46,117 nt of DNA from Alphaproteobacteria bacterium (GTDB taxonomy: Bacteria > Pseudomonadota > Alphaproteobacteria > JAJTHO01 > CANGYM01). Shown piece by piece: positions 1 to 46,117 of the stretch (position 1 is its first letter; each line of letters begins with the position of its first letter). A program made the translations under genes and the position numbers. The notes beneath the pieces are model-generated. The model was not told the DNA's origin and made no database searches. It saw only the letters and a program-made list of their open reading frames with translations. The stretch is taken from contig CANGYP010000004.1 in NCBI GenBank assembly GCA_947458235.1, positions 1 through 46,117 on the forward strand. Direction: 5' to 3'.

Positions 1-2005
1 GCTCAACGTACCAATCACAAAATTCATGCCAAACAAAGGCATACAGGGCCTGCGCGGCATCATCAAAGGCATAGGTTTCCAGCGCGGTTTGCACGGTGGC
101 CAACGTTTCGGTAAGTTTAACAATGATCCAGCGATTTTCATCCAACGTCACCGTTTGTGGGTCAAAAGTCGCATCCCACACACACCCGTTCATCTCCCCA
201 AAACGGGCGGCGTTCCACAGTTTGGTGGCGAAATTGCGATAGCCCTCGATACGGGCTGTGTCCAGTTTCACATCACGCCCTTGGGCCGCCATGATGGCCA
301 AGGTAAAGCGCAAAGCATCCGCGCCGTAACGGTCCATCAAATCCAGCGGGTCCACAACATTGCCCTTGGACTTTGACATTTTGTGTCCGTGTTTATCCCG
401 CACCAGCGCATGAATATACACATCCTTAAAGGGCACTGCCGCCGCCAAAGCTTCCGTGGGAATGGGCTGGCCCGCCATCAGGGCGTCATGATAACCGCCC
501 TCTTTGGCATGAGCATAAATCCCCATCATCATCATGCGGGCCACCCAAAAGAAAATGATATCAAACCCCGTCACCAAAACAGAGCTAGGGTAGTGTCCCT
601 TGAGTTCATCAGAGATATGGGGCCATCCAAGGGTCGAAAACGGCCACAATCCCGAGGAAAACCATGTATCCAGAACATCGGGATCTTGGGTGAGGGGCTT
701 GCCGCCAGCCATGGATTTGGCGTCCGCCTCTGTTTCCGCCACATAAACCACACCATCTTCGTCATACCACGCGGGGATGCGGTGACCCCACCACAGTTGA
801 CGGGAAATGCACCACGGCTGAATATCCTCCAGCCAGCGGTCATAAGTGTTTTTCCACGATGGAGGCACAAAACGCACAATCCCTTGCTCCACCGCTTGCA
901 GGGCGGGTTTGGCCAGAATATCGGCGCGAACGTACCATTGTTCTGTTAAAAACGGCTCGATCACCGTGCCAGAGCGATCCCCGTAGGGCACCGCGTGGCG
1001 CGTGGGTTCAATGTTGACCAAAAACCCTTCATCTTCCAAGGCCTGAATCACCACCTTTCGGGCGGCGAAACGCTCTAGTCCCTGAAATCTCTGCGGCACA
1101 GCATCGTTCAGGGCTCCATCGGCGTTTAGGATATTGATCAAAGGCAAACCATGCCGCCGTCCCACATCAAAATCGTTAAAATCATGGGCGGGGGTGATTT
1201 TTACGGCCCCCGTCCCTTTTTCAGGGTCGGCGTACGTATCCGCAATCACGGGAATGATGCGATCTGTTAAGGGCAAACGCAGATGATGACCAATGGCAAA
1301 TTTCAGGCTGGGATTGTCAGGATGCACCGCCACCGCCACATCCCCCAGCAACGTTTCCGGCCGCGTGGTGGCCACGGTGATGCCCCCCGCGCCCTCCACA
1401 AACGGGTAATGGATATGATAATAGGCCCCATCCACCTCCTGCGACACCACCTCAAGATCCGATAATGCCGTTTGCAGCTTCACATCCCAGTTGACCAGTC
1501 GTTTATCCTTATAAATCAATCCATCGCGGTACATGGACACAAACAGGGTCCGCACGGCTTGGCTTAACCCCTCATCCAAGGTAAAGCGCTCCCGCGACCA
1601 ATCGGCGGAGGCCCCCAGACGTTTCAGTTGCGAAACAATCGTGCCACCAGAAGAGTCTTTCCATGCCCAAACCCGCTGCAAAAACGCATCGCGGCCTAGG
1701 GCTTGGCGGGTGGTGCCCTCGGCATTGACCATGCGCTCCACCACCATTTGGGTGGCAATGCCCGCATGATCCGTCCCTGGTTGCCACAACACCGCGCGGC
1801 CCCGCATACGGTGATAGCGCACCAGAATATCTTGCAACGTAAAGGTCAAGGCATGCCCCATATGCAGGGCCCCTGTGACATTCGGGGGGGGCATCATAAT
1901 GGTATAGGGTGCCCCGTTGCCCCGCAGAGCGAAGGCATCCGCCTTCAGGGAACGATCATACTGCTTGCCCTCAAACACCGCAGGGGAAAAGGTTTTATCC
2001 AGCAT
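1..2005 (-). CDS. valS: valine-tRNA ligase (3' end cut by window edge)
   Basis: Class I aminoacyl-tRNA synthetase that charges tRNA-Val in the cytoplasm. The first 668 codons are present; the stop lies beyond position 1. The ATP-binding signature PPPNVTGALHMGHA, the HIGH-box equivalent, falls near residues 37-52. KMSKSKGN begins at residue 542 and is in frame with the chosen start. The last readable stretch, FVWHEFCDWYVE, belongs to the anticodon-binding domain, so about 200 C-terminal residues are missing. The ATG at 2005 opens MLDKTFSP; an in-frame TGA ten codons upstream limits the start. gdhB ends 39 nt upstream on the same strand, so the two are probably cotranscribed. No oddity is visible in the part seen. 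Confidence 0.97.
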   Translation of the reverse strand, partial: MLDKTFSPAVFEGKQYDRSLKADAFALRGNGAPYTIMMPPPNVTGALHMGHALTFTLQDILVRYHRMRGRAVLWQPGTDHAGIATQMVVERMVNAEGTTRQALGRDAFLQRVWAWKDSSGGTIVSQLKRLGASADWSRERFTLDEGLSQAVRTLFVSMYRDGLIYKDKRLVNWDVKLQTALSDLEVVSQEVDGAYYHIHYPFVEGAGGITVATTRPETLLGDVAVAVHPDNPSLKFAIGHHLRLPLTDRIIPVIADTYADPEKGTGAVKITPAHDFNDFDVGRRHGLPLINILNADGALNDAVPQRFQGLERFAARKVVIQALEDEGFLVNIEPTRHAVPYGDRSGTVIEPFLTEQWYVRADILAKPALQAVEQGIVRFVPPSWKNTYDRWLEDIQPWCISRQLWWGHRIPAWYDEDGVVYVAETEADAKSMAGGKPLTQDPDVLDTWFSSGLWPFSTLGWPHISDELKGHYPSSVLVTGFDIIFFWVARMMMMGIYAHAKEGGYHDALMAGQPIPTEALAAAVPFKDVYIHALVRDKHGHKMSKSKGNVVDPLDLMDRYGADALRFTLAIMAAQGRDVKLDTARIEGYRNFATKLWNAARFGEMNGCVWDATFDPQTVTLDENRWIIVKLTETLATVQTALETYAFDDAAQALYAFVWHEFCDWYVE

Positions 2006-2044
2006 GCAAAGACCCAAATTGCGGGGACGAGTTCATAGTGTCCA

Positions 2045-5000
2045 TTATCCCACCATGGCCTTTAAAAACCGCATCAACACCACCAGATTGGAAAGCCGAA
2101 CGTTGGAATCCATCTGACTCAGCATCCCCAAAAACTGTTTTCTTTGGGATTCTGTTTGCTCCATCCACGCCGCTTGGGCCTGTTGCGGGGTTCCCGACAG
2201 GGCCAAAAGTCGCGCCGAAAGGTCACGGTGGGCCGCATACAGATCCGTGCGCAAGGCATCCCGCGCTTGCTGATCCCACAAAGTCGGGGAGGGCAAACGG
2301 GACAACAAATGGTGCACCTGATGCAACGACAGGGCATCGTAAACCGCCATATAGGTCTGGGCCGCTCTGGACAGGTCCGCACTGGCTTGCTCGGCCAAGG
2401 CAATGACATCCAAAACCCCCATCATGGGGCGCAACATGGCGATACGCTGAGCCAAACTGTCAGGAACTTTTTCATCCAGCAGGGCCTTTTGGGTTTTTTC
2501 CACAACGGCCCGCTCTTCCCCAATCAAAAGTTGCGGCCAAATGCGGCTGCATTCCTGAATCAAAGGACGAAACTTTTTGACCAACTCCGTCACCGCAAGG
2601 GTGCCCTGGGTATGCTGACGCAGCAACCACGCAATGGCATTGTCCGCAAGACGGGTTGTATAAAAAAGCATTTTGTGCTGGGTGGTGGCGGAAACCTTGT
2701 TGTCCAAGGCCTCGATGTCATGCCAGAGGGATCGCAGATGGAACGCCTCCCGCACGATGGTATAGGCCCGAACAACGTCACACAGTTCACATCCCACCGC
2801 CTGTTGCATGGAAAAGGCAAAATGGGGCCCCATACGATTGATCATGCTGTTGGCCGTAAAGGTGGCGATGATGTCTTTTTTCAGGGGATGGGTTTTCATA
2901 TCCTCCGAAAACCGATCGCGCAGGCGCGAGGGGAAATAGAGGGCCACATCCTCCAGCATGCGCTCTTCTTCCAGAAGATTGGTGCCTTGCAGGTCTTTTT
3001 TCAGGGCAATTTTGCTGTGGGCCAACAAAACCGCCAGCTCCGGCCGCACAAAACCCAACCCCTCCTCCAGCCGCGCATCCAACGTGGCCTCGGTGGGCAA
3101 GCCCTCCAGCGCGGGATTGAGCTGTCCCCGGTCCTCAAGATGACGCATGAGTTTTTTTAAGGGGTGCACCAACGCCGTGCCCTGATGCTCTAACGAAGAT
3201 AGGGCCTGCGTTTGCAGATAATTGTTCCTTAACACCAAATGGGCCACATCATCCGTCATGGAGGCCAAAAGGTCATTGCGCTCTGCCAGCGTCATGTCGC
3301 CGCGGCGCACAGGGCCAGTTAGCAAAATTTTGATGTTGACTTCATGGTCTGAACAATCAACACCCCCTGAATTATCGATGGCATCGGTGTTTAACTTCAC
3401 ACCCGCCAAAGCTGCCGCAACACGGGCGGCTTGGGTCATGCCAAGGTTCGCCCCCTCTCCGATCACGGACGCACGCACTTGGTCCGCAGCAATCCGCAGG
3501 CTGTCGTTGGCTTTGTCCATAACGTCCCTATCGGTTTCATGGGGCGCCCGAATAAACGTCCCAATCCCCCCAAACCACAACAGATCCACCGTGTGTTTCA
3601 GCAGAGTTTGAATCAGGAAATCTGGATGCACAACATCATCTTTGATGCCAAAGCACGCTTTGATTTCAGGGGTTAGGGTGATTTCTTTAACATTACGTTC
3701 ATAAACACGGCCCCCAGCAGATAAGGCCTCGGCCCGATAATCCGTCCACTGCGTGCGGGGGGTTTCAAACAGACGTTTACGCTCTTCAAAACTAACAACC
3801 ACATCAGGGTTGGGATCCACAAAAATGTGTTGGTGGTTAAACGCCCCAAGCAAGCGAATGTGACGGGACAACAACATCCCGTTACCAAACACATCCCCCG
3901 ACATGTCCCCAACACCAATCACCGTGAAATCTTGGGTTTGGATATCCCGTCCCAATTCGCGGAAATGACGTTTAACGGCTTCCCACCCACCTTTGGCGGT
4001 GATGCCCATGGCTTTGTGGTCATAGCCCACACTGCCGCCCGAGGCAAAGGCATCATCCAACCAAAAATGCCGCGCTTGGGCGCACCCGTTGGCCAAATCA
4101 GAAAAGGTCGCCGTGCCCTTGTCCGCCGCCACCACCAAATACGGATCATCGGCATCCCGACGGATCACGTCAACGGGATGAACAATGGTTTTGTCCGCAG
4201 CAATGCTGTCAGTCATATCCAGCATGCTGTGCATCATCATTTGATAGGCGGCCTCAACAGCGGCTTTTAACGTTTGGGGCGTGGCGTCCGCAGGGCGTTT
4301 CACAATAAAGCCCCCCTTGGATCCTGTGGGCACAATCAGGGCGTTTTTCACCAGCTGCGCTTTAATCAGGCCAAGGATCTCTTGACGGTAATCCTCTGGC
4401 CTTTCTGACCAACGAATTCCCCCACGCGCCACAGGCCCCCCACGCAAGTGCACGGATTCCATTTGGGTGTTGTAAACGAAAATTTCCGCAAAGGGCCGTG
4501 GCTCTTTTAAGAAGGGAATATCCGTAGAACGGAGCTTAACGCTGAGAGCGGAGCGGGGCTGACCACCGTCATCCCGCTGAAAAAAATTGGTGCGCAAGGT
4601 GGCACGGAGCAGAATCGTCAGGGCGGAAAGCACACGGTCCTCATAAACACCCGTGACTTTATTCAAGACCGCCGCTAGCTCTTGTTCTGCCCTTGCGGTG
4701 TCTTCACGCGCAGTCATGGGATCAAAATAACAATAAAAAAGTTTTATAAAACAAGACACAAAATCCACATTATGATGCAAAACATCAACAGCTGTGGCGT
4801 ATTGAACCGCATGGCCCGATTGCATCAGGTATTTTAAATAGGTGCGAAGAATGTTCACATCCCGCCAAGGCAACCCCAAGCGCACAACAAAACCATTCAG
4901 GGCATCCAAATCACATTCGCGGCGCCAAATGGCCTGAATTGCAGCTTTAACATTTTGCTCTATTGATTTGATATCAATGGGATATTTATCTGTTTTATAA

Positions 5001-6802
5001 ACCTCAAGATCGTGGATCCAGCAGCCAGTTTCATGGTGAATGGGCAAGATATTATGCGCCTGCTCCGTCACAGCCGACAGGCCCAAAGATTCCAAAACTG
5101 GCAACATTTCCGAAAGGGACAGGGGGTTGTCGATGGTGTAAAGACGCACATGGAAATGGTGCAACTGCATGTACGCGTGGCGATACAAATGCACATCCAA
5201 CTGGCCCTGTGCGTATAGGGTTTCCAGTCTGAAAATATCCTCGATGGCTTCCTTGGCGGAGAAGGTATCCGTATAACTCAAGGGAAAAGCATCCCCATAA
5301 TGTTTCAGCAAATCATGGGTTTTTTCGGGGGATGAAGAGGACAACAGGGAAATTTTCAAATTATCCACCCACCGACGGGACGCATTTTGCAACTCTGTTT
5401 CAAGGGCCTTCACATCGTAAGCGGGCCAGCGAGAGGGGTCCGTTTCGATAACAAAATAAAGGCGGGTGAGCATGGACTCTTCCACCGCCACATGGCTGGT
5501 TTTTAAATGGCCGTGAAACGTTGAACACAGAATAGACTCAATTTTTTTCCGAACCTCTAAGGTATAGCGATCATGGGGAACAAAGACGATGGTGGCGATG
5601 AAACGTTTAAAGACATCCTCTCGCAAAAACAGGGATACCCGCTGTCTTTCTTGAAGATTTAAAATCCCAAGGATCATGGTCAACAGATCATCTGATGCAA
5701 TTTGATACAATTCATCCCTAGGGAATGTGCGAATGACGTGCAGCAGGGCCTTTCCATTATGGCTACTGGGGTCCATTTTCGCCTTTTCAATGACATGCTG
5801 GACTTTTTGACGCAAAATGGGGACGGTTTCGGGGGCAGCATAATAGGATTGGGACGTAAACAAACCCACAAAACGCTCTTCCCCAGCCACCTGACCATTG
5901 GGGTGGAAGCGCTTGATACTGACCACATCCATGGACGTGGCGCGGTGAACTTGGGATTTATGGGATGATTTTCCAAAATGAATGGTGCGGGCCCCATCCC
6001 GAAGAAAATCCACAATGGCATCTGGCAAATGAGAACCATAACGACGAATATCAAACAGGGAATACGCTGGATCTTTCAGAACCCCCAAGCTTTTTTCGTG
6101 CTTGATGACCAGATCCACAGATCCCCCATCCCCCTCCACAAGGTCCATACTGCGATAGCCCAAAAAGGTGAAATTGTTGGCCAGCATCCAATCGATAAAA
6201 TGCCGTGTTTCTTCAGCGGCCCCACCTTGGGCGGCCGTGACGTGATCGGCGGCGGCTTTGGCGCGATCACGCATGGGTTTCCAATCAGAAACGGCCTCTT
6301 TCACGCGTTGCAAAACCTGATGCAAGGCGGACTCTAGGGCCGTCACATCACTGGCCCCCGGAATAAAGGGCAAATGCACCTGCATCACAGATTCCAGAGA
6401 CCCACCCGCAGTGAGGGTTTCTTCAATACTTTCCAAATGTCCAGATGGGCTGCGCTTGACGGATAAAACGGGATGAATCAACAGTTCAACGGGATAACCA
6501 AAGGTGTTGATGGCCGCCGTGACGGAATCCACCAAAAACGGCATGTCATCGTTGACAATGTTGACACATGTCAAGCTGGTGCCCACAGGATAGGTCTGAA
6601 TGCGCGGGCCAGAATGGGTGGGACGATCCTGTATCAAGGCCCATAAAGCATCCACATGATTCTGTAGGGTCGTGGTCGAAATGCCTTTCAAATCCTCTGG
6701 CGGCACATGAGACAGGTAGGCACGATAAAGGCGAATGTAACTGGGCTGGGTGTGCAGAGAATCCTGCGGCAAAAGACCGATGTACTCTTGAAAATGGGTC
6801 AT
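2045..6802 (-). CDS. gdhB: NAD-specific glutamate dehydrogenase, large (about 180 kDa) type
   Basis: Oxidises glutamate to 2-oxoglutarate and ammonia with NAD, feeding amino acid carbon into the TCA cycle. At about 1,585 residues it matches the bacterial large NAD-GDH family, which has a long N-terminal regulatory part, a central catalytic core and a C-terminal helical extension. The core is recognisable by GGPVARGGIRWS and PTGSKGGFIVKRP (around residue 820-830), GDMSGDVFGNGM (around 967) and NSGGVDCSDHEVN (around 1149). A GTG at 6805 directly precedes the ATG at 6802. AAGGAA sits about 8 nt before the ATG, so I choose the ATG, although the GTG is possible. valS follows 39 nt downstream. The frame is intact for its full length. 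Confidence 0.96.
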   Translation of the reverse strand: MTHFQEYIGLLPQDSLHTQPSYIRLYRAYLSHVPPEDLKGISTTTLQNHVDALWALIQDRPTHSGPRIQTYPVGTSLTCVNIVNDDMPFLVDSVTAAINTFGYPVELLIHPVLSVKRSPSGHLESIEETLTAGGSLESVMQVHLPFIPGASDVTALESALHQVLQRVKEAVSDWKPMRDRAKAAADHVTAAQGGAAEETRHFIDWMLANNFTFLGYRSMDLVEGDGGSVDLVIKHEKSLGVLKDPAYSLFDIRRYGSHLPDAIVDFLRDGARTIHFGKSSHKSQVHRATSMDVVSIKRFHPNGQVAGEERFVGLFTSQSYYAAPETVPILRQKVQHVIEKAKMDPSSHNGKALLHVIRTFPRDELYQIASDDLLTMILGILNLQERQRVSLFLREDVFKRFIATIVFVPHDRYTLEVRKKIESILCSTFHGHLKTSHVAVEESMLTRLYFVIETDPSRWPAYDVKALETELQNASRRWVDNLKISLLSSSSPEKTHDLLKHYGDAFPLSYTDTFSAKEAIEDIFRLETLYAQGQLDVHLYRHAYMQLHHFHVRLYTIDNPLSLSEMLPVLESLGLSAVTEQAHNILPIHHETGCWIHDLEVYKTDKYPIDIKSIEQNVKAAIQAIWRRECDLDALNGFVVRLGLPWRDVNILRTYLKYLMQSGHAVQYATAVDVLHHNVDFVSCFIKLFYCYFDPMTAREDTARAEQELAAVLNKVTGVYEDRVLSALTILLRATLRTNFFQRDDGGQPRSALSVKLRSTDIPFLKEPRPFAEIFVYNTQMESVHLRGGPVARGGIRWSERPEDYRQEILGLIKAQLVKNALIVPTGSKGGFIVKRPADATPQTLKAAVEAAYQMMMHSMLDMTDSIAADKTIVHPVDVIRRDADDPYLVVAADKGTATFSDLANGCAQARHFWLDDAFASGGSVGYDHKAMGITAKGGWEAVKRHFRELGRDIQTQDFTVIGVGDMSGDVFGNGMLLSRHIRLLGAFNHQHIFVDPNPDVVVSFEERKRLFETPRTQWTDYRAEALSAGGRVYERNVKEITLTPEIKACFGIKDDVVHPDFLIQTLLKHTVDLLWFGGIGTFIRAPHETDRDVMDKANDSLRIAADQVRASVIGEGANLGMTQAARVAAALAGVKLNTDAIDNSGGVDCSDHEVNIKILLTGPVRRGDMTLAERNDLLASMTDDVAHLVLRNNYLQTQALSSLEHQGTALVHPLKKLMRHLEDRGQLNPALEGLPTEATLDARLEEGLGFVRPELAVLLAHSKIALKKDLQGTNLLEEERMLEDVALYFPSRLRDRFSEDMKTHPLKKDIIATFTANSMINRMGPHFAFSMQQAVGCELCDVVRAYTIVREAFHLRSLWHDIEALDNKVSATTQHKMLFYTTRLADNAIAWLLRQHTQGTLAVTELVKKFRPLIQECSRIWPQLLIGEERAVVEKTQKALLDEKVPDSLAQRIAMLRPMMGVLDVIALAEQASADLSRAAQTYMAVYDALSLHQVHHLLSRLPSPTLWDQQARDALRTDLYAAHRDLSARLLALSGTPQQAQAAWMEQTESQRKQFLGMLSQMDSNVRLSNLVVLMRFLKAMVG

Positions 6803-6871
6803 CACAGCTATTCCTTATGGTTTTTCAGGCCCCTTGTTAGGGAGAAACCCAAACATATACCTATTGTCCCT

Positions 6872-7066
6872 ATGGCAGGTCGCGATTATCAAGAGGCGCG
6901 TCTCATGGCTAGGGAGCGATGGTCGCGACTAAAGCGGAACGAAGATGAACGCACAGCCAAAGACAATTTTCATAATGGGATAGGTATACCTGAAGGGTCG
7001 GAAGGATATTATCAAAGCCTGCGAACACGTCAACAACTGAAACAAGACCTGAAACAAGGCCTGTAA
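6872..7066 (+). CDS. small charged hypothetical protein (64 aa), uncertain
   Basis: An open frame of 64 codons lies between the divergent gdhB and mod genes. The product, beginning MAGRDYQEARLMARERW, is rich in Arg, Lys, Glu and Gln, has no hydrophobic segment and would be soluble and largely helical. I do not recognise a family. The frame stays open further upstream, but only from this ATG does the composition look protein-like. There is no convincing Shine-Dalgarno: the purine-rich GGGAGAAA is too far upstream. If it is not a gene, the 6803-7160 stretch is an unassigned intergenic region of about 360 nt. Confidence 0.35.
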   Translation: MAGRDYQEARLMARERWSRLKRNEDERTAKDNFHNGIGIPEGSEGYYQSLRTRQQLKQDLKQGL

Positions 7067-7160
7067 GAGCAACGGGATAAGGTCCAATTCACAAATTGAT
7101 TTGTTGCCCCCTCTTCGCTAAGGTGTATGACGTATATATAAACCATAACAGAGTCACACC

Positions 7161-8777
7161 ATGCCCACGTTGGATTTTAAGGGAAAACACTACGTTTACG
7201 CCCATCATTTGTCCGTGCCGTTTCGCACGTTATCCGTTGATGTGGAAAAATCCCTGTCTGATGCCCCCAATTTGGATGATAACCTGATTATTCACGGGGA
7301 TAATTTGCATGGGCTAAAGGCCCTGTTGCCCCAGTATGCGGGGAAAATCAAATGTATTTATATTGATCCCCCCTATAACACGGGGAACGAGGGATGGTGT
7401 TACAACGACAAAGTCAACAGCCCCCTGATACGCGAATGGTTAAAAAAAGAAGCCAACCCCGTGGATAAAGAGGACATGGAACGCCACGACAAATGGCTGT
7501 GCATGATGTGGCCCCGTTTGCAGTTATTGCGGGAACTTTTGGCCGATGACGGGGTGATTTTTATCAGTATTGATGATAACGAGGTTCACCACCTGCGGTG
7601 TCTCATGGATGAGATTTTTGGGGAGGGGAATTTTGTAAACGAATTTGTTTGGAGAAAGAATAACAGTGGAAAAACAGTATCAAAGGAATTTCCTGTTAAT
7701 ATTGAGTACATTCTTATGTATTCAAAGTCATATGAATTTAAATTAAATGTAGTTTTTAAGCCATTGGCAGAGTCAACAGTGGCTACGTACAATAGAAATG
7801 ATAATGATGGGCGAGGTAACTATTGTACTGTTTCTTTGCAGAAAACTAAATCTCCCGGCCCAGAAACCACGTATGATTATATTGACAATAATGGTAGATT
7901 ATGGCCTTGCCCAGCTAAAGGTTGGCGCATGACAAGAGATAAAGTTAAAAAACTAGAAAATGATGGACGGCTTTATCTTGAGGGTAACACGATAAGAGAG
8001 AAATCTTATTGGAATGAACGTGAGAATACTGGAAAAATAGCGGATAATCTGTGGGATGATCTTTCAGAAAATCATATTGCCACTGTACAAATAAGAAAAA
8101 TTTTGGGCGATAATGTTTTTGATAATCCCAAACCTATTGATTTAGTGGAACGTTGTTTGAAAATTGGAATGGACAAAAACGCCATCATCCTCGATTCCTT
8201 CGCGGGCAGTGGCACCACCGCCCATGCGGTGTTGGCGTTGAATCAGGAAGACGGCGGCAATCGCAAGTTTATTTTGATTGAATGCGAAGATTACGCCGAC
8301 ACCATCACGGCGGAACGTGTGCGGCGTGTGATACGGGGCGTGCCCACGGCCAAGGATGCGGCACTCAAAAATGGATTGGGGGGCAGCTTTACCTATTGCA
8401 CCTTGGGCGGGGACATGGACATTGAAAACATATTATCGGGGGAACATTTGCCCGATTACAATGCCCTGTCCCAGTATGTGTTTTATACGGCCACGGGGCG
8501 CAGCTTGCCCCGCACCATCACGCCGCAGCCTGATTTTTTTGTGGGGGAAACCGATGTTTACGCCGTGTATGTCATTTACCGCCCCGATTTGGGATATTTA
8601 CGCAGCAATCAATCGGCATTAAACGATGAAAAGGTGGACATTATTCAGGCCCACCCCAGCCAAAAGAAAAAATTGGTGTTCGCCACCGCCAAATTCATGT
8701 CGGGGGAGGATTTAAAGGACCGCAACATCACCTTTTGCCAAATCCCCTATGCCATTCATAATTTTGTGGGGGCGTGA
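7161..8777 (+). CDS. mod: type III restriction-modification system methyltransferase subunit (Mod)
   Basis: Adenine-N6 DNA methyltransferase that recognises the target site for both subunits of a type III system. Motif IV, DPPYNTG, is at residues 69-75, and the AdoMet-binding FAGSGTT is near 345-352. The order IV before I is that of beta-class enzymes such as type III Mod. The segment between them, about residues 157-335 (7630-8165), should be the target-recognition domain. It is strikingly AT-rich, while both flanks share the GC-richer codon use of neighbouring genes, which points to domain replacement. The ATG at 7161 opens MPTLDFKGKHY; its ribosome site is weak. The TGA stop overlaps the res start as TGATG, indicating translational coupling. 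Target sequence cannot be predicted. Confidence 0.93.
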   Translation: MPTLDFKGKHYVYAHHLSVPFRTLSVDVEKSLSDAPNLDDNLIIHGDNLHGLKALLPQYAGKIKCIYIDPPYNTGNEGWCYNDKVNSPLIREWLKKEANPVDKEDMERHDKWLCMMWPRLQLLRELLADDGVIFISIDDNEVHHLRCLMDEIFGEGNFVNEFVWRKNNSGKTVSKEFPVNIEYILMYSKSYEFKLNVVFKPLAESTVATYNRNDNDGRGNYCTVSLQKTKSPGPETTYDYIDNNGRLWPCPAKGWRMTRDKVKKLENDGRLYLEGNTIREKSYWNERENTGKIADNLWDDLSENHIATVQIRKILGDNVFDNPKPIDLVERCLKIGMDKNAIILDSFAGSGTTAHAVLALNQEDGGNRKFILIECEDYADTITAERVRRVIRGVPTAKDAALKNGLGGSFTYCTLGGDMDIENILSGEHLPDYNALSQYVFYTATGRSLPRTITPQPDFFVGETDVYAVYVIYRPDLGYLRSNQSALNDEKVDIIQAHPSQKKKLVFATAKFMSGEDLKDRNITFCQIPYAIHNFVGA

Positions 8778-11389
8778 TGTTGCACTCTTTGCCATTGAAG
8801 GATTATCAGCAAGGGGTTTTGGATACGCTGGATACCTATTTACAGGCCCTGAAGGGTGAATGGATACAGGCCAAGGATTTTTACGATTTTCAAAAATCCC
8901 GTGGCCATGATGATGCCACATTGCCCGAAAAATCCGATTACCCCGCGAAAGCATGGCAGGCCATAAAAAAAACCGTGGACCTTCCCCGTGTTGTGGACAA
9001 AAAAGGCCGTGAATTTTCACCCCCGTATCATCCCCGCCATGACGGTATGGGGCGTGAAATTCCCAATCTGTGTCTTAAAATCCCCACGGGCGGGGGAAAA
9101 ACCCTGCTGGCGGCGTGTGCTTTGGGGCGCATCAGCCGCGATTATTTCAAAACACAACGGGGGTTGGCCCTGTGGATTGTCCCCAGCAAAACGATTTATA
9201 ATCAAACGGTAAAGGCGTTATTAAACCGCGAACACCCCTATCGCAGGCAACTGGATTTGGAATCAGGCGGGCGAACAAAGATTTTAGAGCGGGGCGATAA
9301 CCTGTGCCAAGATGACGTGGATCATTATCTGTGCGTTATGGTGTTGATGTTGCAGTCCTTTAATGTGTCTGCCAACCGTAAGGATGCCCGTAAAATCTAC
9401 AGCGATACAGGGCGTTATGCGTCATTTTTTCCGCCCGTGGATGATTATCAGGCCAACAATGCCCTGATGAACGCCGTCCCCAACCTGATGGAGGCGGATA
9501 TGCTGGAACGCAACGTGATTCAGGGTGTTTCGGTGAAGCAATCCTTGGGCAATGTGTTTCGCCTGTGTCGTCCCATCGTGATTATCGATGAAGAACACAA
9601 AGGCAACGCCACCGAAAAAGCCATTGATAATATCAATCAATTTAACCCACTGTTTATTTTGGAATTTTCCGCCACCCCCCGTGAAAAAACCAACCGTTTG
9701 GTGGATATTGGCGGGCAAAGTTTGAAAAAAGAGCAAATGATAAAACTCCCCATTCATGTTCATGCGGATGATAAGGAAACGTGGCAAACAACCCTGATGC
9801 TGGCCCATGATCAATTAACCCAGTTATCGACAGACGCCGATCAACTCCACGCCCGCGAGGGAACCTATATCCGCCCGATTATGGTGATTATTGCAGAATC
9901 CAAAAAATCAGGGGATGATTACGATCAGGTTGTTGAAATCAAAAATTATCTCATCAATCGCTGCCAAGTCCAAGAGCGCCAAATCCGAATCAAGTTATCC
10001 GAAAACGACGAAATCAAAAACGAAGACTTGCTGGATAAGCTGTGTCCCGTGCAGTACATCATCACAAAAGATGCCCTGCGAGAGGGGTGGGATTGCCCCT
10101 TTGCCTATGTTCTGGCCATTTTGGCCCCAAAGCATAGTGAAACCGCCTTGACCCAGTACACAGGGCGGGTTTTGCGCCAACCCTACGCACGATCCACATC
10201 AATACAATCCCTGAACGAATGTTATGTGTATTGCAGCCAACAGGATGTTAACCAAACCGTCAACCATATAAAAAACGGCTTGGAAAATGAGGGCCTAAGG
10301 GATATAGCATCCCATATTCACGCAAATGATGGTCCCCCCGATAAACAGAAACGGACCCAAAAACGACACCCTGATTTTCAAGATAAAATTTTTCTGCCCA
10401 TCTTGTCATCCGTGGGGGCGGACGGCAAACCCCGTGTCTTTGATTATTATCGGGATATTTTATCCGATATTGAATGGCAGGATTATTCTTGCGAGGATAT
10501 TCCTATTTTGGCCGATCAATCCGTCATCGGGGTGAATGAACATAAAATCGATTATGTCCCAACGTTAGAGGGGGAATTGCAATGGGATACCATTGGACGC
10601 AGGAAACGAACGGTTGAACAGCACAATGCTTTAAATGTACCATTATTAACCAGTTACTTAACAGATGTTATTTTCAACCCTTTTCAGGCACACCGCGTTT
10701 TGACAGAGGTGATCTCGGCAGCAAAAAAAATCAACCCCGATGAACGGGTGATTGCCAACGCCCAGTTGGACTTGGTGCGTCAAATCATCGAGGATGCCAA
10801 AAAATGGTTGTTTGGCGACAAGGAGAGTAACATATTGATTGGCAAAGCCGAACAGCTTTTTATCAAAAAGCTGGAAACTGGCCAAATCATGCTAAAACTC
10901 GTGGCATCCCCGTGGGATCAAAGAATCAATTGGGATATGGGCGAAACCCGTACCGTTGAACAGGCCCCAAACGATAGCCACGCCCCGTATGATAAAAACC
11001 TGTTTCGGCCCCCATTAAACAGCCAGTACAACGGACTGGAAAGAGACGTCGCAGGGTACATCAACGACAGTGAAGCCGTCAAATGGTGGCATCGTCTGGG
11101 GACAAAGGGCACAGAGTATTATGTTCAGGGCTGGAAAAAAGAGAAAATCTATCCTGATTTTCTGATCCTGAAACAAAATGGCCAGTATTATTTTGTGGAA
11201 ACTAAAGGCAACCACCTAGACAATCCAGACAGTGCCTATAAAGCCAAGGTTTTGGAGTATCTTTCGACCCTTGCCTCTAAACCCGCTGTTGGTGAGTTTT
11301 GTTTGCGTGCCGATCACCAAAAAGACATCTCTTTTGATTTGATCTATGCGGACAAGTGGCAACAACGTTTGATACAACAGGGCGTATAA
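8777..11389 (+). CDS. res: type III restriction-modification system endonuclease/helicase subunit (Res)
   Basis: Superfamily 2 ATPase with a C-terminal nuclease that, complexed with Mod, cleaves unmethylated DNA after ATP-driven communication between sites. Walker A is PTGGGKT (about residues 103-109), motif II is DEEH (about 270), motif III SAT lies in FSATPRE (about 297), and motif VI is QYTGRVLRQP (about 460). Near the C-terminus, YPDFLI (about 792) followed by FVETKGN (about 807) forms a PD-(D/E)xK nuclease site. All catalytic motifs are present over 870 residues, so the system looks functional. A GTG at 8774 precedes the ATG at 8777; the ATG shares one base with the mod stop and is preferred. 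No integrase or repeat flanks the pair. Confidence 0.93.
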   Translation: MLHSLPLKDYQQGVLDTLDTYLQALKGEWIQAKDFYDFQKSRGHDDATLPEKSDYPAKAWQAIKKTVDLPRVVDKKGREFSPPYHPRHDGMGREIPNLCLKIPTGGGKTLLAACALGRISRDYFKTQRGLALWIVPSKTIYNQTVKALLNREHPYRRQLDLESGGRTKILERGDNLCQDDVDHYLCVMVLMLQSFNVSANRKDARKIYSDTGRYASFFPPVDDYQANNALMNAVPNLMEADMLERNVIQGVSVKQSLGNVFRLCRPIVIIDEEHKGNATEKAIDNINQFNPLFILEFSATPREKTNRLVDIGGQSLKKEQMIKLPIHVHADDKETWQTTLMLAHDQLTQLSTDADQLHAREGTYIRPIMVIIAESKKSGDDYDQVVEIKNYLINRCQVQERQIRIKLSENDEIKNEDLLDKLCPVQYIITKDALREGWDCPFAYVLAILAPKHSETALTQYTGRVLRQPYARSTSIQSLNECYVYCSQQDVNQTVNHIKNGLENEGLRDIASHIHANDGPPDKQKRTQKRHPDFQDKIFLPILSSVGADGKPRVFDYYRDILSDIEWQDYSCEDIPILADQSVIGVNEHKIDYVPTLEGELQWDTIGRRKRTVEQHNALNVPLLTSYLTDVIFNPFQAHRVLTEVISAAKKINPDERVIANAQLDLVRQIIEDAKKWLFGDKESNILIGKAEQLFIKKLETGQIMLKLVASPWDQRINWDMGETRTVEQAPNDSHAPYDKNLFRPPLNSQYNGLERDVAGYINDSEAVKWWHRLGTKGTEYYVQGWKKEKIYPDFLILKQNGQYYFVETKGNHLDNPDSAYKAKVLEYLSTLASKPAVGEFCLRADHQKDISFDLIYADKWQQRLIQQGV

Positions 11390-11561
11390 AAACATCAATC
11401 TCCCCCACAATGTTGCCCCGATCCCGCAAGCCCGTCTTCAAAAAGGGACTCACTGGGTGTTCACAAAAAAAACATCCCTTCTTTAAACAGATTATGATAA
11501 AGTCTGATTTTTCCTTGCCTTTTTAAGGGATCTGCTGTGAAAGAGACGTTTTGAACGCCCT

Positions 11562-13157
11562 ATGATCGATGCCAGCCGTGTCTTTGTGTATGATACCAGC
11601 CTGCGTGATGGGGGCCAGATGCGGGGCATCAGTTTTGGGGTGCGCGACAAACAGATCATTGCAGCCCTGCTGGATACTTTGGGGGTGGATTACATCGAGG
11701 CTGGCTTTCCAGGGGCCAACCCCGTAGACACCGATTTTTTTGCAGACTTGCCCCCCCTCAATCATGCCCGTTTTGTGGCCTTTGGCATGACCCGTCGGGC
11801 GAAGCTGGCTGCCTCTGACGACGCCTCTTTGCAGGCGGTTTTGGGATGCAAGGCCCCCGCCGTTTGCCTCGTGGGAAAAGCGTGGGATTTTCAGGTTACC
11901 GAAGCACTGGGCATTGCGCTGGAAACCAACCTGCGCATGATCGAGGACAGCATCCGCGCCGCCATCGCGGCAGGCAAAGAGGTGATTTTTGATGCCGAAC
12001 ATGCCCTGGATGGATTTAAAAACAATCCGGCGTATATGATCGATGCCCTAATCACCGCCCACCGCGCCGGTGCCCGCTGGATTGTGCTGTGTGACACCAA
12101 CGGGGGCAGCCTGCCCACGGACATTCGCAGGGCCGTGGAGAGCCTTTCGGCCCACATCCCCCATCACAACCTTGGTATTCATTGTCACAACGATGCGGAT
12201 CTGGCGACGGCCAACTCTCTGGCGGCGTTGGAGGCGGGCGCCCGCATGGTGCAGGGCACCATCAACGGCATTGGGGAGCGTTGTGGCAATGCCAACCTGA
12301 TCCCCATTCTGGCCAACGTGGCCTTTAAATATCCCCATTTAACCTTGGGGGCGGCGGGGGAGCATCTGGAACAGCTCACCCCCATAGCCCGCAGTTTTGA
12401 GGATGTGATTAACCGCATCGCCAACCCCCACGCAGCCTATGTGGGCAGCGCGGCCTTTGCACACAAGGGGGGCTTGCACATTTCTGCCATCCAGAAAAAC
12501 AGCACCCTGTACGAACATATCGACCCTGCGCGGGTGGGCAATCAGCGGGATTTGGTCATGTCCCAACAGGCGGGACGCGCCGCCATTATGGCCCGCTGTC
12601 AAAGTCTGGGCATCACGGTTGAAGCCCCAGCCATGGAGGCGTTTTTAGAGGAACTGAAACGGTTGGAATCTTTGGGGTATAGCTTTGATGGGGCCGATGC
12701 CAGTTTTGATTTGCTCGCGCGGCGGCGTTTGTGCCCTTTCCCGCCGTTTTACACCCTGCGCAGTTTTCGCGTTATTGACGAACGCCGCTGGAACGCCAAA
12801 GGGGAACTCATCACCCTATCCGAAGCCACGGTGAAAATGGACGTGGGCGACACTCATCATATGGCGGTGGCGGAGGGCAATGGTCCTGTGAATGCCTTGG
12901 ATCGGGCCCTGCGGACCGTTTTATCCCCATTTTATCCCGAGGTGAATGAAATCCGTTTGATTGATTACAAGGTCCGGATCCTCACCCCTACAGCAGGGAC
13001 CGAGGCCGTGACCCGTGTGACCATAACATCCAAAGATCATGACGATCACGTCTGGACCACGGTGGGGGTTTCTGGCAACGTTATTGATGCATCGTGCCAC
13101 GCGTTGCAGGACAGCCTGATGTACTTTTTGATGCGTGCGGAGGGGGGATGCTCGTAA
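11562..13157 (+). CDS. cimA: (R)-citramalate synthase
   Basis: Condenses pyruvate with acetyl-CoA to (R)-citramalate, opening the threonine-independent route to 2-oxobutyrate and isoleucine. The HMGL-like TIM barrel starts at once with YDTSLRDGGQMRGI, followed by YIEAGFPGANP. Metal and catalytic residues are recognisable in IHCHNDADLA and in the TINGIGERCGN stretch. The C-terminal part of the 531 residues matches the LeuA-type allosteric dimerisation domain, which usually senses the end product. The long-form layout resembles the CimA branch (about 530 aa) more than standard LeuA, but a 2-isopropylmalate or homocitrate synthase role cannot be excluded from sequence alone. fliR begins inside its last codons. 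Confidence 0.88.
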   Translation: MIDASRVFVYDTSLRDGGQMRGISFGVRDKQIIAALLDTLGVDYIEAGFPGANPVDTDFFADLPPLNHARFVAFGMTRRAKLAASDDASLQAVLGCKAPAVCLVGKAWDFQVTEALGIALETNLRMIEDSIRAAIAAGKEVIFDAEHALDGFKNNPAYMIDALITAHRAGARWIVLCDTNGGSLPTDIRRAVESLSAHIPHHNLGIHCHNDADLATANSLAALEAGARMVQGTINGIGERCGNANLIPILANVAFKYPHLTLGAAGEHLEQLTPIARSFEDVINRIANPHAAYVGSAAFAHKGGLHISAIQKNSTLYEHIDPARVGNQRDLVMSQQAGRAAIMARCQSLGITVEAPAMEAFLEELKRLESLGYSFDGADASFDLLARRRLCPFPPFYTLRSFRVIDERRWNAKGELITLSEATVKMDVGDTHHMAVAEGNGPVNALDRALRTVLSPFYPEVNEIRLIDYKVRILTPTAGTEAVTRVTITSKDHDDHVWTTVGVSGNVIDASCHALQDSLMYFLMRAEGGCS

Positions 13158-13903
13158 CCTTCCTATCGCAGGAGGTGTTTGCCCACCTGTGGGTGTTCGC
13201 CCGTTTGGGCACGGCCCTGATGCTGATGATTGGGATCGGGGATAGTTATGTTTCCCCGCGGATTCGTCTGGCCTTTGCGTTGCTGTTATCCTTTGTGATT
13301 CGGCCTGTGGTGGATGTGCCCGTGTATCCAGACAGCCCCGCCATGATTGTGGTGGTGATGGCCAAAGAGGTTTTAATTGGCCTGTTTTTTGGCATGATTG
13401 CCCGATTGATTATCGGGATTATGGACGTGGCGGGTTCGGTGATTGGGGCGCAAATCGGTTTGGGCAGTGCCATGTTGTTTAACCCAGCCATGATTCAACA
13501 AACGGGGATTATCACGGTTTTTATGACGGTGGTGGCCGTTACGGCGGTGATGGTGACGGATTTGCATCATCTTGGCCTTATTGCCTTGGTGGACAGTTAT
13601 CATTTGTTTCACCTGAAAGCCCCCTTGATGATGGGGGATATGAGCTCTTCCTTGCTTAAGCTGGCGGATCACACTATGATGATTGGCCTGCAACTGGCAG
13701 CGCCCTTGGTGGTGATGGGCTTGATTTTTAACTTGGGCGTTGGGATTCTGGCCCGTTTGATGCCGCAGATTCAAATCTTTTTCATTTCCGTACCCATGCA
13801 AATTATATTCGGGTTCTTGGCCCTGATGATGGCGGCCTCTGTCATTTTGCAGGTTTTTTTGGGGGGGTACGAGGATATTTATCAGAGTGTGGGGGAGTTC
13901 TAA
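13148..13903 (+). CDS. fliR: flagellar type III export apparatus protein FliR
   Basis: Integral membrane component of the flagellar protein-export gate, with FliP and FliQ. The 251 residues form about six hydrophobic segments. The conserved C-terminal stretch LARLMPQIQIFFISVPMQI is diagnostic for FliR/SpaR-type proteins. A longer frame begins at 13094, but the ATG at 13148 opens the expected N-terminus MLVTFLSQEVFAHLW. It is preceded by GGAGGGGG and overlaps the cimA stop by 10 nt. No other flagellar gene is in the window, so this fliR is separated from fliP, fliQ and flhB and coupled to an amino-acid gene. The frame is intact. Confidence 0.9.
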   Translation: MLVTFLSQEVFAHLWVFARLGTALMLMIGIGDSYVSPRIRLAFALLLSFVIRPVVDVPVYPDSPAMIVVVMAKEVLIGLFFGMIARLIIGIMDVAGSVIGAQIGLGSAMLFNPAMIQQTGIITVFMTVVAVTAVMVTDLHHLGLIALVDSYHLFHLKAPLMMGDMSSSLLKLADHTMMIGLQLAAPLVVMGLIFNLGVGILARLMPQIQIFFISVPMQIIFGFLALMMAASVILQVFLGGYEDIYQSVGEF

Positions 13904-14009
13904 GGTGTGTCATCATTTAAGCGAGAAAGATGGATTTTTCTGGATGCTGAGGCGGCGATCATAGGCTCTTTAATTTATGATTTGCTTTAACACTTTTATT
14001 TGATAAAAA

Positions 14010-15353
14010 TCAGACCACAACCCCAATCAAGCTGTTGGCGTATCCCCCTGTAATGCGGACGGTTTTAAGGGTGTTTAGCCATGTTTCAGGCCCTTGCACC
14101 AGAACGGATTGCATGTGGGGGCTGCGACCCATGATCTGGCCTGCTTTTTTTCCCCGTGATTCCAACAAAACGGGTAGGGTTTTGCCGATGCTGGCTTGAT
14201 TAAAGGCTTGTTGTCCCTCTGTGATGAGGGCCTGTAAGCGGTGAAGCCTCTCCCGTTTAACATCCTCGGGCACTTGCAGGGGCTCTAGGGATGCGGGGGT
14301 GCCAGGGCGGGGGCTATAGGCAAAGGAATAGGCTTGGGCGTACCCCACGGCCTTAACAAGGGAGAACGTATCTTCAAAATCCGCCTCTGTTTCCCCTGGA
14401 AATCCCACAATAAAATCAGAGGAAAAAGCAATATCGGGGCGGGCCTGCCGCAGGCGCTCTATGATGGAGAGATACTCTGCCTGTGTATGTTTGCGGTTCA
14501 TGGCCCGTAATATTTTGTCTGACCCTGATTGCACAGGCAAATGCAAAAAGGGCATCAAAACACGCAGGTCTCGATGGGCGGCGATTAAATCATCATCAAC
14601 ATCACGGGGATGGGATGTGGTGTAGCGTATGCGTTGCAAGCGGGGTAGCTCTGCCAAAGCAAACAACAGTCTCCCCAGCCCCCAAACCGTTCCATCGGGC
14701 CCTTGTCCGTGATAGGCATTGACATTTTGCCCCAAAAGGGTGATTTCCACAACGCCTTGATCAAGGGCGTTTTGAACTTCCTCAAGGATTTCTGTCACAG
14801 ACCGAGAGTATTCCGCCCCCCGTGTATAGGGGACGACACAAAAGGAACAGAATTTATCGCACCCTTCTTGAATGGTGACAAAGGCACTGGCGCGACCATG
14901 GGCCACATCGGGCATGGCGGCATCGAACTTGGTGACTTCGGGGAAATCGGTCAGCAAGGCTGTGCCTTTTTGACGCAGCACTTTGGTGATCAGCTCGGGC
15001 AGGTGATGATAAGACTGGGGGCCCACGATCATGTCCACAAAGGGAGCGCGGCGGGCCATTTCTTCGCCCTCGGCTTGCGCCACGCATCCTGCCACGGCAA
15101 TCAAGGTGTCCGATCCCTGTTTGCGGCGGCGATTGCGGATGGTTTTGATGCGACCCAATTCGGAATAAACTTTTTCTGCAGCCTTTTCCCGAATATGACA
15201 GGTGTTTAGCAACACCAAATCGGCCTGATGCATGTCATCCGTTTCCTCGAAATTCAGGGGTTTTAATAACGCAGCCATACGCTGGCTGTCATAGACATTC
15301 ATCTGGCACCCATAGGTTTTCAAAAACAGTTTACGGACAGGGGAATCAGGCAT
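14010..15353 (-). CDS. miaB: tRNA-2-methylthio-N6-dimethylallyladenosine synthase MiaB
   Basis: Radical-SAM methylthiotransferase that adds the 2-methylthio group to i6A37 of tRNAs reading codons that begin with U. The N-terminal cluster domain opens with [17 protein letters not shown]. The radical-SAM CxxxCxxC is in [17 protein letters not shown] (about residues 163-178), and the C-terminal part fits a TRAM domain. From the ATG at 15353 the protein has 447 residues, normal for MiaB. Frames starting upstream, up to 15425, add residues unlike the family. The start overlaps the plsC stop by 8 nt, so plsC and miaB are a coupled pair. No strong Shine-Dalgarno is visible. Confidence 0.94.
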
Positions 15354-16146
15354 GGCGACGACGCAGGGGTTTGGGTTCATGGTCCATAAAGGCGTTTCGG
15401 TATCGTTGCCCCAGACCCTGTTCAATCAGGGCATGGGCCTTTTTGGCAATATCTTTGCGGGACGGAAAGGTCGCAGGATCCAGCGTTTCATGAAAAACAA
15501 CATCCACCTGCAAGGTCCCCATGCTCAAAACGGTCCACAAATGGGAAAACAAATCCATATCCCCATACCATGCGGTCAAGGGACGCAGCCCTCTATGGAT
15601 GGGCATACCATCCAGCAGGGAATAGACCACCGTCACGGGTTGGATCACCAAGTTTTCTTGTTCCGCCATGTGAAACAAGGTGGGTTTAAAGGGATAAACG
15701 CGATTGCCATCGTTGCTGGTGCCCTCAGGAAACAAAATCAAATTGCGTTTGTCGTGCAAAAACAGGGTGAGATCATCCAGCTGTTCTTGTGCATGACGGG
15801 GTTTTCTATCCACAAAATAGGTTTTTTGTAGCTTGGCCAGAAAACTGATGACTGGCCAGCTGGCGATTTCTTTTTTGGCAATGAAAGATCCTTCGATGAG
15901 CGACCCCAAAACCATAATGTCCCAATACGAGCTATGATTACTGGCAAACAGCGTAGGTGTGACGGCACTGGGGGTTCCCACAATATGAACCCGCAGGCCT
16001 GAAATGGCTAAAACGCCCCTGTGCCAGTAGAGGGGAATTTTATGGGTGTTCAGGCGAAACACAATGGCCAGAACAAACATCCCCATGGCAAATCCTGTGA
16101 TCAGAAGGATACCACTTAAACGAAAAAAAGCCACAATGTGACGCAT
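15346..16146 (-). CDS. plsC: 1-acyl-sn-glycerol-3-phosphate acyltransferase
   Basis: Membrane-bound acyltransferase that converts lysophosphatidic to phosphatidic acid in phospholipid synthesis. The catalytic HX4D motif is NHSSYWD (His71, Asp76) and the substrate-binding motif is FPEGT (139-143). A strong hydrophobic N-terminal segment (about residues 5-32) anchors it. Its 266 residues are usual for the family. Plant and animal homologues aside, paralogues acting on ornithine lipids share these motifs, so the exact acceptor is inferred. It begins 110 nt downstream of hemC and runs into miaB with an 8-nt overlap. Confidence 0.9.
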
Positions 16147-16256
16147 AAAACATCAATTACCAATGCGCGATGCTTGGGTTATAAGTCAAAGACGAAAGGC
16201 TGTCCAGATATACCCTTAGGGTTATACACACTCAGTTTTGGCGTGATAAGGACTTG

Positions 16257-17162
16257 TTAAGCCCATGCTATCAAATTCTTAGGGGCATGACGAAGAATAT
16301 CGCTGGCCACAGTGTCCATATCGGCCATATTGGGGGCTGGATAGCGACGATACCACCGAGCCCCACTCTGGGGATGAACCAGCGACACATGTAGCGTGAG
16401 GGCAGATGTACCAACATTTTCTACATACACCCCAATGGGGGTTTTGCATGTGGCGCCTAGGGCCGAAAGCAAAGCCCTCTCCAACGTCACACGAAGGCGC
16501 GTAGGGGCATGATCCAAAACAGCCCAAGCCTCTGACCAGCGGGACATCTCATCCCGTCGCACCACAACGCCAATGACCCCTTGGGCCACGGCGGGTGTTA
16601 TCACATCGCCATCAAGGGGAATATAGGCCTGCTGAATCCCCAGACGATTCAGGCCCGCACGGGCCAAAATCACAGCATCAAACCCGTTATGCAGCGCCTT
16701 TAAACGCGTGGGCACATTCCCACGCAACGACTGAATCACCCAATCACCCCGAACGGCCCGCAAATGGCCAGCGCGACGCAGCGAGCTTGTGCCCACAGAG
16801 GCCCCCCAAGGGACATCTGCCAATGTCCGCCAAGCAGGATCCCGCACCACCAGCACATCTCTGGGGTCTTCCGCAGGCAAAACCGCAGCCAAGGCCAAAT
16901 CAGGGGCCAAATCCGATTCCACATCTTTCAGGGAATGCACAGCCCAATCGATGACGCTTTGGCGCAAGGCTAAGTCAATCTCTTTGCAAAATAAATTTTT
17001 CCCGCCAACCTCATACAGGGGTCGATCCGTTATGCGGTCCCCCGTGGTGGTGATATCTGTTTTGACAAAATCATATCCCAAAGGGTCACAGGCAACTTGC
17101 ACCAAAGCCGCCTGGGCTTTGGCTAAATCACTGCTGCGGCATCCGAGACGCACCAATGTCAT
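16257..17162 (-). CDS. hemC: porphobilinogen deaminase (hydroxymethylbilane synthase)
   Basis: Polymerises four porphobilinogen units to hydroxymethylbilane in haem synthesis. Recognisable blocks are VHSLKDVE, the DPRDVLVV stretch, GTSSLRRAGHLRA and LRGNVPTRLKAL. The dipyrromethane cofactor cysteine is retained in LGATCKTPIGVY, although the usual Gly-Gly before it reads Gly-Ala-Thr. The N-terminus is also slightly divergent (LGCRSSDLAKAQAALV). Length, 301 residues, is normal. It begins only 9 nt after the hfq stop, an uncommon pairing. All essential motifs are present, so I expect an active enzyme. Confidence 0.94.
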   Translation of the reverse strand: MTLVRLGCRSSDLAKAQAALVQVACDPLGYDFVKTDITTTGDRITDRPLYEVGGKNLFCKEIDLALRQSVIDWAVHSLKDVESDLAPDLALAAVLPAEDPRDVLVVRDPAWRTLADVPWGASVGTSSLRRAGHLRAVRGDWVIQSLRGNVPTRLKALHNGFDAVILARAGLNRLGIQQAYIPLDGDVITPAVAQGVIGVVVRRDEMSRWSEAWAVLDHAPTRLRVTLERALLSALGATCKTPIGVYVENVGTSALTLHVSLVHPQSGARWYRRYPAPNMADMDTVASDILRHAPKNLIAWA

Positions 17163-17171
17163 GCAGGGGGC

Positions 17172-17426
17172 TTAAGCCTCTTGGGGCAAATCAGCCTCGT
17201 CATCCGTGTCAAACAGTTTAACAGGATTTAGGGGCATGATGGTAGAAACGGCATGTTTATACACCAGCTGGGTATAGGCATCCCGACGTAGCAAGATACA
17301 AAAGTTATCAAACCACGTCACGCTACCCTGCAGTTTAACCCCATTGACCAGAAAAACCGTGACGGCGATTTTGTTTTTCCGGATATGGTTTAAAAAGATA
17401 TCTTGTAAATTGTTTTTATCGGCCAT
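17172..17426 (-). CDS. hfq: RNA chaperone Hfq
   Basis: Sm-like hexameric RNA chaperone that pairs small RNAs with mRNAs. The 84 residues show Gln8 in the [13 protein letters not shown] helix and the Sm1 segment [16 protein letters not shown]. Sm2 has [10 protein letters not shown] at residues 56-65, with Lys57 and His58 as in other Hfq proteins. The rim residues appear as RRD. A short acidic tail follows. The usual alphaproteobacterial neighbour hflX is absent: here it lies between a HAD phosphatase gene and hemC. The leader before the ATG is unusually rich in CAA/AAC triplets and is listed separately. Confidence 0.95.
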
Positions 17427-17440
17427 GGTCCACGTTATCC

Positions 17441-17490
17441 CAATGTTGTTGCAATGTTGGTTGTTTTGTTGTTCAGGTTCTGTTGTTGTG
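17441..17490 (-). promoter_or_regulatory. CAA/AAC-rich hfq mRNA leader, candidate Hfq-binding site
   Basis: Read on the minus strand, the segment between the HAD phosphatase stop and the hfq start is almost free of U and secondary structure. It contains repeated AAC-AAC-AGA, AAC-AAC-AAA and AAC-AAC runs. Such A-R-N triplet repeats are the known ligand of the distal face of Hfq, and hfq is autoregulated through its leader in E. coli. Autoregulation here is inference. CAA-rich leaders can also simply favour translation, since no clear Shine-Dalgarno precedes the ATG. Confidence 0.4.
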
Positions 17491-17491
17491 T

Positions 17492-18169
17492 TTAACCTAA
17501 TTTTTGTAGTAAACCAAGACTTTCTAAAAGTTGGGTTAAATCATCTGCACAAGACACATAAAGATTTGGCGTACAATCGTCAAACTCTTTGTGTTGCGGG
17601 GGAACATCCCGCAACAATAAACCCGTAACACCAGCGTGACGGGCGGCCAGCATATCCGTGGTGGAATCCCCAATCATCCACACATCGGGGGCGCATGCTA
17701 TATCCGTCCCCAATAGGGCGTAATCTAGGGGGGCCCGATCTGGCTTGTCTCGCACCGCATCGCCAGCCCCCACAATGGTATCAAAAAAAGACGTCCACCC
17801 AAATTGGGCAACTTCATCCCGCAAATAGGGTCCAGTTTTGTTGCTAACCACCGCCATAAATAGCCCCAAGGGGCGCAGGCGGCGTAGCATATCTTCACAT
17901 CCCTGCAGGGGCGCGATATGCGTTAGATGCATGTCTTTAAAAGCTTTGTAATAGGCCTCCCGTGCCACAGGCCATTGATCCCCGAATAACGCGGGAAAAG
18001 TATCTCGGCCCGAGCGTGTTTGTTTAAAACGCACATCCTCCATACTGATGGGTGGAGCCCCAACGGCGGCGGTGGCGGCGTCATAACAATGCTTAATCAC
18101 TGCCGCACTATCAGCCAAGGTGCCATCCCAATCAAACAACAAAGCGCGTGGTGTCGGCAAATCGACCAT
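17492..18169 (-). CDS. HAD-superfamily phosphatase, phosphoglycolate phosphatase-like
   Basis: Haloacid dehalogenase hydrolase. The nucleophile motif DWDGT is at residues 13-17 (Asp13), followed by a helical cap. Motif II is in VSNKTG and motif IV is the acidic [12 protein letters not shown]. About 225 residues and the small alpha cap resemble Gph-type phosphoglycolate phosphatases, but substrate cannot be read from these motifs. A longer frame starts at 18196. I choose the ATG at 18169 because AGGA lies about 8 nt before it, while none precedes 18196. The start lies inside the 3' end of the upstream aminotransferase gene (38-nt overlap). Confidence 0.82.
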
Positions 18170-19022
18170 GTTTTTGTTCCTGAACAAAGGTTTCATAAAG
18201 CGAAAGAAGATTGTGTGTGACAGGCCCAGGATGACCTGTCCCTATAGAATACTTATCCACCCATGTCACTGGAATTATAAACCCTGTGGTGCGGGTGATA
18301 AAGGCCTCTGCCGCTTCTTTTAATTCAGAAACTGCAAAGGGGCGCTCTGTCACTTTCAGCCCCGCATCTCGGGCCAAGGCGATAAGGCGTGTGCGTGTGA
18401 TGCCCTTTAAAATGGCGTGGCTGGGGGGGCGGGTGAGAATCTCCCCCGTTGGCGTGACGATAAAGGCATTGCAAGAAGATCCCTCGGTGATGCATCCCTG
18501 TGTATCCACCATCCACACATCATCCGCTCCTGCCTCTGTTGCGGCCTGTTTCGCCAGCGAGGGAGCCAGCAGCGCAATGGCCTTAATATCACACCGGCCC
18601 CATCGTTGGTCTGGGGCAGTGATGATGGTCATGCCTTTGGTGCGTAATCTCTCCGCGACAGGCTTGTGGCGATAGGGAATCATGGTCAAAACGGGGGCAC
18701 AGGGTGTTTTGGGAAACGCAAAATCCCGTGTGGCAGGCACGCCCCGCGTGATGGAAATATAGATATTCACGGTGCTGAGCTTATTCAAAAGCCTAACGTG
18801 ACGGATGCATTGCCGCAGCGCGTTGGCAGACATGGGCCAAGGAATCTGAAGTTGGGTCAAGGAATAGTCCAAACGGTCCAGATGCCAATCCTCATCAACG
18901 CCGTGATGGTCTGTGTAATGAATCACTTCGTAAGCGCCATCCCCAAACTGGTAGCCGCGGTCCTGAACAGAAACTGCAGCTTGACTCAGGCGACAATACA
19001 CGCCGTTATTATAAACAATCAT
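18132..19022 (-). CDS. dat: D-amino acid aminotransferase (class IV PLP enzyme)
   Basis: Fold-type IV PLP aminotransferase, most like D-alanine transaminase, which interconverts D-alanine and D-glutamate with 2-oxo acids for peptidoglycan precursors. The N-terminus VSVQDRGYQFGDGAYEVI is typical. The PLP lysine is Lys147 in CDIKAIALL, and the later EGSSCNAF stretch binds the cofactor phosphate. Branched-chain aminotransferases and aminodeoxychorismate lyases share this fold, so substrate assignment is moderate. The length, 296 residues, is right. Its 3' end overlaps the HAD phosphatase gene. Confidence 0.82.
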   Translation of the reverse strand: MIVYNNGVYCRLSQAAVSVQDRGYQFGDGAYEVIHYTDHHGVDEDWHLDRLDYSLTQLQIPWPMSANALRQCIRHVRLLNKLSTVNIYISITRGVPATRDFAFPKTPCAPVLTMIPYRHKPVAERLRTKGMTIITAPDQRWGRCDIKAIALLAPSLAKQAATEAGADDVWMVDTQGCITEGSSCNAFIVTPTGEILTRPPSHAILKGITRTRLIALARDAGLKVTERPFAVSELKEAAEAFITRTTGFIIPVTWVDKYSIGTGHPGPVTHNLLSLYETFVQEQKHGRFADTTRFVV

Positions 19023-19142
19023 GAAACACCCACATAAAAGGAGTCTTTAAAAAGCCTTATTTTCAAAGGGGCGTCAAGGTGTTTCTTGATCCTGTTTCTT
19101 AGGGCTTTGTCAGGTTCGTATCCTTTCCTGTCTTCGCCGAGA

Positions 19143-19418
19143 TCAGGCCACATCCTCTTGGCTAACGGTCCCTAAAACCTCTTTTAATTCCGCTGGAAGA
19201 TCATGGGGCAAGGGGATATGCCCAAAAACCATGGCCATCAGCTCAGGCTCTGGACGTTTTAGAAAAGCCTGTAAAGCAGGCAACAGATCATCGGGAAGAT
19301 CGGGTAAAGCCTCTCTGCGAATCCGATTCATCACATGGTCTAGCTCTTTTGTTCCGCGATAGGTCAACTGATAGGCTAGTTTTTTTCTAAGAATATCCAT
19401 GGAATCCATGATGATCAT
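19143..19418 (-). CDS. sdhE: succinate dehydrogenase assembly factor SdhE family
   Basis: Small protein (91 aa) of the SdhE/Sdh5 family, which helps attach FAD covalently to succinate dehydrogenase and fumarate reductase flavoprotein. The family signature RGxxE is present as YRGTKELD near residue 20, inside an N-terminal helical block of about 40 residues. The rest fits the five-helix bundle. The start ATG at 19418 overlaps the upstream TGA by 4 nt (ATGA). ATGs at 19409 and 19400 are alternatives that would shorten it slightly. No sdh genes are in the window. Confidence 0.72.
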   Translation of the reverse strand: MIIMDSMDILRKKLAYQLTYRGTKELDHVMNRIRREALPDLPDDLLPALQAFLKRPEPELMAMVFGHIPLPHDLPAELKEVLGTVSQEDVA

Positions 19419-19813
19419 GCCGCAGCGCGTTTCATTTGCGCATCGAGGCGACCTAAACGCACATAAATATCATTGCTGCGTTTTAAAAGAATCCGCAAAC
19501 CGTCGGGTAGTGTTTCCGATGCCTCTTCATCCTGAAAACGACAAATGTCATCGTTGGTGATGGTAAACCCCATGGCGGTGGCATCCTCGCCGCTCATTTC
19601 TCCTTTTTGAATGGCGCGCTGGGCCAACAACCAAGACATCATTTCCAAAAGACGTGATGTCAAACGGGTGGCGTGATAGGTCATGGCCAAACGGTCTTGG
19701 ACTTTGGCATTCTGACGCAAACCTGGCAGAACAAATTTAATATAGTTTTTGGCCTCACAAAGTAGATCATGAACATCTTTGTATGTATTATCCAAAAGAA
19801 AAGCGACGGTCAT
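19415..19813 (-). CDS. rcdA: DUF1465 / RcdA-like protein
   Basis: Predicted all-helical protein of 132 residues. The block RLTSRLLEMMSWLLAQRAIQ followed by KGEMS is the hallmark of the DUF1465 family. That family includes RcdA of Caulobacter, an adaptor that helps ClpXP degrade the cell-cycle regulator CtrA and other substrates. It is shorter than Caulobacter RcdA, mainly at the C-terminus, so adaptor function is inferred and the symbol is tentative. It is the first gene of a two-gene unit with sdhE (4-nt overlap), and a good sigma-70-type promoter lies 40 nt upstream. Confidence 0.7.
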   Translation of the reverse strand: MTVAFLLDNTYKDVHDLLCEAKNYIKFVLPGLRQNAKVQDRLAMTYHATRLTSRLLEMMSWLLAQRAIQKGEMSGEDATAMGFTITNDDICRFQDEEASETLPDGLRILLKRSNDIYVRLGRLDAQMKRAAA

Positions 19814-19852
19814 GCAAAAGTCTCCAGACGGGTGTTTTTGAAAGATATCCTC

Positions 19853-19881
19853 ATTAAATCATTTTTTAACTAAAATGTCAA
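19853..19881 (-). promoter_or_regulatory. promoter of rcdA-sdhE
   Basis: On the minus strand a perfect -35 TTGACA (19881-19876) is followed after 17 nt by TTTAAT (19858-19853), five of six matches to the -10 consensus. This is the best vegetative promoter in the window. Transcription would begin about 35-40 nt before the rcdA ATG at 19813. A TTAA-N8-TTAAC element overlaps the -10 on the plus strand and resembles a CtrA box, whose spacing is normally 7. Confidence 0.7.
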
Positions 19882-19975
19882 CACTTTTTTAACGTATCGG
19901 TGGATCATGCCATCCCCCATTTTTCGCCATCTGCTATACCTTGAGCCGTATGTGCCAGTATGTGGAGGGGGGGGC

Positions 19976-20356
19976 TTAGGCGTTGTCCTCATCTCTGTCC
20001 CCCTTTAAATCGCGAGCCACGCGGGGGTTTTCAAACAAATCTTGGATCAGGGACACGTGATCCAGCGTACGATCTTCACAAAACTTGAGACGGGGTAAAT
20101 GGCGTGTGGCCAAGTAGGGACGCAGGGCATTTTGGAGGGGAACACGGGCTTGTTTTAACGTTTCCCGCAGTTGCATTCCATCCCCTCCACCCATAAAATA
20201 GACGCGAGCCGATCGCAAATCGGGGGCCATATCCACCTGCGTGATGCTGATCAGGGGCAGATCAAAATCCCCACGGGCCAAAATGTCCGACAAGGCACGA
20301 CGAACGGCCTCCCCCACACGGTATTGACGGGTACTCGGAAGAGAGGGGGGCGCCAC
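19976..20356 (-). CDS. rbfA: 30S ribosome-binding factor A
   Basis: KH-domain-like factor that binds the pre-30S subunit and supports 16S rRNA 5'-end maturation and cold growth. The segment RVGEAVRRALSDILARGD and the later ITQVDMAPDLRSARVYF are typical of RbfA. The open frame extends upstream to 20458 inside lon. I place the start at GTG 20356, 14 nt after the lon stop, which gives a usual length of 126 residues; no ATG fits. The Shine-Dalgarno is weak, so the start is uncertain. Its position behind lon instead of between infB and truB is unusual. Confidence 0.85.
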   Translation of the reverse strand: MAPPSLPSTRQYRVGEAVRRALSDILARGDFDLPLISITQVDMAPDLRSARVYFMGGGDGMQLRETLKQARVPLQNALRPYLATRHLPRLKFCEDRTLDHVSLIQDLFENPRVARDLKGDRDEDNA

Positions 20357-20370
20357 AACGTTACCCGTTT

Positions 20371-22818
20371 TTAATGATGCAACACTGGGGGAGAATCTGG
20401 CAAAGGGGCACCCTGTACATGGGGCACATAATCCACTGTAATTTGGGTTTCTGGCCAAGCCATGGGGGTTAGGGGCTTGGTAAACGCATGCACCAAAACC
20501 TCACTCATGTTAGCCACGGGAATAATGGTCAGGCGTTCCTGAACGTCCGATGGGATATCTGCCAAATCCTTCTCATTTTGTTTCGGAATCAAAACGGTTG
20601 TGATGCCGCCTCGCAGAGCGGCCAGCAGCTTTTCCTTCAGCCCTCCGATGGGTAGAACCCGCCCACGCAGGGTAATCTCTCCCGTCATGGCCACGTCGCG
20701 GCGCACAGGAATGTTGGTGAGCATGGAAATCAACGCCGTGGCCAGCGCAATGCCCGCCGATGGTCCATCTTTGGGCGTGGCGCCTTCAGGCAGATGCAGA
20801 TGTATATCGCGCTTGTCCAGCATGTCATAGGCAATACCCAGCGTCAGGGCTTGAGAGCGCATATACCCCATGGCGGTCTGCAAGGATTCTTGCATAACAT
20901 CGCCCAATTTCCCCGTGGCCTTGACTTTGCCCTTGCCAGGCCACATCACCGTTTCAATGGTCAGCAGATCCCCGCCCACCTCGGTCCAAGCCAGACCTGT
21001 GGCCACGCCAACCTGATCCTGTTCCTCTGCCAAACCAAAACGATACTTGGGAATACCAAGGTATTCTGTAAGAGTCTCAGGAGTTAGCGCAATGGGTTTG
21101 GTTTTAGGATTCACCAAAAGCTGCTTGACAATTTTTCGGGCAATTTTGGCCAAGGCACGCTCCAGATGGCGCACACCAGCTTCGCGCGTGTAATAACGGA
21201 TGATGTCCCGCAAAGCAGGCTCTAAGATGCTCCATTCTTTGGCCGAAAGTCCGTGGACCTCCCTCTGACGGGGGACCAAATGATTTTGGGCAATGGTGAC
21301 CTTTTCATCTTCGGTGTAGCCAGACAAACGAATGACTTCCATACGATCCAGCAGCGGCAGGGGCAATGATAACGTATTGGCCGTGCACACAAACATGACG
21401 TCAGAGAGATCATACCCAACCTCAAGATAGTGATCCTGAAAATGGGTATTTTGTTCGGGGTCCAGAACCTCCAGCAGGGCACTGGCGGGGTCTCCGCGAT
21501 GGTCGTGGCCCATTTTGTCAATTTCATCGATCAAAAACAAGGGGTTGGACGTTCCAGCTTTTTTCATGCCCTGCAACAGCTTCCCAGGCAGCGACCCAAT
21601 GTAGGTGCGGCGGTGGCCTCGAATTTCCGCTTCGTCCCGCATACCCCCCACCGATAGGCGCACAAACTCCCGCCCCGTGGCGTGCGCAATGGATTTGGCC
21701 AAAGAGGTTTTTCCCACTCCAGGGGGGCCCACAAAACACAAAACGGTCGCTGGGGTTTTGCCCGTGCGTTGTTGCACGGCCAGATATTCCGCGATGCGGT
21801 CTTTGATGGTGTCAAGGCCATCATGGTCCTGATTTAAAATCTCAACAGATCTTGATAAGTCATTATTTAATTTTGATTTTTTCTGCCAAGGCAAGTCCAC
21901 AATCCAATCCAGATAATTACGGATTACGGTAGCCTCTGCGGACAAGGGGGGCATGAGTTTAAGTTTTTTCAAATCGTTCAGGGCCTTCTCACGGGCCTCT
22001 TTGGTTAATTTCAGGGTTTTGATTTTGTTTTCAAAAACCTCGAATTCATTTTTGCCCTCTTCGGTATCGCCCAGTTCCTTTTGAATGGCGCGGATTTGTT
22101 CGTTCAGGAAGTATTCCCGCTGGTTTTTTTCAATTTGTTTTTTCACACGGTTGCGAATGCGCCGCTCTACGGTCAGCAGGCTAATTTCTGCCTCCATCAG
22201 GGCAAAAACCTTTTGCAGACGTTCGGCCACATCCTGCGTTTTCAGAAGATCCTGCTTTTCGGCCAGCTTGTTGGAGAGATGGGCGGAAATGGTGTCGGCG
22301 AGGCGTTCGGGATCCTCAATTTTATTCAAACCCACCAAAATTTCGGGGGGGATTTTTTTGTTCAGCTTAATGTAATTTTCGAACTGGGACAGCACAGCGG
22401 CGGATAAGGAAGCAATTTCCTTTTTATCGCTCATGTCGGACGTCAACGGCTCAGCTACGGCCTGCAAGAATTCACGATTGTCCAAAAACTCGATGGCGTG
22501 GGATCGACCCAAACCTTCAACCAGAACTTTAACGGTACCATCGGGCAGTTTCAGCATTTGCAGAACCTTGGCCACGGTGCCCACCTCATAAAGCTCCGCA
22601 GGATCAGGATTTTCATCAGAGGTATTTTTTTGGGCCATTAAAAAGACCATTCCATCATCCTGAACGGCCTTTTCCAGAGCTGCAATGGATTTGGTACGAC
22701 CAACGAACAGCGGGACAATCATAAAAGGAAACACAACAATATCCCGCAGTGGCAAAACGGGATAGGCCCGAATGGGGATGGTTGGGCGTTTGGATTTAGT
22801 TTTTTTGGGGGCGGCCAT
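20371..22818 (-). CDS. lon: ATP-dependent protease Lon
   Basis: Cytoplasmic AAA+ serine protease that degrades misfolded and regulatory proteins. The N-terminal substrate-binding domain begins with [15 protein letters not shown]. Walker A is GPPGVGKTS (about residue 366), followed by the AAA+ lid. The catalytic serine is in KDGPSAGIA (about residue 685), with its lysine partner further on near [13 protein letters not shown]. At 815 residues it is a normal LonA. A GTG at 22824 is in frame, but AGGAG lies 5 nt before the ATG at 22818 and decides the start. rbfA follows within 15 nt. A possible heat-shock promoter is listed separately. Confidence 0.97.
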
Positions 22819-22868
22819 GAACACTCCTGATGAAATCCGATGCTTTTTCTAAAGAACCTTTGGTGTTT

Positions 22869-22897
22869 ATATAGGTCACTATACGTGTTTTTACAGG
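22869..22897 (-). promoter_or_regulatory. possible sigma-32-type promoter of lon
   Basis: On the minus strand CCTATAT (22875-22869) matches the alphaproteobacterial heat-shock -10 form CYTATNT. An imperfect -35, CCTG in place of CTTG, lies 18 nt upstream (22897-22894). Heat-shock control of lon is common, so the match is credible but short. A 15-nt imperfect tandem repeat lies just upstream at 22907-22936. Confidence 0.35.
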
Positions 22898-22906
22898 GTG
22901 CCGCCA

Positions 22907-22936
22907 TGGATTTTTTGCAAATGGATTGTTTGCAAA
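22907..22936. repeat. 15-nt imperfect tandem repeat upstream of lon
   Basis: Two adjacent copies of TGGATTNTTTGCAAA differ at one position only (T in the first, G in the second). They lie 89-118 nt before the lon start, just upstream of the candidate promoter. They could be a paired regulator site or chance; no known operator is recognised. Confidence 0.5.
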
Positions 22937-22985
22937 GGTTGCGGGTGGCAAGCGGGGTTTTGCATCCGTTGCCATGCTCACCCCC

Positions 22986-24359
22986 TCACTCCTGCCACCA
23001 ACCATAGCTTAGGCCCTTGACCCGTTCAAAATGATCTTTTGGGTTATAGGGTTTTGTTTTTTTGGAAATTGTTCTAATATCTAATGCCCCCATGGCCGCC
23101 AAGAGGGTGTATTCAGCCACCAGTTTTTGGGCTTTGGTTGCGGTGAAACGGCGTTGGGCCCCCAGCAGGTCTTGCTCGGCATCAAGGAAATCTAAGGTGC
23201 TGCGAAAGCCCATATCCAATTCTTCCTGCATCCCTTCGGAGGCCTTCAGGGCCGATGTGACCTCTAACGCTGTGGTTTCTAAATCCAGTGTGGCGGTTTC
23301 CAGATCCCGCCATGCCAGCGTCACATCCCGAATCACATCCCGATAAACACTGTCTTTTTGATAGGACGCCCGTTGACGGTCTTTCTTGGCCTGTCGCGTC
23401 CACGCAGACACCATGCCCCCATCATACAAGGGAATGGTTAAAACCACCTTGGTCTCCGCCCCTTCTCGGCGTTGATCGTCAAAGGAAGGATCCTCTTGAC
23501 GGTAGATTTGGGATTCCACGGACAACTCGGGACGATACCCACTGCTGATGCGATCTACATCGGCATCTTTGGCCTCGATGGTGCGATAGGCCGCCTGCAA
23601 CAAGGGGTTTTTGCCCAAGGCGCGCTCTGTGGCCGCCGCTAAGGTTTTTGGGGTTTTGGGGCTTTTGGGAAAATCCCGCAGCAATCCTGGTAACGTTCCC
23701 ACCATGGCCATGAAATCGGCCCGATGGGCGGCCAGCGTGCGTTCCGCTTGACGCAATGCTGTGCGGGCCCGTGCTGCGCGGGATTTTGACAGGGCAACAT
23801 CCGTCATGGTGACATCATCAGCCTGAAAACGGGCCTCTGTGATGGTAACATTTTCCTCTAAGATGTGTTGATACTCACGATGAAACGTCACAATCTCTTG
23901 CGCTGTCACCACACCCACGTAGGCTTTGATGGTGTCTAGCAATACCTGTTGGGTTTGATGGCGCAGGTTTTCTCGGCCCACCGCAATCTGGGCCAAGGCC
24001 AAATCCATTTCGGCCAATGTCTTCCCCCCGCGATACAGGGGTTGTTTATGTGCAACCCCTAAAGTGTAGGGATCCCGTGCGTCAACCCGATCCCCTTTGT
24101 TATCATCCCCAAACCGTTTATCTACCTTTTCATCCACATAGCCCTTGTCCCCAAAAACCTTAACTGTGGGGCGAAACCCTGAAAGGGCTTTGTTGTAGTC
24201 TTCATCGAGGGCCTCAACCTGCAAACGGGCGGCCTTGAGTTGGGGGTGGGTTTGATAGGCAAGGGTGCAGGCCTCTTCCAAGGTCACAGGCAAAGTCTCC
24301 GCCGCCACAGCCCACGGGGCGCAGCATAAAAATACGGCAAACCAGACTCTGGCTGTCAC
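22986..24359 (-). CDS. tolC: TolC-family outer membrane efflux protein
   Basis: Outer membrane trimeric channel partner of type I secretion or efflux pumps. It has a Sec signal peptide of about 20 residues (VWFAVFLCCAPWAVAA, with cleavage probably after AVAA). The mature start LPVTLEEACTLAYQTHPQLKAA is typical of TolC, and two long coiled-coil repeats follow. The 457 residues match the family. The start is GTG at 24359, with AGGGGGG 5 nt upstream. It follows the RG-rich hypothetical by 25 nt. No inner-membrane pump gene is adjacent, so the partner is unknown. Confidence 0.9.
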   Translation of the reverse strand: MTARVWFAVFLCCAPWAVAAETLPVTLEEACTLAYQTHPQLKAARLQVEALDEDYNKALSGFRPTVKVFGDKGYVDEKVDKRFGDDNKGDRVDARDPYTLGVAHKQPLYRGGKTLAEMDLALAQIAVGRENLRHQTQQVLLDTIKAYVGVVTAQEIVTFHREYQHILEENVTITEARFQADDVTMTDVALSKSRAARARTALRQAERTLAAHRADFMAMVGTLPGLLRDFPKSPKTPKTLAAATERALGKNPLLQAAYRTIEAKDADVDRISSGYRPELSVESQIYRQEDPSFDDQRREGAETKVVLTIPLYDGGMVSAWTRQAKKDRQRASYQKDSVYRDVIRDVTLAWRDLETATLDLETTALEVTSALKASEGMQEELDMGFRSTLDFLDAEQDLLGAQRRFTATKAQKLVAEYTLLAAMGALDIRTISKKTKPYNPKDHFERVKGLSYGWWQE

Positions 24360-24367
24360 ACTACCCC

Positions 24368-24381
24368 CCTAAAGCTTTAGG
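24368..24381. repeat. perfect 14-bp palindrome between hypothetical gene and tolC
   Basis: CCTAAAGCTTTAGG is self-complementary and fills most of the 25-nt gap before tolC. In the transcript it could form a small hairpin next to the tolC ribosome site. It lacks a T-run in the minus direction, so it is not a standard terminator. Confidence 0.4.
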
Positions 24382-24384
24382 AGA

Positions 24385-24882
24385 TTAGTCGAAGCGGCGT
24401 CCTGTGCGCCCCTCGTCACCAAAGGACCGTTTGCGGGGGGCGGCATCCCGATCCCGATCAGGGCGAAAACCACGGGGACGGTCGCCACGATCACGGTCGC
24501 CGCCTTCGCCACCACCAAAACGGGGCTCGCGACGGGGTCGATCATCATCACGACGATCACCTCGGGGGGTAAAATCACGCTTGCCTTCGGCCTCGGGGGT
24601 TAAGCTCAGGCGAAACTTAATACGGCTGGGACCGGGGGCCGCCACCAACGGCACCGAAGGATGGTCCGAAGACATGGACCCCAGAACAATAATTTTGGTT
24701 TTGTCTTCTGCGGGGTCCACCGCCACCGCCAGATCAAAATCGATGGCAGGCAAGGCATCCTTGCTGCCAAAAAGGGAGGCTTTGTTGGGATTGGCCGCGC
24801 GATCCCGACGCACGGATTCAATGGCATCACAAACATCTTTGACAGTTTGCGCAATAAAATCTTTTAAAGGAGGTGTGGCCAT
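24385..24882 (-). CDS. hypothetical protein with Arg/Asp/Gly-rich disordered tail
   Basis: I do not recognise this 165-residue protein with confidence. Residues 1-110 look folded: a helix (LKDFIAQTVKDVCDAIESVR), then beta-like strands IDFDLAVAV, KIIVLGSM and IKFRLSLTP. The helix plus alternating strands recalls the trypsin-co-occurring (trypco2) type of small domain, but that is a guess. Residues 110-165 are a low-complexity tail of Arg, Asp, Gly and Pro, with RGD/RDRD/RGFR-like units typical of disordered nucleic-acid-binding or condensing tails. The tail's antisense frame is open too, a by-product of the repeats. It is first in a minus-strand run with tolC. No clear Shine-Dalgarno is seen. 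Confidence 0.7.
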   Translation of the reverse strand: MATPPLKDFIAQTVKDVCDAIESVRRDRAANPNKASLFGSKDALPAIDFDLAVAVDPAEDKTKIIVLGSMSSDHPSVPLVAAPGPSRIKFRLSLTPEAEGKRDFTPRGDRRDDDRPRREPRFGGGEGGDRDRGDRPRGFRPDRDRDAAPRKRSFGDEGRTGRRFD

Positions 24883-24924
24883 ATGAATATACTTTCAAGT
24901 ATTTTTGAAGAAAAGGCACTATGA
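24883..24924 (+). CDS. possible 13-codon leader peptide before the spermidine operon
   Basis: An ATG at 24883 is preceded by a near-perfect Shine-Dalgarno AAAGGAGG (24866-24873) at 9-nt spacing and opens MNILSSIFEEKAL, ending at TGA 24922. The stop overlaps a 6-bp hairpin, GACAGG/CCTGTC (24923-24939). The Shine-Dalgarno lies in sequence that codes for the N-terminus of the opposite-strand gene, so it may be accidental. No promoter for it is evident. Confidence 0.25.
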   Translation: MNILSSIFEEKAL

Positions 24925-24969
24925 CAGGTTTTGCCTGTCTTTGAAAGCAAAAAAATCAGCTGTATGAGT

Positions 24970-24993
24970 ACAATGGAAATACATTTACATTGT
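24970..24993. promoter_or_regulatory. 24-bp dyad, candidate operator of the spermidine operon
   Basis: ACAATG (24970-24975) and CATTGT (24988-24993) are exact inverted repeats. Between them AAAT (24977-24980) and ATTT (24983-24986) continue the symmetry, so 20 of 24 positions are dyad-symmetric. The right half overlaps the likely -35 of the operon. This geometry fits a repressor site; which regulator binds is unknown. Confidence 0.55.
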
Positions 24994-25011
24994 GAAGGAT
25001 GATGGTATATG
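24984..25011 (+). promoter_or_regulatory. likely promoter of the carboxyspermidine dehydrogenase-nspC operon
   Basis: TTTACA (24984-24989) and TATATG (25006-25011) are separated by 16 nt. This would give a leader of about 48 nt before the ATG at 25067. A second possibility lies upstream, TTGAAA (24941-24946) with TATGAG (24963-24968). In either case the 24-bp dyad sits in or directly after the promoter. Confidence 0.45.
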
Positions 25012-25066
25012 ACTTTAGATTGAAAAGAGACACTACCTATAGGATAACCCATAGAAAGAGATACAC

Positions 25067-26281
25067 ATGACATCCATGAACCGTGTTTTGATCATCGGCG
25101 CAGGGGCGGCCGGATCGGTTGTGGCCAAAAAATGCGCCATGAATATGGATGTTTTTAAGCATATTCACTTGGCCTCTCGCCGTTTGGAAAGCTGCGTAGC
25201 CGTTCAAAAAGAATGCGTATCCCCCATCACTATCTCTGAGGTGGATGCGGACGACACAGCCCAAGTCATTGCCCTGATTGAACAACAAAAGCCCGATTTG
25301 CTGATTAACATGGCCCTGCCCTATCAGGATTTAACCCTGATGGATGCCTGTTTGGCCACGGGCGTGCATTATATGGACACCGCCAACTATGAACCCCGCG
25401 AGGAGGCCAAGTTTGCCTATCACTGGCAGTGGGCCTATCAAGAACGATTCAAAGACAAGGGCCTGATGGCCATTTTGGGCTGCGGTTTTGATCCCGGGGT
25501 GACCAACGTCTTTTGTGCCTACGCCCGCGATCATCTGTTTGATAGCATTGAATTCATTGATATTATTGATTGCAATGATGGCAACCATGGCAAAGCCTTT
25601 GCCACCAATTTCAATCCGGAAATCAATTTACGGGAAGTCACCCAGCGTGGAAAATACTGGAAAAACGGTCAATGGATCGAGGTTGATCCCGTCAGCCTGT
25701 CCCGCATGATTGATTATCCTGAGGTCGGACCCCGAAAATCCTATTTAATCTATCACGAAGAAGAAGAATCCTTGGTGCAAAACATTCCGGGCCTGAAACA
25801 GATCCGTTTCTGGATGACCTTTTCGGATAACTATATCAAACATATGGAGGTCCTTCAGAACGTGGGCCTAACGCGCATTGATCCGGTGATGTATAACGGG
25901 ACGCCTATTGTGCCCATTCAATTTTTGAAACACCTGTTGCCAGCCCCGTCGTCGCTGGCGGAAAACTATACGGGCAAAACCTCCATCGGGTGCGTCATTC
26001 AGGGGCACAAGGACGGAAAGCCCAAAACCATTGTGATTTATAATGTATGCGACCATGCGGCCTCTTTCCGTGAGGTCAAGGCGCAGGCCGTGTCCTACAC
26101 CACAGGCGTCCCCCCCGTTGTTGGGGCCATGATGCTGTTTTCTGGACAATGGCAGGGCAAGGGAGTCTTTAACGTGGAACAACTGCCCGCCAAACCGTTT
26201 TTGGATGAATTGGCACGTCAGGGCCTGCCGTGGCATGTGCGGCAGATTGAGGGGCCCCAGACTTTGGGGCTTTTGCCTTAA
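25067..26281 (+). CDS. carboxynorspermidine/carboxyspermidine dehydrogenase (saccharopine dehydrogenase family)
   Basis: Reductively condenses putrescine or diaminopropane with aspartate semialdehyde to the carboxy-polyamine, the step before decarboxylation to spermidine or norspermidine. The N-terminal Rossmann motif is GAGAAG (residues 11-16) in RVLIIGAGAAGSVVAKK. The length of 404 residues and the segments LINMALPYQDLTLMDACL and LGCGFDPGVTNVF are typical of the family. The adjacent nspC, joined by a 1-nt overlap (TAATG), supports this substrate over saccharopine. AGAGAT precedes the ATG at 25067. Spermidine is the likely product in an alphaproteobacterium. Confidence 0.9.
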   Translation: MTSMNRVLIIGAGAAGSVVAKKCAMNMDVFKHIHLASRRLESCVAVQKECVSPITISEVDADDTAQVIALIEQQKPDLLINMALPYQDLTLMDACLATGVHYMDTANYEPREEAKFAYHWQWAYQERFKDKGLMAILGCGFDPGVTNVFCAYARDHLFDSIEFIDIIDCNDGNHGKAFATNFNPEINLREVTQRGKYWKNGQWIEVDPVSLSRMIDYPEVGPRKSYLIYHEEEESLVQNIPGLKQIRFWMTFSDNYIKHMEVLQNVGLTRIDPVMYNGTPIVPIQFLKHLLPAPSSLAENYTGKTSIGCVIQGHKDGKPKTIVIYNVCDHAASFREVKAQAVSYTTGVPPVVGAMMLFSGQWQGKGVFNVEQLPAKPFLDELARQGLPWHVRQIEGPQTLGLLP

Positions 26282-27417
26282 TGCCTGCCAAGCCTTGGTA
26301 TACATCCATCAATACGCCCGCTTATGTTGCCGATATCGCGGCCCTCAGGCGGAATCTGGATCGCATTGCCACGCTCAAGGACAAAACAGGCTGTCAGGTT
26401 TTGCTCGCCACCAAGGCCTTTGCCCGTGTGGATCTGTTCCCCCTGATGGCCGAGGTTCTGGATGGCACAACGGCCAGCGGCCTTTACGAGGCGCGGTTGG
26501 GCTATGAAACTTTCGGCAAACAGGTCCATGTTTATGCACCAGCCTTCAGAGATCAGGATATGCTAGACATCCTGCGCTATGCGGATCATATCTATTTTAA
26601 TGCACCTGCCCAGTTGAATCATTTTCGCCACACAATCGGGGCTGATAAACACATCGGCCTGCGGGTCAATCCGGGGTATGGCCTCAGCACCGTGGGGGGG
26701 GATCTTTACAATCCCTGCGCCCCCCATTCCCGTTTTGGCACACTGGCAGACCAGCTGGGCGATGTGGATTGGGATGGGGTGGCTATTTTTCATGTGCACG
26801 CCCTGTGTGAATCCCTTCATGATGGATCTTTGGGGTTAATCCAGCATGTTTCTAAAGCCTTTGCCCCCTATCTGAAATCCGTCAAAACAGTCAATTTCGG
26901 CGGGGGACATCTTTTGAATCATCCTGACTATGATCTTTCTGCCCTTGGGGATGCCCTCAACCGTTTTCAGGATCAACACGGGGTGTCTGTGATTTTAGAA
27001 CCCGGGGGCGGGATTGTCTACAACGGCGGCTATCTGGTGGCCACGGTGTTGGACATTCATCATAATGGGATGCCCATTGCCATTTTGGATGCCTCGGCCA
27101 GTTGCCACCATCCCGACGTGATCGAGGCTGGCTATCGCGCCCCCGTCATCGGGGCGGGCCAAGCTGGTGAACATCCCTATGATTATATCTTGGCAGGCAA
27201 CACCTGTATGACAGGGGATATTTTTGGAACATACAGCTTTCCTGAACCTTTGAAGCAGGGGGATGCTCTTCTGTTCGGGGATGCACTGCATTATACCTTT
27301 GTCAAAAGCACAGTGTTTAACGGCACCCCCCTGCCCGATTTTGGAACCCTGCACGCAAACGGGGTTTACGAGGTTGTGAAACGCTTTGACGACAAAGTCT
27401 TTCGGGGGCGACTGTGA
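26281..27417 (+). CDS. nspC: carboxynorspermidine/carboxyspermidine decarboxylase
   Basis: PLP-dependent alanine-racemase-fold decarboxylase that removes the carboxyl group to release spermidine or norspermidine. The PLP lysine is Lys45 in LLATKAFARV. The C-terminal half has ILEPGGGIVYNGGYLV and the catalytic cysteine region GNTCMTGDIFGTY. The 378 residues agree with NspC. Its ATG shares one base with the dehydrogenase stop, so the two are coupled. Its end is convergent with sbtB. No other polyamine gene, such as speC or an aspartate kinase, is in view. Confidence 0.93.
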   Translation: MPAKPWYTSINTPAYVADIAALRRNLDRIATLKDKTGCQVLLATKAFARVDLFPLMAEVLDGTTASGLYEARLGYETFGKQVHVYAPAFRDQDMLDILRYADHIYFNAPAQLNHFRHTIGADKHIGLRVNPGYGLSTVGGDLYNPCAPHSRFGTLADQLGDVDWDGVAIFHVHALCESLHDGSLGLIQHVSKAFAPYLKSVKTVNFGGGHLLNHPDYDLSALGDALNRFQDQHGVSVILEPGGGIVYNGGYLVATVLDIHHNGMPIAILDASASCHHPDVIEAGYRAPVIGAGQAGEHPYDYILAGNTCMTGDIFGTYSFPEPLKQGDALLFGDALHYTFVKSTVFNGTPLPDFGTLHANGVYEVVKRFDDKVFRGRL

Positions 27418-27476
27418 CAGCCTCTGTATTGTTCATGAATTCATGATTTATGGTCAGGTTTTGACGTGACGGAGTC

Positions 27477-27782
27477 TTAAAATTTCGACGGCCGAAACAC
27501 CATGACATCGCTGACGGTGCAGATGGCCTGATGCTTGTCCAAAAAGGGCGGCAGGATGGTTTCCAAAACGGATAGCTTGGCGGCATCCAAAATGGACAGA
27601 ATCACAACCATTTGGCCCACATCGGCAATCAGCCCCTCCCCCCGCCATGCGCCTTCGGGGCCTTCGCCAGACAGGGCGGGCAAAATGGTGTATCCCGTGA
27701 CGCCGTGGGTTGCCAGCAGTTTCAGAACCTTGTCCTGTAGGGCCCCATCCACGATAATTTCCAGACGTTTTTTGGGGGTCAT
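27477..27782 (-). CDS. sbtB: PII-like protein, SbtB type
   Basis: Small ferredoxin-like PII-superfamily protein (101 aa) predicted to bind adenine nucleotides and control the neighbouring bicarbonate transporter. PII-like blocks are RLEIIVDGALQDKVLKLL, HGVTGYTILPALSGEG and the second half MVVILSILDAAKLSVLETIL. The C-terminal CGPxxC redox loop known in cyanobacterial SbtB is absent. The ATG at 27782 overlaps the sbtA stop by 4 nt. A frame from 27821 exists, but it adds residues unlike the family. Pairing with SbtA is the main basis for the name. Confidence 0.8.
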   Translation of the reverse strand: MTPKKRLEIIVDGALQDKVLKLLATHGVTGYTILPALSGEGPEGAWRGEGLIADVGQMVVILSILDAAKLSVLETILPPFLDKHQAICTVSDVMVFRPSKF

Positions 27783-28747
27783 TGGGATCCTCCAGTGAAG
27801 GCTTGGGCAAGGGCAATCCAAAGGGGAATGCCGACGATCAGATTAAAAGGAAACGTAATCCCCATGGCCAGCGTCAGGGAAATGGCGGGCTTGGCCTGTG
27901 GCAGAGCCAAACGCATGGCCGCAGGGGCGGCAATATAGGACGCACTGGCGGCGCACACCATCAACAGAGCAGCATTCCCCGCACTTAGGGACAGCACAGC
28001 CGCCAAGCCCCCTGCCATCAAGGCCCCCAGAAAAGGCATATACAGCCCAAAGGCCAGCAAACTGCCCCGCAGCAGGTGGCGGCTTTCCATCAAGCCCCGT
28101 CCAGCCACGAGGCCCATATCCAGCAAAAACAGACACAAAACCCCTTTAAACGGGGACACAACAAAGGATTCCAAGGTGTTCATGCCCTCTTGGCCCGTGA
28201 TCATGCCGATAAAAAAGGCCCCCGCCAGCAACACCACCGATCCGTTGGCCAGAATGTGGTGCCACGGCGTGGCCTCTGTTTCTGGATCATAGCGTGAGGC
28301 TAGACGCAGGGCCGTAAAAATGGCGGGGGCCTCCATCAGCGCGGCCACGGCAATCATATAGCCTTCAAAGGGAATGCCAGCGGTTTTCAGGGCTTGGGTC
28401 GCGGCAATAAAGGTGACAATACTGATGGATCCATAATGGCCCGCGATGGAGGCCGTATCCGCGGCTGGCAGTGTTGTGGTTTTGCGCAGCGCAAAAAAGG
28501 CAACAAACGGCATACATAAACTTAGCAGGAATCCTGCAAGTCCTGTCCACGCCAAATCGGGGGTGAATCCAGCGGTGCTGACTTGAACGCCCCCTTTAAA
28601 GCCAATGGCCAGCATCAAATAAAGCGACATACCCTTGGCAATGGCCGAGGGCACGGACAAATCCGATTTCATAAAAGCTGCACCCAATCCCAGCACAAAA
28701 AACAGGATCATGGGCGAAAGGAGCGTTTGCAGGGCAAGGTCCATCAT
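27779..28747 (-). CDS. sbtA: SbtA-type sodium-dependent bicarbonate transporter
   Basis: Inner-membrane permease of about ten helices in two inverted repeats, belonging to the family whose cyanobacterial member couples sodium to bicarbonate uptake. Characteristic stretches are LYLMLAIGFKGGVQV, the SIAGHYGSISIVTFIAA motif in the first half, and LDMGLVAGRGL in the second. The length of 322 residues is right. The start at 28747 (a second ATG follows) overlaps the upstream gene's stop by 4 nt, and its own stop overlaps sbtB by 4 nt. In a heterotroph it may feed carboxylases; that role is inferred. Confidence 0.88.
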   Translation of the reverse strand: MMDLALQTLLSPMILFFVLGLGAAFMKSDLSVPSAIAKGMSLYLMLAIGFKGGVQVSTAGFTPDLAWTGLAGFLLSLCMPFVAFFALRKTTTLPAADTASIAGHYGSISIVTFIAATQALKTAGIPFEGYMIAVAALMEAPAIFTALRLASRYDPETEATPWHHILANGSVVLLAGAFFIGMITGQEGMNTLESFVVSPFKGVLCLFLLDMGLVAGRGLMESRHLLRGSLLAFGLYMPFLGALMAGGLAAVLSLSAGNAALLMVCAASASYIAAPAAMRLALPQAKPAISLTLAMGITFPFNLIVGIPLWIALAQAFTGGSQ

Positions 28748-29043
28748 GACACAACAGGCCTGTTACGGGTAAAGTTGGCGGCGTAGGATTTCGGGCGCAT
28801 GGTGCGCGGATGATCGGGCAATACGGTATAGGTCCAGCCGCGCTGCTGGGCGTAGTGGATGGCATCCTCTGGGGTGTCGAAAAACAGGGTGATTTGCTCG
28901 GTGGTGTCCCCCGTGCTGATCCATCCCATCAGGGCGTTGGGGGTTTTGGGGGTTTGGGCATGGGGGTGAAGGCACCACGCCCCCCTTCCCCCTTGGCCAG
29001 ATTGCATAGCGTTTTTGGTGGGCTTGAAAATGCGAACGTGCAT
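28744..29043 (-). CDS. NDUFS4-like NADH dehydrogenase (complex I) accessory subunit
   Basis: Short protein (99 aa) of the ETC complex I subunit conserved-region family, homologous to mitochondrial NDUFS4 (18 kDa subunit). The N-terminus VRIFKPTKNAMQSGQGG, the MGWISTGDT block and the C-terminal PKSYAANF are diagnostic. It is an alphaproteobacterial accessory subunit thought to stabilise the NADH-binding arm. The stop (TGA 28746-28744) overlaps the sbtA start. carD lies 16 nt upstream. No nuo genes are in the window. Confidence 0.9.
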   Translation of the reverse strand: MHVRIFKPTKNAMQSGQGGRGAWCLHPHAQTPKTPNALMGWISTGDTTEQITLFFDTPEDAIHYAQQRGWTYTVLPDHPRTMRPKSYAANFTRNRPVVS

Positions 29044-29059
29044 GGGGGGTCCTTTGAGG

Positions 29060-29554
29060 TTAGGCGGCGTTCATCATTTCCTCTAATTTCATGGCCGCCA
29101 TATCTTCGTCGATGTTTTCAACGGCGGCCAATTCACGGGCCAAGCGATCCAGCGCGGTGCGGTAAATCTGGCGTTCGCTGTAGGATTGATCGGGCTGCTG
29201 GGAATTTTTGTACAGGTCCCGAACGACCTCGGCAATGGCGGAAGGATCGCCAGAGTTGATTTTCATTTCGTATTCCTGCGCCCGACGCGACCACATGGTT
29301 TTTTTCACGCGGGAGCGGCCTTTGAGTTTTTTCAGGGCCAAATTCATTTTATCCTCGGTGCAGACGGGGCGCAGGCCAGAGCTTTCGAGGCGGTGCATGG
29401 GCAAACGTAGCACCATGCGATCATGAGTAAAGTGAATCACGATTAAATCCACGGAGGTTCCCGCCACCTGTTGCTTTTCAATGCCCTTGACTTGTCCCAC
29501 ACCGTGGGTGGGGTAAACAACGTAATCACCGTTTTTGTAGTGTGCCTGAGCCAT
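29060..29554 (-). CDS. carD: CarD/CdnL-family transcriptional regulator
   Basis: RNA-polymerase-binding protein that stabilises open complexes, notably at rRNA promoters. The N-terminal Tudor-like RNAP-interaction domain starts with FKNGD-like HYKNGDYVVYPTHGVGQVKG. The C-terminal helical DNA-binding domain follows from about residue 70. At 164 residues it is typical. GAGGA precedes the ATG by about 7 nt. fdxA lies directly upstream, a pairing seen in many alphaproteobacteria. Confidence 0.95.
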   Translation of the reverse strand: MAQAHYKNGDYVVYPTHGVGQVKGIEKQQVAGTSVDLIVIHFTHDRMVLRLPMHRLESSGLRPVCTEDKMNLALKKLKGRSRVKKTMWSRRAQEYEMKINSGDPSAIAEVVRDLYKNSQQPDQSYSERQIYRTALDRLARELAAVENIDEDMAAMKLEEMMNAA

Positions 29555-29651
29555 AGTCTGTCCTCATGGTTTGTTGTTATGATTGTGAACGAAGAAAAAA
29601 CATTTGTCTGTGCGAAATGTTACATCCTGCAAAGAGGAATCCGTGCTTGGC

Positions 29652-29990
29652 TTATGACCCCTCCCCTGCCCCTTCGTCAAAGTGGTTTTGGAATTTATCG
29701 GGGATGCCTTTCCACATGTCGGCATCATCGGGGCGCTCGCCCTTTTGCGTGATGGTGGGCCATTGGGCGGCGTAGGTTCGGTTCAGCTCCAGCCACGCTT
29801 CGGCTCTGTCGTCGGTGTCGGGCAAAATGGCCTCGGCGGGGCATTCAGGCTCGCACACGCCGCAGTCGATGCATTCTTCGGGATCAATGACCAGCATGTT
29901 GATGCCTTCGTGAAAACAATCCACGGGGCAAACGTCCACACAGTCCATGTATTTACAGCGAATACAGTCCTCAGTGACTACAAACGTCAT
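29652..29990 (-). CDS. fdxA: 7Fe ferredoxin FdxA
   Basis: Small electron carrier (112 aa) with one 3Fe-4S and one 4Fe-4S cluster. The first cluster segment is [18 protein letters not shown] and the second is [18 protein letters not shown]-terminal extension after the second cluster is standard for FdxA. AAAGG lies before the ATG at 29990. It probably supplies low-potential electrons to unknown partners. It lies between the TerB-like gene and carD. Confidence 0.95.
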
Positions 29991-30025
29991 ATGTTTTGCC
30001 TTTCTTTATATCATTTATCATGCGT

Positions 30026-30487
30026 TCAAGACGGTTTGTCCAGCCCCGACATAACCAGAACGCTCTGGCGGATTTCGGCGGAGCGTTTATCAGACACATA
30101 TAACATGCCCGCAATTTTGCGCATCAGGGTGGACTCATGGTTGTCAATATGATTGTTGACGCACACAATCTGCCACAGCATTTCTATGATGCCTTCGCGC
30201 CCGCGTTCGTCCAGATGATCTTTCAGAACTTTGGTGGCTTTGTAGAAGTGATCGCGGCCGTCCAGACGTTCCTCGGCTTGTTGAATCAACACGTGGGCCT
30301 CGGCCAGTGTGCAGCCGAATTTTTGGGACAACAAATCCACAATGGTTTTCATTTCTACGGCATCCAGCCCCTCGTCTCGCATGGACAATTCCAGCAAGAT
30401 CATGGCGGTGGCAAGGGGAATGTCGTTGCGATCAATGCTCTGGGACGATCCCCCAAACAGTTCCTTCAGCCGATCCAACACAGACAT
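30026..30487 (-). CDS. TerB-family protein
   Basis: All-helical protein (153 aa) of the TerB/DjlA-type helical domain family. Visible family features are LATAMILLELSMRDEGLDAVE and a C-terminal metal-site-like stretch with HESTLMRKIAGMLYVSD. Stand-alone TerB proteins are common in alphaproteobacteria and usually have no link to tellurite; the function is not known. AAGGGTG lies about 10 nt upstream of the ATG. No ter operon is nearby. Confidence 0.85.
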   Translation of the reverse strand: MSVLDRLKELFGGSSQSIDRNDIPLATAMILLELSMRDEGLDAVEMKTIVDLLSQKFGCTLAEAHVLIQQAEERLDGRDHFYKATKVLKDHLDERGREGIIEMLWQIVCVNNHIDNHESTLMRKIAGMLYVSDKRSAEIRQSVLVMSGLDKPS

Positions 30488-30571
30488 GGTTTATGTACAC
30501 CCTTCATCCAAACGGGGGGTACCTTAGCACATTTTTTTGGGGGGGGATAGGGGGTTTGTCACTCGGAATTT

Positions 30572-31090
30572 TTAAAGAGCGAGGTCTTGGACACGTGGCA
30601 AGAGCATGGTGCGGAAATGAGTTAGAAATGCATTCATTTTTTGTGAGGATACGGCAAGTGCACTATCCGTAGTTTTGTTGAAATGCGCAACGAGTGCTGC
30701 TGTCATCTCAGGACAACGGACAAATGCATCGGTGATGTGGCGAAGGGCTTCCTTAGTGCACTTCAAGGCCTCGCCATTGGAGAAAAGAGAGAAAGGCGTA
30801 TCAAAACCCGAGTTTTCTGGATTTTGCAAGTTCAGTAAGATCAAAAGCCCAACTGTTTCTTTTAAGTTTTTGATGGCATCGGTTGCGATGCCCAGCGGTC
30901 CATTAAGGTCAAATCGGTTAGCTTCTAGTCCGAGGAGCTGTTTAAAAGGTGCTATCACGGCCTGCCACGGCCCCTTCGCCAGTTCTTGGAAAAAACGTGC
31001 AAATCTGGTGTCTGCTGCTGGGCTGTTGGCAGCGGCGCACGACGCGGCTACAATTGCTGCTGCCAAAAAACCAAAGGCAACGGGCACCAT
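30572..31090 (-). CDS. secreted hypothetical protein
   Basis: I do not recognise this protein of about 172 residues. It begins with a clear export signal, MVPVAFGFLAAAIVAASC, then CAAANSPAADTRF. Cleavage after AAA, or lipidation at Cys through a poor lipobox AASC, are both possible. The remainder is helical, with few charged repeats and no transmembrane segment. The frame extends to a TTG at 31114, but the ATG at 31090 with GGAG 10 nt upstream starts the signal peptide cleanly. The antisense frame is also open but lacks protein character. It sits where the upstream spc-operon genes would be expected beside secY. Confidence 0.6.
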   Translation of the reverse strand: MVPVAFGFLAAAIVAASCAAANSPAADTRFARFFQELAKGPWQAVIAPFKQLLGLEANRFDLNGPLGIATDAIKNLKETVGLLILLNLQNPENSGFDTPFSLFSNGEALKCTKEALRHITDAFVRCPEMTAALVAHFNKTTDSALAVSSQKMNAFLTHFRTMLLPRVQDLAL

Positions 31091-31215
31091 AAACTGTGAA
31101 CTCCAATTCCCCAATAATCAATCAAATCTTCCTTAGATTCTAACCGATTTTTCCTGTTGTGCCAAGGGGATTTTCATTGTTTATTTATTGGGTCGTAAAT
31201 CCGATTCTTAAATTC

Positions 31216-31243
31216 TTGACATCGTCGGGGACTGCTATACAAA
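31216..31243 (+). promoter_or_regulatory. possible promoter of the secY operon
   Basis: TTGACA (31216-31221) is followed after 16 nt by TACAAA (31238-31243), four of six matches. The neighbouring TATACA (31236-31241) would give an unusually short 14-nt spacer. Transcription would start about 25 nt before the secY ATG. A new promoter is needed here because the usual upstream ribosomal-protein genes are missing. Confidence 0.4.
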
Positions 31244-31272
31244 AGGGTCTTTCGCTTGTTTGGGAATATGTC

Positions 31273-32607
31273 ATGGTTTCTGCTGCTGAACAGCTGTCTG
31301 CCAGTTTAACACTGAGTAATTTCAGTCGCGCCACGGAATTAAAAGCCCGCATTTGGTTTACCTTGGGGGCCTTGATCATTTATCGTTTGGGGACCTATAT
31401 CCCTGTGCCTGGGCTGGATGCCAGCGTTTTAAAAGGCGTTTTTGAAAGCTATTCTGGCAGCATTCTGGGGGTTTTTGATGCCTTTGCGGGGGGCGCTTTG
31501 GGGCGGATGTCGATTTTTGCCCTGAACATCTTTCCGTACATTTCCGCATCCATCATCATCCAACTGATGACGGCCGTATCCCCCCAGTTAGGGCAATTGA
31601 AAAAAGACGGCGATTATGGTCGCACGAAATTGATTCAGTACACCCGTTATTTAACGGTGATTTTGACGGCGATTCAGGGCTATGCCATTGCCGTGGGGCT
31701 AGAGGGGATGGGCGGCTCGGCCGTTCATAATCCGGGTCTGTTTTTCCGCTTAACCACGGTGATTACCTTGGTGGGCGGCACGGTGTATCTGATGTGGCTG
31801 GGGGAGCAAATCACCATCCGCGGCATCGGCAATGGGATTTCCCTGATTATTTTTGCGGGGATTGTGGCCCATTTGCCCGTTGGCCTTAGTTCTCTGCTAA
31901 CTTTGGGCTGGACGGGGCAGATATCGTCCCTGTCCGTTTTGATGTTCGTTTTGCTGGCCGTTGGCGTGATTGTGGCCGTGGTGTATATGGAACGCGCCCA
32001 GCGCCGCATCACCATCCAATATCCCAAACGTCAGGTGGGCCAGCAGGTTTATGGGGCCCAGAGTTCTCACTTGCCCCTGAAATTGAACACGGCGGGGGTG
32101 ATTCCCCCCATTTTTGCCAACGCTTTGTTGGTGATTCCAGCCTCGATTCTGCAGTTTAGCGGCGGACAGAGTTCTATGTCTTGGGTGAATGATGCCGTGG
32201 CGATGCTGGGGCATGGGCAGCCGCTGTATATGTTGGTGTATGCATCCTTGATTATCTTTTTCTGTTTTTTCTATACGTCCATTGTGTTTAATCCAGTGGA
32301 GGTTGCGGACAATTTGAAAAAGAACACGGCCTTTATCCCAGGCATTCGTCCGGGGAAGGCGACGGCATCTTATATTGATAGTTTATTAACCCGTTTGACG
32401 GTTTTTGGGGCGGGTTATCTGGTGTTGGTGTGTTTGCTACCCGAGTTTTTGATGGCCGAATATAGCATTCCCTTTTATTTTGGGGGGACAAGTTTGCTGA
32501 TTGTGGTGACGGTGGTGATGGATACCATCAACCATATCAATTCCCATCTGCTGGTCCACCAATACGATGGATTGATGAAAAAAAACAAGCTGGTTAAGGG
32601 ACGGTGA
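31273..32607 (+). CDS. secY: preprotein translocase subunit SecY
   Basis: Ten-helix channel subunit of the SecYEG translocon. Family markers are YRLGTYIPVPGLD, FALNIFPYISASIIIQL, LTAIQGYAIAVGLEGM and the RRITIQYPKRQVGQ loop. A longer frame begins at 31159, but it would add residues not found in SecY. The ATG at 31273, with GGGAAT upstream, gives 444 residues, the normal length. adk begins at its stop codon. This is the tail of the spc operon, but rplO and rpmD are not upstream: the flanking gene is an opposite-strand hypothetical. Confidence 0.97.
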   Translation: MVSAAEQLSASLTLSNFSRATELKARIWFTLGALIIYRLGTYIPVPGLDASVLKGVFESYSGSILGVFDAFAGGALGRMSIFALNIFPYISASIIIQLMTAVSPQLGQLKKDGDYGRTKLIQYTRYLTVILTAIQGYAIAVGLEGMGGSAVHNPGLFFRLTTVITLVGGTVYLMWLGEQITIRGIGNGISLIIFAGIVAHLPVGLSSLLTLGWTGQISSLSVLMFVLLAVGVIVAVVYMERAQRRITIQYPKRQVGQQVYGAQSSHLPLKLNTAGVIPPIFANALLVIPASILQFSGGQSSMSWVNDAVAMLGHGQPLYMLVYASLIIFFCFFYTSIVFNPVEVADNLKKNTAFIPGIRPGKATASYIDSLLTRLTVFGAGYLVLVCLLPEFLMAEYSIPFYFGGTSLLIVVTVVMDTINHINSHLLVHQYDGLMKKNKLVKGR

Positions 32608-32609
32608 AG

Positions 32610-33281
32610 ATGCGTATCGTTTTATTTGGTCCACCAGGGGCGGGTAAGGGTACCCAAGCGGATGCTCTCTCTGCCCATTATGGCATTCCCAAGTTGGCCA
32701 CGGGAGATATGCTGCGTGCGGCGGTAAAAGCTGGCACAAAGGTAGGTCTGCAGGCCAAAACTCTGATGGATCAGGGGGCCTTTATTCCCGATGACGTGAT
32801 GATTGATTTGGTGTCCGAGCGCTTGGATGCCCCCGATTGTCAGACGGGGTTTATTTTGGATGGGTTTCCTCGGACGCTGTCTCAGGCGGAATCTTTGCAT
32901 AACATTCTGGACACAAAGCACACCCCCCTAACGGCAGTCATTGTGTTTGATGTGGATGAAAAAGCCCTCATCGAAAGAATCGAGGGCCGTTTCAGCTGCG
33001 CCACTTGCGGCGCGGGCTATCACCAGATGTTTCATCCCCCTAAAATTGAGGATGTGTGTGATGTTTGCGGCGGGACGTCCTTTACCAGACGTTCTGATGA
33101 TCGGGGGGAGGTGGTGATTTCCCGTCTGCGTCTGTATCACGATCAAACGTTGCCCATTTTGCCGTTTTATAAAACGCTGGGATTGCTGCGCACCGTTGAC
33201 GGTATGGCCCCCATAGAATCCGTGCGCCGTTCTATTTTTGAAGAACTTGAAGAAAGAGCGTTGACAACGGCGGCAAAGTAA
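32610..33281 (+). CDS. adk: adenylate kinase, zinc-LID form
   Basis: Interconverts ATP plus AMP and two ADP. The P-loop GPPGAGKGT is at residues 7-15, and FILDGFPRT forms part of the AMP site. The LID carries four cysteines (Cys130, 133, 150 and 153), so it is a zinc-stabilised LID rather than the hydrogen-bonded enterobacterial type. A GTG at 32604 overlaps the secY stop, but AAGGG sits 9 nt before the ATG at 32610, which is preferred. It has 223 residues. It is in the usual secY-adk-rpsM order. Confidence 0.96.
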   Translation: MRIVLFGPPGAGKGTQADALSAHYGIPKLATGDMLRAAVKAGTKVGLQAKTLMDQGAFIPDDVMIDLVSERLDAPDCQTGFILDGFPRTLSQAESLHNILDTKHTPLTAVIVFDVDEKALIERIEGRFSCATCGAGYHQMFHPPKIEDVCDVCGGTSFTRRSDDRGEVVISRLRLYHDQTLPILPFYKTLGLLRTVDGMAPIESVRRSIFEELEERALTTAAK

Positions 33282-33343
33282 CTAATATGCTTTCTCTTTT
33301 CACGTGTTGTGATGATTGTTTTTAAATAAGGAGTTTTAAGCCT

Positions 33344-33718
33344 GTGGCCCGTATTTCCGGTGTTAACATTCCTACAGCAAAGCGTCTGGTGATTGCTTTG
33401 ACGTACATTCACGGCATCGGCCCTGCCGTTGCCCGATCCATCTGCACAGCCGTGGGCGTTGACCCCTCGGTGCGCGTTCATCAGCTTAGTGATGCGGATA
33501 TTTTGAAGATCCGTTCCTATATTGACGAAAACGTGGTTGTGGAGGGTGACCTGCGCCGCGAGGTTTCCATGAACATCAAGCGATTGACGGATCTGGCCTG
33601 CTATCGTGGCCTGCGTCACCGCAAGCGTCTGCCCGTTCGGGGCCAGCGTACATCCAGTAATGCCCGTACCCGCAAAGGGAAAGCCGTGGCCATTGCCGGT
33701 AAGAAGAAAACATCATAG
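33344..33718 (+). CDS. rpsM: 30S ribosomal protein S13
   Basis: Head protein of the 30S subunit that contacts the P-site tRNA through its C-terminal tail and forms bridges to the 50[14 protein letters not shown] and [20 protein letters not shown] are typical, and the tail [14 protein letters not shown] is basic. The start codon is GTG at 33344 with AAGGAG upstream. It has 124 residues. rpmJ, often found before rpsM elsewhere, is not seen in the 62-nt gap after adk. Confidence 0.97.
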
Positions 33719-33731
33719 TGGATTTTAGCAT

Positions 33732-34130
33732 ATGGCCAAAGCAAAGCAGCAAACGGCGCGTCTGAAGCGTTCGGAGCGTAAAAATATCTCTGTGGGTGTG
33801 GTTCACGTGAATTCCACCTTTAACAACACCATCATTACCATCACCGATCAGCAGGGCAACACCATTGCGTGGTCCACATCGGGTGCCAATGGCTTTAAAG
33901 GGGCGCGGAAATCCACCCCCTACGCCGCGCAGGTTGCCGCCGAAAAGGCCGCCCGCGATGCCATGGAGCACGGCATGAAAACCGTGGATGTTCAGGTCAA
34001 TGGTCCGGGTTCGGGTCGCGAATCGGCTTTGCGTGCATTGCAGACGGCTGGTTTTATTGTGTCTTCCATTCGTGACGTGACGCCGATTCCCCACAATGGG
34101 TGTCGTCCTCCGAAGCGTCGTCGTGTTTAA
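33732..34130 (+). CDS. rpsK: 30S ribosomal protein S11
   Basis: Platform protein of the 30S subunit near the 690 loop of 16S r[21 protein letters not shown] and the C-terminal [11 protein letters not shown] are diagnostic. It has 132 residues. It begins 13 nt after rpsM and precedes rpoA as in the alpha operon. Nothing is unusual. Confidence 0.97.
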
Positions 34131-34154
34131 TATTCAGGGCTAAAGGTGAAAAGT

Positions 34155-35174
34155 ATGCTGCAAGAAAACTGGCAAGCGTTGATTAAGCCCACGTCGATGA
34201 AAATCGCTCGGGATGCCTCTAATAAAAATGCCGCTACCATCGTGGTGGAGCCTCTGGAGCGGGGCTTTGGTGTGACGTTGGGCAATGCCCTGCGTCGTGT
34301 ATTGCTTTCCTCTTTGCAGGGGGCTGCCATTACCAATGTGACGTTTAAAAATGTTTTGCATGAATTCTCCTCCATCAACGGCGTGCGGGAAGATGTGACG
34401 GACATTATTTTAAACCTGAAAACCATTGCCGTGTCCGTGCTCAGCGAGGGTCGTAAAAAACTTTCCTTAAAAGCCAAGGGCCCTTGTGTCGTTACTGCGG
34501 GCATGATTTCCCTGCCCCACGATGTTCAGATTAAAAATCCTGAGATTGTGATTTGCACACTGGATAAAGACGCCGAGCTGGATGCCGAATTGTTGGTGGA
34601 AACTGGCAAAGGGTATGTGCCTGCCAATGAAAACCTGCCTAAGGATGCCCCTTTGGGTCTGATTCCCATTGATGCCATCTACAGCCCCGTACAGCGCGTA
34701 GCCTTTCGCGTTGAAGGGGCTCGGGTGGGTCAGGTCACCGATTATGACAAACTGTTGCTAAGTGTGGAAACCAACGGAACCCTTTCCCCAGAAGACGCCG
34801 TGGGTTTGGCCAGTCGCATTATTCAGGATCAGCTTCAGCCCTTTATTGCCTTCGAAGAGCCAGCCCGTGGTCATGCCCGCCCAGATGATCACCCCGATAT
34901 TCCTTTTAACAAAAACCTTTTGCGTAAAGTGGAGGATCTAGAATTATCCGTTCGTGCTGCGAACTGTCTGCGCAACGATAACATTGTGTATATCGGGGAT
35001 TTGGTTTTAAAAACGGAATACGAAATGCTGCGCACGCCTAATTTTGGCCGTAAATCCTTGAATGAAATCAAAGACGAGCTGGAAAAGCTAGGTTTGGGTC
35101 TGGGTATGGAAATTCCCGACTGGCCCCCAGAAAACATCGAAGATTTATCCAAGCGCATAGAAGAACCCTTCTAA
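34155..35174 (+). CDS. rpoA: RNA polymerase alpha subunit
   Basis: Assembly scaffold and activator target of RNA polymerase. The N-terminal dimerisation domain contains [20 protein letters not shown], and the C-terminal domain has [15 protein letters not shown] and [24 protein letters not shown] at 34146 is in frame, but AAAGGTG lies before the ATG at 34155, giving [12 protein letters not shown] and the standard 339 residues. Confidence 0.98.
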
Positions 35175-35211
35175 GCCCAGCATAAAGCCCAACCCATAAA
35201 GGTGATGTGTC

Positions 35212-35652
35212 ATGAGACATGGTATTAAAGGTCGTAAACTCAACCGAACATCCTCCCATCGTTCGGCCATGCTTGCCAATTTGGCATGTGCTTTGGTTAA
35301 GCACGAGCAGATCAAAACAACGCTGCCTAAGGCACGGGAACTGCGTCCTTACATCGAAAAAATGGTCACACGGGCCCGTGGTGCTACGTTGCATGATCGC
35401 CGTATTTTGTTCTCTCTGTTGCGGGATGATGTCATTGTTGAAAAACTTATCAGCACTTTGGGTGCCCGTTATCAAGATCGCCCCGGAGGATATACCCGCA
35501 TCATCAAGGCTGGCTTTCGTTATGGTGACGCTGCTCCCTTAGCGTATATTGAATTTGTGGATCGGGATATTAACGCCAAGGGTCAGGACTCTGGTCCCGA
35601 TCAAAAAGCTCTGTCCCACGACGCGTTGAATCCATTTGATCAAGCTCTGTAA
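35212..35652 (+). CDS. rplQ: 50S ribosomal protein L17
   Basis: Large-subunit protein lining the exit-tunnel rim region. The N-terminus [20 protein letters not shown] and the motif PGGYTRI are diagnostic. It has 146 residues, with a short C-terminal tail beyond the conserved core, as is common in alphaproteobacteria. AAAGGTG precedes the ATG. It is the last gene of the alpha operon, and a terminator-like hairpin follows. Confidence 0.97.
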
Positions 35653-35701
35653 TAGGGGTTGTGCCTTGAAGGCCTTGTGGTGTAGGTATAGAGTATTCTC
35701 T

Positions 35702-35747
35702 CTACGTTACATTCCTTTGTGATGGGCCGTGCAACGTAGCCTTTTTT
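35702..35747 (+). terminator. candidate Rho-independent terminator after rplQ
   Basis: CTACGTT (35702-35708) pairs with AACGTAG (35733-35739), and six T follow at 35742-35747. The loop of 24 nt is long but could hold internal pairs. Placed between rplQ and dnaX it would end the alpha operon. A possible dnaX promoter, TTGAAG (35666-35671) with TAGAGT (35689-35694), lies before it, so attenuation cannot be ruled out. Confidence 0.5.
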
Positions 35748-35770
35748 AGCGAAGCAACACAGGGATCCTT

Positions 35771-36949
35771 ATGGAACCTTCTTATCGCGTTTTGGCCAGA
35801 AAATACCGACCCCAGATGTTTCAGGATCTGGTGGGGCAGGACGCTTTGGTGACCTTGTTACAAAATGCCATCCGTTTGAAACGCATTCCCCATGCCATCT
35901 TGCTCACAGGTGTACGGGGGGTGGGCAAGACTACCACGGCCCGCATTTTGGCCAAAGCCGTCAACTGTGTAGGGCCTGATGGAGAGGGCACAGAACCCGC
36001 TCTAGAGCCCTGCGGCGTGTGCCCCCATTGTTGTGATATTGTGGCAGATAAGCATTTGGATGTTTTGGAAATGGATGCTGCCAGCCGAACAGGGGTTGAG
36101 GATATTCGGGAACTGATTGATAGTGTCAAGTATCGCCCCGTGCGCAGCCGGTTTAAAGTGTATATTATTGATGAAGTCCATATGCTCAGCCGCAATGCGT
36201 TCAATGCGCTGTTGAAAACGCTGGAGGAACCCCCGCCCAGCATTCTGTTTATTTTTGCCACCACAGATGCCCATAAAATTCCCATCACCGTGCGATCCCG
36301 TTGCCAGCGGGTGGACTTGCCCCGTGTGTCTGTGGCCACGTTGGCACCTTTCTTACAAGGGATTGCTCAAAAAGAGGGGGTATCTTTAAGTGAATCAGCC
36401 AGTCGCCTTTTGGGCCATGCTTCCGAAGGTTCGGTGCGGGATAGTCTTTCGCTGCTGGATCAAGCCATTGCGCTGGCTGATGAAACGGGGGTTTCGGAGG
36501 GGTTGGTCACCCAGATGTTGGGTCTGTGTGATGTACAGCCTTTGCTCACCCTCATGGGGCACCTGTTTGCGGGGGAAGTGGCACAGGCCTTGGATGCCTT
36601 TGCGGGCTTGTATGCCAAAGGGATGGACCCCCTGATGCTGCTAGAAGACATGCTTCGCCTGACCCATCTTCTGTCCCGCGCCGCCTGCCGCGAAGCCGAG
36701 GTGATGAGTGAGCAGGAATCCGCTTTTTTTGAGACCTTTGCCCCCCGTTTGTCCGTGCCTATGCTGACCCGCACATGGCAGATTCTGCTGAAAGGCCAGA
36801 GTGAACTGACCCTTAGCCCTCACCCTGAGCGGGCCATGGAAATGCTGATCATTCGTTTGGGGTATGTATCCCAGATTCTGGACATACCCCCAACCGCTGA
36901 GGGGGAACACCAAGACGGGGCAAAAAAAAAAGTCCTGATGACATCGTAG
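35771..36949 (+). CDS. dnaX: DNA polymerase III clamp-loader subunit, zero-frame (gamma-like) product
   Basis: ATPase of the clamp loader that opens and loads the beta clamp. Walker A is GVRGVGKTTT (47-56). The zinc site is in CGVCPHCC, Walker B is in DEVHMLSRNAFNALLKTLEE, and the sensor SRC lies in RSRCQR. The frame ends after 392 residues, just past ten A (36922-36931), at TAG 36947. This is close to the size of E. coli gamma. The AAA+ domains and the collar domain are complete, but the tail that binds polymerase and DnaB is in the -1 frame downstream, listed separately. AGGG lies upstream of the ATG. Confidence 0.93.
   Translation: MEPSYRVLARKYRPQMFQDLVGQDALVTLLQNAIRLKRIPHAILLTGVRGVGKTTTARILAKAVNCVGPDGEGTEPALEPCGVCPHCCDIVADKHLDVLEMDAASRTGVEDIRELIDSVKYRPVRSRFKVYIIDEVHMLSRNAFNALLKTLEEPPPSILFIFATTDAHKIPITVRSRCQRVDLPRVSVATLAPFLQGIAQKEGVSLSESASRLLGHASEGSVRDSLSLLDQAIALADETGVSEGLVTQMLGLCDVQPLLTLMGHLFAGEVAQALDAFAGLYAKGMDPLMLLEDMLRLTHLLSRAACREAEVMSEQESAFFETFAPRLSVPMLTRTWQILLKGQSELTLSPHPERAMEMLIIRLGYVSQILDIPPTAEGEHQDGAKKKVLMTS
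36922..36931 (+). promoter_or_regulatory. A10 slippery run in dnaX
   Basis: Ten consecutive A are read in frame as GCA AAA AAA AAA GTC. A -1 shift here continues as AGT CCT GAT into an open frame that runs to 37368. Comparable A-runs in dnaX cause ribosomal -1 frameshifting in E. coli and transcriptional slippage in Thermus. A G-rich stretch, GAGGGGG, lies about 15 nt upstream and could act as an internal Shine-Dalgarno-like stimulator. Confidence 0.7.
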
Positions 36950-37368
36950 CCTCTTTGGGAGGTTTGCCCACATCGTTGCCCCTTCAAAACCAGACCCCTG
37001 TGCCCCCGCAAAGTGAGGATGATTTTGTGGCTGCCGTGCGAGCGTGCAAAGAAGGATTGTTGGTCGATGCCTTGCTGAATGATTGGGTTCTTGTGGATTA
37101 TGGCCATGGCCGTTTGCACATCAAGGTTAAGAACAGCGAGAAAAAGCATCTTTTGCCTGCCTTGCGTACGGTGGTGGCCCAGATTTGCGGGGCCAGCTGG
37201 CAAGTGATTGTTACAGAAGACAGCAAGGCCATGCCCCCCACGCTGGCTGAGCGGTATCAACAAGAGGCGTTGGACCAAAGGGAAGCCCTGAAAACGGATC
37301 CTCTCTTGTGTCAGGCACTGGATGTTTTTAATAATTGTCTTTTGACGCAGGTGTTGCCCCATGATTAA
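36931..37368 (+). CDS. dnaX: dnaX tau-specific C-terminal extension (-1 frame)
   Basis: This frame is open from the A-run to TAA 37366-37368 and gives about 145 further residues, so the fused product would be about 532 residues, a credible tau. The residues resemble the C-terminal part of DnaX, with a folded segment VAAVRACKEGLLVDALLND and WVLVDYGHGRLHIKV. It has no good start codon of its own; a TTG at 36955 is the first candidate. kdsB starts 8 nt before its stop, so translation of this frame probably matters for kdsB. A sequencing error in the homopolymer is the main alternative. Confidence 0.75.
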   Translation, partial: SPDDIVASLGGLPTSLPLQNQTPVPPQSEDDFVAAVRACKEGLLVDALLNDWVLVDYGHGRLHIKVKNSEKKHLLPALRTVVAQICGASWQVIVTEDSKAMPPTLAERYQQEALDQREALKTDPLLCQALDVFNNCLLTQVLPHD

Positions 37369-38146
37369 GGCCATTGTGATTCCCGCCCGTTACGGGTCCC
37401 AGCGATTCCCTGGAAAACCCTTGGCCCCTGTTGCTGGCGTCAGCATGATTCAGCGGGTGTGGCACAGTGCCCAGAAGGTTCAAGGGGTTCATTGTTGTGT
37501 TGTGGCCACCGATGATGAGCGGATTGCGGACCATGTGCGCGCCTTTGGCGGGCATGTGGTGATGACCGATCCTGCCTGTGAAAACGGAACTGCGCGGGTT
37601 CAGGCCGCTTTAACGGTGCTAGATCAAGAGGGCCTCCGCGTGGATGCCGCCCTGAACGTGCAGGGGGATGCGGTGTTGACGCCCCCGTGGGTGATGCAAG
37701 CCTTGGTGGATCAGTTGGGGGTGTATCCCGTTGTGACGCCAGCGGTGCAACTCTCTCCCGCGCAGCTGGCAATGTTGCAAGAGAGCAAAAAAACAAAGCC
37801 CAGCAGCGGTACCCTCGTGACGTTTGATCAAAACCACCGCGCGTTGTATTTCTCAAAAACCATCATTCCCTATTTACGAACCATCCCTGATTCAGGGGCA
37901 ATCCCCGTTTATCGTCATATTGGGCTTTATGGCTACACGCGGGAAGCGCTGTCATCTTGGCTGAAAACCCCGCCCACAGCCTTAGAGCAAGCGGAGCAAC
38001 TGGAACAACTGCGTTTGTTGGAAACAGGTGTGCCCATTCAGGTGGTCGTGGTGGATTATCGGGGGCGGACTCATGCCTCCATCGATCACCCGTTGGACGT
38101 GGCGGAGGTTGAGGCCATTATCCAGCGGGAAGGAGAATTGAAATGA
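37361..38146 (+). CDS. kdsB: 3-deoxy-manno-octulosonate cytidylyltransferase
   Basis: Activates Kdo as CMP-Kdo for lipid A inner-core synthesis. The nucleotide-binding N-terminus IPARYGSQRFPGKPLA (residues 7-22) is diagnostic. VVATDDERIADH and a late DHPLDVAEVEAI complete the pattern. It has 261 residues. The ATG at 37361 overlaps the dnaX tau frame by 8 nt. It implies an LPS-containing outer membrane, in line with tolC. cysT follows after 119 nt. Confidence 0.95.
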   Translation: MIKAIVIPARYGSQRFPGKPLAPVAGVSMIQRVWHSAQKVQGVHCCVVATDDERIADHVRAFGGHVVMTDPACENGTARVQAALTVLDQEGLRVDAALNVQGDAVLTPPWVMQALVDQLGVYPVVTPAVQLSPAQLAMLQESKKTKPSSGTLVTFDQNHRALYFSKTIIPYLRTIPDSGAIPVYRHIGLYGYTREALSSWLKTPPTALEQAEQLEQLRLLETGVPIQVVVVDYRGRTHASIDHPLDVAEVEAIIQREGELK

Positions 38147-38265
38147 TAAAATGTTTCCATTGGGGGGAACGCATACAACACTCCCAAAAAAACTTGTTCC
38201 AAAAAAACTTTGACGATTGAGGCAAATTCTATCAAAGTAGCCCCGACCTCAGCAATGATGCTTTC

Positions 38266-39090
38266 ATGAAGCCTTTTGTTAAACCCTCTGTCATTCCTGG
38301 ATTTGCCTTGGCCTTGGGCTTTACCCTGTTGGCGTTGACGTTGGTGGTGCTGTTGCCCCTTTCGGGATTATTTGTGAAAACGGCGACCCTCTCTTTTGCT
38401 GAATTTTGGGATACTGTGACCGATCCGCGGGCCCTACATGCCTATTACATCAGCTTTACCACGGCGTTGGTGGCCGCGTTGTTTAATATGGTGTTTGGAT
38501 TGATCGTCGCGTGGGTTTTGGTGCGGTACGATTTTCCGCTGAAATCGTTGTTTGATGCCATGGTGGATTTGCCCTTTGCCTTGCCCACGGCGGTGGCGGG
38601 GATTGCCTTAACGGCCCTGTATGCCCCAACGGGATGGATTGGACAGATGCTGCCGTTTAAGGTTGCCTTTACCCCGCTGGGCATCACCATTGCCCTGATT
38701 TTTATCGGCCTGCCCTTTGTGGTGCGCACCGTGCAACCGGTGTTAGAGGATATGGAACGCGAATGGGAAGAGGCCGCCACCAGTCTGGGCGCCAACCGTT
38801 TCCAGGTGTTTCGTTACGTCATTTTTCCCCACATCACCCCTGCCCTGATGACGGGCTTTGCCATGGCCTTTGCGCGGGCGCTGGGAGAATATGGGTCTGT
38901 GATTTTTATTGCCGGCAACATGCCCATGGTGTCAGAGATCGTTCCCCTGCTGATTGTCATGAAATTGGAACAATATGATTATGCTGGCGCCACCGCGCTG
39001 GCGTTGGTGATGTTGGTGTTTTCCTTTTTTATGCTGTTGACCATCAACTGGCTTCAAAAATGGAGTCAAAACCGCGCGTTTCCACGATAA
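38266..39090 (+). CDS. cysT: sulfate/thiosulfate ABC transporter permease CysT
   Basis: Inner-membrane permease (274 aa, about six helices) of the sulfate/thiosulfate importer. The EAA loop is EWEEAATSLGANRFQVF, which docks on CysA. DLPFALPTAVAGIALTALY and ALGEYGSVIFIAGNMP are typical of CysT/CysU. The upstream 119 nt hold TTGACG (38210-38215), but no well-spaced -10. The substrate-binding protein gene (cysP or sbp), usually first in the operon, is missing here. cysW begins 3 nt after its stop. Confidence 0.94.
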   Translation: MKPFVKPSVIPGFALALGFTLLALTLVVLLPLSGLFVKTATLSFAEFWDTVTDPRALHAYYISFTTALVAALFNMVFGLIVAWVLVRYDFPLKSLFDAMVDLPFALPTAVAGIALTALYAPTGWIGQMLPFKVAFTPLGITIALIFIGLPFVVRTVQPVLEDMEREWEEAATSLGANRFQVFRYVIFPHITPALMTGFAMAFARALGEYGSVIFIAGNMPMVSEIVPLLIVMKLEQYDYAGATALALVMLVFSFFMLLTINWLQKWSQNRAFPR

Positions 39091-39093
39091 GTT

Positions 39094-39921
39094 ATGCCCC
39101 AGCCCCTTCGCCCTCTTCAGGAATCCCCCGTTTTGCGCTTTGCGTTGGTAGGGATTGCCTTGACCTTTTTGGGGGTTGTGGTGGGATTGCCCGTTGTGGC
39201 GGTGTTTGTTGAGGCCCTACGCAAGGGCTTTTCTGCCTACGCTGAGGGCATCATGGACCCCTACGCCCTGTCCGCCATCCGCCTGACTCTGTTGGTGGCG
39301 GCCATTGCGGTGCCGTTTAATCTGATGTTTGGCGTTGCAGCCAGTTGGGCGATCACAAAATTTGACTTTTGGGGAAAGCGCTTCCTCACAACCCTGATCG
39401 ACCTGCCGTTTTCTGTATCCCCTGTGATTTCGGGGATGATTTATGTGTTGCTGTTTGGGGTCCATTCGGCGTTGGGGGCATGGCTGATGGACAACGGGGT
39501 GGAAATTTTGTTTGCCGTGCCGGGGTTGGTTATTGCCACCATTTTTGTCACCTTTCCCTTTGTGGCCCGTGAATTGATCCCCCTGATGGAGGAACAGGGC
39601 ACCGAAGAAGAAGAGGCTGCCTTGCTGCTGGGGGCCAGTGGCTGGCAAACGTTTTTCAGTGTGACATTGCCCAACATCAAATGGGGCTTGCTGTATGGCG
39701 TGCTGTTGTGCAACGCCCGCGCCATGGGGGAATTTGGCGCCGTGTCGGTGGTGTCGGGACATATCAAGGGGGAAACCAACACCATTCCCCTGCACGTTGA
39801 AATTTTGTATAACGAATACAATTTTGTGGCGGCCTTTGCCGTGGCGTCTCTGTTAACCCTGTTGGCCTTGGTCACGCTGATTCTCAAGCGGATCATCGAG
39901 GCCCGAACAGCCCATCATTAA
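39094..39921 (+). CDS. cysW: sulfate/thiosulfate ABC transporter permease CysW
   Basis: Second permease of the sulfate importer (275 aa, about six helices). The EAA loop reads [18 protein letters not shown], and [18 protein letters not shown] is the CysW-type counterpart of the CysT motif. [20 protein letters not shown] is characteristic. It is tightly packed between cysT (3 nt) and cysA (10 nt), so all three are one transcript. Confidence 0.95.
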
Positions 39922-39931
39922 GGATTTTGTC

Positions 39932-41119
39932 ATGGCCATCCATGCGCGAAACATCAACAAGCGTTTTGGGCCCTTCGTGGCCCTGAAAGACGTCAACCTA
40001 GAGGTTCAAAGCGGCGAGCTGGTGGCCCTGTTGGGTCCATCGGGCTCGGGAAAAACCACGTTGCTGCGGATCATTGCGGGTTTGGAATTTGCCGATTCTG
40101 GTACGGTGTATCTGGACGGCGACCCCATGCACGACAAAGATGTGCGGGACCGCGGCGTGGGCTTTGTGTTCCAGCATTACGCCCTGTTTAAACATATGAC
40201 GGTTTTTCAAAATGTGGCCTTTGGATTGCGCGTGCGGCCCAAAGACACCCGCCCCAGCGAGGAAGAAATTCGCGACAGGGTCATGAAACTGCTGCAACTG
40301 GTGCATCTGGATGCCTTTCACAACCGCTATCCCCAGCAACTTTCGGGAGGCCAGCGGCAACGGGTGGCGCTGGCGCGGGCCTTGGCCGTAGAGCCCAAGG
40401 TGCTGCTGCTGGATGAACCCTTTGGGGCCTTGGATGCCAAAATCCGTAAAGAACTGCGCCGCTGGATGCGCCGTTTGCACGATGACATGCACATCACCAG
40501 CCTGTTTGTCACCCACGACCAAGAAGAGGCCATGGAGGTATCCGACCGCGTGGTCGTCATGAGCCACGGCCGCATCGAGCAAACTGGCACCCCCGCCGAG
40601 GTCTGGAAACAGCCCAAAAATGCCTTTGTGTACGACTTTTTGGGGAACTATAACGAATTTGACGGGTGGAAAGACAGCCACGGCACCGTGCATCTGGCCG
40701 AAACGGATATCATCGAAATCCCCCTGCCCCCAGACGGCAAAAAAACCGCAGGGTGGCTGGGGCGCTATCCCGAATTTTCCAGTCTGGTGGGACGGGTTTT
40801 GCCTGGATTGATTGAGTCCACCGCCCCCATTTTACCCATGCAAAAAAAGACCGTGCGTAAACCCACCAGCGGCACGCCCGTCAAAATTTACGCCCGTCCC
40901 CACGAAATGTGGATCACCAAAACCCCCGATAAAGACCACGAATACATCGCCGCCAAGGTTGTCCACATCAACCCCGCTGGATCCCTGATCAAACTGGAAC
41001 TGGAACGCGCAGGCGGACAATTCCTGCAAGTGGAAGTCCCCCAAAGCGTCATGGATACCTGCGCCATCGTCAAGGGCGACACCCTGTATGTCCGCCCCAC
41101 GGAAACACGGGTGTTTTAG
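39932..41119 (+). CDS. cysA: sulfate/thiosulfate ABC transporter ATP-binding protein CysA
   Basis: ATPase that powers sulfate uptake. Walker A is GPSGSGKT (35-42), the signature is LSGGQRQ (137-143), Walker B is VLLLDEP (157-163), and a D-loop and H-loop ([10 protein letters not shown]) follow. Beyond about residue 235 comes a TOBE-like regulatory domain. At 395 residues it is longer than the usual 330-365. The extra length lies in an insert around residues 250-310 with Pro- and Lys-rich linkers. Ligand identity rests on the CysTW neighbours. Confidence 0.93.
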
Positions 41120-41124
41120 GGCTT

Positions 41125-41155
41125 TTGGTCATGCTATCATCACAGATAAACTGTG
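41125..41155 (+). promoter_or_regulatory. possible ispA promoter with overlapping dyad
   Basis: TTGGTC (41125-41130) and TAAACT (41147-41152) are spaced by 16 nt. A short dyad CACAG-ATAAA-CTGTG (41141-41155) covers the -10. It may be an operator or chance. The ispA ATG is about 45 nt downstream of the expected start site. Confidence 0.35.
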
Positions 41156-41204
41156 CTTGGAAGGCTGGCTATACCAAAGCCGATCTATCAAAGAGAACGT
41201 CCCT

Positions 41205-42068
41205 ATGACATCTTTTCCTTTGTTGTTAAAGGACTTTGCTGAGAATCTTGATGCTTTTATGGGGCAAATTTTGTCAAGGCCATCACGATTGGATCAGGCG
41301 ATGCGGTATAGTGCTGTGCCCTCAGGCAAAGCCATACGGGGGTTTTTGGCGGGGGAAAGCTTGCATTTGGCGGGATTTTCACAGGATACGGTTTGGGGTG
41401 TTGCCGCAGCATTTGAGCTCTTTCACACCTATTCTCTGATTCACGATGATTTGCCATGCATGGATAATGCGGACCTGCGGCGAGGACGGCCCACCTGTCA
41501 TTTGGCCTTTGATGAGGCCACCGCAGTTTTGGCAGGCGATGCGTTGCAGGCCGAGGCCTTTGCGTTGCTTTCTGCCCCAACACCCCTGTTTCCTATCCAA
41601 GGTCAAATGCGCCTGATTCACCGCTTGGCCCTATCCGCAGGACATTGCGGCATGGCTTTGGGACAGGCCATCGATATTGCTGGCACGGTGACGACACTAC
41701 AAGATTTAAAAACCATGCACCATTTAAAAACGGGTGTTTTGATTCAAACAGCCGCCATGGCGGGGGGATTGCTGAGAGGGGATGAGGCCTTGACCCGCAC
41801 CATGGAAACCTTTGGCGCTTTGTTGGGACTGGCATTTCAAGTCCGCGATGACCTTTTGGATATTGACGGATGCCCACAAGAAACAGGCAAAACCGCTGGC
41901 CAAGATCACCATAATCAACGCGTGACCTTTGTGAGCGTTTTGGGGGCCGCAGGTAGCCGAGACTTGCTGTATGATCTAGAACAACAGGCGGGGGATTGCC
42001 TGAAATCCCTTCCCAACGCTGGGCACTTGCCAGATTTATTGTCTTTTGTCATCCGCAGACAGTGGTAA
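41205..42068 (+). CDS. ispA: farnesyl diphosphate synthase / short-chain polyprenyl synthase
   Basis: Trans-prenyltransferase that elongates dimethylallyl or geranyl diphosphate with IPP, feeding undecaprenyl and quinone synthesis. The first Asp-rich motif is DDLPCMD (81-87) and the second is DDLLDID (about 219-225). LRRGRPTCHLAFDE and GQAIDI are typical of bacterial FPP synthases. From ATG 41205 it has 287 residues. The frame extends upstream into cysA (41088), but those residues are unlike the family. GAGAAC lies 8 nt before the ATG. The GKxxR motif reads GKAIRGF, slightly divergent. Confidence 0.9.
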   Translation: MTSFPLLLKDFAENLDAFMGQILSRPSRLDQAMRYSAVPSGKAIRGFLAGESLHLAGFSQDTVWGVAAAFELFHTYSLIHDDLPCMDNADLRRGRPTCHLAFDEATAVLAGDALQAEAFALLSAPTPLFPIQGQMRLIHRLALSAGHCGMALGQAIDIAGTVTTLQDLKTMHHLKTGVLIQTAAMAGGLLRGDEALTRTMETFGALLGLAFQVRDDLLDIDGCPQETGKTAGQDHHNQRVTFVSVLGAAGSRDLLYDLEQQAGDCLKSLPNAGHLPDLLSFVIRRQW

Positions 42069-42140
42069 ACGCCCGAACACGCATCTGTCAAAGTCAATGA
42101 GATATGTCCCCAAGGACTCACACACCCTGAAAATCATCCC

Positions 42141-42168
42141 TTGACCTCAGGCATCCAAAGGGTATTCT
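42141..42168 (+). promoter_or_regulatory. likely hisI promoter
   Basis: TTGACC (42141-42146) and TATTCT (42163-42168) are spaced by 16 nt, with five and four of six consensus matches. The start site would be about 42175, leaving a short leader before hisI. The rest of the 121-nt gap after ispA shows no other signal. Confidence 0.5.
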
Positions 42169-42189
42169 AAGCGAGAATGTTTTAGGACT

Positions 42190-42681
42190 ATGCTATGCTT
42201 TATGACTGTTTTTTTTGAACCCCGCCGCAGTGTTGAACAGGTTGAAGAAGGGCATGATTTGGCCCCAAAGTTTGACGAACACGGCCTGATACCCGTGGTA
42301 ACAACCTCCGCCATAACGGGCGATGTGTTGATGCTGGGCTATATGAACGCCGAAGCCCTACAAAAAACTATTGAAACAGGACAAGCCCACTATTACAGCC
42401 GCAGCCGAAAGGTCCTTTGGCACAAAGGGGCCAGCAGCGGATTGGTCCAAAACGTCACAGACATGCGCATTGATGATGATCAAGACGCTGTATGGCTTAG
42501 GGTCACCATCGGGGGAGATTTGGGGGAGGCCAGTTGCCACGTTGGATATCGAAGCTGTTTTTACCGCAGCATCCCCCTGAAGCCAACGGGCACAAAAGTC
42601 ACCCTGACCTTTGAGGAAACTGAAAAAACCTTTGACCCCGTTGCCATTTATGGTGACGTTCCCAATCCCACCATTTTATAA
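42190..42681 (+). CDS. hisI: phosphoribosyl-AMP cyclohydrolase
   Basis: Opens the purine ring of phosphoribosyl-AMP in histidine synthesis. The conserved SRSRKVLWHKGASSG and the acidic metal site DMRIDDDQDAV are present, as is the zinc-cysteine motif ASCHVGYRSCFYR. It is a single-domain HisI of up to 163 residues, without the HisE pyrophosphatase part. Two starts are possible, ATG 42190 and ATG 42202; AGGA at 42184 suits neither perfectly. No other his gene is in the window. gcvPB follows by 11 nt. Confidence 0.92.
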   Translation: MLCFMTVFFEPRRSVEQVEEGHDLAPKFDEHGLIPVVTTSAITGDVLMLGYMNAEALQKTIETGQAHYYSRSRKVLWHKGASSGLVQNVTDMRIDDDQDAVWLRVTIGGDLGEASCHVGYRSCFYRSIPLKPTGTKVTLTFEETEKTFDPVAIYGDVPNPTIL

Positions 42682-42692
42682 AGACTGCCCCT

Positions 42693-44147
42693 ATGCCCCA
42701 CCAAGGTTTGAATTTTGATGAACCCTTGCTGTTTGAATTATCAAAGGAATCCTGCGGTGTGGATCTGCCCACGCCCCCTAAGGTGCGGGACCGTCTGGGG
42801 TCCATGGCTCGCCTGAACCCTGCCGCCCTGCCCAATGTTTCAGAGCCTCGGGTGATACGCCACTTTACCCGTTTGTCCCAAAAAAATTTTTCTATTGATT
42901 CTGGGTTTTATCCTCTGGGATCGTGCACCATGAAACACAATCCCCGACTGAATGAACAAACCGCCCGTTTGGCTGGATTTTCCAACATTCACCCTTTGCA
43001 AGATATCCAGAGCGTCCCTGGCGCGGTCGCTCTGATGGGAGAATTGTCTGATTTCCTGAAAAATTTAACGGGCCTAGCGCATGTCGCCCTGTCCCCTGCG
43101 GCGGGAGCGCACGGGGAGTTGTGCGGCATGATCACCATCCGCAATGCTCTGCAACACCATGGCCACCACGAAAAAACCGTTGTGTTGGTGCCTGAATCGG
43201 CCCATGGTACAAATCCAGCAACGGCGGCGGCGTGTGGCTTTACCGTACGTCCTCTGCCCGCTGATCAGAGGGGGCGTTTGGATTTACAGACGTTTTACAA
43301 TGCCCTAACAGACAATGTGGCCGCCATTATGCTGACCAATCCCAATACCTGTGGGTTGTTTGAAGATGATATTGTGAACATAGCAGCTGCCTTGCATACC
43401 AAAGAGGGTTATGTCTATTGTGATGGGGCCAACTTTAATGCTTTGGCTGGTGTGGTGCGCTTAGGGGATCTGGGTGTGGATGCCATGCACATCAACCTGC
43501 ATAAAACCTTTTCCACGCCCCACGGCGGGGGGGGGCCTGGGAGTGGTCCCGTGGTGTTTTCCGAGGCTCTGGCCCCTTTTGTGCCTTTGCCTTGGGTCGT
43601 GGGCAACCGTCATGATGGCTATCGCGTACTTGATACGCGCACAGCTGAAGCCCCCTATGCCACAGGCCGCATTAAAGCTTTCTGGGGCCAATTTGCCACC
43701 TTTGTCCGCGCTTTGACCTATATGAAAAGTTTTGGTACTATGGGCATTGCTCAGGCCTCCAAAGATGCCGTTTTGAACGCCAATTATATCCGCGCAGGGC
43801 TTTCAGATGTGTTGCATCCCTCCTTTGATGGCCCTTGTATGCACGAAGTTTTGTTTGATGAATCTAACCTGAAACCCCTAGGCCTGACCACCATGGACGT
43901 AGCCAAAGGATTGATCGACAAAGGATTTCACCCAATGACAATCTATTTCCCGTTGGTTGTGCAGGGGGCGATGTTGATCGAGCCCACCGAAAGCGAATCT
44001 CAACAAACCCTCGATGAATTCATGGTTGCCATGCGGGATGTGTTGACCATGTCACCAGAAACTCTGAAAAATGCCCCCCAACACACCCCACGGCGACGCT
44101 TGGATGAAGTCCGCGCCGCCCGAACCCCTGTTTTAACAAGCCCTTAA
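42693..44147 (+). CDS. gcvPB: glycine dehydrogenase (decarboxylating) subunit 2
   Basis: C-terminal half of the split P-protein of the glycine cleavage system; with GcvPA it decarboxylates glycine onto lipoyl-GcvH. The PLP lysine is Lys271 in HINLHKTFSTPHGGGGPGSG. GFYPLGSCTMKHNPR and SPAAGAHGELCGM are diagnostic. It has 484 residues, as expected for GcvPB. gcvPA, gcvH and gcvT are not adjacent in the window, where many genomes keep them together. The Shine-Dalgarno is weak. The frame is intact. Confidence 0.95.
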   Translation: MPHQGLNFDEPLLFELSKESCGVDLPTPPKVRDRLGSMARLNPAALPNVSEPRVIRHFTRLSQKNFSIDSGFYPLGSCTMKHNPRLNEQTARLAGFSNIHPLQDIQSVPGAVALMGELSDFLKNLTGLAHVALSPAAGAHGELCGMITIRNALQHHGHHEKTVVLVPESAHGTNPATAAACGFTVRPLPADQRGRLDLQTFYNALTDNVAAIMLTNPNTCGLFEDDIVNIAAALHTKEGYVYCDGANFNALAGVVRLGDLGVDAMHINLHKTFSTPHGGGGPGSGPVVFSEALAPFVPLPWVVGNRHDGYRVLDTRTAEAPYATGRIKAFWGQFATFVRALTYMKSFGTMGIAQASKDAVLNANYIRAGLSDVLHPSFDGPCMHEVLFDESNLKPLGLTTMDVAKGLIDKGFHPMTIYFPLVVQGAMLIEPTESESQQTLDEFMVAMRDVLTMSPETLKNAPQHTPRRRLDEVRAARTPVLTSP

Positions 44148-44227
44148 GGTGCCATACACTTGTGGACACAATCCATTAACCACAATGTCTATTTCATGCC
44201 ACCGTTGTCCGTTGTAAGGTGTGTGTC

Positions 44228-44254
44228 ATGATCAACCCAAGTCCCTCTGCATGA
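44228..44254 (+). CDS. 8-codon leader ORF coupled to yejB
   Basis: ATG 44228 opens MINPSPSA, ending at TGA 44252-44254, which overlaps the yejB ATG (44251) as ATGA. AAGG (44216-44219) lies 8 nt before the leader ATG, whereas yejB has no Shine-Dalgarno of its own. The arrangement suggests ribosomes ending the leader restart at yejB. The ORF is very short, so chance is possible. Confidence 0.4.
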   Translation: MINPSPSA

Positions 44255-45315
44255 CAGCATACCTTCTTAAGCGTTTTTTGTGGATGATTCCCACGTTGCT
44301 TGGGATTATGGTTTTGAATTTTGTGTTGATTCAGGCGGCCCCTGGGGGTCCCGTGGATCAGATGCTGCACCGGCATCAGGGGATGGATGCCACGGCGCGG
44401 TTGACTGGACAGGGCTTTGCGGAAGGGGGCGGGAATGCCACGCAAGGTCTGCGCTATGACCAAGAGTTGCGGGATGAATTAACGAAACAATTTGGCTTTG
44501 ACCAACCCCTTTCCACACGTTTTTTGCGGATGATGGGGCAGTTTTTGACTTTTGATTTTGGCACCAGTTATTTTTCGGATCGTCCGGTGTGGGATTTGAT
44601 TGTGGAAAAACTGCCAGTGTCGTTGTCCTTGGGGTTGTGGGGCACGTTGATTATGTACGGCTTTTCCATTCCTTTGGGCATTTACAAGGCCCGCCATGCG
44701 CACAGCACAGGGGATATCATCAGCAGTGTGGTTTTGGTGGCGGCGTACGCCCTGCCGTCCTTTTTGGTGGCGGTGTTTTTGATTGTGGTGTTTGCTGGTG
44801 GGCAGTTTTTCAGTTGGTTCCCCCTGCGGGGCTTGGCATCCGAGGGATCGGCGGACTGGCCGTTTTGGGATCGGGCATTGGATTATCTGTGGCATATGGT
44901 GCTGCCCATGATTGCGTTGTCTTTGGCCAGTTTTGCCAGCTTGACGTTGCTGACCCGCAATTGTTTTTTGGATTATCTGCGCAAGCCCTTTGTGTTAACC
45001 GCGCGGGCCAAGGGCGCCAGCGAGGGGCGCATTTTGTGGCGTCACGTGTTTCGCAACGCCATGTTGCTGGTGATCGCGGGCTTTCCCGCCACGGTGATTC
45101 ATATGCTGTTTACGGGGGCGTTGTTGATTGAAATTCTGTTTTCGCTGGATGGTTTGGGCCTGCTGGGGTACGAAGCCGCCCTGAACCGGGATTATCCCGT
45201 GGTGTTTGCCACGTTATTTTTGTTTAGTTTGCTGGGCTTGCTGCTGAATATCCTGAATGATCTGATGTACGTTCTGGTGGACCCACGGATTGATTTTGAG
45301 ACCTCCACCCCATGA
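44251..45315 (+). CDS. yejB: ABC transporter permease YejB (microcin C / peptide type)
   Basis: Inner-membrane permease of the DppB/OppB family, most like YejB of the YejABEF importer that takes up peptides and microcin C. FDFGTSYFSDRPVWDLIVEK, KLPVSLSLGLWGTL and GQFFSWFPLRGL match YejB rather than general OppB. ARAKGASEGRILWRHVFRNA is the EAA-type loop, and the C-terminus LVDPRIDFE is typical. From ATG 44251 it has 354 residues. A frame from GTG 44221 is possible but lacks a spaced ribosome site. yejA is not upstream. yejE overlaps its stop by 4 nt. Confidence 0.9.
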   Translation: MTAYLLKRFLWMIPTLLGIMVLNFVLIQAAPGGPVDQMLHRHQGMDATARLTGQGFAEGGGNATQGLRYDQELRDELTKQFGFDQPLSTRFLRMMGQFLTFDFGTSYFSDRPVWDLIVEKLPVSLSLGLWGTLIMYGFSIPLGIYKARHAHSTGDIISSVVLVAAYALPSFLVAVFLIVVFAGGQFFSWFPLRGLASEGSADWPFWDRALDYLWHMVLPMIALSLASFASLTLLTRNCFLDYLRKPFVLTARAKGASEGRILWRHVFRNAMLLVIAGFPATVIHMLFTGALLIEILFSLDGLGLLGYEAALNRDYPVVFATLFLFSLLGLLLNILNDLMYVLVDPRIDFETSTP

Positions 45316-46117
45316 CCGCATCCCCCCCAAAAACCCTTTTTTCCCTTTATTACGGGGCCTTTCGCCGGAATCGTCTGGCGTTGTGGTCGGGGCGGTTGTT
45401 GTGTGTGTTGATCCTGCTTTCCTTGGGGGCGAATGTCATTGCCAATGACAAACCGCTGGTGATGCAACATCAGGGCCGCATCCTGTTTCCCATGATGGTG
45501 TCCTACACCGAAAAGGATTTGGGGGGCACCTTTGAAACGCCCGCGGATTTTCATGATCCCTTTGTGCAGGGGTTGATTCATGACGGCGGCGGGTGGATGG
45601 TGTGGCCGCTGGTTCCCTTTTCCTATGATACGTTGGATATGGAGCTCACCCAGCCCGTCCCCGCACCCCCCAGCGCCCGTCACCTGCTGGGCACCGATGA
45701 TCAGGGGCGGGATGTTTTGGCGCGTTTGCTGTATGGGATGCAAATGGCGCTGGTTTTTGCCCTGACCTTAACGGCCATCAGCAGTGTGGTGGGGATCGTT
45801 TTGGGGGGGATACAGGGATATTTTGGCGGCGCGGTGGATATGGTGTTGCAGCGGATGATTGAAATTTGGTCCAGTTTGCCGATTTTGTATATTTTGATCA
45901 TTCTATCGGGGCTGGTGGTGCCGTCGTTTGGGTGGATTTTGTTGATTATGCTGTTGTTTAAATGGATAGCGCTGGTGGCGGTGGTGCGGGCAGAGTGTCT
46001 GAAGGTCCGCAAGCAACCCTATATCGTGGCCGCCGTGACGCAGGGCCATGCGCCGATGAAAATTTTATTTTCCCACGTTTTGCCCAATGCCTTGGTGGCG
46101 GCCTTTACGTTTTTGCC
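45312..46117 (+). CDS. yejE: ABC transporter permease YejE (3' end cut by window edge)
   Basis: Second permease of the Yej importer, OppC/DppC family. The first 268 codons are seen. It begins with a cytosolic leader and a membrane segment near residues 24-45, followed by a periplasmic region with FPMMVSYTEKDLGGTFETPA and ending in HLLGTDDQGRDVLARLLYGM, which marks the OppC/YejE family. Four further hydrophobic segments follow. The start ATG overlaps the yejB stop (ATGA). The EAA loop is only partly included before the edge. Confidence 0.92.
   Translation, partial: MTASPPKTLFSLYYGAFRRNRLALWSGRLLCVLILLSLGANVIANDKPLVMQHQGRILFPMMVSYTEKDLGGTFETPADFHDPFVQGLIHDGGGWMVWPLVPFSYDTLDMELTQPVPAPPSARHLLGTDDQGRDVLARLLYGMQMALVFALTLTAISSVVGIVLGGIQGYFGGAVDMVLQRMIEIWSSLPILYILIILSGLVVPSFGWILLIMLLFKWIALVAVVRAECLKVRKQPYIVAAVTQGHAPMKILFSHVLPNALVAAFTFL

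Follow-up and report, generated by a model that had tools for sequence, protein, structure and literature searches.

An sbtA-sbtB gene pair chained to an NDUFS4 gene in one alphaproteobacterial genus: probably a positional linkage

Why should a gene for an accessory subunit of respiratory complex I run directly into genes for a putative bicarbonate transporter and its PII-like regulator? The question is raised by a locus in the window, i.e., the whole stretch of 46,117 nucleotides analysed here (contig CANGYP010000004.1, assembly GCA_947458235.1), which belongs to an alphaproteobacterial genome of 1.4 Mb that is about 95% complete. A preliminary description had read three overlapping genes at this locus and proposed that bicarbonate uptake is tuned to respiration, possibly with sodium as the common factor. 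The features on which the following discussion is built are:

29652 to 29990, minus strand: ferredoxin gene (fdxA-like; PF11953, PF00037), 97 nt upstream of carD
29060 to 29554, minus strand: carD transcription regulator gene, the probable head of the run (PF21095/PF02559; same order in the sister MAG)
28744 to 29043, minus strand: NDUFS4-type accessory subunit of respiratory complex I (99 aa; PF04800, E 2.1e-31)
28744 to 28747, minus strand: ATGA overlap of the NDUFS4 stop and the sbtA start (seen in the sequence; kept in the sister MAG)
27779 to 28747, minus strand: SbtA-family (Sbt_1) transporter with an elevator-type fold (322 aa; PF05982, E 3e-104)
27789 to 27793, minus strand: GGAGG Shine-Dalgarno motif of sbtB (seen in the sequence; same in both species)
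27779 to 27782, minus strand: ATGA overlap of the sbtA stop and the sbtB start (seen in the sequence; kept in the sister MAG)
27477 to 27782, minus strand: PII-like regulator of the SbtB/CPII type (101 aa; PF00543, E 6e-12)

The locus is real and its anatomy had been read well. The three Pfam families confirm the gene identities at these coordinates, ATGA stands at both junctions, and the transporter gene is indeed paired with that of a PII-like regulator, which directly adjoins it with a 4-nt overlap. The run is longer than had been described, as the end of carD lies 16 nt in front of NDUFS4, and the order on the minus strand is carD, NDUFS4, sbtA, and sbtB, head to tail. The same order and both overlaps are present in the sister MAG G001 (CANGYM010000016.1, isolate RE-18aug17-138; loci L032/L039), so the overlaps are not sequencing accidents. 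Overlaps of 4 nt are as such common in the genome and nothing unusual: in a rough ORF-based count over about 437 kb, an ATGA overlap is possible in 10% and any start with a 4-nt overlap in 16% of 281 co-directional adjacent ORF pairs. No Shine-Dalgarno sequence is visible for sbtA, which fits translational coupling, and sbtA may thus rely on the translation of NDUFS4; sbtB has its own GGAGG 6 nt upstream, conserved between the two species. Scans of positions 27300 to 30200 predicted three terminators (4.1 expected) and four promoters (2.0 +/- 1.5 expected).

Two further differences between the species were observed. NDUFS4 changes faster than its neighbours (84% amino acid identity), with 16 of 34 codon changes altering the residue, compared with 12 of 116 in sbtA. 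Downstream of sbtB, about 4.6 kb separate the gene from lon in the window (positions 22986 to 27417), whereas lon follows about 105 bp after sbtB in the sister MAG. This stretch holds an outer-membrane TolC-like gene, two genes of the saccharopine dehydrogenase and decarboxylase types that probably make up a polyamine pair, and, at positions 24385 to 24882, a gene for an RGG/RDR-rich protein of 165 aa, which matches no Pfam family and whose tail is rich in Arg, Asp, and Gly.

The three-gene order does not extend beyond the genus. In a survey of 142 genomes, nearly all from different alphaproteobacterial families, Sbt_1 and NDUFS4 are both present in 30, and the two genes are neighbours in only two of these, namely the window genome and its sister; in G002 and G003, the remaining two genomes available for the order, they lie on different contigs. 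The possibility that the order is unique to one genome is hence literally excluded by the sister species, and at the level of the genus it holds. A second set comprised 80 named sbtA loci, chosen as the best relatives from an alignment led by the window SbtA. A PII-like gene accompanies sbtA in 68 of them, almost always as the next gene downstream (position +1 in 64 loci); among the loci without one, some are truncated at the end of a contig. NDUFS4 lies near sbtA in the sister MAG only and in none of the 79 other loci. Only sbtA-sbtB is therefore a lasting pair, with NDUFS4 as its neighbour in a single, presumably freshwater genus.

NDUFS4 itself is a conventional member of its family. It scores 108 bits against PF04800 (cut-off 31.9), its phmmer matches include many mitochondrial NDUFS4 chains as well as the Paracoccus denitrificans complex I subunit (8qby chain Q; full-length match, E 1.4e-18), and the 51K (NuoF) subunit of complex I was found in all four genomes of the order. 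What sets it apart from the Paracoccus gene is the attachment of bicarbonate genes, which is seen in this genus alone. Across NDUFS4 loci from 44 genomes, there is no partner gene downstream that is seen repeatedly outside the genus (even the commonest cluster of neighbours occurs at only 10 loci), and in several small genomes NDUFS4 directly adjoins unrelated genes or overlaps with them. In G087 (locus L152), for example, it overlaps an unrelated ORF of 163 aa by 4 nt (gap -4), and such overlaps thus arise with unrelated partners.

The phylogenies of the two neighbours are discordant. The SbtA tree places the window copy in a starred branch of 27 rows, mostly SbtB-linked copies of large-genome taxa, where it nests with Hyphomicrobium, Rhodobacterales, and others, and puts G002 and G003 into a starred clade of SbtA without SbtB. 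Forcing the four SbtA proteins of the order into one clade costs 95 log-likelihood units and is rejected (AU p 7.8e-7). In the NDUFS4 tree the order groups together, albeit with weak support (67/78). SbtA is, judged from these trees, phylogenetically foreign to its host order and NDUFS4 is not. In addition, the PII-like family profile detects a protein in the window genome and G001, and neither an SbtB-linked copy nor an SbtB relict in G002 and G003, which carry SbtA (loci L010 and L014) without any detectable SbtB. Because SbtA does not group with its own order and the relatives are devoid of SbtB, the most likely history is that the pair was acquired, or else differentially retained, and came to sit behind the resident NDUFS4, the transfer presumably running into this genus.

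Alternatively, sbtA-sbtB could be ancestral in the order, with an old duplication giving rise to two SbtA types and this genus having kept the SbtB-linked one, without any transfer. Some genomes do contain two Sbt_1 genes (G093 and G135), and ancient duplication followed by differential loss could thus mimic transfer. We regard this history as unlikely, though with some weight left to it, given that G002 and G003 show no trace of the linked copy and that the window copy sits within the Hyphomicrobium/Rhodobacterales clade.

Turning to the transporter, family membership is clear. The window SbtA scores 349 bits against PF05982 (cut-off 27; positions 1 to 308), and a search of NCBIfam yielded no named family, with PG0541 below its cut-off. 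Its predicted model (pLDDT 89) has the 5+5 transmembrane elevator fold with a broken TM4/TM9 crossover (breaks near residues 105-109 and 268-272) and superimposes on Synechocystis SbtA (8zor/7cye) with TM scores of 0.86 to 0.88 (best for 8zor, 0.88), at a sequence identity of only 26-27%. The SbtA-SbtB systems of Synechocystis and Cyanobium (TC 2.A.83; PF05982 with a PII-like SbtB) are alike in fold, in the region of the crossover motif, and in the adjacency of the transporter and regulator genes. They differ in the substrate pocket. In Synechocystis SbtA, HCO3- was docked to S114, Y140, S324, and S327, and the replacement of each by Ala lowers transport to 10-40% (PMC8352866). According to the alignment, S114 and S324 are kept (S109 and S270), whereas Y140 and S327 are replaced by Ala (A135 and A273) and D325 by Tyr; the published Na+ site (PMC8352866) maps to main-chain oxygens at the conserved crossover. 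As the four-residue pocket of the cyanobacterial high-affinity type (SbtA1) is incomplete, the window transporter, by sequence, does not qualify as SbtA1. An SbtA2 with SbtB2 has been described in marine Synechococcus (PMC13249358).

Comparison of the window gene (27779-28747) with loci L027, L028, L181, and L182 revealed two Sbt_1 pocket signatures. Proteobacterial copies mostly carry YGSS(A/L/V)E(A/S/C)SSYA, and the window reads YGSSAEASSYA; the other signature, FGASYDASSDS, is that of SbtA1 and occurs exactly in two divergent alphaproteobacterial and two cyanobacterial plasmid copies. The altered pocket is essentially common to 47 of 49 rows, with A, L, V, or M at position 135. The pocket residues by themselves are no proof that bicarbonate is the substrate, and the case for it comes from gene context. 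The proteobacterial sbtA-sbtB pairs (Hyphomicrobium, Roseibium, Thalassospira, and Rhodobacterales) share about 54-61% SbtA identity, the pocket signature, and the directly downstream PII-like gene with the window, and differ in that NDUFS4 is absent in front and a gene for a beta-carbonic anhydrase (beta-CA) is often nearby. The latter lies within 5 kb of sbtA in 24 (by cluster) to 35 (by phmmer) of the 80 loci, counts that are not independent, as the loci are related. In Cereibacter, an SbtA copy that is 57% identical and has identical pocket residues adjoins a LysR regulator gene and form I RuBisCO genes.

The host itself presents a different setting. A search of the order's four genomes for RuBisCO and for the alpha and beta classes of CA gave no match in any of them, the window genome being about 95% complete. 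Judged by this lack of RuBisCO and by the name of the sister MAG, which we read as that of a reservoir sample, the host would be a freshwater heterotroph. A bicarbonate importer that feeds ordinary carboxylations would suit such a host. Freshwater SAR11 heterotrophs with an Sbt permease (PMC10030771) and the MpsAB transporter of S. aureus, which stands in place of a CA (PMC8567241), are precedents. It was also considered whether SbtA and beta-CA exclude each other, an idea that was abandoned because there is no clear anticorrelation over the 142 genomes (beta-CA is present in 17 of 32 SbtA-positive and 69 of 110 SbtA-negative genomes). PEP carboxylase as the HCO3- consumer was likewise discarded, as the genome itself has no match to it and the sister shows just weak fragments, and no particular carboxylase is therefore named.

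The partner protein is closest to CPII of Thiomonas intermedia (5d4n, 5d4o) among solved structures, in sequence (E 1.5e-12) as well as in fold (TM 0.84), followed by cyanobacterial SbtB (E 0.002, TM about 0.7). Its predicted model (pLDDT 84) adopts the ferredoxin-like PII fold, with a T-loop (residues 47-55) of low confidence that is presumably flexible. Thiomonas CPII was solved with ADP, AMP, and bicarbonate; by analogy, the window protein may sense adenylates and bicarbonate and gate the transporter through its T-loop. CPII is carboxysome-associated, whereas RuBisCO is undetected in the window genome, which also sets the host apart from Synechocystis and Cyanobium. A further difference from these cyanobacteria is the lack of the C-terminal CGPxGC R-loop of the redox-switch SbtB subtype (the protein ends in RPSKF), a motif that is present in only some SbtB homologs (PMC8352866).

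With the substrate taken from gene context, SbtA probably imports bicarbonate for ordinary carboxylations, presumably in an Na+-dependent manner, and is gated by a CPII-type adenylate sensor. Should the transporter move another small anion, the PII-like protein would gate that instead. The distinct pocket signature, the two Ala replacements, and the low identity to Synechocystis SbtA speak for this. Yet relatives with the same signature adjoin RuBisCO or beta-CA genes, the CPII-like partner has its nearest likeness in a PII protein solved with bicarbonate, and HCO3--active SbtA-family transporters have been reported from autotrophic Proteobacteria (PMC10880623; PMC12628692), making another substrate improbable.

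The proposal that bicarbonate uptake is tuned to respiration through NDUFS4 is not supported, given the confinement of the three-gene order to one genus, the unrelated NDUFS4 contexts elsewhere, and the foreign origin suggested for SbtA but not for NDUFS4. As a functional module, the three genes would match bicarbonate uptake to complex I activity or the respiratory nucleotide state, with NDUFS4 being more than a neighbour. Such a module would be in keeping with the tight packing, in which both species have retained the two 4-nt overlaps, and with the fact that PII-like proteins read adenylates, which are set by respiration. Nevertheless, it is very improbable, since NDUFS4 has no stable partner anywhere in the 44 genomes, overlaps unrelated genes as in L152, and is not required for adenylate sensing by SbtB. 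Sodium as the common factor was dropped as well, as the genomes of the order yielded no Na+-pumping NQR above the cut-off and complex I of the alphaproteobacterium Paracoccus is a proton pump (PMC11522691). That NDUFS4, SbtA, and the PII-like sensor form one co-translated unit in this genus, through which the level of complex I and the adenylate state would set the import of bicarbonate, is scarcely credible.

The locus as a whole is thus, in our judgement, likely to represent an sbtA-sbtB bicarbonate pair behind a resident carD-NDUFS4, with the adjacency being positional. A self-contained pair of the proteobacterial type would have come to lie there in the ancestor of the genus and would now probably be read together with carD and NDUFS4. 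SbtA would import bicarbonate with Na+, and the CPII/SbtB-type protein, sensing adenine nucleotides and perhaps bicarbonate through its flexible T-loop, would plug or release it. A freshwater heterotroph with a small genome would thereby gain HCO3- for its ordinary carboxylases, while NDUFS4 would keep its usual complex I job, sharing a transcript and translational coupling with the pair and not a function.

The pair is of a known kind in bicarbonate uptake, and what is new is its genus-specific position, which illustrates that a tight run of overlapping genes can be a lineage-specific positional linkage. Two Sbt_1 pocket signatures can now be told apart and merit a substrate assay. The locus also adds a putative bicarbonate importer under PII control, found in a bacterium with a small genome that is seemingly devoid of RuBisCO and of alpha- and beta-CA, and thereby raises the question of whether a proteobacterial SbtA can replace carbonic anhydrase as a source of bicarbonate for biosynthesis.
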